From positions 1 through 38,998 of the forward strand of contig NZ_JAQYWB010000055.1 of the NCBI RefSeq assembly GCF_030145185.1: a stretch of DNA of 38,998 nucleotides, given 5' to 3'. Below, one piece after another: positions 1 through 38,998 of this stretch. This DNA is from Desulfoluna sp. Its GTDB lineage: Bacteria > Desulfobacterota > Desulfobacteria > Desulfobacterales > Desulfolunaceae. The notes under the pieces were generated by a model, which did not search any database, was not told where the DNA came from, and saw only the letters and a program-made list of their open reading frames with translations. Every line of letters starts with the position of its first letter. Within the stretch, counting starts at the first letter, position 1. The translations under genes were made by a program, and so were the position numbers.

Positions 1-153
1 GCCGCACTCCGGTGCGGCATGGGTAACGACGAACTAAAAAGCCGCACCGGGGTGCGGCGCTCCGTTTCGGTTCGTCTTTCTCGGTTTTTTAAAGGTCCCG
101 GCCCAAACGATGACCAAGGCCGAAAAAAGGCATCTGGAGGCACGCTTTTATTG

Positions 154-370
154 CTTTTCCCTTTGTGCGTAAAGCGCACCCTATCCTCTATTCCTTAAGA
201 GCTTGGGTTTCGGAGCTATGATCGGCGGCGGTTTATCAGCCAATGATGGGCACGCTTCGCGCTTTGCCCATCCTACGGGTCCAACGGTATCCGAAGGTCA
301 AGGGTTATGCTGCAGGACTTCACACACGAGGCAAAAATTCGCTTTCGAGGTGGCTCACCTCGCCGCCGGA
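154..370 (+). repeat. 217-bp direct duplication, copy 1
   Basis: Aligns to 543-759 with the same 389-bp offset at both ends, so there is little or no net length change. It runs from the CTTTTCCCTTTGTGCG motif through the GATGGGCA element to GCCGCCGGA. Substitutions are scattered, so the duplication is not fresh. Confidence 0.8.
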
Positions 371-542
371 GGCTGGCTTTTATTGTCTTTTCCGGCATGG
401 TTCAATAATAAGCATTTCAGGGTAACTCTGGCCGGGGCAAGCCCCGGCAAAAAAAGCCGCGACGGAGCACGGCGCGCCCAGGAGGGTCCCGTGGTGCCTT
501 CACTCCACCTTCAAAATTGGAGCCCTGTTTTGAACCAGGCCT

Positions 543-759
543 CTTTTCCCTTTGTGCGTAAAGCGCACCCTTCCCTCTATTTCTTAAGAGCCAGGGTTTC
601 GGGGCTATGATTGGCGGCGGTTTATCAATCAATGATGGGCACGCTTCGCGCTTTGCCCATCCTACGGGTCAACGGTATCCGCAGGTCAAGGGTTATGCTG
701 CAGGACTTCACACACGAGGCAAAAGACCAGCTTTCGAGGTAGCTCACCTCGCCGCCGGA
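543..759 (+). repeat. 217-bp direct duplication, copy 2
   Basis: Second copy of 154-370. Its right part (from 731) also begins a different repeat, 731-940, which recurs at 2034-2244. The region is therefore a mosaic of overlapping repeat units rather than a single duplication. Confidence 0.8.
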
Positions 760-940
760 GTTATTCCGGTGAGAGTCAACGGTTGCGTTGGACACTGCCC
801 ACCGACCATTCATGCACTTGCGACGCACTGTGCGTTTCTTTGCACATCACGCGAATGCGGACGCATTTCAGCCCGGAGTAACGACACCCGATGCGCATTC
901 GCAAATCTGCTTTCGAGGTGGCTCACCTCGCCGCCGGAGG
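731..940 (+). repeat. ~210-bp dispersed repeat, copy A
   Basis: Both ends are the GAGGTG/CACCTC-GCCGCCGGAG element. The interior contains GTGCGACGCACTGTG-like and GCGAATGCGGACGCATTTCA motifs. The same order recurs at 2034-2244 with moderate divergence. Confidence 0.7.
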
Positions 941-980
941 CAGGCTTTTATTGTCTTTTGTGCGTAAAACGCATCCTGTT

Positions 981-1022
981 CACTATTCACTAACCCCCAT
1001 TCACTATTTGCTATTTGCTAAA
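981..1022 (+). repeat. Short heptanucleotide array (TTCACTA/TTTGCTA)
   Basis: Six 7-bp units in register: TTCACTA, TTCACTA, ACCCCCA, TTCACTA, TTTGCTA, TTTGCTA. It is a short relative of the long array at 4047-4226 and abuts the 3' end of the hydrolase gene. Confidence 0.7.
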
Positions 1023-1748
1023 CCGCCCCTTTTCCAAAAACCTCAAGGTCTCTTCCATGGCGGTTTTGTTTTTCATGATGAAGGGGTGGGTGGCGGGAAG
1101 GGTTCGGAAGTCGGTCATGCCGGTTACACGGGCTTTATCCACGGCCACTTTACCGTCGTCGGGGCCGGGGATCAGAACGGAGAGGATAAGATTGATGGAA
1201 CGGGTGCCTATGAGGACGCCCAAGGAGAAGGTCACAGGGCCGAGCTGGGCGGGGATCTGATCGGGGCCGGTGCCGAGTTGATTCCCGGCGGGGCCGTTGA
1301 TGGCCTGAAAGAGAGAGAGATTGCCCAACTTGTCCACAACCTCACTTCCCTGGTTTGGGGGGCTGAGCATGACGGCGCGGTATGGAGCGTCAATGAGGGC
1401 GTGTTCCACCATGTACCGGAGAAGAATCCCGCCCATGGAGTGGGTGACAAAAGCGAGGGAGCCTCCGGTGGATTTGTAAAAGGCGTTGACCTTGGGGGCC
1501 ACGTGGTCGCGGCAGAGGATCTCCACAGGATACTCGGTGGAGGGATAATCGATATTGAGGGTTTGGTACCCAGCGGATTGAAGGGCTTTTTCCATTTTTT
1601 TCATGGAGGAGGCCGAGCGCGCAAGGCCGTGGATAAGGACCACGCCTCTGGGGTGGTCCGGGGCTGTTGCCTTTGTTTCCTTCAAGCCAGCGGAGACGGT
1701 TGAAGAAAAGAACAACACAGCCAACAAAACGGGAATACCAAATTTCAT
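1011..1748 (-). CDS. Secreted alpha/beta hydrolase (lipase/esterase-like)
   Basis: Predicted exported serine hydrolase of 245 aa. Residues 1-20 form a signal peptide ending in VSA. The oxyanion segment VLIHG is at 37-41 and the nucleophile elbow HSMGG puts the serine at 104. Asp197 or Asp198 in PGPDDGKV and His221 in ATHPF complete a plausible triad. This is the pattern of EstA/PGAP1-like acetyltransferases and hydrolases acting on ester or lipid substrates; the substrate cannot be told. The reading frame stays open upstream, but that part only translates a repeat. The start at 1748 is preceded by GGAG eight bases away and gives the signal peptide. The dispersed repeat at 1765-1850 begins just beyond this ribosome binding site. 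Confidence 0.85.
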   Translation of the reverse strand: MKFGIPVLLAVLFFSSTVSAGLKETKATAPDHPRGVVLIHGLARSASSMKKMEKALQSAGYQTLNIDYPSTEYPVEILCRDHVAPKVNAFYKSTGGSLAFVTHSMGGILLRYMVEHALIDAPYRAVMLSPPNQGSEVVDKLGNLSLFQAINGPAGNQLGTGPDQIPAQLGPVTFSLGVLIGTRSINLILSVLIPGPDDGKVAVDKARVTGMTDFRTLPATHPFIMKNKTAMEETLRFLEKGRFSK

Positions 1749-1764
1749 TGTAAAATCTCCGAGT

Positions 1765-1850
1765 TGCCTCCGGCGTCCCTGCCGGGGGCTAAACTTTCGA
1801 TCCGCCTTCGCCCAAGGGCTACGGCGCGACAAGAAAGTTTGATGAACAGA
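1765..1850. repeat. Dispersed CCTCCGGC...GGCGCGACAAGAAAGTTT repeat, copy 1
   Basis: An 86-bp element whose core carries an inverted pair (AAACTTTC ... GAAAGTTT) around a GCCTTCGCCCAAGGGCTACGG-like centre. It is nearly identical to 3155-3240, and its first half recurs at 38531-38566. It lies in the 5' leader of the hydrolase gene, four bases beyond the Shine-Dalgarno sequence. Confidence 0.85.
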
Positions 1851-2033
1851 TTTAAAAAACGATATCGACTGATTGATCTTTACCGGCACCCCATGCGCAT
1901 CAGCTTTAAAGGCACTGCAGGGGAATGGCCACCACCCGCCGAAGGCAGAAAAATTCAGGCCGACATCTTTCGGGGTTTGCAACACCGTATGTGTCAACCG
2001 CCACCCTTGGAGGCCGTCGCACCCCGTAATCAA

Positions 2034-2244
2034 CTTTCGAGGTGGCACACCTTGCCGCCGGAGTTATTTCGGTTAAAGTCAACGGCTGAATTGGCTTCCG
2101 CCCATCTACAGCTCATGCACGTGCGACGCACTGTGAGTTTCCTTGCACTTCAAGCGAATGCGGACGCATTTCAGCCCGGAATGACGACTCCCGATGCGCA
2201 TTCGCAAACCCGCTTTCAAGGTGGCGCCACCTTGCCGCCGGAGG
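2034..2244 (+). repeat. ~210-bp dispersed repeat, copy B
   Basis: Diverged copy of 731-940, again bounded on both sides by GAGGTG-type palindromic elements (2034-2062 and about 2212-2240). It fills the space between the DUF3592 gene and the hydrolase leader. Confidence 0.7.
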
Positions 2245-2269
2245 CACGCATTTAATCTTTCCCCTGCGG

Positions 2270-3055
2270 TCATCCCAGCGGTGCACACCGTGCCAGCACC
2301 GTCTCTTCTACCACGCAAGCGCGGTCCGGTGAGGCGTTGTCCACAAGCACCTGAACGGCGCTGCCCCTTTTTTTCCCGTGCCAGCTCTCATCAACCACCA
2401 CCACGGAGGTGCCTTTGACCGCCCTGCCCTCGTCGGTGATACCGGTGAATGCCACCTGGATGCGGGTGGCGGTAAAGGGCACGCAGTGGGCCGATGAAAG
2501 GAAGTCGACCGTACCGTCAATGAGGGTGCCCCGAAGGTAGAGCCGCCGTCTGGCGACGGCTCCTAACCAGGCATAGATCAAAAACGGGAGGCCCATCATG
2601 AAAAACATTCCGGCGATCACGGCAATGGCCCATGAGGGGAAACGCACTGGAGGAAAATCGGGGAGGATGGAGTCGGCGTCCCCCACAAGGGCTGTGACGG
2701 TCTGGCCGGGTTTGAGGTCGTAGCCCGCTTCGGCCAGGGTCTGAACGGTATCGGTGATGGGGATATTTCCCCACTGGTAACGATAGGTAATGCGCACCGG
2801 GTTTCGGTTCTGAATGGTGATGCGTGTCACGGGGTTCACGTCCACCACCGTGGCAGTGAACGGGGCTCCTGCGGCCAAAAGGGATTCAAAATCAGGTCCC
2901 TTGCCGTCCATGGAGGTGATGAGCCAGCTGAGCAGGATCAGGACGCCTGCGGGAAGGACCGCCAGCATGAGGCCCACGGAGATGGCCCGAGGACGATCCA
3001 GCAAAAATCGGATAAAAAGACTGGCAGGCACGCGCCGGTAAACCGTATCGTTCAT
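2270..3055 (-). CDS. DUF3592-like membrane protein
   Basis: A 261-aa protein with two predicted membrane helices (about 24-48 and 141-166). Between them is a soluble beta-rich segment with the DUF3592 layout: a GxPFTATVVDV-like strand, then ITYRYQW, then a KPGQTVTALVGD turn. The C-terminal part after the second helix repeats a similar beta-sheet pattern. DUF3592 proteins are bacterial membrane proteins without an established reaction. The start at 3055 is preceded by AAGGGGAAC at good spacing. The longer open frame upstream runs into repeat DNA and is not used. It stands alone between repeat blocks, with no operon partner. Confidence 0.75.
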   Translation of the reverse strand: MNDTVYRRVPASLFIRFLLDRPRAISVGLMLAVLPAGVLILLSWLITSMDGKGPDFESLLAAGAPFTATVVDVNPVTRITIQNRNPVRITYRYQWGNIPITDTVQTLAEAGYDLKPGQTVTALVGDADSILPDFPPVRFPSWAIAVIAGMFFMMGLPFLIYAWLGAVARRRLYLRGTLIDGTVDFLSSAHCVPFTATRIQVAFTGITDEGRAVKGTSVVVVDESWHGKKRGSAVQVLVDNASPDRACVVEETVLARCAPLG

Positions 3056-4046
3056 CGTGTTCCCCTTAAAAAATAATAAAAAAAGCGTGCTTGGTTCTTG
3101 GTTCTTCGTTCTTCGTTCGGGGAGTCGCTGCGCTCCATTAAATAAAAAAAAGCGTGCCTCCGGCGGCCCTGCCGGGGGCCAAACTTTTGATCCGCCTTCG
3201 CCCAAGGGCTACGGCGCGACAAGAAAGTTTGATAAACAGGTATAAAAATACGACCCTGGCACATCTTACGTGGCCGCAACATGTTCAACACACGTATCAC
3301 AGCTGTCTTGAAAGGCAAAAGATGTTCTTTGTTTCTTAGACGGGGGATGTCGCTTCATTAAATAAAAAAAGCGTGCTTTGTGCTTGGTTCTTTGTGCTTC
3401 GTTCGAGGAGTCGCTACGCTCCATCAAATAAAAAAAAGCGTGCTTCGTGCTTGGTTCTTTGTGCTTCGTTCGAGGAGTCGCTGTGGTTCATTAATTTTAA
3501 AAAGCCGGGGCGCAGGGGGGGACTCACAGGTTGCGGGGATTTTAAGCATGGAGGCAGAGCCTCCGGGGAGCATTACCAGGCGGAGCCTGGGAACGAGGGG
3601 AAAAGGTTCTTCGTGCTTCGTTCGAGGAGTCGCTGCGCTTCATTAAAAAAAGCGTGCTTCGTGCTTGGTTCTTTGTGCTTCGTTCGAGGAGTCGCTGCGC
3701 TTCATCAATTTTAAAAAGCCGTGGTGCAAGGGGGAAATTCAGAGGTTGCGGGGGTTTAAGATTGGAGGCGGAGCCTCCGGGGGGTATTACCAGGCGGAGC
3801 CTGGGAACGAGGGGAAAAGGTTCTTCGTGCTTGGTTCTTAGTTCTTCGTTCGAGGAGTCGCTGCGCCCCATTAAATAAAAAAAGCGTGCTTAGTGCTTGG
3901 TGCTTGGTTCTTCGTTCGAGGAGTCGCTGCGCTCCATTAAATAAAAAAAGCGTGCTTCGTGCTTGGTTCTTGGTGCTTCGTTCGGGGAGTCGCTACGCTC
4001 CATCAATGATAAAAAAAACCATGATGATTGTTTCGGCCACCATCTT
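3056..4046. repeat. Compound repeat block (66-bp and 114-bp units)
   Basis: No gene. About eight full or partial copies of a ~66-bp unit occur (beginning near 3085, 3370, 3437, 3605, 3651, 3820, 3884 and 3950). Each carries A-rich DNA, GCGTGCTTCGTGCTTGG and GTTCGAGGAGTCGCTGCGCT. Much of the unit is itself 7-bp periodic (GTGCTTC, GTGCTTG, GTTCTTT, GTGCTTC, GTTCGAG). A second ~114-bp unit, with two hairpins (GGAGGC/GCCTCC and CCAGGC/GCCTGG) and ending GGGAACGAGGGG, lies at 3493-3606 and 3707-3821, exactly 214 bp apart. Confidence 0.85.
3155..3240. repeat. Dispersed CCTCCGGC...GGCGCGACAAGAAAGTTT repeat, copy 2
   Basis: Near-identical to 1765-1850 over 86 bp. It lies about 100 bp upstream of the DUF3592 start and is embedded in the compound repeat block. 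Confidence 0.85.
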
Positions 4047-4226
4047 TTCACTTTTCACTTTTCACTTTTCACTATTCACTATTCACCACTCACTATTCAC
4101 TATTCACTATTCACCACTCACTATTCACCACTCACTATTCACCACTCACTATTCACTATTCACCACTCACTATTCACTATTCACCACTCACTATTCACTA
4201 TTCACCACTCACTATTCACTATTCAC
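4047..4226 (+). repeat. Heptanucleotide tandem array (TTTCACT/ATTCACT/ATTCACC/ACTCACT)
   Basis: About 26 consecutive 7-bp units in perfect register over 180 bp. It begins with TTTCACT units, then alternates ATTCACT, ATTCACC and ACTCACT. There are no spacers, so it is not a CRISPR. It ends one base before the terminator of the DUF1846 gene. The long frames reading HYSLFTIH-type protein are artefacts of the array. Confidence 0.95.
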
Positions 4227-4254
4227 AAAAAAGGCCCGCAAAGCGGGCCTTTTT
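4227..4254 (-). terminator. Rho-independent terminator (bidirectional) of the DUF1846 gene
   Basis: Stem GGCCCGC/GCGGGCC with an AAA loop, flanked by six A and five T, so it works on either strand. It starts three bases past the DUF1846 stop codon. Confidence 0.9.
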
Positions 4255-4256
4255 AC

Positions 4257-5777
4257 TTACGCCGTATACAAGTTGTTAGACGAAAAAACCGGGTCGGTGG
4301 TGAGGTAAACACCCAGGCGGCGGAGGCCAGCTTCATCGCCGGGGGTGGGCATGTGGGTCATGTGCATCTCACAGCCTTTGAACTCTTTGAGCCCTTCCAT
4401 GGCCAGCTGTACCGCGTGGTTGCTGGTGGCGCTGATGGCCAGGGTGATCAGGGTCTCCTGGAGATCCAGGGAGAGGTTCTTTTCACCGAGGACTTCGGTT
4501 TTCAGGTTGTTCACCGAATCCACCGTGGACTGAGGCAGGAGCTGAATTTTACCGGGAATCTCGGCCAGGTATTTCAGGGCCCGGCAGATAGCGCTTGCCG
4601 CAGCATGCATCCGGGGCGAGTTGGAGCCGGTGATGATGGTGCCGTCCTTGAGCTTGATGGCGGCACCGCAGTGGAGCCCTTCATTGCCGAGGCGGGGGTC
4701 GGATTTCGCCTCTTCTGCGATTTTCCGGGCAGGTCCCACCACCGGGCGGTCCTCTTCGGTGAGATCAAACTCCTTCATCAGGAGCTCTGCGCGCTGGACG
4801 GTATCCTTATCCACCATGCCGAGGACGTATTCACAGCGATAACGCAGGTAGCGACGGATCAGCTCCTGCATGGAGGCCTTTTTGGCCCCTTCGTCGTCCA
4901 CGATGGCAAAGCCCACACGGTTCACGCCCATGTCGGTGGGAGAACGATAGAACGTCTCGTCACCCGAAATCTTCTGAAGAATCCGCTTCAGCACGGGGAA
5001 GACGTCGACGTCACGGTTGTAGTTTACCGATTTTTTGTCATACGCTTCTAAATGGTAGGGGTCGATCATGTTGACGTCTGCCAGGTCCGCCGTGGCGGCT
5101 TCATAAGCAATGTTCACGGGGTGTTTCAAGGGCAGGTTCCAGACGGGGAAGGTCTCGAACTTGGCGTACCCGGCCTGAATGCCGTGTTTATGATCATGAT
5201 AGAGCTGGGAGAGACAGGTGGCCATCTTGCCGCTGCCTGGACCGGGCCCGGTGACGATAACCAGGGGTTTTTCGGTCTTTACGTAATCATTAACCCCGTA
5301 GCCCTCTTCACTGACGATGGTGTCCACATCCGTGGGGTAACCCTTGGTGAAATAGTGGGTGTAGACGTTAACACCGCGTCGCTCCAGCTTGGTTTTAAAG
5401 AGCACCGCCGCGGGCTGGTTTTCAAAACGGGTGATGATGACGCCACGAACCTCGATGCCCCATTCAGACAGGTCGTCGATAATCTTGAGGATATCTGTTT
5501 CATAAGTGATACCGAAGTCGGCACGGACTTTTTTCCGTTCGATGTCCCCGGCATAAATGCAGATCAGTACCTCCGCCTGGTCTTTCAACTTCTGCAGGAG
5601 GCGGACCTTAATGTTGGGGTCATAGCCGGGAAGCACACGGGCGGCATGATAGTCAAACATCAGCTTTCCGCCAAACTCCAGGTAGAGTTTGTTGTCAAAT
5701 TGCTCAATACGCATCCGGATCTCACCGGCCTGCTCGCGCAGGTACTTCTCATTATCAAAAATCTGATTTGTACTCAT
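4257..5777 (-). CDS. DUF1846 / UPF0371 family protein
   Basis: A 506-aa protein of the DUF1846 (UPF0371) family, which is conserved in anaerobes and firmicutes. Structures exist but no established reaction is known to me. A glycine-rich GPGPGSGK loop at 177-184 resembles a phosphate-binding P-loop. Full length is typical for the family. The start at 5777 (MSTNQIF) is preferred over the in-frame ATG nine codons earlier, because TTGAGG lies just upstream and the family begins at this point. The gene is monocistronic with a strong terminator directly after the stop. The function remains open; nucleotide binding is only an inference from the loop. Confidence 0.9.
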   Translation of the reverse strand: MSTNQIFDNEKYLREQAGEIRMRIEQFDNKLYLEFGGKLMFDYHAARVLPGYDPNIKVRLLQKLKDQAEVLICIYAGDIERKKVRADFGITYETDILKIIDDLSEWGIEVRGVIITRFENQPAAVLFKTKLERRGVNVYTHYFTKGYPTDVDTIVSEEGYGVNDYVKTEKPLVIVTGPGPGSGKMATCLSQLYHDHKHGIQAGYAKFETFPVWNLPLKHPVNIAYEAATADLADVNMIDPYHLEAYDKKSVNYNRDVDVFPVLKRILQKISGDETFYRSPTDMGVNRVGFAIVDDEGAKKASMQELIRRYLRYRCEYVLGMVDKDTVQRAELLMKEFDLTEEDRPVVGPARKIAEEAKSDPRLGNEGLHCGAAIKLKDGTIITGSNSPRMHAAASAICRALKYLAEIPGKIQLLPQSTVDSVNNLKTEVLGEKNLSLDLQETLITLAISATSNHAVQLAMEGLKEFKGCEMHMTHMPTPGDEAGLRRLGVYLTTDPVFSSNNLYTA

Positions 5778-6366
5778 AAACAAAACCTCAAGGGATCGGG
5801 TCAAAAGCCATCATGAAAACGCAGGAAACCCTGCGGCACAGAAAAACACACCGCAACGTCAGCTTAAATCATTCAAACAGCTCTTTCAGGGGTATGAAAT
5901 GGTGGTTCCGAAAAATGCAGGGTTCCGGCTCAGCCGAACACGGCACTTTATAGTGGCCACGCCGTCGCAGATACACGATCAGGACAGAGCAGCCGTTTCA
6001 TCGACTTCGTACAACGACATCTAAACTCAGCCCGGGATCGGGTTAAGGGATGGTGAACAGGTCATCGGGTGACACAATCTTTCGGAATTACCATAGGTGA
6101 AGAGAACTGCAAAGAAGATTCTTTTGTTCAAGTCCCGGCCGATCAGGCCAAATCCATGGAGAAAGCCCAATGACAAAGTATTGCGCATTTCGGGTGCAGA
6201 AATATAGAAATCATCCGCCCCCCTGCCCGCCCCTCCCGCGTCCCGTGGATCGACCGGCAGACCAACCGGACATTGACCCCTTTTCCCCCTGTGTGCTAAC
6301 GTACGGGTATTCTGGTTCATCCTCGCATCCGCAAACACACCCCACCTCTCACGCAAAGGATACCCC
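5778..6366. other. Divergent intergenic region
   Basis: 589 bp between the divergently transcribed DUF1846 and flavin oxidoreductase genes. It must hold both promoters, but I see no convincing consensus hexamers, no repeat of the families found elsewhere and no credible small gene. Confidence 0.6.
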
Positions 6367-7401
6367 ATGAAAACTCGCATGACAGAACTTTTCGGCTGCA
6401 GGTACCCCATTCAATGCGGAGGCATGCTCTGGATCGCCAAACCCTCCCTGGCAGCGGCTATCAGCAACGCGGGTGCCCTGGGCAACCTCACCTCCGGGAA
6501 CTACAACAGCGCCGATGAATTGCGAGCGGCCATTGATGAGACACGGCAACTGACTTCGGCCCCCTTTATCGTCAACATCACCACCATGCCCTCCATTCGC
6601 CTGCCTGTTGAGCTGCTTCAGGCTTTTTTCCGGGTCTGCTGTGAAAAAAAAGTGTGCGCCATGGAGATCGCCGGGGCCCCGGTGGACCGTTTTCTGGGGC
6701 CTGAATTTCTTCCCATGGCCCATGAGGCCGGCGTGAAGGTACTGCACAAGGTGGGCACGGTGAAACATGCGGTCCACGCCCAGAAGGTGGGCTACGATGC
6801 CGTGACCATCGCCGGATTTGAAGAAGGGGGCTTTCCCCACAAAGACAATGTCTCCACCCTGGTTCTCGTGCCGAGGGTGGTCTCCGAGGTGGATCTTCCT
6901 GTACTGGCCGCAGGCGGGATGGCCAACGGTCGCAGCCTGGCCGCCGCCCTCTCCCTGGGTGCCGATGGCATCATGATGGCCACTCGCTTTCTTGCCACCC
7001 GGGAGAGCGAGGTCCACCCCAACATCCACAAGGTGCTTATGGAGAAACAAGAATACGACACCTCCCTGAACCTGCAGTCGCTCTTAAGCGGTTTCGGCCT
7101 TCAGGTCCGCGCCCTGTCCAATGCCATCATGAAAAAAGTGGAGGAGGTGGAAAAGGCCGGAGGAGACCTCACGGATCTTTTGCCCCTCATCTCCGGCGAA
7201 CGTGCCAGGGCCGTCTGGAAAGAGGGCAACGCCGAGGAGGCCATGCTCACCATCGGACAATCCGTGGGGCTGATCGATGATATCCCCAGCGTGTCCGAAC
7301 TTATCGAACGCATGATCATGGAGGCCAGGGAAACGATCCACAAGACCCATGGACTCCTGAACACAGACGATGAGCCCTGGAAACAAAAAAGCACCGCCTG
7401 A
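6367..7401 (+). CDS. NAD(P)H-dependent flavin oxidoreductase, nitronate monooxygenase family
   Basis: A 344-aa TIM-barrel FMN enzyme of the 2-nitropropane dioxygenase/nitronate monooxygenase family. The N-terminal YPIQCGGM (13-20), the AAGGMANG phosphate-binding loop (181-188) and GADGIMMATRF (198-208) are FMN-site hallmarks. The family's usual GGH catalytic histidine motif reads EEGGFPH here (152-158), so Phe replaces His, with a histidine two residues later. The substrate is therefore uncertain and true nitronate oxidation is doubtful. Relatives in acyl-CoA-degrading anaerobes often sit with beta-oxidation genes. The start has an AAAGGA sequence upstream and nothing longer is in frame. The lipoprotein gene follows 71 bp downstream. 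Confidence 0.85.
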   Translation: MKTRMTELFGCRYPIQCGGMLWIAKPSLAAAISNAGALGNLTSGNYNSADELRAAIDETRQLTSAPFIVNITTMPSIRLPVELLQAFFRVCCEKKVCAMEIAGAPVDRFLGPEFLPMAHEAGVKVLHKVGTVKHAVHAQKVGYDAVTIAGFEEGGFPHKDNVSTLVLVPRVVSEVDLPVLAAGGMANGRSLAAALSLGADGIMMATRFLATRESEVHPNIHKVLMEKQEYDTSLNLQSLLSGFGLQVRALSNAIMKKVEEVEKAGGDLTDLLPLISGERARAVWKEGNAEEAMLTIGQSVGLIDDIPSVSELIERMIMEARETIHKTHGLLNTDDEPWKQKSTA

Positions 7402-7472
7402 TGCCTTGACGACAGAGGCCATCCGGTTTAAGACTTGGGCAAAATCAAAACATGACTCACACTCGGTACCCC

Positions 7473-8201
7473 ATGAAACGTTATCTCACAGCAACAGCGA
7501 TCATCCTTTTATTATTCACATCCTGCAGCGTGGGGTCGGCCATCCGCAGTGGGGCAAAAACCGTCTACAAAACCGCCGTAGACGAACGAAGTATCAAGCA
7601 CATTTTAAATGATAAAAAACTCACCGCCCTTATGCTGGAAAAAATTCTGGCCGATGATGTCACCATGGTGCTCGATGTCTCGGCCAAGTGCTATTACGGC
7701 TTCCCCTTTATTGTGGGGCAATGTGAAACCCTGGCCGAAGCCGATCGGCTTGTGGCCATCGCCCGGGAGGTCACCGGCAAGCCTCCGGTCCCCTATATCC
7801 TTAAAAAAGGGGACGAGACCGCCTGCAACATCGCCGATAACCTGCGCATTACCACGGAACTCAACGCCCGACTGCTGGCCGATAAAGCGGTCTTCTCCAC
7901 CAACATCTTCGTCAAATCCGTGCAGTGCCACGCCGTGCTGTTGGGGGTGGTCAGCTCCAAAGAGGCGATGCAGGCCGCCGAATATCATGCAGCCCAGATC
8001 CCCGGCGTCAAAAAGGTACGCTCCTTTCTCGTGGCCACGGGCACAGGCCGCTCCTGGGAAGCAGTCATGGACTCCATCGCCGGGATGACCATGGAAGACG
8101 AAGACGACCTGATCAAAGACGAGCAGCCCGACGCCCCGGAAGCCCCCATCCCTCCCCCAGACACAACGCCCAAACCCGTAGCGGACCCCATCACAGAGTA
8201 A
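7473..8201 (+). CDS. BON-domain lipoprotein
   Basis: A 242-aa envelope lipoprotein. A short charged start, a hydrophobic run and the lipobox LFTSC put the lipidated cysteine at 18. The middle segment (about 105-180) has the alternating alpha/beta pattern of a BON domain, with the closing 'IPGVKKVRSFLV' strand seen in OsmY/YraP-type proteins. A related segment precedes it. The C-terminus is an acidic and proline-rich tail. The in-frame ATG seven codons upstream (7452) is possible, but 7473 gives a compact signal peptide; neither has a strong ribosome binding site. Same strand as the flavin oxidoreductase. BON proteins bind phospholipid membranes; the role here is not known. Confidence 0.75.
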   Translation: MKRYLTATAIILLLFTSCSVGSAIRSGAKTVYKTAVDERSIKHILNDKKLTALMLEKILADDVTMVLDVSAKCYYGFPFIVGQCETLAEADRLVAIAREVTGKPPVPYILKKGDETACNIADNLRITTELNARLLADKAVFSTNIFVKSVQCHAVLLGVVSSKEAMQAAEYHAAQIPGVKKVRSFLVATGTGRSWEAVMDSIAGMTMEDEDDLIKDEQPDAPEAPIPPPDTTPKPVADPITE

Positions 8202-8303
8202 GGCCTCAAAGCGATTCGTTTTCAAGGTGTTTTTGCCTCAGAGGCTTCACCACCCTTGCCGACGGAGTCTTGTTTGGAGCTGAACAGTTACGATTTTCGT
8301 TCC

Positions 8304-11300
8304 TTATCGGCCCCCGCTGCGTTTCAGGGCAACCTGGTGATGATGTTTTGCGCTCTCAATCATAAAATGAAGCCTGTTTAAAATATTCACTTCACTGGCC
8401 CCCGCGTCAAAATCAAGGAAGAGAAGGCTTATCTCGGGATAAAGCTTCTTGACCTTCCACTCGATCCCTTTGGCGATCACATGGTTTGCAATGCAGCCGA
8501 AGGGCTGAAGGCAGACCACATTCCAGATCCCCTCCCGGGCATATTCGGCGATCTCTGCCGGAATCAGCCACCCCTCTCCAAACTGACTGGCAAGGTTCAC
8601 AATATTGGAGGCCAGCTGGGCTTTCTGATGGATCCCGGCACGGGGCTCGTAACAGGAGAATCCGGTGAGCACCTGTTCAAACGAATGAATCCGTTTCATG
8701 GCGGTGCGCTCCATGAACATCTGCTTGATCATGAAGGCCCCGCCATGTTCTAAGTGACTGCGCCGATTGACCTTTACATTGACAAAATACTGCATCACAA
8801 AATCGAGCAGGGAAGGCACACTCACCTCCACCCCCTGGGAAATCATCCAGTCCACGACCCCCATCTGGCAGAACCGGTTGTATTCCAGAAAAATCTCACC
8901 GACCACCCCGATCCGCGGCAGGGGGGAAGGATCCCCGATGGCTGCGTTAAAGTCCACCACCGCCTCTTTTAAGAGTGAAAGAAGCCCCTGGGTATCGCCT
9001 TTTTCCGAGAAGGCACGTGCAACATCCAGGTAATGATCCCGCAGGGCCAGAGCCTGGCCGGGTTGCCTCTCTCGCACGACGGTCTTATAGAAAAGCCGCG
9101 AGACGGCATCGGCAAACAAAAGGCTGCTCAACGCCGGACCGATGATGCGGCGCACCTGAAATTCGAATCCCGGCTGATCGTTTGTCGCGCCATTGCCATA
9201 GGCGGCCGCAATCACGGGGACCTCTGCGTACCCGGCACTCACCAGCGCCCTTTTAATCAGGCTGATATAGCTGGTGGCCCGGCACTGGCCCCCGGTCTGG
9301 GACATCCCGACCACCGTGTTTCGGGGATCATACAGACCGGTTTTAAACGCCTTGATGAAATCACCGATAATGACCGTGGCCGGATAACAGATTTCATTGT
9401 TGGCATACGTCAGGCCGTATTCCACGGACTGGGAATCGGAGGGAGGAAGCACCTGCAGGTCGTAGCCCAAGAGTTTAAAAATAGGCGGGAAAAACGGGGA
9501 ATAGCAATCGGCAAAATAAGGCGCAATAATCGGCTTGATTCGATCTTCCCGGCGATAGGGTGGCGTCTGTTTAATGGGTTTTACCCGCGCCGGTTCAGCA
9601 GGAGCCCTTCCGTTCAGGGTTTCAACCAGGGAACGAAGACGCAGGCGGGAGGATCCGGTGCTCGATATTTCATCAATTTTAATCAGGGTAAATATTTTAT
9701 CCGAAGCCGCCAGGATGTCATGAATTTCATCCATGATAAAGGCATCCGGCCCGCACCCGAAAGAGTTCAGCATCACAAACTGAATATGCGGATCTGGCTG
9801 GTCCGCGACCCACTGAGCCGCCTTCAGCAACCGATTGGGAAAGGTCCACTGGGAGACCGCGGATAACTCCGTCAGACTTTTTAAGCAGAGACGCGCCGGA
9901 AGATCCACCGGGATCACATCCACGCCCAGATCGGCGAGGATCTCCGAGGTCTGGTGCTCAATCAAAGGATCCGCATGATAAGGACGCCCCGCCAGCACGA
10001 CCACCGTGCGCCCTTGCTCCGCGGCGGCGTCAAGCAACGCCTCCCCTTCCTGACACAGCTGATCACAAAACCTCTTCTGGGAGTCCTGGGCCTGCTGGAA
10101 GGCCTCGCGCATCCGGCCATGGGAAACCCCAAGTGTTTTCAGATAACTGAAACAAGCTCTCTTCAACAGCACCGGATCTCGAAAAGAGAGCGTCGGCGCA
10201 TCAAAGGGGATCTCCTCTTCCGCCCCGGTCTCCACCGCGCCCTTCAACACATCGGCATACCCGGCCACGATGGGACAGTTGTAACTGTTCACCGCATCAG
10301 GCTGATCGTTGGATTCATGGATGGCGAAGGGATAAAAAATTCGATCCACGCCCCGGCCCAGGAGATCGGCCACATGGCCGTGGGCAAGCTTGGCCGGAAA
10401 ACAGATGTTGTCCGCCATGATGGTGCCGAGCCCCTTTTCATAAATCTCAGGGGTAGACGGATCGGAGAGCACCACCTTAAACCCGCATTCGGTGAACAGC
10501 GTGTGCCAGAAAGGAAAGGTCTCGAACATGCCGAGTATGCGGGGAATACCGATACACAGACTCGCTGCAGGGGCGGACGGCTCCAGGCTGCGATCAAAGA
10601 GGTGCCGGTTCCTGGCCGAGAACAGATTCGTGCCCCGGACCCTCTCCCTGCCGCGATTGCTGAAGACCCGTTCACATTTATTTCCCACATGAAACATCCG
10701 ACCCCGATCAAACGAGAATCGGGTCACCGTGCACTGGTTGGTGCACCCCCGACAGGTAATCTGTCGCGTGGTATAATGACGGCAGGCATCAAGCGCTGCC
10801 AGATCCACAGCCCGAACCGCCGCCGGCTCGCTTTCAAAGCCCTCCCGGGCCAGGAGTGCGGCTCCAAAGGCCCCCATCATCTCCGGCCAGCGTGAGGCGG
10901 CGACCTGACGCCCGGTAAGGACCTCTAAGGCACGCATGACCGCGGGGTTCCGAAAGGTTCCCCCCTGGACCACGATATGGTCTCCCAGCTCGGAGGGGTC
11001 GCGAAGTTTCAACACTTTATAGAGGGTGTTTTTAATGACGGCTATCGCCAGGCCCGCCGCAATGTCACCGATCTCGGCGTTCTCCCGCTGAGCCTGTTTG
11101 ATTCTTGAGTTCATAAACACCGTGCATCGGGTCCCCAGGTCACACGGGGCCGCAGCATGACAGGCGAGATCGGCGAAGGCCTCGGCCGATAGGCCCAGCG
11201 AATGGGCAAATCCTTCGATAAAAGAGCCGCATCCCGAAGAGCAGGCCTCATTGATTTCAATCCGACTGATCCCACGATCCCGAATAAAAATCGCCTTCAT

Positions 11301-12608
11301 ATCCTGCCCGCCGATGTCGAGGACAAAGGAGACCTCGGGGTCGTATTGGGCAGCGGAACGCCAATGGGCCAGAGTCTCCACCACCCCAAGGTCGATATCC
11401 AGAACGGATCGGATTAAATCCTCCCCATAGCCGGTCACCGCTCCTGCAGCAATGAGGGGGTGCGCCTCAGTTCCAATTTTATCGCGAAAACAAAAGAGCG
11501 CCTCCAGGACGGTGTCCACCGGGTTGCCCCGGTTGGGACGGTAATCGTGAAAGACCACCCGGTTCCGATTATCCATCACCATGACCTTGGTGGTGGTGGA
11601 ACCGGAATCGATCCCCAAAAACAGTGGGGACTCCGCCTGAGCCAGGTCCACCCGAGGAATATCCAGGGTGGCGCGCTCTTCCTGCCACTGGGTAAATGCC
11701 GCCGCGTCTTTGAAGAGGGCTGGCAGACGATGCCCCGCAGACGATATCGTGGCGGCGCAGCTTCCGATCCGATCCTGCCAGGTGGAGAGCCGGACTCCGG
11801 TCCCCTCGGAAACAGGATTCAACGCGGCCCCCCAGGCCGGAAAAAACTCACTGTTGGCCGGAAGAAGGGTCTCGGTGTCGGAGAGATTAAGGCAGTGGCG
11901 AAACCGATCCCGCAGCGAAGAGAAAAAGGTCAACGGTCCCCCGCAGAAAAGGATCGTCGACTTGATTTTAATCCCCCTTGCCAGGGTATTGAGGTTCTGC
12001 ACCGCCACGGCATGGAGAATAGAGGCACAAATATCAGAAATAGCAATCTTTCGGCTCACCAGATTCTGCACATCGGTCTTGGCAAAGACCCCGCACCGGG
12101 ACGCAATGGGATGAATCACGGTGGATGCCGCCGCCTGACCATTTAAGTCACCGACGGAGAGATCCAAGAGGGAGGCCATCTGATCGATAAATGCGCCCGT
12201 CCCTCCGGCACAGCTCCCGTTCATGCGAATGTCCGGCGGCCTCTCCGGGCTGAAAAAAATCATCTTGCTGTCTTCGCCGCCAATGTCTATCAGGGTTTGA
12301 ACCTGAGGAAAATAACGCTGCACCACCTCACCGGCCGCGACCACCTCCTGAATGAACGGCATGCCCGTGCGTTCGGCAATGCCCATACCGGCCGATCCGG
12401 TGACAGCCAGCTGCACCAGGCGGTCTCCAAGAAATTCCCGGGCCGCCGTCAACATATCAGCGAGGGTATTGACAATATCCGCCCCATGGCGGCAATAACG
12501 GGAAAACAACGTCTTGCCACCCTCCTCCAGAACGATCAACTTCGCCGTTGTGGAACCAACATCCAAACCGGCACGCAAAGCATCCGGTTCCATCCCATTT
12601 TTTTTCAT
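8304..12608 (-). CDS. Acyl-CoA dehydratase activase (tandem BcrA/BadF ATPase, DUF2229, HgdB-like)
   Basis: A 1434-aa fusion related to activators of 2-hydroxyacyl-CoA dehydratases and benzoyl-CoA reductases, which use ATP to drive electrons to low potential. ATPase domain 1 (about 12-270) has GLDVGSTTAK at 14-23 and cluster cysteines 133 (SCAGGTGAF) and 172. Domain 2 (331-590) has GIDSGSTTTK, Cys456/460 and Cys495. A CxxCxxxC motif (619, 622, 626) plus Cys645 follows, then a DUF2229 region (about 675-890), then HgdB-like segments to the end. AAGGA lies seven bases before the ATG. The TetR gene is 55 bp upstream on the same strand, so they probably form one operon. The partner dehydratase is not in this window and the substrate is unknown. 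Confidence 0.88.
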   Translation of the reverse strand: MKKNGMEPDALRAGLDVGSTTAKLIVLEEGGKTLFSRYCRHGADIVNTLADMLTAAREFLGDRLVQLAVTGSAGMGIAERTGMPFIQEVVAAGEVVQRYFPQVQTLIDIGGEDSKMIFFSPERPPDIRMNGSCAGGTGAFIDQMASLLDLSVGDLNGQAAASTVIHPIASRCGVFAKTDVQNLVSRKIAISDICASILHAVAVQNLNTLARGIKIKSTILFCGGPLTFFSSLRDRFRHCLNLSDTETLLPANSEFFPAWGAALNPVSEGTGVRLSTWQDRIGSCAATISSAGHRLPALFKDAAAFTQWQEERATLDIPRVDLAQAESPLFLGIDSGSTTTKVMVMDNRNRVVFHDYRPNRGNPVDTVLEALFCFRDKIGTEAHPLIAAGAVTGYGEDLIRSVLDIDLGVVETLAHWRSAAQYDPEVSFVLDIGGQDMKAIFIRDRGISRIEINEACSSGCGSFIEGFAHSLGLSAEAFADLACHAAAPCDLGTRCTVFMNSRIKQAQRENAEIGDIAAGLAIAVIKNTLYKVLKLRDPSELGDHIVVQGGTFRNPAVMRALEVLTGRQVAASRWPEMMGAFGAALLAREGFESEPAAVRAVDLAALDACRHYTTRQITCRGCTNQCTVTRFSFDRGRMFHVGNKCERVFSNRGRERVRGTNLFSARNRHLFDRSLEPSAPAASLCIGIPRILGMFETFPFWHTLFTECGFKVVLSDPSTPEIYEKGLGTIMADNICFPAKLAHGHVADLLGRGVDRIFYPFAIHESNDQPDAVNSYNCPIVAGYADVLKGAVETGAEEEIPFDAPTLSFRDPVLLKRACFSYLKTLGVSHGRMREAFQQAQDSQKRFCDQLCQEGEALLDAAAEQGRTVVVLAGRPYHADPLIEHQTSEILADLGVDVIPVDLPARLCLKSLTELSAVSQWTFPNRLLKAAQWVADQPDPHIQFVMLNSFGCGPDAFIMDEIHDILAASDKIFTLIKIDEISSTGSSRLRLRSLVETLNGRAPAEPARVKPIKQTPPYRREDRIKPIIAPYFADCYSPFFPPIFKLLGYDLQVLPPSDSQSVEYGLTYANNEICYPATVIIGDFIKAFKTGLYDPRNTVVGMSQTGGQCRATSYISLIKRALVSAGYAEVPVIAAAYGNGATNDQPGFEFQVRRIIGPALSSLLFADAVSRLFYKTVVRERQPGQALALRDHYLDVARAFSEKGDTQGLLSLLKEAVVDFNAAIGDPSPLPRIGVVGEIFLEYNRFCQMGVVDWMISQGVEVSVPSLLDFVMQYFVNVKVNRRSHLEHGGAFMIKQMFMERTAMKRIHSFEQVLTGFSCYEPRAGIHQKAQLASNIVNLASQFGEGWLIPAEIAEYAREGIWNVVCLQPFGCIANHVIAKGIEWKVKKLYPEISLLFLDFDAGASEVNILNRLHFMIESAKHHHQVALKRSGGR

Positions 12609-12663
12609 GGGTCCTTACCTCACATCAAAAATCATCTGTAACCCCGACCGGGGCTCAGCATCG

Positions 12664-13296
12664 TCATTTCGCATCGTTAATGGAGCACATCAGTGTATCG
12701 ACGATAATAGCCCTTCGTTCCCTGATAAAATGAGAAAACGCATCTTTTTCTCCATTGATGAGGAACGCTTTCACCATGGGTCTTGCGATAAAAGGAAACA
12801 CACACAGACTGATCAGGTTAAGAATAAAATGAGACGCCTCAAGTGAAGGATTCATCAATCTGAGCTCCCCTTCCACCTGTTCCCGGACCCGCTTTGAAAA
12901 AAGGCCCTCCCCGGCGAACAATTCAATCATCTTCTCTGGGTCTCTGTTCAGCTCATTCATCATAAAATTCGGCAGGTAAGGGTTCGCCAGAAACAAATCC
13001 AGGTATTTATCCACAAATTGGCCGAGCCGCGCCTCAAAGGTAATCTCCTGCTCCATAATCTTGGTCACCCGAGGGAGAAACCGATCAAACTGATCGTAAA
13101 AAACCGCTTCAAACAGTTTTTGTTTGCTTCTGAAATAGTAATGAAGAGAGGTTCGACTGATCTTCGCTGAATCTGCGATATCCTGCATTTTTGTGCCGTC
13201 CATCCCCTTCTGAACAAAGAGGAGCTTGGCCGCATCGAGAATGCGCTGTTCCGTATTTACAAGGGGTTCTTGAAATTCCTGGGATTCTATCATCAT
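12664..13296 (-). CDS. TetR/AcrR family transcriptional regulator
   Basis: A 210-aa one-component repressor. The N-terminal TetR helix-turn-helix covers about 14-62, with the typical MQDIADSAKISRTSLHYYF recognition helix and the LFEAV extension. The remaining helices form the ligand-binding half; TetR proteins next to acyl-CoA genes commonly sense acyl-CoA or fatty acids, which is inference here. Two adjacent ATG codons are possible starts; AGGTG stands just upstream. A 22-bp palindrome overlapping the -10 edge of a candidate promoter lies 22 bp upstream, so autoregulation is likely. It is first in an operon with the activase gene. Confidence 0.92.
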   Translation of the reverse strand: MMIESQEFQEPLVNTEQRILDAAKLLFVQKGMDGTKMQDIADSAKISRTSLHYYFRSKQKLFEAVFYDQFDRFLPRVTKIMEQEITFEARLGQFVDKYLDLFLANPYLPNFMMNELNRDPEKMIELFAGEGLFSKRVREQVEGELRLMNPSLEASHFILNLISLCVFPFIARPMVKAFLINGEKDAFSHFIRERRAIIVDTLMCSINDAK

Positions 13297-13317
13297 AACA
13301 CCTATGTCTGACTTATA

Positions 13318-13339
13318 TGTTTGACAGCTCTGTCAAACA
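13318..13339. promoter_or_regulatory. Candidate TetR operator (perfect 10-bp inverted repeat)
   Basis: TGTTTGACAG and its exact complement CTGTCAAACA are separated by two bases. The site overlaps the last base of the candidate -10 box and covers the expected transcription start of the TetR gene. This is the standard position for a self-repressing TetR operator. Confidence 0.75.
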
Positions 13340-13366
13340 GAATAGTCCATGGGTGGACGATGTCAA
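13339..13366 (-). promoter_or_regulatory. Candidate sigma-70 promoter of the TetR-activase operon
   Basis: On the minus strand, TTGACA (13361-13366), a 16-bp spacer and TATTCT (13339-13344). The operator palindrome follows immediately. Confidence 0.55.
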
Positions 13367-13511
13367 GAATAAAATGCCATTGATTTTAGAGGGAACACAG
13401 AGGGTTACGTTTCACAGCACCGCATCGTGCCACCGGGATGATTCCGGTTTATATCACCCCATGAATGGACACGTAAGGACCCTGGCCAGGTAAAAACGGC
13501 GATGGGGGATG

Positions 13512-13619
13512 GGCTAAAGGCTAAAGGCTAAAGGCTAAAGGCTGAGGGCTGAGGGCTGAGGGCTGAGGGCTGAGGGCTGAGGGCTGAGGCAGAGGCAGAG
13601 GCAGAGGCAGAGGCAGAGG
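13512..13619 (+). repeat. Heptamer/hexamer tandem array (GGCTAAA, GGCTGAG, GCAGAG)
   Basis: A run of GGCTAAA units, then GGCTGAG units, then about five 6-bp GCAGAG units. The heptamer part is the reverse complement of the array at 18178-18364, so the two arrays face each other across the molybdenum module. Confidence 0.92.
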
Positions 13620-13863
13620 TGTCCAGCTTTTGGATTCGTTATCGTCCATGTGGGCCTCGGAAGAACCAGGGTCATCAAATGATCGGGGTCTTTTCAATGG
13701 GCGAAACCATGATCAAGGCCCACGGAAGCAGCGGCCACTCAAGCGCAAGCGCTGGACGATCAGTCTACGCGTTCAGCGACGCGAGGAAAAACCGGCTTCA
13801 CGCTCAAGGCCGCTGCAGTATCGAGTTCCACACGATTTTCCGCGACCGGGGATAAAAAAGTCT

Positions 13864-15441
13864 TTAAACCAGCAACCCCCCGACACCCATCTCATACACA
13901 TCATCGGGCGTCACCTCGATTCCGGCCAGAAGGCGTGGAAGAATCAGATCAAAAGCGGTTTTCTTCGAGGCAAGGGCTCCGGCGGGGACGCCCACGACGC
14001 TGACCTCCCCCCGTCTGCCCAGAAGGGTCATGGCACCGGGAAGAACCGGAGATCGCGAGGATGAGATATGAAAACCGGCTCTTTCGAGACCCACCTGGGT
14101 CACATCGTCCGGATCGACGGAGAGGCCGCCCGTGGTGATGATCAGCTTGAGGCCATCGTTTATCATGCGGGTGACTTCAGCGGCCAGCACATCCGGGTCA
14201 TCGGGGACAAAGGCAGAAGCGCCAATATTGGCTCCGTAACGGCCGAGGGTCTTTTCGGCGTAAGACAAAAAGGCGTCTTTGATGCGGCCTTCATAAATCT
14301 CAGTGCCGGTGACGATGACTCCGGCCCGACGCACGGTGTAGGGTGCCACAGAGAACAAGGGGGTATAGGCCAGCGCCATACACCGGGTAAACTCGGCTCG
14401 GGAGAGAAACAGAGGCACGGCTCGGGTTCCGGCAAGGACACTGCCTTTGCAGACAGGGGTATACGAAGGCAGGGTCGCGAGAATGACGTCGGCCATGGCA
14501 TTGAGGCGATTGATCCGCGGGATATCCACGTAAAAGAGGCCGTCGTGCTCGGCGATGAATTCGACCTTTCCCTCTTTAGGCGGACCGACAACCACGGTGC
14601 CATCTCCTCCCAGGGTATCGCCAAACGCAATGGCCACGTCGTTTTCATGCACCAGGCTTTCCTGTTGATTTTCCTCTTCGAGGTAGACCCGGTTTTTACC
14701 CATATTCTTAAGCGTCTCGATATCGGCTTCGGTGATGCGCTGACCCTTGACGAGGGCGGGCCCTTTTTGTTTTCGGGGCACGATCAAGGTCATGTCGTGG
14801 AGGGCATGACCTCCCACGGCATTCTCCAGGGGTGTTGAGATCAAACGAAGCGCTTCCGCATGTTTGTGTTCATAAAGCGTGGTTTCTCCGGAGCAGGCAG
14901 GACAGATCTCCACCGCGTCCAGGGTCCTGAAGCCCTCTCCGCAGTGGACGCACCGGCGGATAAAGCTGACGTTTTTTTTCTTCCCGCCAAGGAAAGACCC
15001 ATCCAGAACAACCTTTTCACAGGTAAAAAGTGAAACGCCCCCATCTCGGATTTCGTTTAAAAGCGCGAGGGTATCCTGCTCTTTCTTGGGCACCAGCTTG
15101 AACAACCAGGCCTTGAACTGAGGCCACTGATCAAGGATCTCATGGTTGGGAGCCACCCGCACCCCTTCGCCGGTATGCTTGTCGTACATGGCCAGGGCAA
15201 AACGACCGGTGGAGACAATTTTGAGCCACCCGTTCCCGATGGTACAGGGCGTGAGAAGTTGAACCGCATCAGGGATACACGCCCGAGTCTCACTCACCGC
15301 ATCAAAAAGCGCCCCTTCCGGCAAGTTGGAGAGTGCCAACTCCACCATAAAGCCCCCGGCAACCATCCCTGGAGCCACATGACCGTGAAACTTTTTGACT
15401 TCATCCACATATCCGTCAAACGAAAACCCGCGAATTGTCAT
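13864..15441 (-). CDS. FmdE domain - zinc finger - MoeA-like fusion protein
   Basis: A 525-aa three-part protein for molybdenum cofactor handling. Residues 1-140 are an FmdE domain, with FHGHVAPG at 18-25 and the later TPCTIGNG cysteine. FmdE was named for its association with formylmethanofuran dehydrogenase. Residues 160-190 hold a CxxC...CxxC zinc ribbon (Cys164, 167, 180, 183). From about 200 onward the sequence follows MoeA: GGHALHDMTL, then KGQRITEADIETLKNMG, then a MoCF domain with VTGTEI, EGRIKDAF and ITTGGLSVDPDD. MoeA inserts molybdate into adenylylated molybdopterin. The next gene upstream on the same strand is a molybdopterin oxidoreductase, which is the likely client. An ATG start with a weak ribosome binding site is used. 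Confidence 0.88.
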   Translation of the reverse strand: MTIRGFSFDGYVDEVKKFHGHVAPGMVAGGFMVELALSNLPEGALFDAVSETRACIPDAVQLLTPCTIGNGWLKIVSTGRFALAMYDKHTGEGVRVAPNHEILDQWPQFKAWLFKLVPKKEQDTLALLNEIRDGGVSLFTCEKVVLDGSFLGGKKKNVSFIRRCVHCGEGFRTLDAVEICPACSGETTLYEHKHAEALRLISTPLENAVGGHALHDMTLIVPRKQKGPALVKGQRITEADIETLKNMGKNRVYLEEENQQESLVHENDVAIAFGDTLGGDGTVVVGPPKEGKVEFIAEHDGLFYVDIPRINRLNAMADVILATLPSYTPVCKGSVLAGTRAVPLFLSRAEFTRCMALAYTPLFSVAPYTVRRAGVIVTGTEIYEGRIKDAFLSYAEKTLGRYGANIGASAFVPDDPDVLAAEVTRMINDGLKLIITTGGLSVDPDDVTQVGLERAGFHISSSRSPVLPGAMTLLGRRGEVSVVGVPAGALASKKTAFDLILPRLLAGIEVTPDDVYEMGVGGLLV

Positions 15442-15749
15442 AGAGACCTCTCATTATAACAAAAAATTAACCACAGAATCAGGGGAAGCTCAGAGGAGTT
15501 TAAACAACATTTTTTTTATACTACCTAAGACATGCTCAATGCCAGTTCTTTTCTTAACCGTTTACTGGAGGAAAAATAACCAATAGGTCATACAGGCAGT
15601 ATAGAGGGAACGATGGCGAACCGTTGAAGACCCCGACTTAAGAAAATCGACGCGGACGTTTCAAAAAAAATGCCTCTGTTCTCATCACTCTTTCTCGCTC
15701 CCAGGGCGGAGCCTGGAAACGAGAGCACTCGACTCGTGAAATATCCGGG
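15442..15749. other. Spacer between the two molybdenum genes
   Basis: 308 bp without a gene. It contains a CCAGG(G)CGGAGCCTGG hairpin followed by AAACGAGAG near 15699-15723, which is the same element found twice in the 3.5-3.8 kb repeat block. No clear promoter or terminator was seen. Confidence 0.6.
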
Positions 15750-18089
15750 TTAGACCGCTTCCACACGGCAGGGAACATACCGGTGCAGGGGGGTCCCTGC
15801 AAAGGGATCCCGATGGGTATTTTTGGTGAGGCGGTTAACGTTGACCCCGAAAACCTCACCCTTGTGCAGCAGACCAAAACCATGGGGAATCGCCACCTGG
15901 CCCTTACGCATGTGATCGGTGATTTCGAGTTCAATCACCTCGGAGGCGGCCTCGGTGATAATCTTCACCTTCTGGCCGTCGGTAAAATCAAAACGCTTGG
16001 CGTCCCCGGGATGCATGGCCAGAGTGCAGGGGCGTTTGCCCTCGTTCCAGGCGGGATCGCGCATGAGGGTGTTGCTGTTTTTGGAGGTATGCCGCCCGGC
16101 CATGAGGATGAAGGGGGCCTCCTCCTTCATCTTGAGGTCTTCGGCTTCAGCCTCGGGGGTGATCTGCTCTACCCACTCTGCCATCTCCGGGATAAAAAGA
16201 TGCATCTTGCCATCGGGGTGTCGGATTTCATCGAGATTGCGGTCCCCATCCATCTTTCCCACCCAAAGGCCTCCGGGGTGATCGTAGATCGCCTTAAACA
16301 CCGCCTCGCTCTGGGTGAGCTGCGGCGTCAGGAGGGCCACAGGGGCAAGGGCACGATGGCGCACCATGCCCGAAAGCGCTTTGCTGAGATTCACCGGATG
16401 AAGCGCCGTCTGCCAGAATGGCGGCAGGGAAAATCCCGCCCGCTCCGCATTTTTCCGGTTGGCAGCAGGCATGGCCAGGGTAATCCCCCAGAGGGCTGCG
16501 AGGTTGGCCGAACCCAACTCCTCGCCCAGGGTTTTTGCCAGCACAAAGGGGAGAACCTTCATGGCCTTTTTGTTTTTGGATGCAAAACTCATGAGGGCAG
16601 CGGCGTACGTTTTTCGATCCTTTTTCGCCGCTTCGTACACGAAAGCCGGAATCTCTGGAATATACCCGGCCGCTTCGGCGATGCCTGTATAGATCTCCCC
16701 CACCTCCTTGGCCGTCCCTTTTGGACACACCACGGGATGACGCATCTGAAAATAGACATCCGGATAGTTCCAGGGGAAAAAAGTACCGTCAAAGGACTCG
16801 TACCCGCTCTTGGCCGGGAGCACGTAATGGGCCAGCTCCGCGGTCTCCGTCATGGCAAGCTCCGAGACCACAAGAAGATCAAGCTTTTTAAAGGCCTCTT
16901 CATACGCTGTGGTGTCCGCGTAGCTTCGAAGCGGGTTGGAACCGGAGCAGAGAACCACGCGGAGCCGCTCAGGGTGATCGGAGAGGATCTCTTCGGGCAT
17001 CACGTTGGGAGGATAGGCGCCGTTCAAGGCGGGAAACCCGGTCTCCACGGTCCGCCAGTTTTTCTCGTCCCGCTCGTCGGTGTGACTCCCCAGGGGCACG
17101 ATGGTCCCGGGAATCACGTTGCCGCCGGGGACGCCGTTACGCCCGCAGACAGAGGCCAGAAGCATGTAGAGATAACTCGTCAGGGTGCTGTGCCGGTTCA
17201 TGTAGATCCCCAGGTCAAAATGCATGCACCATTTCAGGGTCACCAGCTTTCCGCACAGGGCATAAACGTCATCATAAGAGACCTCGCACACGGACAGCGC
17301 GCCCCGGATATCAAAACCCCGAAACCAGGGCTCGATCTCGGCAAAACCTGTGCAGTAAGTTTCCAGATAGTCTCGCTTCTCCCACCCTTTCTCCAAAATC
17401 AAAGCGATCATGGCCCGGGCCAGAAGCGCATCCGTGCCGGGGCGCACAGGAATATGCAGGTTGGCTGCCTGGGCGGTCTCGGATCGTCTCGGATCAATGA
17501 TGGCGAGAAATTTATCCGGATTTTTAGAGAACTCCTTCAACACCAGGGGAGCTCGGGGCATTTGATGACTCTCCATCCCATTCCACCCGATCCCCAGGAT
17601 CATCTCGGCGTGGTGCTCGTCGGGAATGGCAAAACGGTTCTGACGCCCCATCATGCGCCCGCAGGCCCAGAAGTAACCGGTGAGTTCCTGGCCCAGGGCG
17701 TTGTAGGAAAATTTGGATCCCACGGCCTTCATCAGGGTCATACCAAAGGCGGCCTCGAAGTGGCACCCCTGCCCTCCGCCCCCCATGTACGCATAAGACT
17801 TCGGGCCATGTTCATCGACAATGGCCCGAAGCCTGGCACCGATTTCGGCAAAGGCCTGATCCCAGGAGATCTCCTCAAACCCCGTTTCCGTGCGTTTAAG
17901 AGGATGGGTCAGTCGGCCTTCATGGTTCTGATGAAAAGCCACGTTGGCCCCTTTGCGGCAAAGATACCCCTGACTTCTCACGTTCTCTTTATCACCTCGG
18001 ACCTTGACGATGCGATGCCCTTCGGTCTGCACCTCAATCCCACAGTTCTGCGCACACAGCACGCACCCTGTCTTTTTCCACTCACCCAT
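15750..18089 (-). CDS. Molybdopterin-dependent oxidoreductase (DMSO reductase family)
   Basis: A 779-aa catalytic subunit of the DMSO reductase superfamily. An N-terminal [4Fe-4S] site (Cys9, 12, 16 and 44) is followed by the large molybdopterin domains and, in the last ~120 residues, a molydopterin dinucleotide-binding domain (LMAGRHTSKNSNT ... HPGDAKRF). No twin-arginine signal is seen, so it is probably cytoplasmic. I cannot identify a Cys, Sec or Ser molybdenum ligand with confidence, so formate dehydrogenase, polysulfide reductase or hydratase-like activity cannot be separated. The start at 18089 is preceded by AGGAGAG; the longer frame upstream is rejected. It lies upstream of the FmdE-MoeA fusion on the same strand, and no electron-transfer subunit is adjacent. 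Confidence 0.88.
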   Translation of the reverse strand: MGEWKKTGCVLCAQNCGIEVQTEGHRIVKVRGDKENVRSQGYLCRKGANVAFHQNHEGRLTHPLKRTETGFEEISWDQAFAEIGARLRAIVDEHGPKSYAYMGGGGQGCHFEAAFGMTLMKAVGSKFSYNALGQELTGYFWACGRMMGRQNRFAIPDEHHAEMILGIGWNGMESHQMPRAPLVLKEFSKNPDKFLAIIDPRRSETAQAANLHIPVRPGTDALLARAMIALILEKGWEKRDYLETYCTGFAEIEPWFRGFDIRGALSVCEVSYDDVYALCGKLVTLKWCMHFDLGIYMNRHSTLTSYLYMLLASVCGRNGVPGGNVIPGTIVPLGSHTDERDEKNWRTVETGFPALNGAYPPNVMPEEILSDHPERLRVVLCSGSNPLRSYADTTAYEEAFKKLDLLVVSELAMTETAELAHYVLPAKSGYESFDGTFFPWNYPDVYFQMRHPVVCPKGTAKEVGEIYTGIAEAAGYIPEIPAFVYEAAKKDRKTYAAALMSFASKNKKAMKVLPFVLAKTLGEELGSANLAALWGITLAMPAANRKNAERAGFSLPPFWQTALHPVNLSKALSGMVRHRALAPVALLTPQLTQSEAVFKAIYDHPGGLWVGKMDGDRNLDEIRHPDGKMHLFIPEMAEWVEQITPEAEAEDLKMKEEAPFILMAGRHTSKNSNTLMRDPAWNEGKRPCTLAMHPGDAKRFDFTDGQKVKIITEAASEVIELEITDHMRKGQVAIPHGFGLLHKGEVFGVNVNRLTKNTHRDPFAGTPLHRYVPCRVEAV

Positions 18090-18733
18090 CGCTCTCTCCT
18101 GATTTGTTACTACCCGAAAAAAATCCCTTCGGCGGCAAGGCAAGCCACCGTGCCCCAAGACCTATCACCCGCTTTTTCAGCCCTCAGCCCTCAGCCTTTA
18201 GCCTTTTGCCTTTAGCCTTTAGCCTTCAGCCTTCAGCCTTTAGCCTTTAGCCTTTAGCCTTTAGCCTTTTGCCTTCAGCCTTCAGCCTTTTGCCTTTAGC
18301 CTTTTGCCTTCAGCCTTTAGCCTTTTGCCTTCAGCCTTCAGCCTTTTGCCTTTTGCCTTTTGCCCATTTTACTTCACATGCGTAATATAAGACCAAAAAA
18401 AAGTATTTTCAGCAAGTAAAAAGCGTCCAACACGATGACTCTCTTGCCCAATTTTAAAGAATTTCCATGGCGAAGGCCACCGCCAACATCCTCCGAACCG
18501 TTGCCGAAGATAAAAAAGGGCCGGGACCGCTCCACGAAAACACATATACACAGAAGGGAATTAGTCTTTGAATATATGCTTAAAAAATTCATTGTTCTCA
18601 TGAACCATGCCCCGACCCACTTGTCCAGCCAAGTCTCCTGCTTAACCACGTAAGAGGAATGCAGGAAAGGTGTCCAGCCCTTCCTGCACGCCGAGTGACT
18701 CTACCTTACGCCCGCTAAAGCAGACTTGTTTGC
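18090..18733. other. Intergenic region with heptamer array
   Basis: The array occupies 18178-18364. The rest (18365-18733) holds open frames without recognisable protein. A TGCAGGAA/TTCCTGCA hairpin at 18660-18688, downstream of fadA, lacks a U-run, so it is only a weak terminator candidate. Confidence 0.6.
18178..18364 (+). repeat. Heptanucleotide tandem array (AGCCTTT/TGCCTTT/AGCCTTC)
   Basis: About 26 units of 7 bp in register, of the form (A/T)GCC(T/C)T(T/C). Read on the other strand these are GGCTAAA, GGCAAAA, GGCTGAA and GGCTGAG, matching 13512-13619 in inverted orientation. The frames through it code for nothing credible. Confidence 0.95.
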
Positions 18734-19906
18734 TTAGACAAGCTCAAAAACACCGGCGGCACCCATACCGCCACCGATACACATGGAGACGAGACCGCGC
18801 TTGGCACCCACACGCTTCATGTTGGCCAGAAGCGTGGCGGTGAGTTTGGCACCGGTGCAGCCCAGGGGGTGGCCCAGGGCAATGGCGCCGCCGTTGAGGT
18901 TAATCTTGGATTCATCCAGGCCCAGTTCGTTGATGCAGTGCAGGGACTGGGTGGCAAAGGCCTCGTTGAGTTCAATGATGTCGATGTCATCCAGGGTAAA
19001 ACCGGTCTGCTCCAGGACTTTGGGAATGGCGTACTTCGGCCCCACGCCCATTTCATCGGACTTGCAACCGGCCACAGCGTACCCCACCAGCTTTGCCATG
19101 GGCTTAAGACCAAACTTCTCACAGGCCTCCTTGCTGGCAAGCAGGGTGGCGGCAGCGCCGTCGGTGGTCTGAGAGGAGTTGGCCGCGGTGGCCACCCCCC
19201 CGGCTTTAAAGGGGCTGTTCAAACGGGCGATCCCTTCCACCGTCGTGCCGGCTCGGACGCCGTCGTCCTTGTCGACGATAAAGTGCTTCTTCTCATAGGT
19301 ACCGTTCTCGCCAAGAACAAAGTTATAGGCCGGTGTGGGGACAATCTCGGTAAACCAGCCCTCTTCCTGGGCTTTGAGTGCCTTGTTGACGGAGCGCACG
19401 GCAAACTCATCACACTCCTCACGGGTGATACCGTAACGCTCGGCCACATTCTCAGCCGTCACGCCCATGGAGATATACATCTCGGGGTTGGAGACGGCAA
19501 ACTGAGCATGGGGGCGAGGCTTGTTACCGCCCATGGGGACATAGGTCATGGATTCGAGACCTGCGCCCAGGGTGATTTCAGACCACCCGGCAGCGATCCG
19601 CAGATGGGAAAGTGCAATGGCCTCAATGCCGGAGGAGCAGAAACGGTTGACGGTGGCCCCGGATACGCTCTCGGGGAACCCGGCCATCTGGTTGGCAACA
19701 CGGCCGATGTTCAAGCCCTGCTCGGCTTCCGGAAAGGCACAACCGCACATGACGTCATCGATCTCTTTGGGATCGAGGCCCGTCTTCTCCACACAGGCCT
19801 TCATAATGAAAGAGAGAAGGTCTTCAGGGCGGGTTTCTTTAAACTGCCCCCTCTTGTTCTTGCAGCCGGGGGTTCGTACAGATTCAACGATATATACTTC
19901 GCGCAT
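18734..19906 (-). CDS. fadA: Acetyl-CoA acyltransferase (3-ketoacyl-CoA thiolase)
   Basis: A 390-aa thiolase that cleaves 3-ketoacyl-CoA with CoA in the last step of beta-oxidation. The catalytic residues are visible: Cys90 in NRFCSSG, His346 in GHPLGCTG and Cys376 in CIGGGMG. Length is normal. The start at 19906 is set by AAGGAG eight bases upstream. It follows fadN by about 100 bp on the same strand, so the two form a fadN-fadA operon of the kind found in Bacillus and many deltaproteobacteria. No acyl-CoA dehydrogenase gene follows. Confidence 0.95.
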   Translation of the reverse strand: MREVYIVESVRTPGCKNKRGQFKETRPEDLLSFIMKACVEKTGLDPKEIDDVMCGCAFPEAEQGLNIGRVANQMAGFPESVSGATVNRFCSSGIEAIALSHLRIAAGWSEITLGAGLESMTYVPMGGNKPRPHAQFAVSNPEMYISMGVTAENVAERYGITREECDEFAVRSVNKALKAQEEGWFTEIVPTPAYNFVLGENGTYEKKHFIVDKDDGVRAGTTVEGIARLNSPFKAGGVATAANSSQTTDGAAATLLASKEACEKFGLKPMAKLVGYAVAGCKSDEMGVGPKYAIPKVLEQTGFTLDDIDIIELNEAFATQSLHCINELGLDESKINLNGGAIALGHPLGCTGAKLTATLLANMKRVGAKRGLVSMCIGGGMGAAGVFELV

Positions 19907-20005
19907 AGTATTCTCCTTACGTCGTTCGTTAAGCACAGACATTTCACACGTTTCATGGTCCCGGTCGGAGCGTTGCCTTCCGCCGACACCGGATCTGCCG
20001 CCGCC

Positions 20006-22420
20006 TTAATTACGCAGTGGGGCGCCTTTTTTCAGCATGTGCTCGATTCGGGCGATGGTTTTTTCTTCTTTCGCAAAATCGATAAAGGCTTCCCGCTCGA
20101 GCTTATACAAGACGTCTTCATCAATCGCCGTGCCTTCCTTAACGGAACCACCGGAGATGACGGTGCCGATGCGCGTCACGATAAATGAGTCATGCTCGCT
20201 GAGGAACCCGCCTTTGAGCATGTTAAAGATCTGTGCGTTGATCATCCCGGTACCGGCTTCACCCATGACAGGCACCGGCTTCTTCACGGGCGGCGCATAC
20301 CCGGCGTCTACCATGGCCAGCACCTCTTTCTTGGCTTCGCCAATCAGGAGATCGCGGTTCATGACGATACGGTCGGCCCAGGGATGCATGTGCCCCAGAC
20401 TGAAGGCCTGTTTGGCACTCATGGAGTACTTGGCCATCCCGATGGCCATGAAGACCGGCACAAAGAGCTTGGACAGATCGGTATCTTTCTGAACAGGTTC
20501 GGGAAGGGCAAAGACAAACTTCTTCCAGAGGTTGGTACAGCCACCGCCAGCAGGGAGAAGACCCACGCCCATTTCCACAAGGCCCATCATGAGGTCGGCG
20601 GCACCCACAATCTTGTCGGCTGCACCGAGGCACACTTCGCACCCGCCGCCCAGGGTCATGCCATAGGGAGCGGCCACCACGGGGATATTGGCGTAATGGA
20701 TATCCTTGATGCCGTTCTGTGCCAAAGCCAGAAATTCATCCATCTCCGCGTATTTCTTGCCTTTACAAAGCCCAAGAACGTAGTCAAGGTCGGCACCGGC
20801 AGAGAAAGCTCCGGGCATGCCACCGGCCTGGTTGCCGATGACGATACCGGCCGCGTTCTCAAGAGCGAAATCCTTGACTTCCCCCATGAACTCGATGATC
20901 TCACGGTTCAGGGCGTTCATCTTGGTAGTGAACTCGACACAGAAGATATCGTCTCCGATATCGACCAGGGAGACGGAGGGGCAGCTCTTGACGACCTTGC
21001 CGTCGGCCCTGCAGGTCGCAAGGGAGAGCGCGGTGCCACTGAGCTTAACAAACTGATAACTTTCGGTTGCGAAGTCATAAAAGTACTGACGCCCGCCTTT
21101 CACTTTGTAAAACGTCTCGTTTCCACCAGCCAGCATGGTCTTGACTTTTTCGGGAACGACCAGTCCATCGGCTTCCATCCGTGCCACGGACTCTTTGACT
21201 CCAATCATGTCCCAGGTCTCAAAGGGGCCGGTTTCTACGGCATACCCCCACTTCATGGCGTTATCGATCTCAACGACAGACGTCGCAATCTCAGGAATGC
21301 GGTTGGCTGCGTAGATAAGACCGTTTGCCGAGCAACTCCAGGCAAACTTAGAACCTTTGTCATCACCGTAAATAATGGCTTTGATTTTCTCGACAGGAGA
21401 GGAAGCCGCTTTGGCGGCGTTCAGGCAGGGCAGATCCGGCTTAACGAACTCAACGTACTCGCCGGAGGCGGGATCAAGCATCAACTTGACCTTTTTGCCA
21501 TCGGCATTTTTCTCTTTTTTAAAGAAACCACCCTTGGTCTTGTTGCCAAGCCAGCCCTTTTCAACCATTTTCGTCACAAACTCAGGAAGGACATGGGTCT
21601 CCCGCTCTTCGTCGTCGGGACAAAGATCGTAGGAGTTTTCCATGACGTGGGCCATGGTATCGAGCCCAACGAGATCGGCGGTACCAAAAATAGCGCTGGA
21701 GGGACGGCCCATGGCCGGGCCGAAGAGACCGTCCACTTCGGCCAAGGTCATTCCCTGCTTGACGACTTCCTGCATGATCTTACCCATGCCCTGGATACCG
21801 ATACGGTTACCGATGAAGTTGGGGGTATCTTTGGCCCAGACGATCCCTTTGCCGAGATTGATCTCACCAAACTTCTCGATGAAACGAAGCACTTCCTGTG
21901 CTGTCTCTTCACCGGGAATCAATTCCAGAAGATGCATCCAGCGGACGGGGTTGAAAAAATGGGTGCCGAGAAAATGCTTCTTGAACTCGGAGCTCAGGCC
22001 CTCGCTCATGGCCTTTAATGGAATCCCTGAGGTGTTGGAGCTGACAATACAGGTGGGCTTTCTGATGCCTTCGATCCGCTTGAACAATTCCTGCTTGATC
22101 TTGAGGTTCTCCACGACCACTTCACAGATCCAGTCGCAATCGGCCAGTTTGTCAAAATCGTCGGTCAGGTTCCCGATCTCGATGAGCCCGGCATCTTTCT
22201 TGTTGTAGAAAAGAGGGGGCTGAGCCATGAGGGCTCCGTCCATACCTGCCTTGACGATGCGATTACGGGCCGCAGGATCATTTTTCTCTTCATCCGTCAG
22301 GTCAAAGGGAACGATGTCCAGAAGCAGGACCTTCACCCCGGCGCCGGCGAGGAGAGCGGCAATTCCACCACCCATAATACCAGAACCGATAACCGCTGCT
22401 TTACTGATCTTTCTAACCAT
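20006..22420 (-). CDS. fadN: 3-hydroxyacyl-CoA dehydrogenase / enoyl-CoA hydratase (FadN type)
   Basis: An 804-aa bifunctional beta-oxidation enzyme with the dehydrogenase first and hydratase last, the FadN order rather than the E. coli FadB order. NAD-binding GSGIMGGG is at 12-19, and catalytic His154 (GTHFFNP) and Glu166 (ELIPGE) are present. The crotonase part covers about 480-660, with AFSAGADLDY, GGGCEV and LVEMGVGLLP supplying both expected glutamates. It hydrates enoyl-CoA and oxidises the 3-hydroxyacyl-CoA with NAD. AGGAGGA directly upstream fixes the start. A TTGAAA-17-TACTAT promoter lies about 150 bp upstream. It is the first gene of the fadN-fadA operon. Confidence 0.94.
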   Translation of the reverse strand: MVRKISKAAVIGSGIMGGGIAALLAGAGVKVLLLDIVPFDLTDEEKNDPAARNRIVKAGMDGALMAQPPLFYNKKDAGLIEIGNLTDDFDKLADCDWICEVVVENLKIKQELFKRIEGIRKPTCIVSSNTSGIPLKAMSEGLSSEFKKHFLGTHFFNPVRWMHLLELIPGEETAQEVLRFIEKFGEINLGKGIVWAKDTPNFIGNRIGIQGMGKIMQEVVKQGMTLAEVDGLFGPAMGRPSSAIFGTADLVGLDTMAHVMENSYDLCPDDEERETHVLPEFVTKMVEKGWLGNKTKGGFFKKEKNADGKKVKLMLDPASGEYVEFVKPDLPCLNAAKAASSPVEKIKAIIYGDDKGSKFAWSCSANGLIYAANRIPEIATSVVEIDNAMKWGYAVETGPFETWDMIGVKESVARMEADGLVVPEKVKTMLAGGNETFYKVKGGRQYFYDFATESYQFVKLSGTALSLATCRADGKVVKSCPSVSLVDIGDDIFCVEFTTKMNALNREIIEFMGEVKDFALENAAGIVIGNQAGGMPGAFSAGADLDYVLGLCKGKKYAEMDEFLALAQNGIKDIHYANIPVVAAPYGMTLGGGCEVCLGAADKIVGAADLMMGLVEMGVGLLPAGGGCTNLWKKFVFALPEPVQKDTDLSKLFVPVFMAIGMAKYSMSAKQAFSLGHMHPWADRIVMNRDLLIGEAKKEVLAMVDAGYAPPVKKPVPVMGEAGTGMINAQIFNMLKGGFLSEHDSFIVTRIGTVISGGSVKEGTAIDEDVLYKLEREAFIDFAKEEKTIARIEHMLKKGAPLRN

Positions 22421-22864
22421 AAATTCCTCCTACGTGTATATTTTGTTAACAATCATGATGGCCACGTAAAAAAACAGAGTCACATTTTCATGAAGCCTAC
22501 GAAGGGGAGGAATCGCCTGGGAAATGAATTGCGACGAAAGGGCGTATACTCAGACGATCGAACGTATAGTAAGATAAACGGCGTTCAATTTCAAGACATA
22601 ATGAATAATGATTCAGTATTGTTCTCATAAAAAAACATAGATTAGAGACACGATTTAGAGCAGAGGCACGTCTGTGACATGGGATTTCGTGGGGTCTGAG
22701 GAAAAGGATCGGTATTAAATGCCCCCCAGAGGGGACAGGCAAGACCGAAAAATGAAAGGGTTCTTCACATACCGCTGCCGCCGTGACGACAACGTCACAC
22801 CCCTTTTCGAGAGGAGGCACCTCACCGCCGGAGCCGAATCAAAATCATTCCATTCGTCTTGCTT
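22421..22864. other. Intergenic region upstream of fadN
   Basis: 444 bp. It holds the fadN promoter candidate and, at 22804-22833, a diverged copy of the GAGGTG/CACCTC-GCCGCCGGAG palindromic element. An open frame at 22497-22820 resembles no protein. Confidence 0.6.
22566..22594 (-). promoter_or_regulatory. Candidate sigma-70 promoter of fadN-fadA
   Basis: On the minus strand TTGAAA (22589-22594), a 17-bp spacer and TACTAT (22566-22571). Five of six and five of six consensus bases match. The expected transcript has a leader of about 140 nt. Confidence 0.55.
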
Positions 22865-23629
22865 CTACATCTGTTTAAAAAGGTGGGCGTAGCTGCGGCT
22901 GACAGTGAGGATCTCTGAAGACCCCTTCAGTTTAACGGCGAGGCGTCCGGTGAGGGAGTGGCTGACCTTATCGATACATCCGGCGTTGATAATGGTGCCA
23001 CGATGAATCCGCCAGAAGGTCTCGGGGTCCAATTCATCGGTCAACTCTTTGATGGGTTTTTTAATGAGAGATTCGCCATCAACGGTGAGGACCGTGGTGT
23101 ATTTGGCACTGGATTTAAAAAACAACACATCGTCCACGTAAATCAACCGAATGCAATCACGGTGGAGTGCCTTGATCCATTTAAGATGAGACGAAGCGGC
23201 CGGACGACCCACCGCGCGAATCACCTCTTCGATGACCCCTTTCAGCTCTGCAGGGGGCGTGTCTCCTTCCATCTGCTTTTTCAGTCGGTCCACGGTCTTG
23301 GACAGACGCTCGTCGGTCACGGGTTTGAGCAGGTAGTCCATGGCCTCATTTTCAAAGGCATCCACGGCATACTGATTAAACGCCGTAATAAAAACCACCC
23401 GGGTCTGTCGGCTGCATTGGCTCGCCACCTCCATCCCCGTCAGGCCGGGCATCTTAATATCTAAAAAGGCAATATCCGGGGATTCGAGTTCCATAAGCTC
23501 CAGAGCTTCCCGCCCGTTTCCGGCACGGCCGCAGACAACCAGCTCGGGCCAGATCCGTGAAAGCATGGACTCCAGGTAGATCACAAGCTGCTCTTCATCA
23601 TCGGCAATAATCGCTCTAATCTCGGTCAT
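22865..23629 (-). CDS. LytTR-family response regulator
   Basis: A 254-aa response regulator. The receiver domain (1-125) has the acidic pair Asp10/Asp11, phospho-acceptor Asp57 in FLDIKMPG, a TAF switch and the KP loop. A LytTR DNA-binding domain covers about 150-254, with the RLIYVDDVLFFKSSAKYT strand and a WRIHRGTIIN segment. LytTR regulators bind imperfect direct repeats upstream of target promoters. The start overlaps the end of the kinase gene by 14 bp, so the two are translationally coupled and form a cognate pair. The last gene of a crotonase-kinase-regulator operon. Confidence 0.93.
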   Translation of the reverse strand: MTEIRAIIADDEEQLVIYLESMLSRIWPELVVCGRAGNGREALELMELESPDIAFLDIKMPGLTGMEVASQCSRQTRVVFITAFNQYAVDAFENEAMDYLLKPVTDERLSKTVDRLKKQMEGDTPPAELKGVIEEVIRAVGRPAASSHLKWIKALHRDCIRLIYVDDVLFFKSSAKYTTVLTVDGESLIKKPIKELTDELDPETFWRIHRGTIINAGCIDKVSHSLTGRLAVKLKGSSEILTVSRSYAHLFKQM

Positions 23630-24683
23630 GGGGTACCTCTATGGAGGCCAGAAATCCGTGGGGCCTGTTCTCTTTTATAATAAGCCTGGCTTTGCCGTCG
23701 TACAGGGAGTCCAGGCGTTCCTTGATGTTGGTGAGGCCGACACCCCAGTGGCTGCCCTCATGAAACCCGAGGCCGGAGTCGGCCACGTCGATGCAAAGCT
23801 TACCCGGTATGGCCGAAGCGGCGATGGAGATATCCCCTCCTTCGATCCGCGGCTCCAGCCCATGCTGGATGGCATTTTCCACGAGAGGTTGAATCAGCAT
23901 CGGGGGAAAGGGAATGCCACGCAATGATTCGGGGATATCAATGGCATAGGAGAGCCGTTCACCCATGCGGATTTTAAAAATATTCAAGTACGCCCGAATC
24001 ATCTCCATTTCCTGACCGATGGTGGCCATCTCCTCACGGGTCTTGTAAAGAGACAGCCTTAAGTAGGAAATAAGATCGTTCATCATCACTTTGCCCCGGT
24101 CCACATCGGTGTCCAGGAGGCTCAAAATGTTGGAGAGGGTGTTAAAGAGGAAATGGGGTTCAATTTGGGCCTGGAGGAGGCGAAGGTTGGTTTCCACTAC
24201 TTTTTTTTCGATGGTGAGCCGCTTGATCTTCTCGGTTTGAATTCTCTCCCGTGCCTGACGGATCTTCTCCTGGGAATTGAGAATAAACCGAAACAGAGAG
24301 CCGCCCATGACGGTAAGAATCACCACCTGAACGATGAGTTCACTCTTCTCAGGGATGTAAAAGAAGAGATCTTTGCCCGACAGAAACGCGCCGAAGATAA
24401 TACCGGCACAGGCTCCGGCCGCCATGGCAAGGGCGGCCCCGGTCATCTGGACCAGGGGCCCTTTCCAGCGCAGGCAGATCAACGCGGTGAAGGTAAAGGC
24501 AAACGCACAGGTGCCCACGCATTGCCCGATGATGAAGTTGGTAAAAAAGCCCTCCCCAAACCCCATCATGGAGCTGAGCATCACAATCACCGTCACCGTG
24601 ACCACGGCCGAAATATACTTCCGGACAATCAGCCCCAGGTGGTCACGAAATACAAAGCTTTTTCTGGATCCTGCCTCACGCAT
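23616..24683 (-). CDS. LytS/YehU-type membrane histidine kinase
   Basis: A 355-aa sensor kinase. Residues 20-135 contain about four hydrophobic segments without an obvious extracellular domain. A coiled coil (about 138-168) leads to the His_kinase domain with the QAQIEPHFLFNTL box, phospho-acceptor His177. An HATPase region follows (QPLVENAIQHG, DSGLGF, GVGLTNIKERL). The signal is unknown; such short membrane sensors often detect envelope or membrane-soluble cues. AAGGTGAG precedes the ATG. It starts 37 bp after the crotonase stop and overlaps the LytTR gene. Confidence 0.93.
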   Translation of the reverse strand: MREAGSRKSFVFRDHLGLIVRKYISAVVTVTVIVMLSSMMGFGEGFFTNFIIGQCVGTCAFAFTFTALICLRWKGPLVQMTGAALAMAAGACAGIIFGAFLSGKDLFFYIPEKSELIVQVVILTVMGGSLFRFILNSQEKIRQARERIQTEKIKRLTIEKKVVETNLRLLQAQIEPHFLFNTLSNILSLLDTDVDRGKVMMNDLISYLRLSLYKTREEMATIGQEMEMIRAYLNIFKIRMGERLSYAIDIPESLRGIPFPPMLIQPLVENAIQHGLEPRIEGGDISIAASAIPGKLCIDVADSGLGFHEGSHWGVGLTNIKERLDSLYDGKARLIIKENRPHGFLASIEVPHDRD

Positions 24684-24720
24684 CGCTCACCTTGATCATG
24701 CCTTTTCCCAGGGGATCAAA

Positions 24721-25491
24721 TCACTTCTTGCCTTCCATCATGGACTGAACAAACTCAAGGGTGCCGCGAACTTCCGGCTTGGTAAAAATATCAAACCCAG
24801 CACGCCATGGTTCTTTATCCAATCGATAACGAATGCTGTCCGCCGTATCCTGACGCATCATCTTTTTCATGGTAATGAAAGGACGGTTGGGGGTGTCGAT
24901 CCAGGAGGTCACGATCTGCTTGGCGCGAACCATCAACTGATCTTCTTCCACAATTTCATCCACCATGCCAATCTCAAGAGCCTTCTCAACCCCGACCATA
25001 TCACCGAAGAACATCACGTTACGGTAAGTGCGATCGTCATTTAATCCATAACGAACCACTCTGTACTGAGCAATGGACAGGGGCAGCCCGATCTTGATCT
25101 CGCTCATCCCCATGCGGATCTTGGGATGGTTTTTCACCACACGGTAATCGGCAGCAAAGGACCAGATGAGGCCGGCGGCGGCGCAGTGACCGTTAATGGC
25201 AGAGACCACGGGCTTTTCACAGGTAAAAAAGTTAAGGAGGAGTTCTTCCTCCTCTTCAAACCAGGCGACGGCCTCTGCGTGAGACTGGAACCCGATAAAA
25301 TCAGGGAGATGGAATCCACTTGAGAAAAACCGGCCTTCCCCGGTCAGCACAATCCCCTTCATGGTATCGTCTTCGTTGACCTTTTTAACGATGGCATCCA
25401 TTTGACGCAGGGTGTCAAGGGTAATGGAATTGGTGGCACCATGAGACAGGGTAATAATGGCGATTCCGTCTTCGACTCTTTCCTTAATCAT
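24721..25491 (-). CDS. Enoyl-CoA hydratase/isomerase family protein
   Basis: A 256-aa crotonase-fold protein. The oxyanion-hole strands are visible as FFSSGFHL (near 57-64) and GHCAAAGLIW. The MSEIKIGLPL segment supplies one candidate acid. The usual first hydratase glutamate is not obvious in CAAAGLIW, which is more like the delta3-delta2-enoyl-CoA isomerase branch. So hydratase versus isomerase is open. The start at 25491 is fixed by GGAGGGAATT; the upstream in-frame ATG is not used. It is the first gene of an operon with the LytS/LytR pair, an unusual partnership. Confidence 0.85.
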   Translation of the reverse strand: MIKERVEDGIAIITLSHGATNSITLDTLRQMDAIVKKVNEDDTMKGIVLTGEGRFFSSGFHLPDFIGFQSHAEAVAWFEEEEELLLNFFTCEKPVVSAINGHCAAAGLIWSFAADYRVVKNHPKIRMGMSEIKIGLPLSIAQYRVVRYGLNDDRTYRNVMFFGDMVGVEKALEIGMVDEIVEEDQLMVRAKQIVTSWIDTPNRPFITMKKMMRQDTADSIRYRLDKEPWRAGFDIFTKPEVRGTLEFVQSMMEGKK

Positions 25492-25548
25492 AATTCCCTC
25501 CGAAACGACCAATGGTCACATAAAACACAATAATTCTGGAATGATAAC

Positions 25549-25578
25549 ATGAAACTTTGTTCACTTGCCGTGTGTCAA
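25549..25578 (-). promoter_or_regulatory. Candidate promoter of the crotonase-LytS-LytR operon
   Basis: On the minus strand a perfect TTGACA (25573-25578), an 18-bp spacer and a weak TTTCAT (25549-25554). An imperfect inverted repeat overlaps the -35 box. Confidence 0.4.
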
Positions 25579-25595
25579 TTTTTTACACCCGGCAA
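25565..25595. promoter_or_regulatory. Imperfect inverted repeat overlapping the -35 box
   Basis: TTGCCGTGTGT faces ACACCCGGCAA across nine T-rich bases, 11-bp arms with one mismatch. Its place over the -35 of the crotonase promoter suggests an operator. The A-run following it on the plus strand is not a terminator signature. Confidence 0.4.
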
Positions 25596-26144
25596 AAAAT
25601 GGGTATACCTGAATTGCCTCGAAATGTCCATGCCGGTTTCTTCAAGCACCCAAAGTCCTCTGTGATTACCACACATTGATGTTCCCTGCTCCGTCTCTTC
25701 GAACCAGAGCTTCAAGCACCCCCCAGAGTGGATCGGGATCAGAGATAGGGATAGGGTCCTGTGGCCCTCTGAAAAATCGTGGTCATGGAAGGACCGGGTT
25801 CGTTTGACTGGCCTAACCCGGATATTTCATGAGAAAACGATCGCGCCAAAGAAATAAGATATTATTACAGCTGATTACCGTGGAAAATTTAGATATTTCT
25901 AAAATACAAAATGCAATTCACGGTTTTCTTACCGCTTTTCTCACCCTTCGGGCTAAACGATGATCAAGGCCCCAAAGAACCACAGACAAGCCGTTATTTC
26001 GAAGCTTGGGCGACGAACCGGATTATAAAGGGATGAACAAACCGAGGAGAGACTCAAAAAGGAACGTCTCGCAGCAGAAAAATAATTCGGGGGGAACACT
26101 TTCGGCTGCCAGAGAATCGTTGAACAGAAAAACAGACGCCCTTC
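25596..26144. other. Intergenic region without a gene
   Basis: About 550 bp between the crotonase promoter and the end of the signalling operon. No recognisable coding signal or repeat family, apart from a weak terminator at its right edge. Confidence 0.55.
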
Positions 26145-26152
26145 TCAGGCGT
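26128..26152 (-). terminator. Weak terminator of the signalling operon
   Basis: ACGCC/GGCGT stem spanning the stop codon of the last small gene, followed on the minus strand by CTGTTTTT. The stem is short, so this is a modest candidate. Confidence 0.4.
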
Positions 26153-26429
26153 TTCGCAGCTTGCCCCGAAGAACAACCTGCATGTAACGTTGCCGCTGAT
26201 ACTGCGCTTTTCGTTTTGCCTGGTCGAGAAACATGAATCGGCGCTCCCGGCCGGGATCCTCCCCCACCATGCGATCGATACGCATGGAGAGGGTGTGCAG
26301 CTCCCCCAGCACCCGAGGCTCCGTTGTGGGCAGCTCCCTGATGAGACGTTCCATGCGTTGGGTGGCCCGACTCAGTTCGCCGATAAGGACCTCAACTCGT
26401 TCATTTCGAAACGGATTTTTAGCTATCAT
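26145..26429 (-). CDS. Small helical protein of unknown function
   Basis: 94 aa, not recognised. The sequence is rich in Arg and Glu and looks wholly alpha-helical, with heptad-like leucines (VLIGELSRATQRMERLIREL) and a very basic C-terminal third. No cysteines, no membrane segment. It overlaps the stop of the hybrid kinase gene in an ATGA arrangement and has AGAGGG upstream, so it is translationally coupled to it and likely real. A role as accessory or output protein of the kinase pathway is only inferred from position. Confidence 0.65.
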   Translation of the reverse strand: MIAKNPFRNERVEVLIGELSRATQRMERLIRELPTTEPRVLGELHTLSMRIDRMVGEDPGRERRFMFLDQAKRKAQYQRQRYMQVVLRGKLRNA

Positions 26430-27934
26430 ACGCCCTCTGTATCGGCCTTAGTCAGGGCCGGAAGTTTGACCGTAAAGGTACTGCCCACCATGGGCTGGCT
26501 GATCACATCCACCGTCCCAAAGAGTCCCTCCACCAGTTGGCGGACAATGGAAAGCCCAAGACCCGTCCCGACAATAAACCGTCTTTTATCATCTTTGATC
26601 CGGTAAAACTTCTGAAAAATCTTCTCCTGGTACTTTTCTTCAATGCCAAACCCGTCGTCAGCGATGGCCACCCAGAGTTCATCATCGTCCGAAACCGAGA
26701 CAGACACCCTCACATGGCCCCCGCTGCCTGTGTACTTGATGGCATTGGTAATCAGGTTACCATAAATACTCTCAAGCGACGAGGGATCGGCAAAAAGCAG
26801 GGGCAAAACCGTCTCGGGCAGTTCAAGGGTCAGCCCCACCCCCTGAGCCTGGGCGCGAGCCCTTAAAAAATCCACCATGGCCCGCAACAAACCTCCGGGA
26901 TCCACCTCACGGGGGTGAGAAAACTCCCCGCCCCCTTCGATACGCTGCAGGTCCAGCAGATCACCGATCAGGGCGATCAAGGCTCCGGCCTTGTCGCGCG
27001 CTCTCACGATCACCCCCCGGTTCTCCTCCCCCATCGCCGGCCCCACCTCCTCTTCCACCAGGGCGAGCTGCTCACAAATGGCCGTCAGCGGGGATCGAAG
27101 CTCATGGGCGACCTTGGCGACAAATTCGGATTTCATCTGATCAAAGGTTTTCAGGTCGGTGATATCCGTCAGCGTCACCACCGACCCCAGACACTCCCCC
27201 TCCGCCGACAGGACGTGCTGACCTCGGGCCAGATAAAACCCATTGTCCGGGACCTGAAGTTCACAGGAAGGGATCTTGCCATCGGTCATGAAGACCCCGG
27301 TAGAGATGCTGTTGATCCAGAGACAAAAATCAGAGTCCTCGATGTACCAGGAAATATGGCACTGGGACTCCATCAAACGATCCCCGACAAAGAGCCGTTG
27401 AAACACCGAGTTCATGAGCACCACCATGCCGTAGGCGTTGGTCACCACCACCCCGTTGGGCAACGACTCGACAATGGCCGCGATCCGGCTCTTTTCCGTC
27501 CCCAGGTCTGTCAGGGTGCGCTCACGCTCCCGTTTCAACTTTTCAGCCCGTCGCACCACCCGAATGTGATCCAGCGCGCGTCCGGCCACCAGACGAATCT
27601 GTTCCGGCTCAAAGGGCTTGGCGATAAAATCGTAGGCCCCGCTCTTCATGGCCGTGATCGCGGACTCCACGGTGGCGTAACCGGTCATGATAATCACCAG
27701 GGAGGAAGGAGCCCTCTCCTGGATCTGGGCCAGCACCTCCATGCCATCCATCCCCGGCATCTTCAGATCGAGAAAGACCACTTTAGGGGTGGCCTCAGAC
27801 ACAAAGGAAAGCCCTTCCGAACCCTCCGCAGCCGTAAGCACCTCGCAGCCGCTTCGGGCCAGAGAACGCCTGCAGCCTTCCCGGATATCTTCCTCGTCAT
27901 CAATGATCAGAATCTTTATGTTCGCGTCATCCAT
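26426..27934 (-). CDS. Receiver-PAS-histidine kinase hybrid protein
   Basis: A 502-aa signalling protein with the receiver first: acidic pair Asp12/Asp13, phospho-acceptor Asp56 (FLDLKMPG) and a KPF loop at about 106. A short coiled coil and a PAS-like domain (about 150-260) follow, then HisKA with His277 (AHELRSPL), then HATPase (NLITNAIKYT, DDGFGI, GTGLGLSI). It can thus accept phosphate and also autophosphorylate. No membrane helices, so it is cytoplasmic. The start at 27934 begins the receiver; the longer frame overlaps the upstream gene heavily and is rejected. It overlaps the upstream kinase by 8 bp, which points to direct cooperation with it. Confidence 0.9.
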   Translation of the reverse strand: MDDANIKILIIDDEEDIREGCRRSLARSGCEVLTAAEGSEGLSFVSEATPKVVFLDLKMPGMDGMEVLAQIQERAPSSLVIIMTGYATVESAITAMKSGAYDFIAKPFEPEQIRLVAGRALDHIRVVRRAEKLKRERERTLTDLGTEKSRIAAIVESLPNGVVVTNAYGMVVLMNSVFQRLFVGDRLMESQCHISWYIEDSDFCLWINSISTGVFMTDGKIPSCELQVPDNGFYLARGQHVLSAEGECLGSVVTLTDITDLKTFDQMKSEFVAKVAHELRSPLTAICEQLALVEEEVGPAMGEENRGVIVRARDKAGALIALIGDLLDLQRIEGGGEFSHPREVDPGGLLRAMVDFLRARAQAQGVGLTLELPETVLPLLFADPSSLESIYGNLITNAIKYTGSGGHVRVSVSVSDDDELWVAIADDGFGIEEKYQEKIFQKFYRIKDDKRRFIVGTGLGLSIVRQLVEGLFGTVDVISQPMVGSTFTVKLPALTKADTEGV

Positions 27935-29408
27935 GGCTGTCTGACTCCCCTGGCCCTCGGGGGCGAGGAATTTCCACCCGAAAGGTGGCCCCTTCGCCCT
28001 CATTATTAAACGCGGTCAGGGTGCCGCCATGACTCTCCACAATGCCGTATGCCAGGCTCAACCCCAGCCCCGTCCCCTCCCCGGCCTCCTTGGTGGTAAA
28101 AAAAGGGTCAAAAATTCGTTTCAACAAGGCCTCCGGGATTCCGATACCCGTATCAACCACCTCGGCAAAGACCCACCCGATGCCTGTCACTCCGGTCCTG
28201 ACGGTGAGCACCCCTTCATTCCCCATGGCATCAGCTGCATTTAAGATGATGTTCATAAACAGATGGTTCATCTGCTGCCCATCCGCCATCACGTGGGGAA
28301 GCGTGGGATCCAATTCGGAGCGGATCTCGATGTTATGAAAAATCGTCTGGCTCTCGAGAAGATAGAGTGTCCGGCTGATGGCACGGTTGATATCCAGGGG
28401 CGACATGGCCTTCTGGGTCTGGCGCGCAAACTCCAGTAGCTCGCGCACCGTATCCCGACACCGGGAGGCATCACGCAGAATGCGTTTGATATCCTGCTGC
28501 GCCTCCTCGGGCAGCTCGTACTCCTCGAGAAGGAGCCGCGCAAAAAGAACAATCCCCCCCAGGGGGTTGTTAATCTGATGGGCCACGCCGGCGGCCAGCT
28601 TTCCAAGTGAGGACATCTTTTCAGCCTGAAGAAGCTGAAGCTGGGTCACGTTGAGCTCTTCTGCCATACGCAAGGACTCGCGCATGTCCCGAAAGAACCC
28701 GATGGTGGCCACCTCCTGACCTTCTTCATAAACAATCGCCGCATCCAGATTGATGGGAACCCGTTGCCCGCTCTTGTCCATGCCATCCACCCGAAGGGCT
28801 TTCACATTACCCGGCCCCCCGGAATCTGTACCGCGCATCTTGACCATAATCTCTTCGGCCACTCCCGGGGGATACACTTTCCGAATATCCATCCCGGCCA
28901 ACGCCTCCTCCACGCTGAACCCGCAGATATCCGAAGCGGCATCATTAAAAATCAGGATCCGGCCATCAATATGGGCGGCAATGACCCCGTCCACGGCGCT
29001 GTTGATGAGATTTTTTAAAAAGGCGTTGGAACGTTCAAGGTTCTCTTCCATCTCCTCAAAGGAGGAGACATCATAATCGAGCAGGACCACATAGGATATT
29101 TCGTCCCCGCTATAGAGCGGATACGCATAGTGACAGGCCTCACGCTGGATCTTCCCATTCACAGGATCCACTTTTTTTACGGCACGTTTGCCCGTCCGAA
29201 GGACCTCGACGGCGAGGCAGGGGCTGCAGGGGAGGTCCCGTCTGTAGAGAAGTTCATGGCAGGTGCGGCCTATACACTGTGTCCCCATGTATCTCAACCC
29301 GGGACGGAAATTGGTGGCGATCACCTTGAGGTCTCGTGAAACCAGCATCAGGTTTCGCTTCTCCTCCTCCAGCGCACAAATGGTTCCATCCCGTTTGTCC
29401 GGATACAC
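27927..29408 (-). CDS. PAS-domain sensor histidine kinase
   Basis: A 493-aa cytoplasmic kinase. Residues 18-115 form a PAS-like domain with four closely placed cysteines (45, 50, 61, 64, ending PCSPC), a pattern fit for metal or redox sensing. A classical PAS domain (about 130-245), a coiled coil, HisKA with His277 (GVAHQINNPLGG) and HATPase (NIILNAADAM, DTGIGI, GTGLGLSL) follow. The start is GTG, with AAGGAG five bases upstream. It is first of three overlapping genes. A strong terminator closes the preceding metF operon 16 bp ahead, so it has its own promoter or relies on read-through. Confidence 0.9.
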   Translation of the reverse strand: MYPDKRDGTICALEEEKRNLMLVSRDLKVIATNFRPGLRYMGTQCIGRTCHELLYRRDLPCSPCLAVEVLRTGKRAVKKVDPVNGKIQREACHYAYPLYSGDEISYVVLLDYDVSSFEEMEENLERSNAFLKNLINSAVDGVIAAHIDGRILIFNDAASDICGFSVEEALAGMDIRKVYPPGVAEEIMVKMRGTDSGGPGNVKALRVDGMDKSGQRVPINLDAAIVYEEGQEVATIGFFRDMRESLRMAEELNVTQLQLLQAEKMSSLGKLAAGVAHQINNPLGGIVLFARLLLEEYELPEEAQQDIKRILRDASRCRDTVRELLEFARQTQKAMSPLDINRAISRTLYLLESQTIFHNIEIRSELDPTLPHVMADGQQMNHLFMNIILNAADAMGNEGVLTVRTGVTGIGWVFAEVVDTGIGIPEALLKRIFDPFFTTKEAGEGTGLGLSLAYGIVESHGGTLTAFNNEGEGATFRVEIPRPRGPGESDSHG

Positions 29409-29424
29409 AAAGGCTCCTTTTGAT

Positions 29425-29467
29425 AAAAAAGGCCGCGAACAAAGGGTATCCTATTGCATCGCGGCCT
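29425..29467 (-). terminator. Rho-independent terminator of the metF operon
   Basis: AGGCCGCGA and TCGCGGCCT form a 9-bp stem with a 20-nt loop, followed on the minus strand by a T-run. It stands between metF and the kinase start. Confidence 0.85.
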
Positions 29468-29518
29468 CAAAATCAAACACAACGGTTACGGTACTCTCAC
29501 CTCACAAACACAGGCAAT

Positions 29519-30445
29519 TTACTCGACAATGGGCCGGGGAAGCATCCCTGCGCGTTCGGCGATCTCGGGCACCCTGTGTTCCCACTCGATGGCCATCAGA
29601 TGAACACCGGCGACGCCCTTCATCTCCTTGAACTCTTCGATCTGTTCGCAGGCGATCTTAATGCCCTCTTCAGCGACTTTGCCCTTTTCCGCACCCTGAA
29701 GGCGCTTGATCACCTCATCGGGGACTTCGATGCCTGGCACCTTGCTCTTCATATATTTGGCCATACCCACGCTTTTCATGGGGGTGATGCCGGGGAGGAT
29801 ATACACCTTTTCAGTCAGCCCCATATCCACGGACTGCTTGACCCATTCGCGCATCTTCTCCATATTGTAGACGCACTGGGTCTGGACAAAATCCACACCG
29901 GCCTCTACTTTCTTGGCCAGGCGATGCACCCGCCACTCAAAGGGGTCGGCAAAAGGGTTGGCCGCGGCACCGATAAAGAGCTTGGGCGGACCATCAATCT
30001 CTTCACCGGAGAGAAATTTTCCCTCATCACGCATCTGCTTCACCGCGTTGATGAGCTGAATCGAATCAATGTCAAAGACACCCTTGGCGTTGGGATGATC
30101 ACCAAACATCTGATGATCGCCGCTGAGGCAAAGCATGTTGCGAATTCCCAGGGCAGAGGCACCTAAAATATCCGCCTGCATGGCCAGCCTGTTTCTGTCC
30201 CGGCACACCATCTGGTAGTTGGGTTCAAGCCCCAGCTCATTGACCAGCAGTGATGCGGCCCAGCTGGACATACGCACCATGGCAGTCTGATTGTCGGTAA
30301 TGTTCACAGCGTCTACACGGCCGACCAGGTGCTGGGCCTTCTCCTTGACATGCTCGACATTGGAACCACGTGGGGGACCCAGCTCGCCGGTAAATGCAAA
30401 GTGTCCTGCTGCGAGAATTTTTTCAAGATTGCTTCCTGATTTCAT
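29519..30445 (-). CDS. metF: Methylenetetrahydrofolate reductase
   Basis: A 308-aa FAD-dependent reductase that interconverts 5,10-methylene-THF and 5-methyl-THF. The TIM-barrel landmarks are present: FTGELGPPRG near 18-27, VDAVNITDN, LCLSGDH, an ANPFADP strand, DFVQTQCVYN and LPGITPMKS. Length matches the MetF family. AAGGA lies ten bases before the ATG. It is the last gene of a five-gene run with metV, a cytochrome b, an HdrC-like protein and a tetraheme cytochrome. The family in acetogens works as a MetVF complex, and MetF here probably binds MetV. It sits in the methyl branch of the Wood-Ljungdahl pathway. Half-site motifs resembling the TetR operator lie just upstream. Confidence 0.93.
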   Translation of the reverse strand: MKSGSNLEKILAAGHFAFTGELGPPRGSNVEHVKEKAQHLVGRVDAVNITDNQTAMVRMSSWAASLLVNELGLEPNYQMVCRDRNRLAMQADILGASALGIRNMLCLSGDHQMFGDHPNAKGVFDIDSIQLINAVKQMRDEGKFLSGEEIDGPPKLFIGAAANPFADPFEWRVHRLAKKVEAGVDFVQTQCVYNMEKMREWVKQSVDMGLTEKVYILPGITPMKSVGMAKYMKSKVPGIEVPDEVIKRLQGAEKGKVAEEGIKIACEQIEEFKEMKGVAGVHLMAIEWEHRVPEIAERAGMLPRPIVE

Positions 30446-30472
30446 ATCGGCACATTCCTTCGCTGTTTGTTA

Positions 30473-30520
30473 TGTTTGACGGGTCTGTGAGGAGCTTTCA
30501 CCTTGCCGTCATATGTTTGA
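30473..30520. promoter_or_regulatory. TetR-operator-like half-sites upstream of metF
   Basis: TATGTTTGAC (30471-30480) continues with GGGTCTGTGA, so 15 of 21 positions match the palindrome at 13318. A second TATGTTTGA lies at 30512-30520. The TCAAACATA half-site is shared by all three. The gap between the HdrC-like gene and metF (111 bp) is long enough for a secondary regulated promoter. Confidence 0.3.
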
Positions 30521-30556
30521 TATCGAGGTACAGAACAGCCCAACACCGACGGTCAC

Positions 30557-30955
30557 TCACCCTGCATGTTTCTGTTCTTTCTCAAAATCGGGGAAGACCC
30601 CCTGCTCACGACAGATGGTGCGGGCAAATGCGATCATTTCCGGGATATCGATGCCAAAGGGACAGTAACATCTTGTGCAGAGCACACATCGATCCCAGAC
30701 CACGTCGCGAATATCCTGAAGGGCGGCCCGATCGACCATCCCCTTTTTTTTATAAAGCACGCCGATGGAATTGATGAACTTGTAGGAGGGCATGTAGGTC
30801 GGATCATTGTCTCGGGCATTGAAGAGAAAACAGCTCTCGGCGCAAAGGGTGCAGTGAGCACATGCAGCCAGAGAGAGCTTCATCTTTGCCTTTCTGCTGT
30901 CGAGCCGTTTTTTGATGAGGTCGGTATCAACCCCGGCTGTGTTTTTCTTGAACAT
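30557..30955 (-). CDS. HdrC-like 4Fe-4S dicluster protein
   Basis: A 132-aa soluble electron carrier resembling heterodisulfide reductase subunit C. The first site is CAHCTLCAESC (Cys32, 35, 38, 42), a normal CxxCxxCxxxC. The second is CVLCTRCYCP (Cys90, 93, 96, 98), where the usual three residues before the last cysteine are reduced to one; the codons are unambiguous. The FGIDIPEM tail matches dicluster relatives. It likely passes electrons between the membrane cytochrome b and MetVF. The start at 30955 has GGAGAG upstream; the longer frame runs into the cytochrome b gene. It lies between that gene and metF. Confidence 0.85.
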   Translation of the reverse strand: MFKKNTAGVDTDLIKKRLDSRKAKMKLSLAACAHCTLCAESCFLFNARDNDPTYMPSYKFINSIGVLYKKKGMVDRAALQDIRDVVWDRCVLCTRCYCPFGIDIPEMIAFARTICREQGVFPDFEKEQKHAG

Positions 30956-30989
30956 GTCAACTCTCCGTATAAGAGGAAGCCCCTTGGGG

Positions 30990-31649
30990 CTACCAGTTTC
31001 TGTTGCCACTGCCCAGCGCCCACTCACCCTTGACGGAAAAACGTACCGCGAAGAAGTAGACCATGTGGACAAACTTGGTGAAGGGCGCACAGATCAACAT
31101 CGCCTCACCGGCCAGAATGTGCAGAACCATCAACGTCTTGTAGTCAAAGAGTTGATGGTACGCGAGAAGGCCCGTAATAAATGGGGCCGTGGCCAGAAGC
31201 AGCATCAGAAAATCATAGCCGCTGGTGATAATCCGAACCCGCGGGAGGAAAAGCCGTCGGTAGAGAAAAAACAGCCCGCAGAACAGAAAGATCACGGTCA
31301 AAACATCGGAGGTTCTTTCACTAAAAGAGAACAGGGAAAACCCGATGGCCCGTTCAATGAGAATGTTGTGCCCCAAAAGAAACAGCGGCACCATCACAAG
31401 ACAAAGATGAAAAACCGAGGTTACGATAATCATCCCCGGGCTGGTTTTAAAGATGGAGAGCTTCAGGGCATGAAGAAACCCACCGACACCTGCGGGAGGC
31501 ACTTCTGCCACCAGCCCTGCCGGTCGTTTCAGTTTCGGTTCCTCAATGGCTTGAGAGAGGGTCAGAAACCGGAACACCTGCCAGAGGATGCCACCGAAGA
31601 AGATCGCAATGGAGATCCAGACCATCGGACCCCTGATAAAATCGTACAT
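30990..31649 (-). CDS. NarI/DsrM-like membrane cytochrome b
   Basis: A 219-aa integral membrane protein with about five helices (roughly 8-28, 72-95, 112-130, 146-165 and 172-200). Histidines in helix-typical places (HLCLVMVPLFLLGH, VLHILAGEAML, FVHMVYFF) fit two b-type hemes as in the gamma subunit of nitrate reductase, DsrM and TmcC. Such subunits exchange electrons with the quinone pool. The ATG start is the natural beginning of the first helix. The HdrC-like gene begins 34 bp after the stop and metV ends 126 bp before the start, so it sits within the metV-metF operon. Heme number and partner are inferred. Confidence 0.82.
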   Translation of the reverse strand: MYDFIRGPMVWISIAIFFGGILWQVFRFLTLSQAIEEPKLKRPAGLVAEVPPAGVGGFLHALKLSIFKTSPGMIIVTSVFHLCLVMVPLFLLGHNILIERAIGFSLFSFSERTSDVLTVIFLFCGLFFLYRRLFLPRVRIITSGYDFLMLLLATAPFITGLLAYHQLFDYKTLMVLHILAGEAMLICAPFTKFVHMVYFFAVRFSVKGEWALGSGNRNW

Positions 31650-31775
31650 GAGAGCCCCACTTTCCTTTTCAATGGGTTGACGTCTGAGTAAAAAGGGGAA
31701 CCCTTTTCACCGGTGCCGGGAGCGGCTGATTTTCACCGGCCCTAAGGCCGGAGGCTCCATTAAAACACCACGGCA

Positions 31776-32447
31776 TCACTTGTAATAACGCTTCTCGTAC
31801 TTCGGTTGAACCACGGTACGCTGCAACTGATTCTGCCACTGCATCACGCTCTGAAGTTTCAAGATGTCATCCAAGCGATTCTGGCCTTTAAGCCTCTCGT
31901 AAATTTCCACCCACGCACAAGGGACATCCTGACTCACCTCACACATGCCATTGTTGGTCCCGCCACAGGGGCCGTTAAACAGACCTTTTGCGCATCGGGT
32001 CACCGGACAGATCCCCCCCGTGTAAGCCAAAACACACTCACCACAGGCACGACATTTTTCTTCATACATCCCGAGGTTTCGATCGACACCGATACACACG
32101 GTGTTAACAGCTGGGAAAACGGGCTTGTCGGGATAACGCTCCGCCATGAGCTGAACCCCTGCACCGCAGGCCATGGAAAGAATACAATCATACCCTTCGG
32201 CGATATCGTCCATTTCCTGGATCAGATCCATATTGCACTGACGTTCCACCGTGTAATTGCCCAATTGCTTGGAAGTGCCGCTCTCCTTGAACGTGAGCTC
32301 AAGTTCGGCGTTGAGTTCGTAGACCTCCCGCTGCCCACCGGCCAGACAGACCGATACGCACCCGCCGCATCCAACGGTCAGCACCTTGCCGTAAGTGGAT
32401 ATGGCCTCGGCGATCTCTTCCAACGGTTTTCTCTTGGCTTTAACCAC
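31776..32447 (-). CDS. metV: Methylenetetrahydrofolate reductase zinc-finger subunit MetV
   Basis: A 223-aa MetV protein, the partner of MetF in acetogen-type reductases. The N-terminal CGGCVSVC site (Cys27, 30, 34) and the C-terminal CRACGECV ... CPVTRCAKGLFNGPCGG segment are family signatures for zinc and iron-sulfur binding. The start is GTG, with GGGAGGGAA right before it. It follows the tetraheme cytochrome gene by 110 bp and precedes the cytochrome b, so it is the second gene of the operon. MetV is thought to bring electrons or structure to MetF; it has no NAD-binding motif of its own. Confidence 0.9.
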   Translation of the reverse strand: MVKAKRKPLEEIAEAISTYGKVLTVGCGGCVSVCLAGGQREVYELNAELELTFKESGTSKQLGNYTVERQCNMDLIQEMDDIAEGYDCILSMACGAGVQLMAERYPDKPVFPAVNTVCIGVDRNLGMYEEKCRACGECVLAYTGGICPVTRCAKGLFNGPCGGTNNGMCEVSQDVPCAWVEIYERLKGQNRLDDILKLQSVMQWQNQLQRTVVQPKYEKRYYK

Positions 32448-32557
32448 GATTCCCTCCCATTATAATTTATCTCAACCCCATCCCCCGGATGAAGCTGTCA
32501 TCTAACGTACTCTCGTCATGCGGCCACCCACCCAACAAGGCCTGTTGCCGCACCCGG

Positions 32558-32983
32558 TCAGTCTGCTTTTACATGGCACTCACCGCACATGACAGGGCCG
32601 GATTTCTCTGCCTCATGGCAGGAAATGCACTGGCCGTGAAAGGCATCCATCGGATCGGATTTCGCCTTCTCTCCACCGTGACAGGAAGCACAGGCAACCG
32701 CGCTGAGGTCCTCCCGATGCATGCTGTTCAGGGTCATCACCTCTTCCGGTTCTGTCTCCGAAAGGAGGTCCTCGTCCAGGGCATTCTCGCCATCCTGATA
32801 GTCATGATGGCAAGAGAGGCAATCTTCAGCCAGATCAAAATGCATCTCATGAGGAAAGGAGACCGAGGGTCTCTGCTTCGCACCCGCCTCTGCCGTCCCA
32901 GCAGACAACAACACCGGCAAAACAATCAAAATGGCCAGCATGAAAAGGGGCAGAACGCAAGATCGTGTTCTCATTTTATCCAT
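32558..32983 (-). CDS. Periplasmic tetraheme cytochrome c (class III, c3-like)
   Basis: A 141-aa exported protein. A charged N-terminus, a long hydrophobic stretch and AEA around residue 33 form a Sec signal. Four CxxCH heme sites are present (55-59, 98-102, 119-123, 133-137), with extra histidines at 45, 48, 60, 89 and 116 for bis-His ligation, as in cytochrome c3. These proteins shuttle electrons from periplasmic hydrogenases and formate dehydrogenases to membrane complexes in sulfate reducers. The start at 32983 gives a proper signal; a longer frame upstream has no ribosome binding site. The first gene of the run leading to metV. Confidence 0.88.
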   Translation of the reverse strand: MDKMRTRSCVLPLFMLAILIVLPVLLSAGTAEAGAKQRPSVSFPHEMHFDLAEDCLSCHHDYQDGENALDEDLLSETEPEEVMTLNSMHREDLSAVACASCHGGEKAKSDPMDAFHGQCISCHEAEKSGPVMCGECHVKAD

Positions 32984-33741
32984 GGGGTTGTCACACTCCT
33001 CGCAGATATGGATGAACATAAGATGACAGACGGAAATCCATCCGACCATCACAACCAGATGTCGTCAAAGAAACGAGTCTAAGACAAAAAAAGCGCACTA
33101 TTCGTGACCTGATTCGTCACGTGTGTACGCCGTTCAGCCTTGAACACACCCATCAGACACGTGATACCTTTTTTACGCAAATTGACTTGTGATGTCAAGT
33201 AACGATAACACTCAACTTTTGTTTTCTTTTTAGCCAATTGAAAAAGCTTTCATGGGATAGGGTAATGCACAAGAGATAGCTTCTTTGCCACCCAATGAGC
33301 ACATACCGATCAGCTGAACATTTGTCGTCCCCACCCTGCCCCGAAACAGCCCGAGAGCAAAGGGGGAACCCTTTGAGGCCGGGGAAAAACAGCGAGGAAG
33401 ACCTTCACGAAAAAAACTGGGGTTATTATAACCCGTCACCAAAATTTTACAATCGGGCAATTACTCATCCAGCAATTTTTTTATCAGCAGACATCCACTC
33501 TTCCGAGCTATCCGGAAGACCGCTCTCTCAAAAATGACTGAAACACCGATGAGAGAAATTGTCAACCACCGACCCGGTCATTCTCTGCACTTTTTAAACA
33601 GATATAAATATCCGTAATCAAACCATCGTTTCAATTTTCGAGAGACCCGACCCCGTCGACATCGCCACTCAATTCATATCACACGAAATTCACACATTAT
33701 TTTTCTCATTTCCGCGGAGTTCAATGAAACCATTTTTCATG
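32984..33741. other. Long intergenic region upstream of the cytochrome-metV operon
   Basis: About 760 bp, AT-rich toward the right. Features seen: the minus-strand promoter candidate at 33170-33198, a CAAAGGG/CCCTTTG hairpin at 33359-33376, and a GGGTTAT-type palindrome near 33420. No convincing gene. Confidence 0.55.
33170..33198 (-). promoter_or_regulatory. Candidate promoter of the cytochrome-metV-metF operon
   Basis: On the minus strand a perfect TTGACA (33193-33198), a 17-bp spacer and TAAAAA (33170-33175). A TTGAC...GTCAA inverted pair overlaps the -35. The leader to the cytochrome start would be about 180 nt. Confidence 0.45.
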
Positions 33742-33771
33742 TTGACATCAATTGATCCGCTTTCCTATAAT
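33742..33771 (+). promoter_or_regulatory. Fully consensus sigma-70 promoter
   Basis: TTGACA at 33742-33747, an 18-bp spacer and TATAAT at 33766-33771, with an A seven bases on (33778) as a natural transcription start. It is the strongest promoter sequence in the window. Confidence 0.75.
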
Positions 33772-33777
33772 TTCTCT

Positions 33778-33938
33778 ACTTGCAGGGATGAATGTAAAAA
33801 ATGGAGGGATGGTCCCCTTGGCCTTAAAATAAAATCCATCGGTTATCCCCTGTACGCCGTCCTCATGACGTCGTGCGGGATAACGTCACCATCGCCAGCA
33901 ACAACCCGTCAAGGGCATTACCCTGTGTTCATTTTTTT
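33778..33938 (+). ncRNA. Structured small RNA or leader, 6S-RNA-like architecture
   Basis: About 160 nt beginning at the consensus promoter. The apical hairpin pairs 33842-33849 with 33877-33884 and 33852-33861 with 33867-33876 (one mismatch, a 2-nt bulge, CTCAT loop). Outside it, an open bubble (33821-33841 and 33885-33909) is closed by CCCTTG 33815-33820 with CAAGGG 33910-33915, AGGG 33805-33808 with CCCT 33921-33924, and AAAAAATG 33796-33803 with CATTTTTT 33930-33937. A long rod with a central bubble ending in a U-run is the layout of 6S RNA, which traps sigma-70 polymerase. The identity is inferred from shape only. It could instead be the leader of the lipoprotein operon 150 bp downstream; the 3' end may extend to 33960. 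Confidence 0.5.
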
Positions 33939-34091
33939 AATGAACCAGGAGAACATTGCATAACAGACGTTTTGCACTGAAACTGATATTTAAGGAACAA
34001 ACCAGTGAAAACTGGGTACCAAATGTCCAGGCTTGTAATCTTTTTTACAAAGCCACGCTGTTAAAATCAGACAAATCGAGGAACTCATCAC

Positions 34092-34694
34092 ATGAAAAAA
34101 AGTGCCCTTCTTATCGCTTTCACCCTGTTTGCCCTCCTGCCGGCCTGTCAGACCATTTCCACCCAGCGGGTAGACAGTGACACCGTCACAGACGTGGGGA
34201 GCAAGTGGAACGACACCGACTCCCGTCTTGTGGCAGACGAAATGATCAACGATGTCCTCTCACGCCCCTGGATCACCCAATTTACCACGGCCAACAACGG
34301 CAAAAGCCCGGTGGTCATCATCGGAGGCGTCAAAAACAAAAGCCACGAACACATCAACGTGAAAACCTTTGTGCGTAACCTGGAAAGAGCGCTTCTCAAC
34401 TCCGGCCTGGTCGAATTTGCCGCCAGCCGCAGCGAACGTGAAGAGATTCGTGATGAGCGCCTGGACCAGGCGTCCTACGCATCCGAAGAGACCGCCAAAT
34501 CCGCTGGAGAAGAGATCGCCGCCGACTTCATGCTGCAGGGCGAACTCAACAGCATCGTGAACAAGGACGGCGGAAAGTCCGTTCGCTTCTATCAGGTGGA
34601 CCTGACACTCATCGACCTGGAAAAAAACAAGAAGGTATGGATTGGAGAAAAACAGATCAAAAAGCTTCTCAAACAAAGCCGCTTCAGATTCTAA
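34092..34694 (+). CDS. Penicillin-binding protein activator LpoB-like lipoprotein
   Basis: A 200-aa lipoprotein of the LpoB/YcfM family (COG3417). The lipobox LLPAC puts the lipidated cysteine at 19. The folded domain has the family landmarks: LVADEMINDVLSRPWI, a VVIIGGVKNKSHEHINV strand-turn, NLERALLNSGLVEF and the closing VDLTLIDLEKNKKVWIGEKQIKKL. In E. coli LpoB reaches through the peptidoglycan to stimulate PBP1b; this copy lacks the long disordered N-terminal linker, so that role is not assured. GAGGAA precedes the ATG. First of a run with a COG3014-like and an LPP20-like lipoprotein, a combination that recurs in other proteobacteria. Confidence 0.88.
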   Translation: MKKSALLIAFTLFALLPACQTISTQRVDSDTVTDVGSKWNDTDSRLVADEMINDVLSRPWITQFTTANNGKSPVVIIGGVKNKSHEHINVKTFVRNLERALLNSGLVEFAASRSEREEIRDERLDQASYASEETAKSAGEEIAADFMLQGELNSIVNKDGGKSVRFYQVDLTLIDLEKNKKVWIGEKQIKKLLKQSRFRF

Positions 34695-34729
34695 AGCGAC
34701 CGCTCGAAACGCTGCCACCAAGGCAAGAG

Positions 34730-34760
34730 GCCGCCTGGATTTTCTGCGAATCCAGGCGGC
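34730..34760 (+). terminator. Strong intercistronic hairpin
   Basis: GCCGCCTGGATT and AATCCAGGCGGC form a perfect 12-bp stem with a 7-nt loop between the first two lipoprotein genes. No U-run follows, so it may be a processing or stability element rather than a full terminator. Confidence 0.5.
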
Positions 34761-34834
34761 TCTCCGATTGATCCCCACGCTTCAGGCCGGATGCCGGCCC
34801 TGTCATCTGTTTATACTTTTGTCATGAGGAAGAT

Positions 34835-36148
34835 ATGCCCCCCATGAAACGACTTGTTTTTTTTCTGATCCTGTTGATTTCAGCCACCGGATGCGCCCCG
34901 ACATTCGATTACGCCAATCTTGACCGTCTCCTCCAGGCCGGCGATTGTGTCGGTACCCAAGAAATGCTCAAAACCAGGCAAAAAGACTACGGCTCCCATG
35001 CCCAACTCCTGTATCACCTCGACTGCGCCATGATCCATTACCAATGCGGTGACCTGGTAAAGGCGGCTGCCGAGCTCAACGAAGCCGATGAGATGGCTCA
35101 ACGTCTGTGGACCAAAAGCATCAGCGCCGGAGCGGCCTCGTTTCTTGTCAACGACCTGATCGTCGACTACCCCGGTGAAGATTTCGAGCGGGCGCTGATC
35201 AATCTTTTTTCCGCCTTCACCTACATCCGTCAGGGGTCCTACGAGAATGCCCTGGTGGAATGCCGGAAGCTCAATACCCTCCTGACGGAATACAACACCC
35301 AGTATGAGACCAAAAACGTCTATAAAGAGGACGCACTGGGCCGCTATATCAGCGGCATCCTCAGCGAAATGGACGGTGAGTACAGTGACGCTTATATTTA
35401 TTATTATGAGGCGCTGAAGGCCTACAGAGATTACAACACGGCCTACGGCACCCCCACCCCGCCCTCCCTGTATGAAGACCTGGTGCGAGTCGCCGGCCCC
35501 GCAGACCGCCTCAAAGAGGCCCGAGAGATCGCAACAAGCTACACCGGTAAAGTACCCACAGCCAAAAAAACACGGTCGATGGGACGCATCGTCTACATAC
35601 ACATAAACGGCAAAGCCCCCAAAAAGATCGAAAATAAATTCACCCATATGGGCCCCACCGGCCCCATCTCCATTGCCTTCCCTCAATATGTCACCTTTCC
35701 GGTGGGATGCTCCGACAGCAGCCTGGTCCTGTCAGATGAGAGCGGTCAGAAGATCACCACACAGGCCACCCTTGCCGAGGATATCTCCCGTATCGCCGTC
35801 AAGAACCTGAACGACAGAAAAGCGCGAATCTGGGCCAAAACCATTACCCGGGCCGTCGCCAAACAAGTGGCCGTCCATGCGGCCGCCAAGGCCGTGGAAA
35901 AAGAACAGGGGGAATTTGCAGGCCTGCTCGCCCAGATTGCCGGACAAGTGGCCGCCAGTGCCACCGAAACCGCAGATACCCGCTGCTGGCGAACCCTGCC
36001 GGGTGAGATCTACATCGCAAGCCGCTTTGTGAAACCCGGTGAATACTCGGCTTCGGCTGCGACCTGCGCAGAGACCGACACCTATCTTGAGACCGTTCAT
36101 GTGAAGGCAGGGCAGACCGTCTTTGTCTTTAACAACACCATATATTAG
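34835..36148 (+). CDS. COG3014-like TPR lipoprotein
   Basis: A 437-aa lipoprotein with lipobox SATGC (Cys20). Residues about 30-240 are helical with a tetratricopeptide-like pattern (DLVKAAAELNEADEMAQ, ENALVECRKLNTLL, YSDAYIYYYEALKAYRDYN). A GRIVYIHINGKAPKK strand, an Ala-rich helix (about 330-375) and a C-terminal beta segment ending VFVFNNTIY follow. This fits the COG3014 family that often neighbours LpoB-like genes. The function is not established; an envelope assembly or scaffold role is inference. ATG 34835 has AGGA four bases upstream; ATG 34844 is an alternative that makes a shorter signal. Confidence 0.8.
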   Translation: MPPMKRLVFFLILLISATGCAPTFDYANLDRLLQAGDCVGTQEMLKTRQKDYGSHAQLLYHLDCAMIHYQCGDLVKAAAELNEADEMAQRLWTKSISAGAASFLVNDLIVDYPGEDFERALINLFSAFTYIRQGSYENALVECRKLNTLLTEYNTQYETKNVYKEDALGRYISGILSEMDGEYSDAYIYYYEALKAYRDYNTAYGTPTPPSLYEDLVRVAGPADRLKEAREIATSYTGKVPTAKKTRSMGRIVYIHINGKAPKKIENKFTHMGPTGPISIAFPQYVTFPVGCSDSSLVLSDESGQKITTQATLAEDISRIAVKNLNDRKARIWAKTITRAVAKQVAVHAAAKAVEKEQGEFAGLLAQIAGQVAASATETADTRCWRTLPGEIYIASRFVKPGEYSASAATCAETDTYLETVHVKAGQTVFVFNNTIY

Positions 36149-36155
36149 CCCCAAT

Positions 36156-36201
36156 GAATGACGAGGCCGGGAGACCGACACGGCGTCGTCATTCTCCCGG
36201 C
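36156..36201 (+). promoter_or_regulatory. Intercistronic pseudoknot or switching hairpins
   Basis: Two 9-bp helices interleave: GAATGACGA (36156-36164) with TCGTCATTC (36186-36194), and GCCGGGAGA (36166-36174) with TCTCCCGGC (36193-36201). The order of arms is that of an H-type pseudoknot, and the 3' arms share two bases, so the helices either compete or form a tight pseudoknot. It ends 30 bases before the next start codon. Confidence 0.5.
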
Positions 36202-36230
36202 TTAAAGCCCCCATCAAGGGAGATAAAAAA

Positions 36231-37367
36231 ATGAAACGATTAATCCCCGTCCTCATGGTCACGTCGCTGGTCCTGACCGGCTGCGTCACCTCCTCACCGG
36301 TGAAAACCCGAACCGACAGAAGCGCGGTTCAAAGAGAACGCGCACGTCAGGCATTTGACGAACTCGAAGGACGCCCCTCGTCCCCGGCGCCCGCAGCCGT
36401 CACCGCGCCCGTTCAGCCCCCTCGGCCCGACATGAGCAAGACGCCTGCCCCAGCCCCGGCCCAGACACCGGTGACGATCGTCGCTGATTTTTCCGCCTCC
36501 ACCCACCTCATTGCCCGGGGATACGGACAGTCCCGACCTGAAGCGATCCGTCGTGCCAAGGCCGAGCTCTCCAACACCTTTAAATCCCGGATCCAGAGCG
36601 ATATTTCCTCGGTCACCCGGGCCGTCACCGACTCCGCAAAAGGGAACAGCCTTTACAAAAACGTACAGGCCAAGATTCGTATCGCCTCCACCATCGAACT
36701 CGAAGGGGTCGAGGTCGGTCCCGTGGTGAAGGATGGTCGAGAGTATGTGGCCGACGTCGCCTTGAATCGAGAACAGGCGGCCCGGAAATGGCGAAACGAC
36801 ATCGCCCGGATCAGCGCCCGGATTGCTGTGGAACAAAACGCCGCCAAAACCAGCCCGGGTAAGCTGATGAAACTCAAGCATCTCAACAAAGCCATGAACC
36901 TCTTCATTGAACGCGAAGCCCTCATAAGCCGCCTCCAGGTCATTGGCCGACCCGCCGAACAAACCGATCAGCGTGAGTTTGAAACCCTGGTGGCGACCCT
37001 TCAGGAGATAAAAACCAATTTCCGGATCAGCCTGAACGTCAAGTCCCCCAAGGGAAAGGACCTGAGCCATAAACTGGCCCGCGAACTCACCGAGGCCGGT
37101 TTTATTGTGGGAAACCAACCCTCCGACAGCGATGTCATCCTGCAGGTGGCCCTCGCCCTCTCCCGCGTCAAGACCAACGACCCCAACTTCAAGTTCATGC
37201 GCGCCACCGCGGATGTCTCCATCATCGACCCCGTCACGGGAAAGACCGTGGGCAACTTCAATGAAAACAAGCGATCAGGACACCTCAGCTACGAAGAGGC
37301 CGGAGCCAAAGCCACCCGCAGCCTGTCAGGAAAACTTGCACAGAAAATAATCGCCTATTTAAACTAA
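36231..37367 (+). CDS. LPP20-family lipoprotein
   Basis: A 378-aa lipoprotein with lipobox VLTGC (Cys18). A Pro/Ala-rich linker (about 48-82) leads to an LPP20 domain (about 85-195), recognisable by ARGYGQSRPEAIRRAKAELSN and VQAKIRIASTIELEGVEVGPV, and the DGREYVADVALNREQAARKW end. The remaining half has a helical linker and a second alpha/beta domain (LSHKLARELTEAGFIVGN, DVILQVALALSRVK, FMRATADVSIIDPVTGKTV). LPP20-like proteins sit in the outer membrane; one subgroup (FlgP) serves the flagellar base, but no flagellar gene is near. AGGGAG precedes the ATG. Third lipoprotein of the run. Confidence 0.82.
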   Translation: MKRLIPVLMVTSLVLTGCVTSSPVKTRTDRSAVQRERARQAFDELEGRPSSPAPAAVTAPVQPPRPDMSKTPAPAPAQTPVTIVADFSASTHLIARGYGQSRPEAIRRAKAELSNTFKSRIQSDISSVTRAVTDSAKGNSLYKNVQAKIRIASTIELEGVEVGPVVKDGREYVADVALNREQAARKWRNDIARISARIAVEQNAAKTSPGKLMKLKHLNKAMNLFIEREALISRLQVIGRPAEQTDQREFETLVATLQEIKTNFRISLNVKSPKGKDLSHKLARELTEAGFIVGNQPSDSDVILQVALALSRVKTNDPNFKFMRATADVSIIDPVTGKTVGNFNENKRSGHLSYEEAGAKATRSLSGKLAQKIIAYLN

Positions 37368-37386
37368 GAAAAGGGATGGAGACCCC

Positions 37387-37812
37387 ATGAGCGACGGCAC
37401 CATGCGCCCCATTGAAATCGACGAGACGCCCCTTTACGGCCCCCGCGGACTTCTGGTCTGCGGCCTTGAAGACGAATCTGCAAAAGCGCTTCTCACCCTG
37501 GTCCACGACCTTGGATGGGACGATCTCTCCGTCGCTTTTGCCGGACGCGGTGATCTCCAGATCTCGGTCAAGCAGCTCTTTGAGGAGCCCCCTGACCACC
37601 GGGAACCCCTGGGCGGTGTTGCCGTCATTATGGCTGGGATCACAGGCAGCCAGCTCCAGGAGCTCATGAAGGGCTGGAGGGCAAGCAGCCTGCCCCGAAC
37701 CCTGTGGGCCACCCTGACCGAAACCAGCGAAACCTGGCCCCTGGGGACCCTTCTCAAGCACCTTTCTGAAGAGCAGAAAGAGATGGCCAAAGCCCGTCGG
37801 CCCCGTCCCTGA
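37387..37812 (+). CDS. DUF3783 family protein
   Basis: A 141-aa small soluble alpha/beta protein matching the DUF3783 pattern: GLLVCGLEDESAKALL strand-helix, an ISVKQLFEEPP middle, VAVIMAGITGSQLQELMKGWR, then a WATLTETSETWPLGTLLKHLSEEQ end. No signal peptide and no catalytic residues that I recognise. The gene begins 19 bp after the LPP20 stop with GGAG at good spacing, so it closes the lipoprotein operon. A functional tie to the lipoproteins is not evident. Confidence 0.75.
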   Translation: MSDGTMRPIEIDETPLYGPRGLLVCGLEDESAKALLTLVHDLGWDDLSVAFAGRGDLQISVKQLFEEPPDHREPLGGVAVIMAGITGSQLQELMKGWRASSLPRTLWATLTETSETWPLGTLLKHLSEEQKEMAKARRPRP

Positions 37813-37827
37813 CCCCTTATTCCAATC

Positions 37828-37869
37828 CACAAAAAAACCGCATCCATCAGGAAGCGGTTTTTTTTTGTG
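37828..37869. terminator. Bidirectional terminator between convergent genes
   Basis: CACAAAAAAACCGC faces GCGGTTTTTTTTTGTG, a GC stem flanked by A- and T-runs that works on both strands. It ends the DUF3783 operon on the plus strand and the acetyltransferase gene on the minus strand. Confidence 0.92.
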
Positions 37870-37887
37870 AGTCTATCAGGCACAGGG

Positions 37888-38427
37888 TCAGGCATTTTGA
37901 GCCATGGGCCACTCCTGCTGTTCAAAGGTGGCCTTGTCCACGGAGGCAGAAAAGAGATTGTCCCCATAGCAGTCGAAACGTTTATCCGGACGCATGCCCA
38001 GTTTTTTTAGCACAGCCACGGAGGCACGATTTTCCGGCATGGCGGCCCCATAAATCCGCGGCAATTGCAGCCCCTGAAAGCCATGGGCCACGATGCGCAG
38101 CGCCGCTTCAAAGGCAAGGCCACGCCCCTGGGCCTCCTGGGTCACCCCGTAACGCAGATCGATGAAGGGGCTGTCCACCACATGTTCCAAACCGCAATAT
38201 CCTACAGGATCCATGGTTTCTGCGTCTTGAAGCACAAAGGTTCCGAACCCGAACCGATCCCAATGTTCAAGGCGACGGTCCACATGGATATGGATTAAGT
38301 CCAAGGGACAGGGGTAATCCACGGGAAGCCAGCGCGTCAACTCCCCATCACTCAAAAAACGCCGCATGAACGCGAGGTCACACGCCTCCATGGGTCGAAA
38401 AACCAACCGAAGACTCGAAAGAATCAT
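37888..38427 (-). CDS. GNAT family N-acetyltransferase
   Basis: A 179-aa acetyltransferase of the RimJ/RimL-like GNAT group. The acetyl-CoA pyrophosphate loop is QGRGLA at 100-105, followed by the FEAALRIVAHGF helix, and NRASVAVLKKLGM is the family's C-terminal motif. It transfers an acetyl group from acetyl-CoA to an amine; such proteins modify ribosomal proteins, antibiotics or small amines, and the target here is unknown. The start at 38427 is chosen for GAAGGTG just upstream and the fit with the family's RLVFRPM beginning; a longer frame reaching 38490 adds an unrelated basic stretch. It is monocistronic and convergent to the lipoprotein operon. Confidence 0.85.
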   Translation of the reverse strand: MILSSLRLVFRPMEACDLAFMRRFLSDGELTRWLPVDYPCPLDLIHIHVDRRLEHWDRFGFGTFVLQDAETMDPVGYCGLEHVVDSPFIDLRYGVTQEAQGRGLAFEAALRIVAHGFQGLQLPRIYGAAMPENRASVAVLKKLGMRPDKRFDCYGDNLFSASVDKATFEQQEWPMAQNA

Positions 38428-38998
38428 AAACACCTTCACGTTGACCCTACCCCTTAGACGAGGACACAAACCGGTCCACCGTCTCTTCAAAGGGTACGGA
38501 TTGAAAAAAATATTGTAACTATTCAGCTTATGCCTCCGGCGGCCCTGCCGGGGGCTAAACTTTTGCCTGATTTTATTAAGACGGGTTTAACAAACAGGTT
38601 TTACGAAATAACCTTGATTAAATTTCATCTTAATAGCAGATGTGATTGCCTCTTATTCACAGCCGTGGGTTCCCTGTCACACCGGTGAGATTACGGCGGC
38701 GTCGTAGGATGGGCACCCATTTAATATCAAAGGGCGAAGCGTGCCCATCTGGCAGTCGGGAAACCCACAACGCTGAAAATTGTATAAATTTTGACGACGC
38801 AGCATCTCTCCTCGGCGTGATCGGTTGCACCCGCGCCAGATGGGCACGGCACACCCTTTGCCCATCCTGATATGATTGCCCCCTGTCAAGAGACAAATAG
38901 CCCCCCATCCATTATTTGCCATAATGGTTATGCATTCTTCGATATTTCAAAAAGAAAACAGGGGCGCAGCACTGTAACGACGTTTGATCAACCTGATA
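38428..38998. repeat. Repeat-containing intergenic region at the window edge
   Basis: No gene. 38531-38566 is the first half of the CCTCCGGC repeat found at 1765 and 3155, followed by a shortened tail ending ACAAACAGGT. GATGGGCA...TGCCCATC elements at 38708-38749 and 38839-38866 match those at 245 and 634, so both ends of the window carry the same repeat families. Confidence 0.7.

Follow-up and report, generated by a model that had tools for sequence, protein, structure and literature searches.

Gene content of the locus

The window analysed here is the whole stretch of 38,998 nucleotides from Desulfoluna sp. (contig NZ_JAQYWB010000055.1). On its minus strand, five genes between 32983 and 29519 encode, in this order, a cytochrome c, MetV, a cytochrome b, an Fe-S protein and MetF, all found where the initial annotation had placed them, with intergenic gaps of 110, 126, 34 and 111 bp as given by the gene coordinates. 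The strong terminator that had been proposed to close this operon is confirmed by a stem just past MetF with a folding energy of -29.5 kcal/mol (z = -6.0; fold of 29415-29480, with 0/200 shuffles equally stable). Promoter-like sites on both strands of 28500-34500 were not above shuffles (5 found vs 3.9 expected). The features of this region are as follows:

32558..32983 (-), TmcA-like acidic tetraheme cytochrome c3 (141 aa; four CxxCH motifs; PF02085, E 9e-9)
31776..32447 (-), MetV, Fe-S subunit of methylene-THF reductase (GTG start; PF12225, E 1e-35)
30990..31649 (-), NarI-fold cytochrome b membrane subunit, TmcC/HmcE-like (PF02665, E 1e-5)
30557..30955 (-), truncated TmcB/HmcF, N-terminal 2[4Fe-4S] domain only (132 aa; PF13183; second-cluster motif CxxCxxCxC)
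29519..30445 (-), MetF, flavin catalytic subunit of methylene-THF reductase (PF02219, E 1e-40)
about 29424..29467 (-), intrinsic terminator after MetF, then TTTTTT on the minus strand
27927..29408 (-), PAS sensor histidine kinase past the terminator, a conserved neighbour outside the proposed complex
26426..28003 (-), response regulator-histidine kinase hybrid, a second conserved neighbour

The PAS kinase is kept in six of the seven loci from the same genus or family (it is absent from the fetched L037) and in L042, and the hybrid kinase accompanies it in the same loci. Neither HdrA nor MvhD was found among the five genes, the two downstream kinases and ten other scanned ORFs of the window.

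Subunit assignments

By family membership, MetV and MetF are assigned to the MetVF type of methylene-THF reductase: MetV matches PF12225, its conserved C-terminal cysteine domain, with 121.8 bits (cut-off 23) and MetF matches PF02219 with 140 bits (cut-off 24). The MetV cysteines are invariant across 26 aligned MetVs of this gene set (hereafter the module), and 44 module MetVs fall on one side of a branch with support 90/91 in a tree that carries a long-branch warning. A module-specific C-terminal tail of MetV was considered and rejected because the tail is common to the other MetVF group, too.

The cytochrome b matches the NCBIfam profiles of both TmcC and HmcE at E ~2e-50 each, in both cases below the curated cut-off (171.3 bits for TmcC against an equivalog cut-off of 240). 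The best eight PDB structure matches of its AlphaFold model (pLDDT 79.7) are all NarI, with TM-scores of 0.46-0.55 and a best E of 8e-4, while searches of the PDB by sequence with this protein and with MetV gave no matches. His81, 94, 177 and 195 are invariant in 45/45 module and 22/22 other cytochrome b sequences (67/67). Given this predicted NarI fold and the four conserved histidines, which would bind heme, the subunit probably carries two b hemes. The tetraheme cytochrome, which would be the periplasmic end of an electron wire, has a Sec-type signal peptide as read by eye and a pI of 4.66 (residues 34-141, cleavage assumed), and it scores 72.3 bits against NCBIfam TmcA, under the 114-bit cut-off.

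The dicluster protein had been called HdrC-like in the initial annotation. This identity is rejected because the profile matches fall on the N-terminal part of TmcB/HmcF (HmcF 37-154 of 457 and TmcB 32-143 of 430), i.e., the protein is instead a truncated TmcB/HmcF. The CCG domain, the HdrB-like catalytic domain of TmcB, has no match in the window protein.

Recurrence in two phyla

The five-gene content recurs in 55 examined genomes of Desulfobacterota and Spirochaetota (45 loci in 45 genomes and 10 further spirochaete genomes) in four gene orders, with gene contexts read for the fetched subset of search matches. At least 31 of 395 Desulfobacterota genomes are carriers in a search at E <= 1e-40, which is a lower bound because divergent copies are missed at this threshold, so that the "non-carriers" may hold some; G142, in which the locus is split, is counted among them. 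Carriers include Syntrophaceae among other Desulfobacterota. Conservation of gene order in relatives, on which the initial annotation had staked its reading, held only in part: the window order occurs in nine loci, all from one bacterial order, while the content is kept elsewhere. That the content stays together in differing orders argues for a functional unit, and a chance neighbourhood is rejected because the genes recur in several orders.

MetV is seen in 44/45 loci, the contig of L117 ending before it. The cytochrome b sequences of 44 MetV-linked loci and the split G142 copy form one clade with support 100/100 (L126 was too short for this tree, and the 10 further spirochaetes lie outside it). 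MetF is 69-93% identical to close relatives in Desulfobacterota carriers, 55-62% in nine spirochaete loci and 65% in L061. It is unlinked in three of the 45 genomes (G017, G368 and G143), each of which encodes a 76-81% identical MetF elsewhere, and spirochaete L195 gave no MetF match in the vicinity of MetV. In L202, what looks like a fusion of MetF and MetV lies next to the module, and an AcsE-like match (29%) is also seen.

A cytochrome c gene is present in 44/45 loci (L117 is again cut by the contig end) and in 10/10 further spirochaete loci. Seven loci (L105, L108, L110, L111, L114, L115 and L122) encode an HmcA-like 16-17-heme cytochrome instead; six of these also encode an HmcB-like protein, and three an HmcC-like protein. 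HmcA of L110 passes its cut-off (409.3 vs 400 bits), HmcB (341.5 vs 420 bits) and a cut HmcC (210.5 vs 550 bits) are under theirs, and HmcF of this locus is truncated. L118 is grouped with the 16-heme type in the tree display by gene order, as its contig ends just after MetF and before the cytochrome.

TmcB/HmcF without its C-terminal half

All 44 MetV-linked dicluster copies stop no more than 35 residues past the matched part and miss the C-terminal ~300 residues (43 were measured together and L105 was read separately; L057 ends before the gene). In loci without MetV, all 18 complete copies extend 292-334 residues further; three are incomplete at contig ends, L120 lacks a copy, and the extension of L121 continues in a 353-aa ORF with the frame broken further up. 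This extension matches CCG in the full-length L043 protein, the sole copy scanned. The second-cluster motif follows the same division: it reads CxxCxxCxC in 44/44 MetV-linked copies (followed by P in 42, not in L099 and L110) and CxxCxxCxxxCP in 22/22 copies without MetV. The short motif appears again in 11/11 spirochaete loci, one of which is L061 seen again. An ordinary Tmc copy is rejected because the CCG half is missing and the scores stay under the cut-offs.

Association with dsrA, CODH/ACS and methyl sources

Of the 27 carriers tested for dsrA, three have a match over the cut-off and nine more a match below it, and weak matches of this kind also occur in 8 of the 14 control genomes; the carrier set was hand-picked and leaves out eight close relatives that are perhaps sulfate reducers. 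A strict tie to sulfate reduction is rejected on this count, and the module is not a speciality of sulfate reducers. The same result bears on the possibility of an ordinary second Tmc complex that merely lies near metV and metF, with MetVF as a soluble ferredoxin enzyme. The Desulfococcus multivorans module has in fact been published as a second Tmc complex, with tmcA2B2C2 annotated at 2.38 Mbp (in the part of PMC5109826 on this locus), metF is indeed unlinked in this organism, and ferredoxin serves purified MetVF enzymes in vitro according to passages of PMC9430772. However, with the C-terminal half missing in every MetV-linked copy read, dsrA over the cut-off in so few of the hand-picked carriers and the genes staying linked across two phyla in several arrangements, we regard this explanation as very improbable.

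Genes of the CODH/ACS operon are found in 14 of the 44 fetched loci, and AcsE lies directly upstream of the module in 10. ACS is present in 28/31 Desulfobacterota carriers vs 224/364 others, compared by a Fisher test that ignores relatedness. It was not found in 7/11 spirochaete carriers (genome completeness not given) and 3/31 Desulfobacterota carriers, and a strict tie to CODH/ACS is rejected on these counts. They leave the source of substrate in such carriers unexplained, which counts against the reading that we favour below. The module could alternatively serve mainly for methyl oxidation from demethylation (methoxy, methylamine or betaine) rather than the Wood-Ljungdahl pathway. The spirochaete carriers in which ACS was not found speak for this, as do the fusion and AcsE-like match of L202 and three MTTB-family proteins in the window genome. 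Yet MTTB as a methyl source was found in just 1/7 spirochaete carriers without ACS and 1/11 overall, and the share of Desulfobacterota carriers with ACS (relatedness ignored) and the 10 loci right behind acsE also make this alternative distinctly unlikely.

A candidate transmembrane methylene-THF reductase

The initial annotation had proposed a membrane-bound methylene-THF/methyl-THF oxidoreductase. Its membrane-bound, Tmc-like part is supported by the recurrence in 55 genomes and the single cytochrome b clade, and further by the reciprocal pattern in which MetV-linked TmcB/HmcF lacks its C-terminal half and by the ten acsE placements. We consider it likely that the products of the five genes form a single membrane complex, a domain-swapped Tmc/Hmc with MetVF as its cytoplasmic catalyst. 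The CCG half in Tmc is thought to act on DsrC; MetVF would replace this half as the cytoplasmic catalytic part of a reversible methylene-THF reductase that exchanges electrons with periplasmic cytochromes and/or quinone.

The gene content and its recurrence, the domain loss, the cysteine motif, the cytochrome b clade, the predicted fold and the neighbouring acs genes are observed; that a complex forms, and the order, acceptor, direction and energy coupling of its electron transfer, are inferred. Electrons would pass from methyl-THF/methylene-THF at the MetF flavin to the MetV Fe-S clusters, the two clusters of truncated TmcB and the b hemes of the NarI-fold subunit before reaching periplasmic cytochrome c and/or menaquinone, in both directions, with a periplasmic exit of 4 hemes here and of 16-17 hemes where the cytochrome is Hmc-type. 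The reaction would be electrogenic if electrons do cross the membrane. In the CO2-reducing direction, periplasmic electrons (from H2 or formate) would reduce methylene-THF and thereby help build the membrane potential. During acetyl-CoA or methyl oxidation, menaquinone would take up the electrons (about -24 kJ per 2e, standard), or the membrane potential would push them onto low-potential periplasmic cytochromes. Linked genes do not necessarily encode a tight complex: Sporomusa MetVF was purified without its Hdr partners in work described in part of PMC9430772. The genomes with an unlinked MetF and the split locus of G142 also count against this reading.

An unlikely competitor is a methyl-THF:menaquinone oxidoreductase in which electrons stop at the quinone pool, cytochrome c is only auxiliary or regulatory, and there is no charge transfer by way of electrons reaching the periplasm. 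A quinol site is a common feature of NarI-fold cytochromes b. The step from methyl-THF to menaquinone would be downhill by the amount given above, based on potentials in sections of PMC6895022 and PMC8578096, and MTHFR activity linked to the quinone analogue AQDS is described for Thermacetogenium fractions, membrane included, in a section of PMC6895022. However, the cytochrome c gene is nearly always present and sometimes takes the 16-17-heme form, and this suggests a functional exit on the periplasmic side.

Returning to the domain-swapped complex, we see as evenly balanced the bolder proposal that it constitutes a fifth class of methylene-THF reductase, i.e., a hard-wired, electrogenic, reversible transmembrane enzyme that would have arisen when MetVF took the place of the DsrC-directed half in a single swap and that would use a 4- or 16-17-heme cytochrome. 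If true, this class would span sulfate reducers, other Desulfobacterota (Syntrophaceae included) and spirochaetes, the methyl branch itself would be a site of energy conservation during CO2 reduction, and acetate or methyl oxidation would involve electron export driven by membrane potential. Energy coupling of the methylene-THF/methyl-THF step is a long-debated question in acetogens and acetate oxidisers, and the module makes it testable by assigning specific subunits of the membrane and periplasm to that step in cultured organisms (Desulfoluna and Desulfococcus multivorans).

Comparison with known systems

In the portions of the open-licence PMC literature covered, we found no description of a link between MetVF and Tmc/Hmc subunits. 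NarGHI nitrate reductase shares the predicted fold and four conserved histidines of the cytochrome b, but the module has another catalytic partner and other electron-transfer proteins. The MetVF core is shared with MetVF-RnfC2 of Acetobacterium woodii, which is, unlike the proposed complex, a soluble NADH-oxidising enzyme as characterised in passages of PMC9430772 and PMC8578096. It is also shared with the Hdr-type MetVF-HdrCBA-MvhD of Moorella and Sporomusa, where electron exchange between this core and the membrane has been proposed, and H2-dependent methylene-THF reduction is described for Sporomusa membranes in a passage of PMC9430772. However, the S. ovata cluster was found to lack transmembrane helices, whereas the module encodes cytochromes b and c and includes neither HdrA nor MvhD. 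For Ca. Contubernalis alkaliaceticus and Ca. S. acetioxidans, two acetate oxidisers, metF lies beside a membrane-anchored [NiFe] hydrogenase (PMC10608574, PMC6295475), i.e., a methylene-THF reductase gene likewise adjoins a membrane-associated redox enzyme, but the partners are hydrogenases and the passages on these loci mention no Tmc/Hmc-type subunits.

Hmc (HmcABCDEF) resembles the module in its HmcE-like cytochrome b, the HmcF N-terminus and, in seven loci, the HmcA-like cytochrome, but module HmcF is truncated and MetVF is added; the window set itself falls outside Hmc with its tetraheme rather than 16-heme cytochrome. Tmc (TmcABCD) of Desulfovibrio and relatives shares an acidic tetraheme cytochrome, a NarI-type cytochrome b and a dicluster Fe-S protein that are homologous by profile. 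Unlike Tmc, the module has a TmcB with CxxCxxCxC and without the C-terminal CCG half, MetV and MetF are added, its scores are below the NCBIfam equivalog cut-offs, and 24/27 tested carriers have no dsrA match over the cut-off. By the reading proposed here, the "second Tmc complex" of D. multivorans would be a methyl-branch enzyme, which would correct its annotation.

A MetVF gene set with Tmc/Hmc-type subunits

The five-gene set described by the initial annotation, with its closing terminator, was borne out, and the following features are relevant here:

32983-29519, minus strand: tetraheme cytochrome c, MetV, cytochrome b, small 2[4Fe-4S] (dicluster) protein and MetF, in this order
directly 3' of MetF: strong terminator
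26426-29408, 3' of the module: two sensor-kinase genes

Searched against NCBIfam, the cytochrome b falls with TmcC and HmcE (both at E about 2e-50) and the cytochrome c with TmcA (E 3e-20). The small Fe-S protein matches TmcB (8e-25) and HmcF (1e-30) in their N-terminal part. None of these scores reaches its equivalog cut-off. The earlier likening of the membrane chain to Tmc is supported, but the small Fe-S protein resembles the N-terminal part of HmcF/TmcB instead of HdrC. The cytochrome b as modelled by AlphaFold (mean pLDDT 79.7) has NarI as each of its best eight PDB matches. Its histidines 81, 94, 177, and 195 are invariant in 45/45 MetV-linked and 22/22 other sequences, a number sufficient for two b hemes, with these four residues as the probable ligands by analogy to the NarI family. 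With 85-89% identity, its nearest named relatives belong to three Desulfoluna species (D. spongiiphila, D. limicola, and D. butyratoxydans), which points to a Desulfoluna-like bacterium as the source of the window.

The two sensor-kinase genes also accompany six of seven loci from the same genus or family as well as locus L042, and related kinases lie near the module in other orders, too (cluster 5, present at 20 of the 45 loci). Dedicated regulation of the module by these neighbors is possible.

The module is conserved in content across two phyla

Searching 395 Desulfobacterota genomes with the cytochrome b (E <= 1e-40) gave 48 matches in 47 genomes, and gene context was read for all of them (the window, L044, and 46 further stretches). 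The module is present at 31 matches, one of which (L117) ends at a contig edge before MetV; the copy in genome G142 is split, its MetV-MetF pair lying on a different contig, and the remaining 16 matches, from 15 genomes, lack MetV. Adding G001-G008 and G020, which are nine near relatives, and the named MAGs L057-L061, five in number, brings the 31 to 45 loci in 45 genomes.

Gene orders of the module among the 45 loci
MetF-cytochrome b-dicluster-cytochrome c-MetV: 21 loci
cytochrome c-MetV-cytochrome b-dicluster-MetF: 9 loci (the window itself, G020, and seven relatives from the same genus or family as the window)
cytochrome b-dicluster-MetV-MetF-cytochrome c: 7 loci
cytochrome b-dicluster-cytochrome c-MetV-MetF: 2 loci (the MetF counted for L126 is a 29% paralogue, its own lying past the contig end)
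other: 6 loci (single cases, contig-end cuts in L057, L117, and L118, or no linked MetF in L044, L095, and L099)

The window's five-gene order is seen in nine loci, the window included, but elsewhere the same content comes in other orders. Among 247 Spirochaetota genomes, 11 match the cytochrome b at E <= 1e-20, all 11 with linked MetV and 10 with MetF after MetV. Since one of them (L061) is already within the 45, the total is 55 genomes, with L195-L204 as the ten additional spirochaete loci. The module is real and conserved, and our confidence that it is a functional unit is high.

Some loci carry further genes. Next to the module in L202 lie an AcsE-like match and what looks like a MetF-MetV fusion of 527 aa. 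ORFs resembling REP-associated transposases, named by eye, lie between the dicluster and metV genes of L122 (6479-7060) and before metV in its relative L180 (3180-3743), whose module is split between contigs. Additional MetF paralogues (25-33%) surround the module in L100, L101, L116, L119, and L126, some with a MetV-like piece just behind.

The periplasmic cytochrome is of two kinds: in L105, L108, L110, L111, L114, L115, and L122 a 16- or 17-heme protein replaces the tetraheme cytochrome. That of L110 is HmcA (NCBIfam 409 bits, cut-off 400) and is followed by HmcB-like and HmcC-like (NrfD) proteins, both below cut-offs. By similarity to L110, HmcA is present in all seven multiheme loci, HmcB in six, and HmcC in three.

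A shortened dicluster protein points to a probable domain swap

MetV-linked dicluster proteins stop at most 35 residues past the matched part in 44/44 cases (43 measured, L105 read; the L057 stretch stops short of the gene), whereas all 18 complete copies without MetV have 292-334 extra residues. This extra part matches the CCG domain, known from the C-terminal half of TmcB/HmcF, in L043, the sole copy scanned. In L121, also without MetV, it continues in a 353-aa ORF, though the frame is broken further up; among the other loci without MetV, three dicluster copies are cut by contig ends and L120 has no such gene. The second cluster motif differs as well, being CxxCxxCxC in 44/44 MetV-linked proteins (proline follows in 42, all but L099 and L110) versus CxxCxxCxxxCP in 22/22 loci without MetV. 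The short motif is also found in 11/11 spirochaete module loci, and two further copies without MetV have the long one.

In a midpoint-rooted cytochrome b tree, built from sufficiently long rows and leaving out the ten additional spirochaetes, 44 MetV-linked rows group with the split G142 copy in a single clade (100/100 support). In the MetV tree a branch supported at 90/91 likewise sets the module's 44 rows apart, and beside them stands a group of metVF pairs (L154-L169). The simplest history suggested by these sequences would be one swap, in which MetVF replaced the half of a Tmc/Hmc complex that is directed at DsrC.

The neighboring metVF pairs come from the same bacterial order and show no cytochromes within the short stretches seen. 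Four of them (L157, L164, L165, L168) have a weak dicluster match upstream of metVF, HdrD-like by eye in L165 and L168, and the group is possibly another wiring of methylene-THF reductase (MTHFR). MetV of L156 in this group (genome G027, 1984-1328, minus strand) has an in-frame TGA at the invariant cysteine of the module MetVs (GGIC), perhaps encoding selenocysteine. The window's own genome contains a further MetF homologue (G000:C100:778-1656; 45%) with one in-frame TGA and two other metV copies, L047 (G000:C87) and L048 (G000:C137). By eye, one of these two stands with metF and an MvhD-like ORF and the other beside a 1041-aa NuoF/GltD-like fusion, so this organism perhaps has three differently wired MetV proteins.

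Metabolic context

Relatives of CODH, ACS, AcsC, or AcsE lie within the fetched stretch at 14 of the 44 loci in this run (the window aside), and AcsE is the nearest upstream gene in 10 loci. Of the L061 proteins that served as references here, ACS and AcsC score above their family cut-offs, whereas CODH, which is truncated by the contig end (457 vs 478 bits), and AcsE (224 vs 259) fall just below. Across the Desulfobacterota sample, ACS (PF03598) was found in 28/31 genomes with the MetV-linked module (carriers; all but G042, G204, and G205) versus 224/364 others (Fisher p 0.0008, relatedness not controlled). A separate search found ACS in 13/13 genomes, 11 of them carriers. For Spirochaetota the figures are 4/11 carriers versus 21/236 others (p 0.017); with ACS not found in seven of the 11, they speak against a strict tie of the module to ACS. 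MTTB occurs in 1/11 spirochaete carriers and 0/9 other spirochaetes. The sulfate reduction gene dsrA is over the cut-off in 3/27 carriers tested (the window's genome, G017, and G119), a sample of all 11 spirochaetes and 16 chosen other carriers that leaves out G001-G008; the window's genome has ACS as well. These distributions of ACS and dsrA argue that the module tracks one-carbon metabolism rather than sulfate reduction.

Electron path and comparison with known enzymes

We have moderate confidence in an electron path through the module in which electrons would exit to a cytochrome or to quinone. With E0' values of -200 mV for methyl-THF, -74 mV for menaquinone, and -414 mV for H2 taken from the literature (PMC9430772, PMC6895022, PMC8578096), we compute -24 kJ per 2e from methyl-THF to menaquinone and -41 kJ from H2 to methylene-THF. 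Periplasmic cytochrome c3, at -325 to -170 mV (PMC7031245), would accept electrons from methyl-THF at between +24 and -6 kJ, and carrying 2e to the outside over a membrane potential taken as 150 mV yields about 29 kJ. Because of these energies, a membrane-crossing wire could run both ways: reduction of methylene-THF with periplasmic electrons would build membrane potential, and export of methyl-THF electrons would be driven by it.

Parts of the module may already be annotated as Tmc. The chromosome of Desulfococcus multivorans (4,455,399 bp) is reported to encode tmcA2B2C2 at 2.38 Mbp (PMC5109826), matching the position of L044 (2.377-2.379 Mb), a MetV-linked module without linked MetF, but the 50 kDa given there for TmcB2 disagrees with the 127 aa of the L044 gene. 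Most constituents of its two Tmc complexes were detected at low abundance in membrane-enriched fractions on all 17 substrates, though not TmcA1 and TmcB2 (PMC5109826). Two TmcBCA clusters are listed for D. autotrophicum HRM2 (PMC2702500), and a MAG under this species name carries the module (L062).

So far as our searches reach into the openly licensed full-text literature, with most subscription papers and preprints outside it, no paper turned up that links MetVF to Tmc/Hmc subunits, and the module is undescribed there as a unit. Described acetogen MTHFRs are classed as MetF, MetVF, MetVF-RnfC2, and Hdr type (PMC9430772), Seep-SRB1g has MetF-HdrABC (PMC10553843), and Syntrophoarchaeum has MetFV with HdrA/MvhD (PMC9012536). 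MTHFR activity with a quinone analogue occurs in both the soluble and the membrane fractions of Thermacetogenium (PMC6895022), and two uncultured acetate oxidizers have metF adjoining a membrane-anchored [NiFe] hydrogenase (PMC10608574, PMC6295475). The Hdr-type enzyme of S. ovata showed no transmembrane helix and is loosely attached to the membrane (PMC9430772), whereas the module, judged by its genes, would be an MTHFR variant new to the literature searched, with an encoded transmembrane wire.
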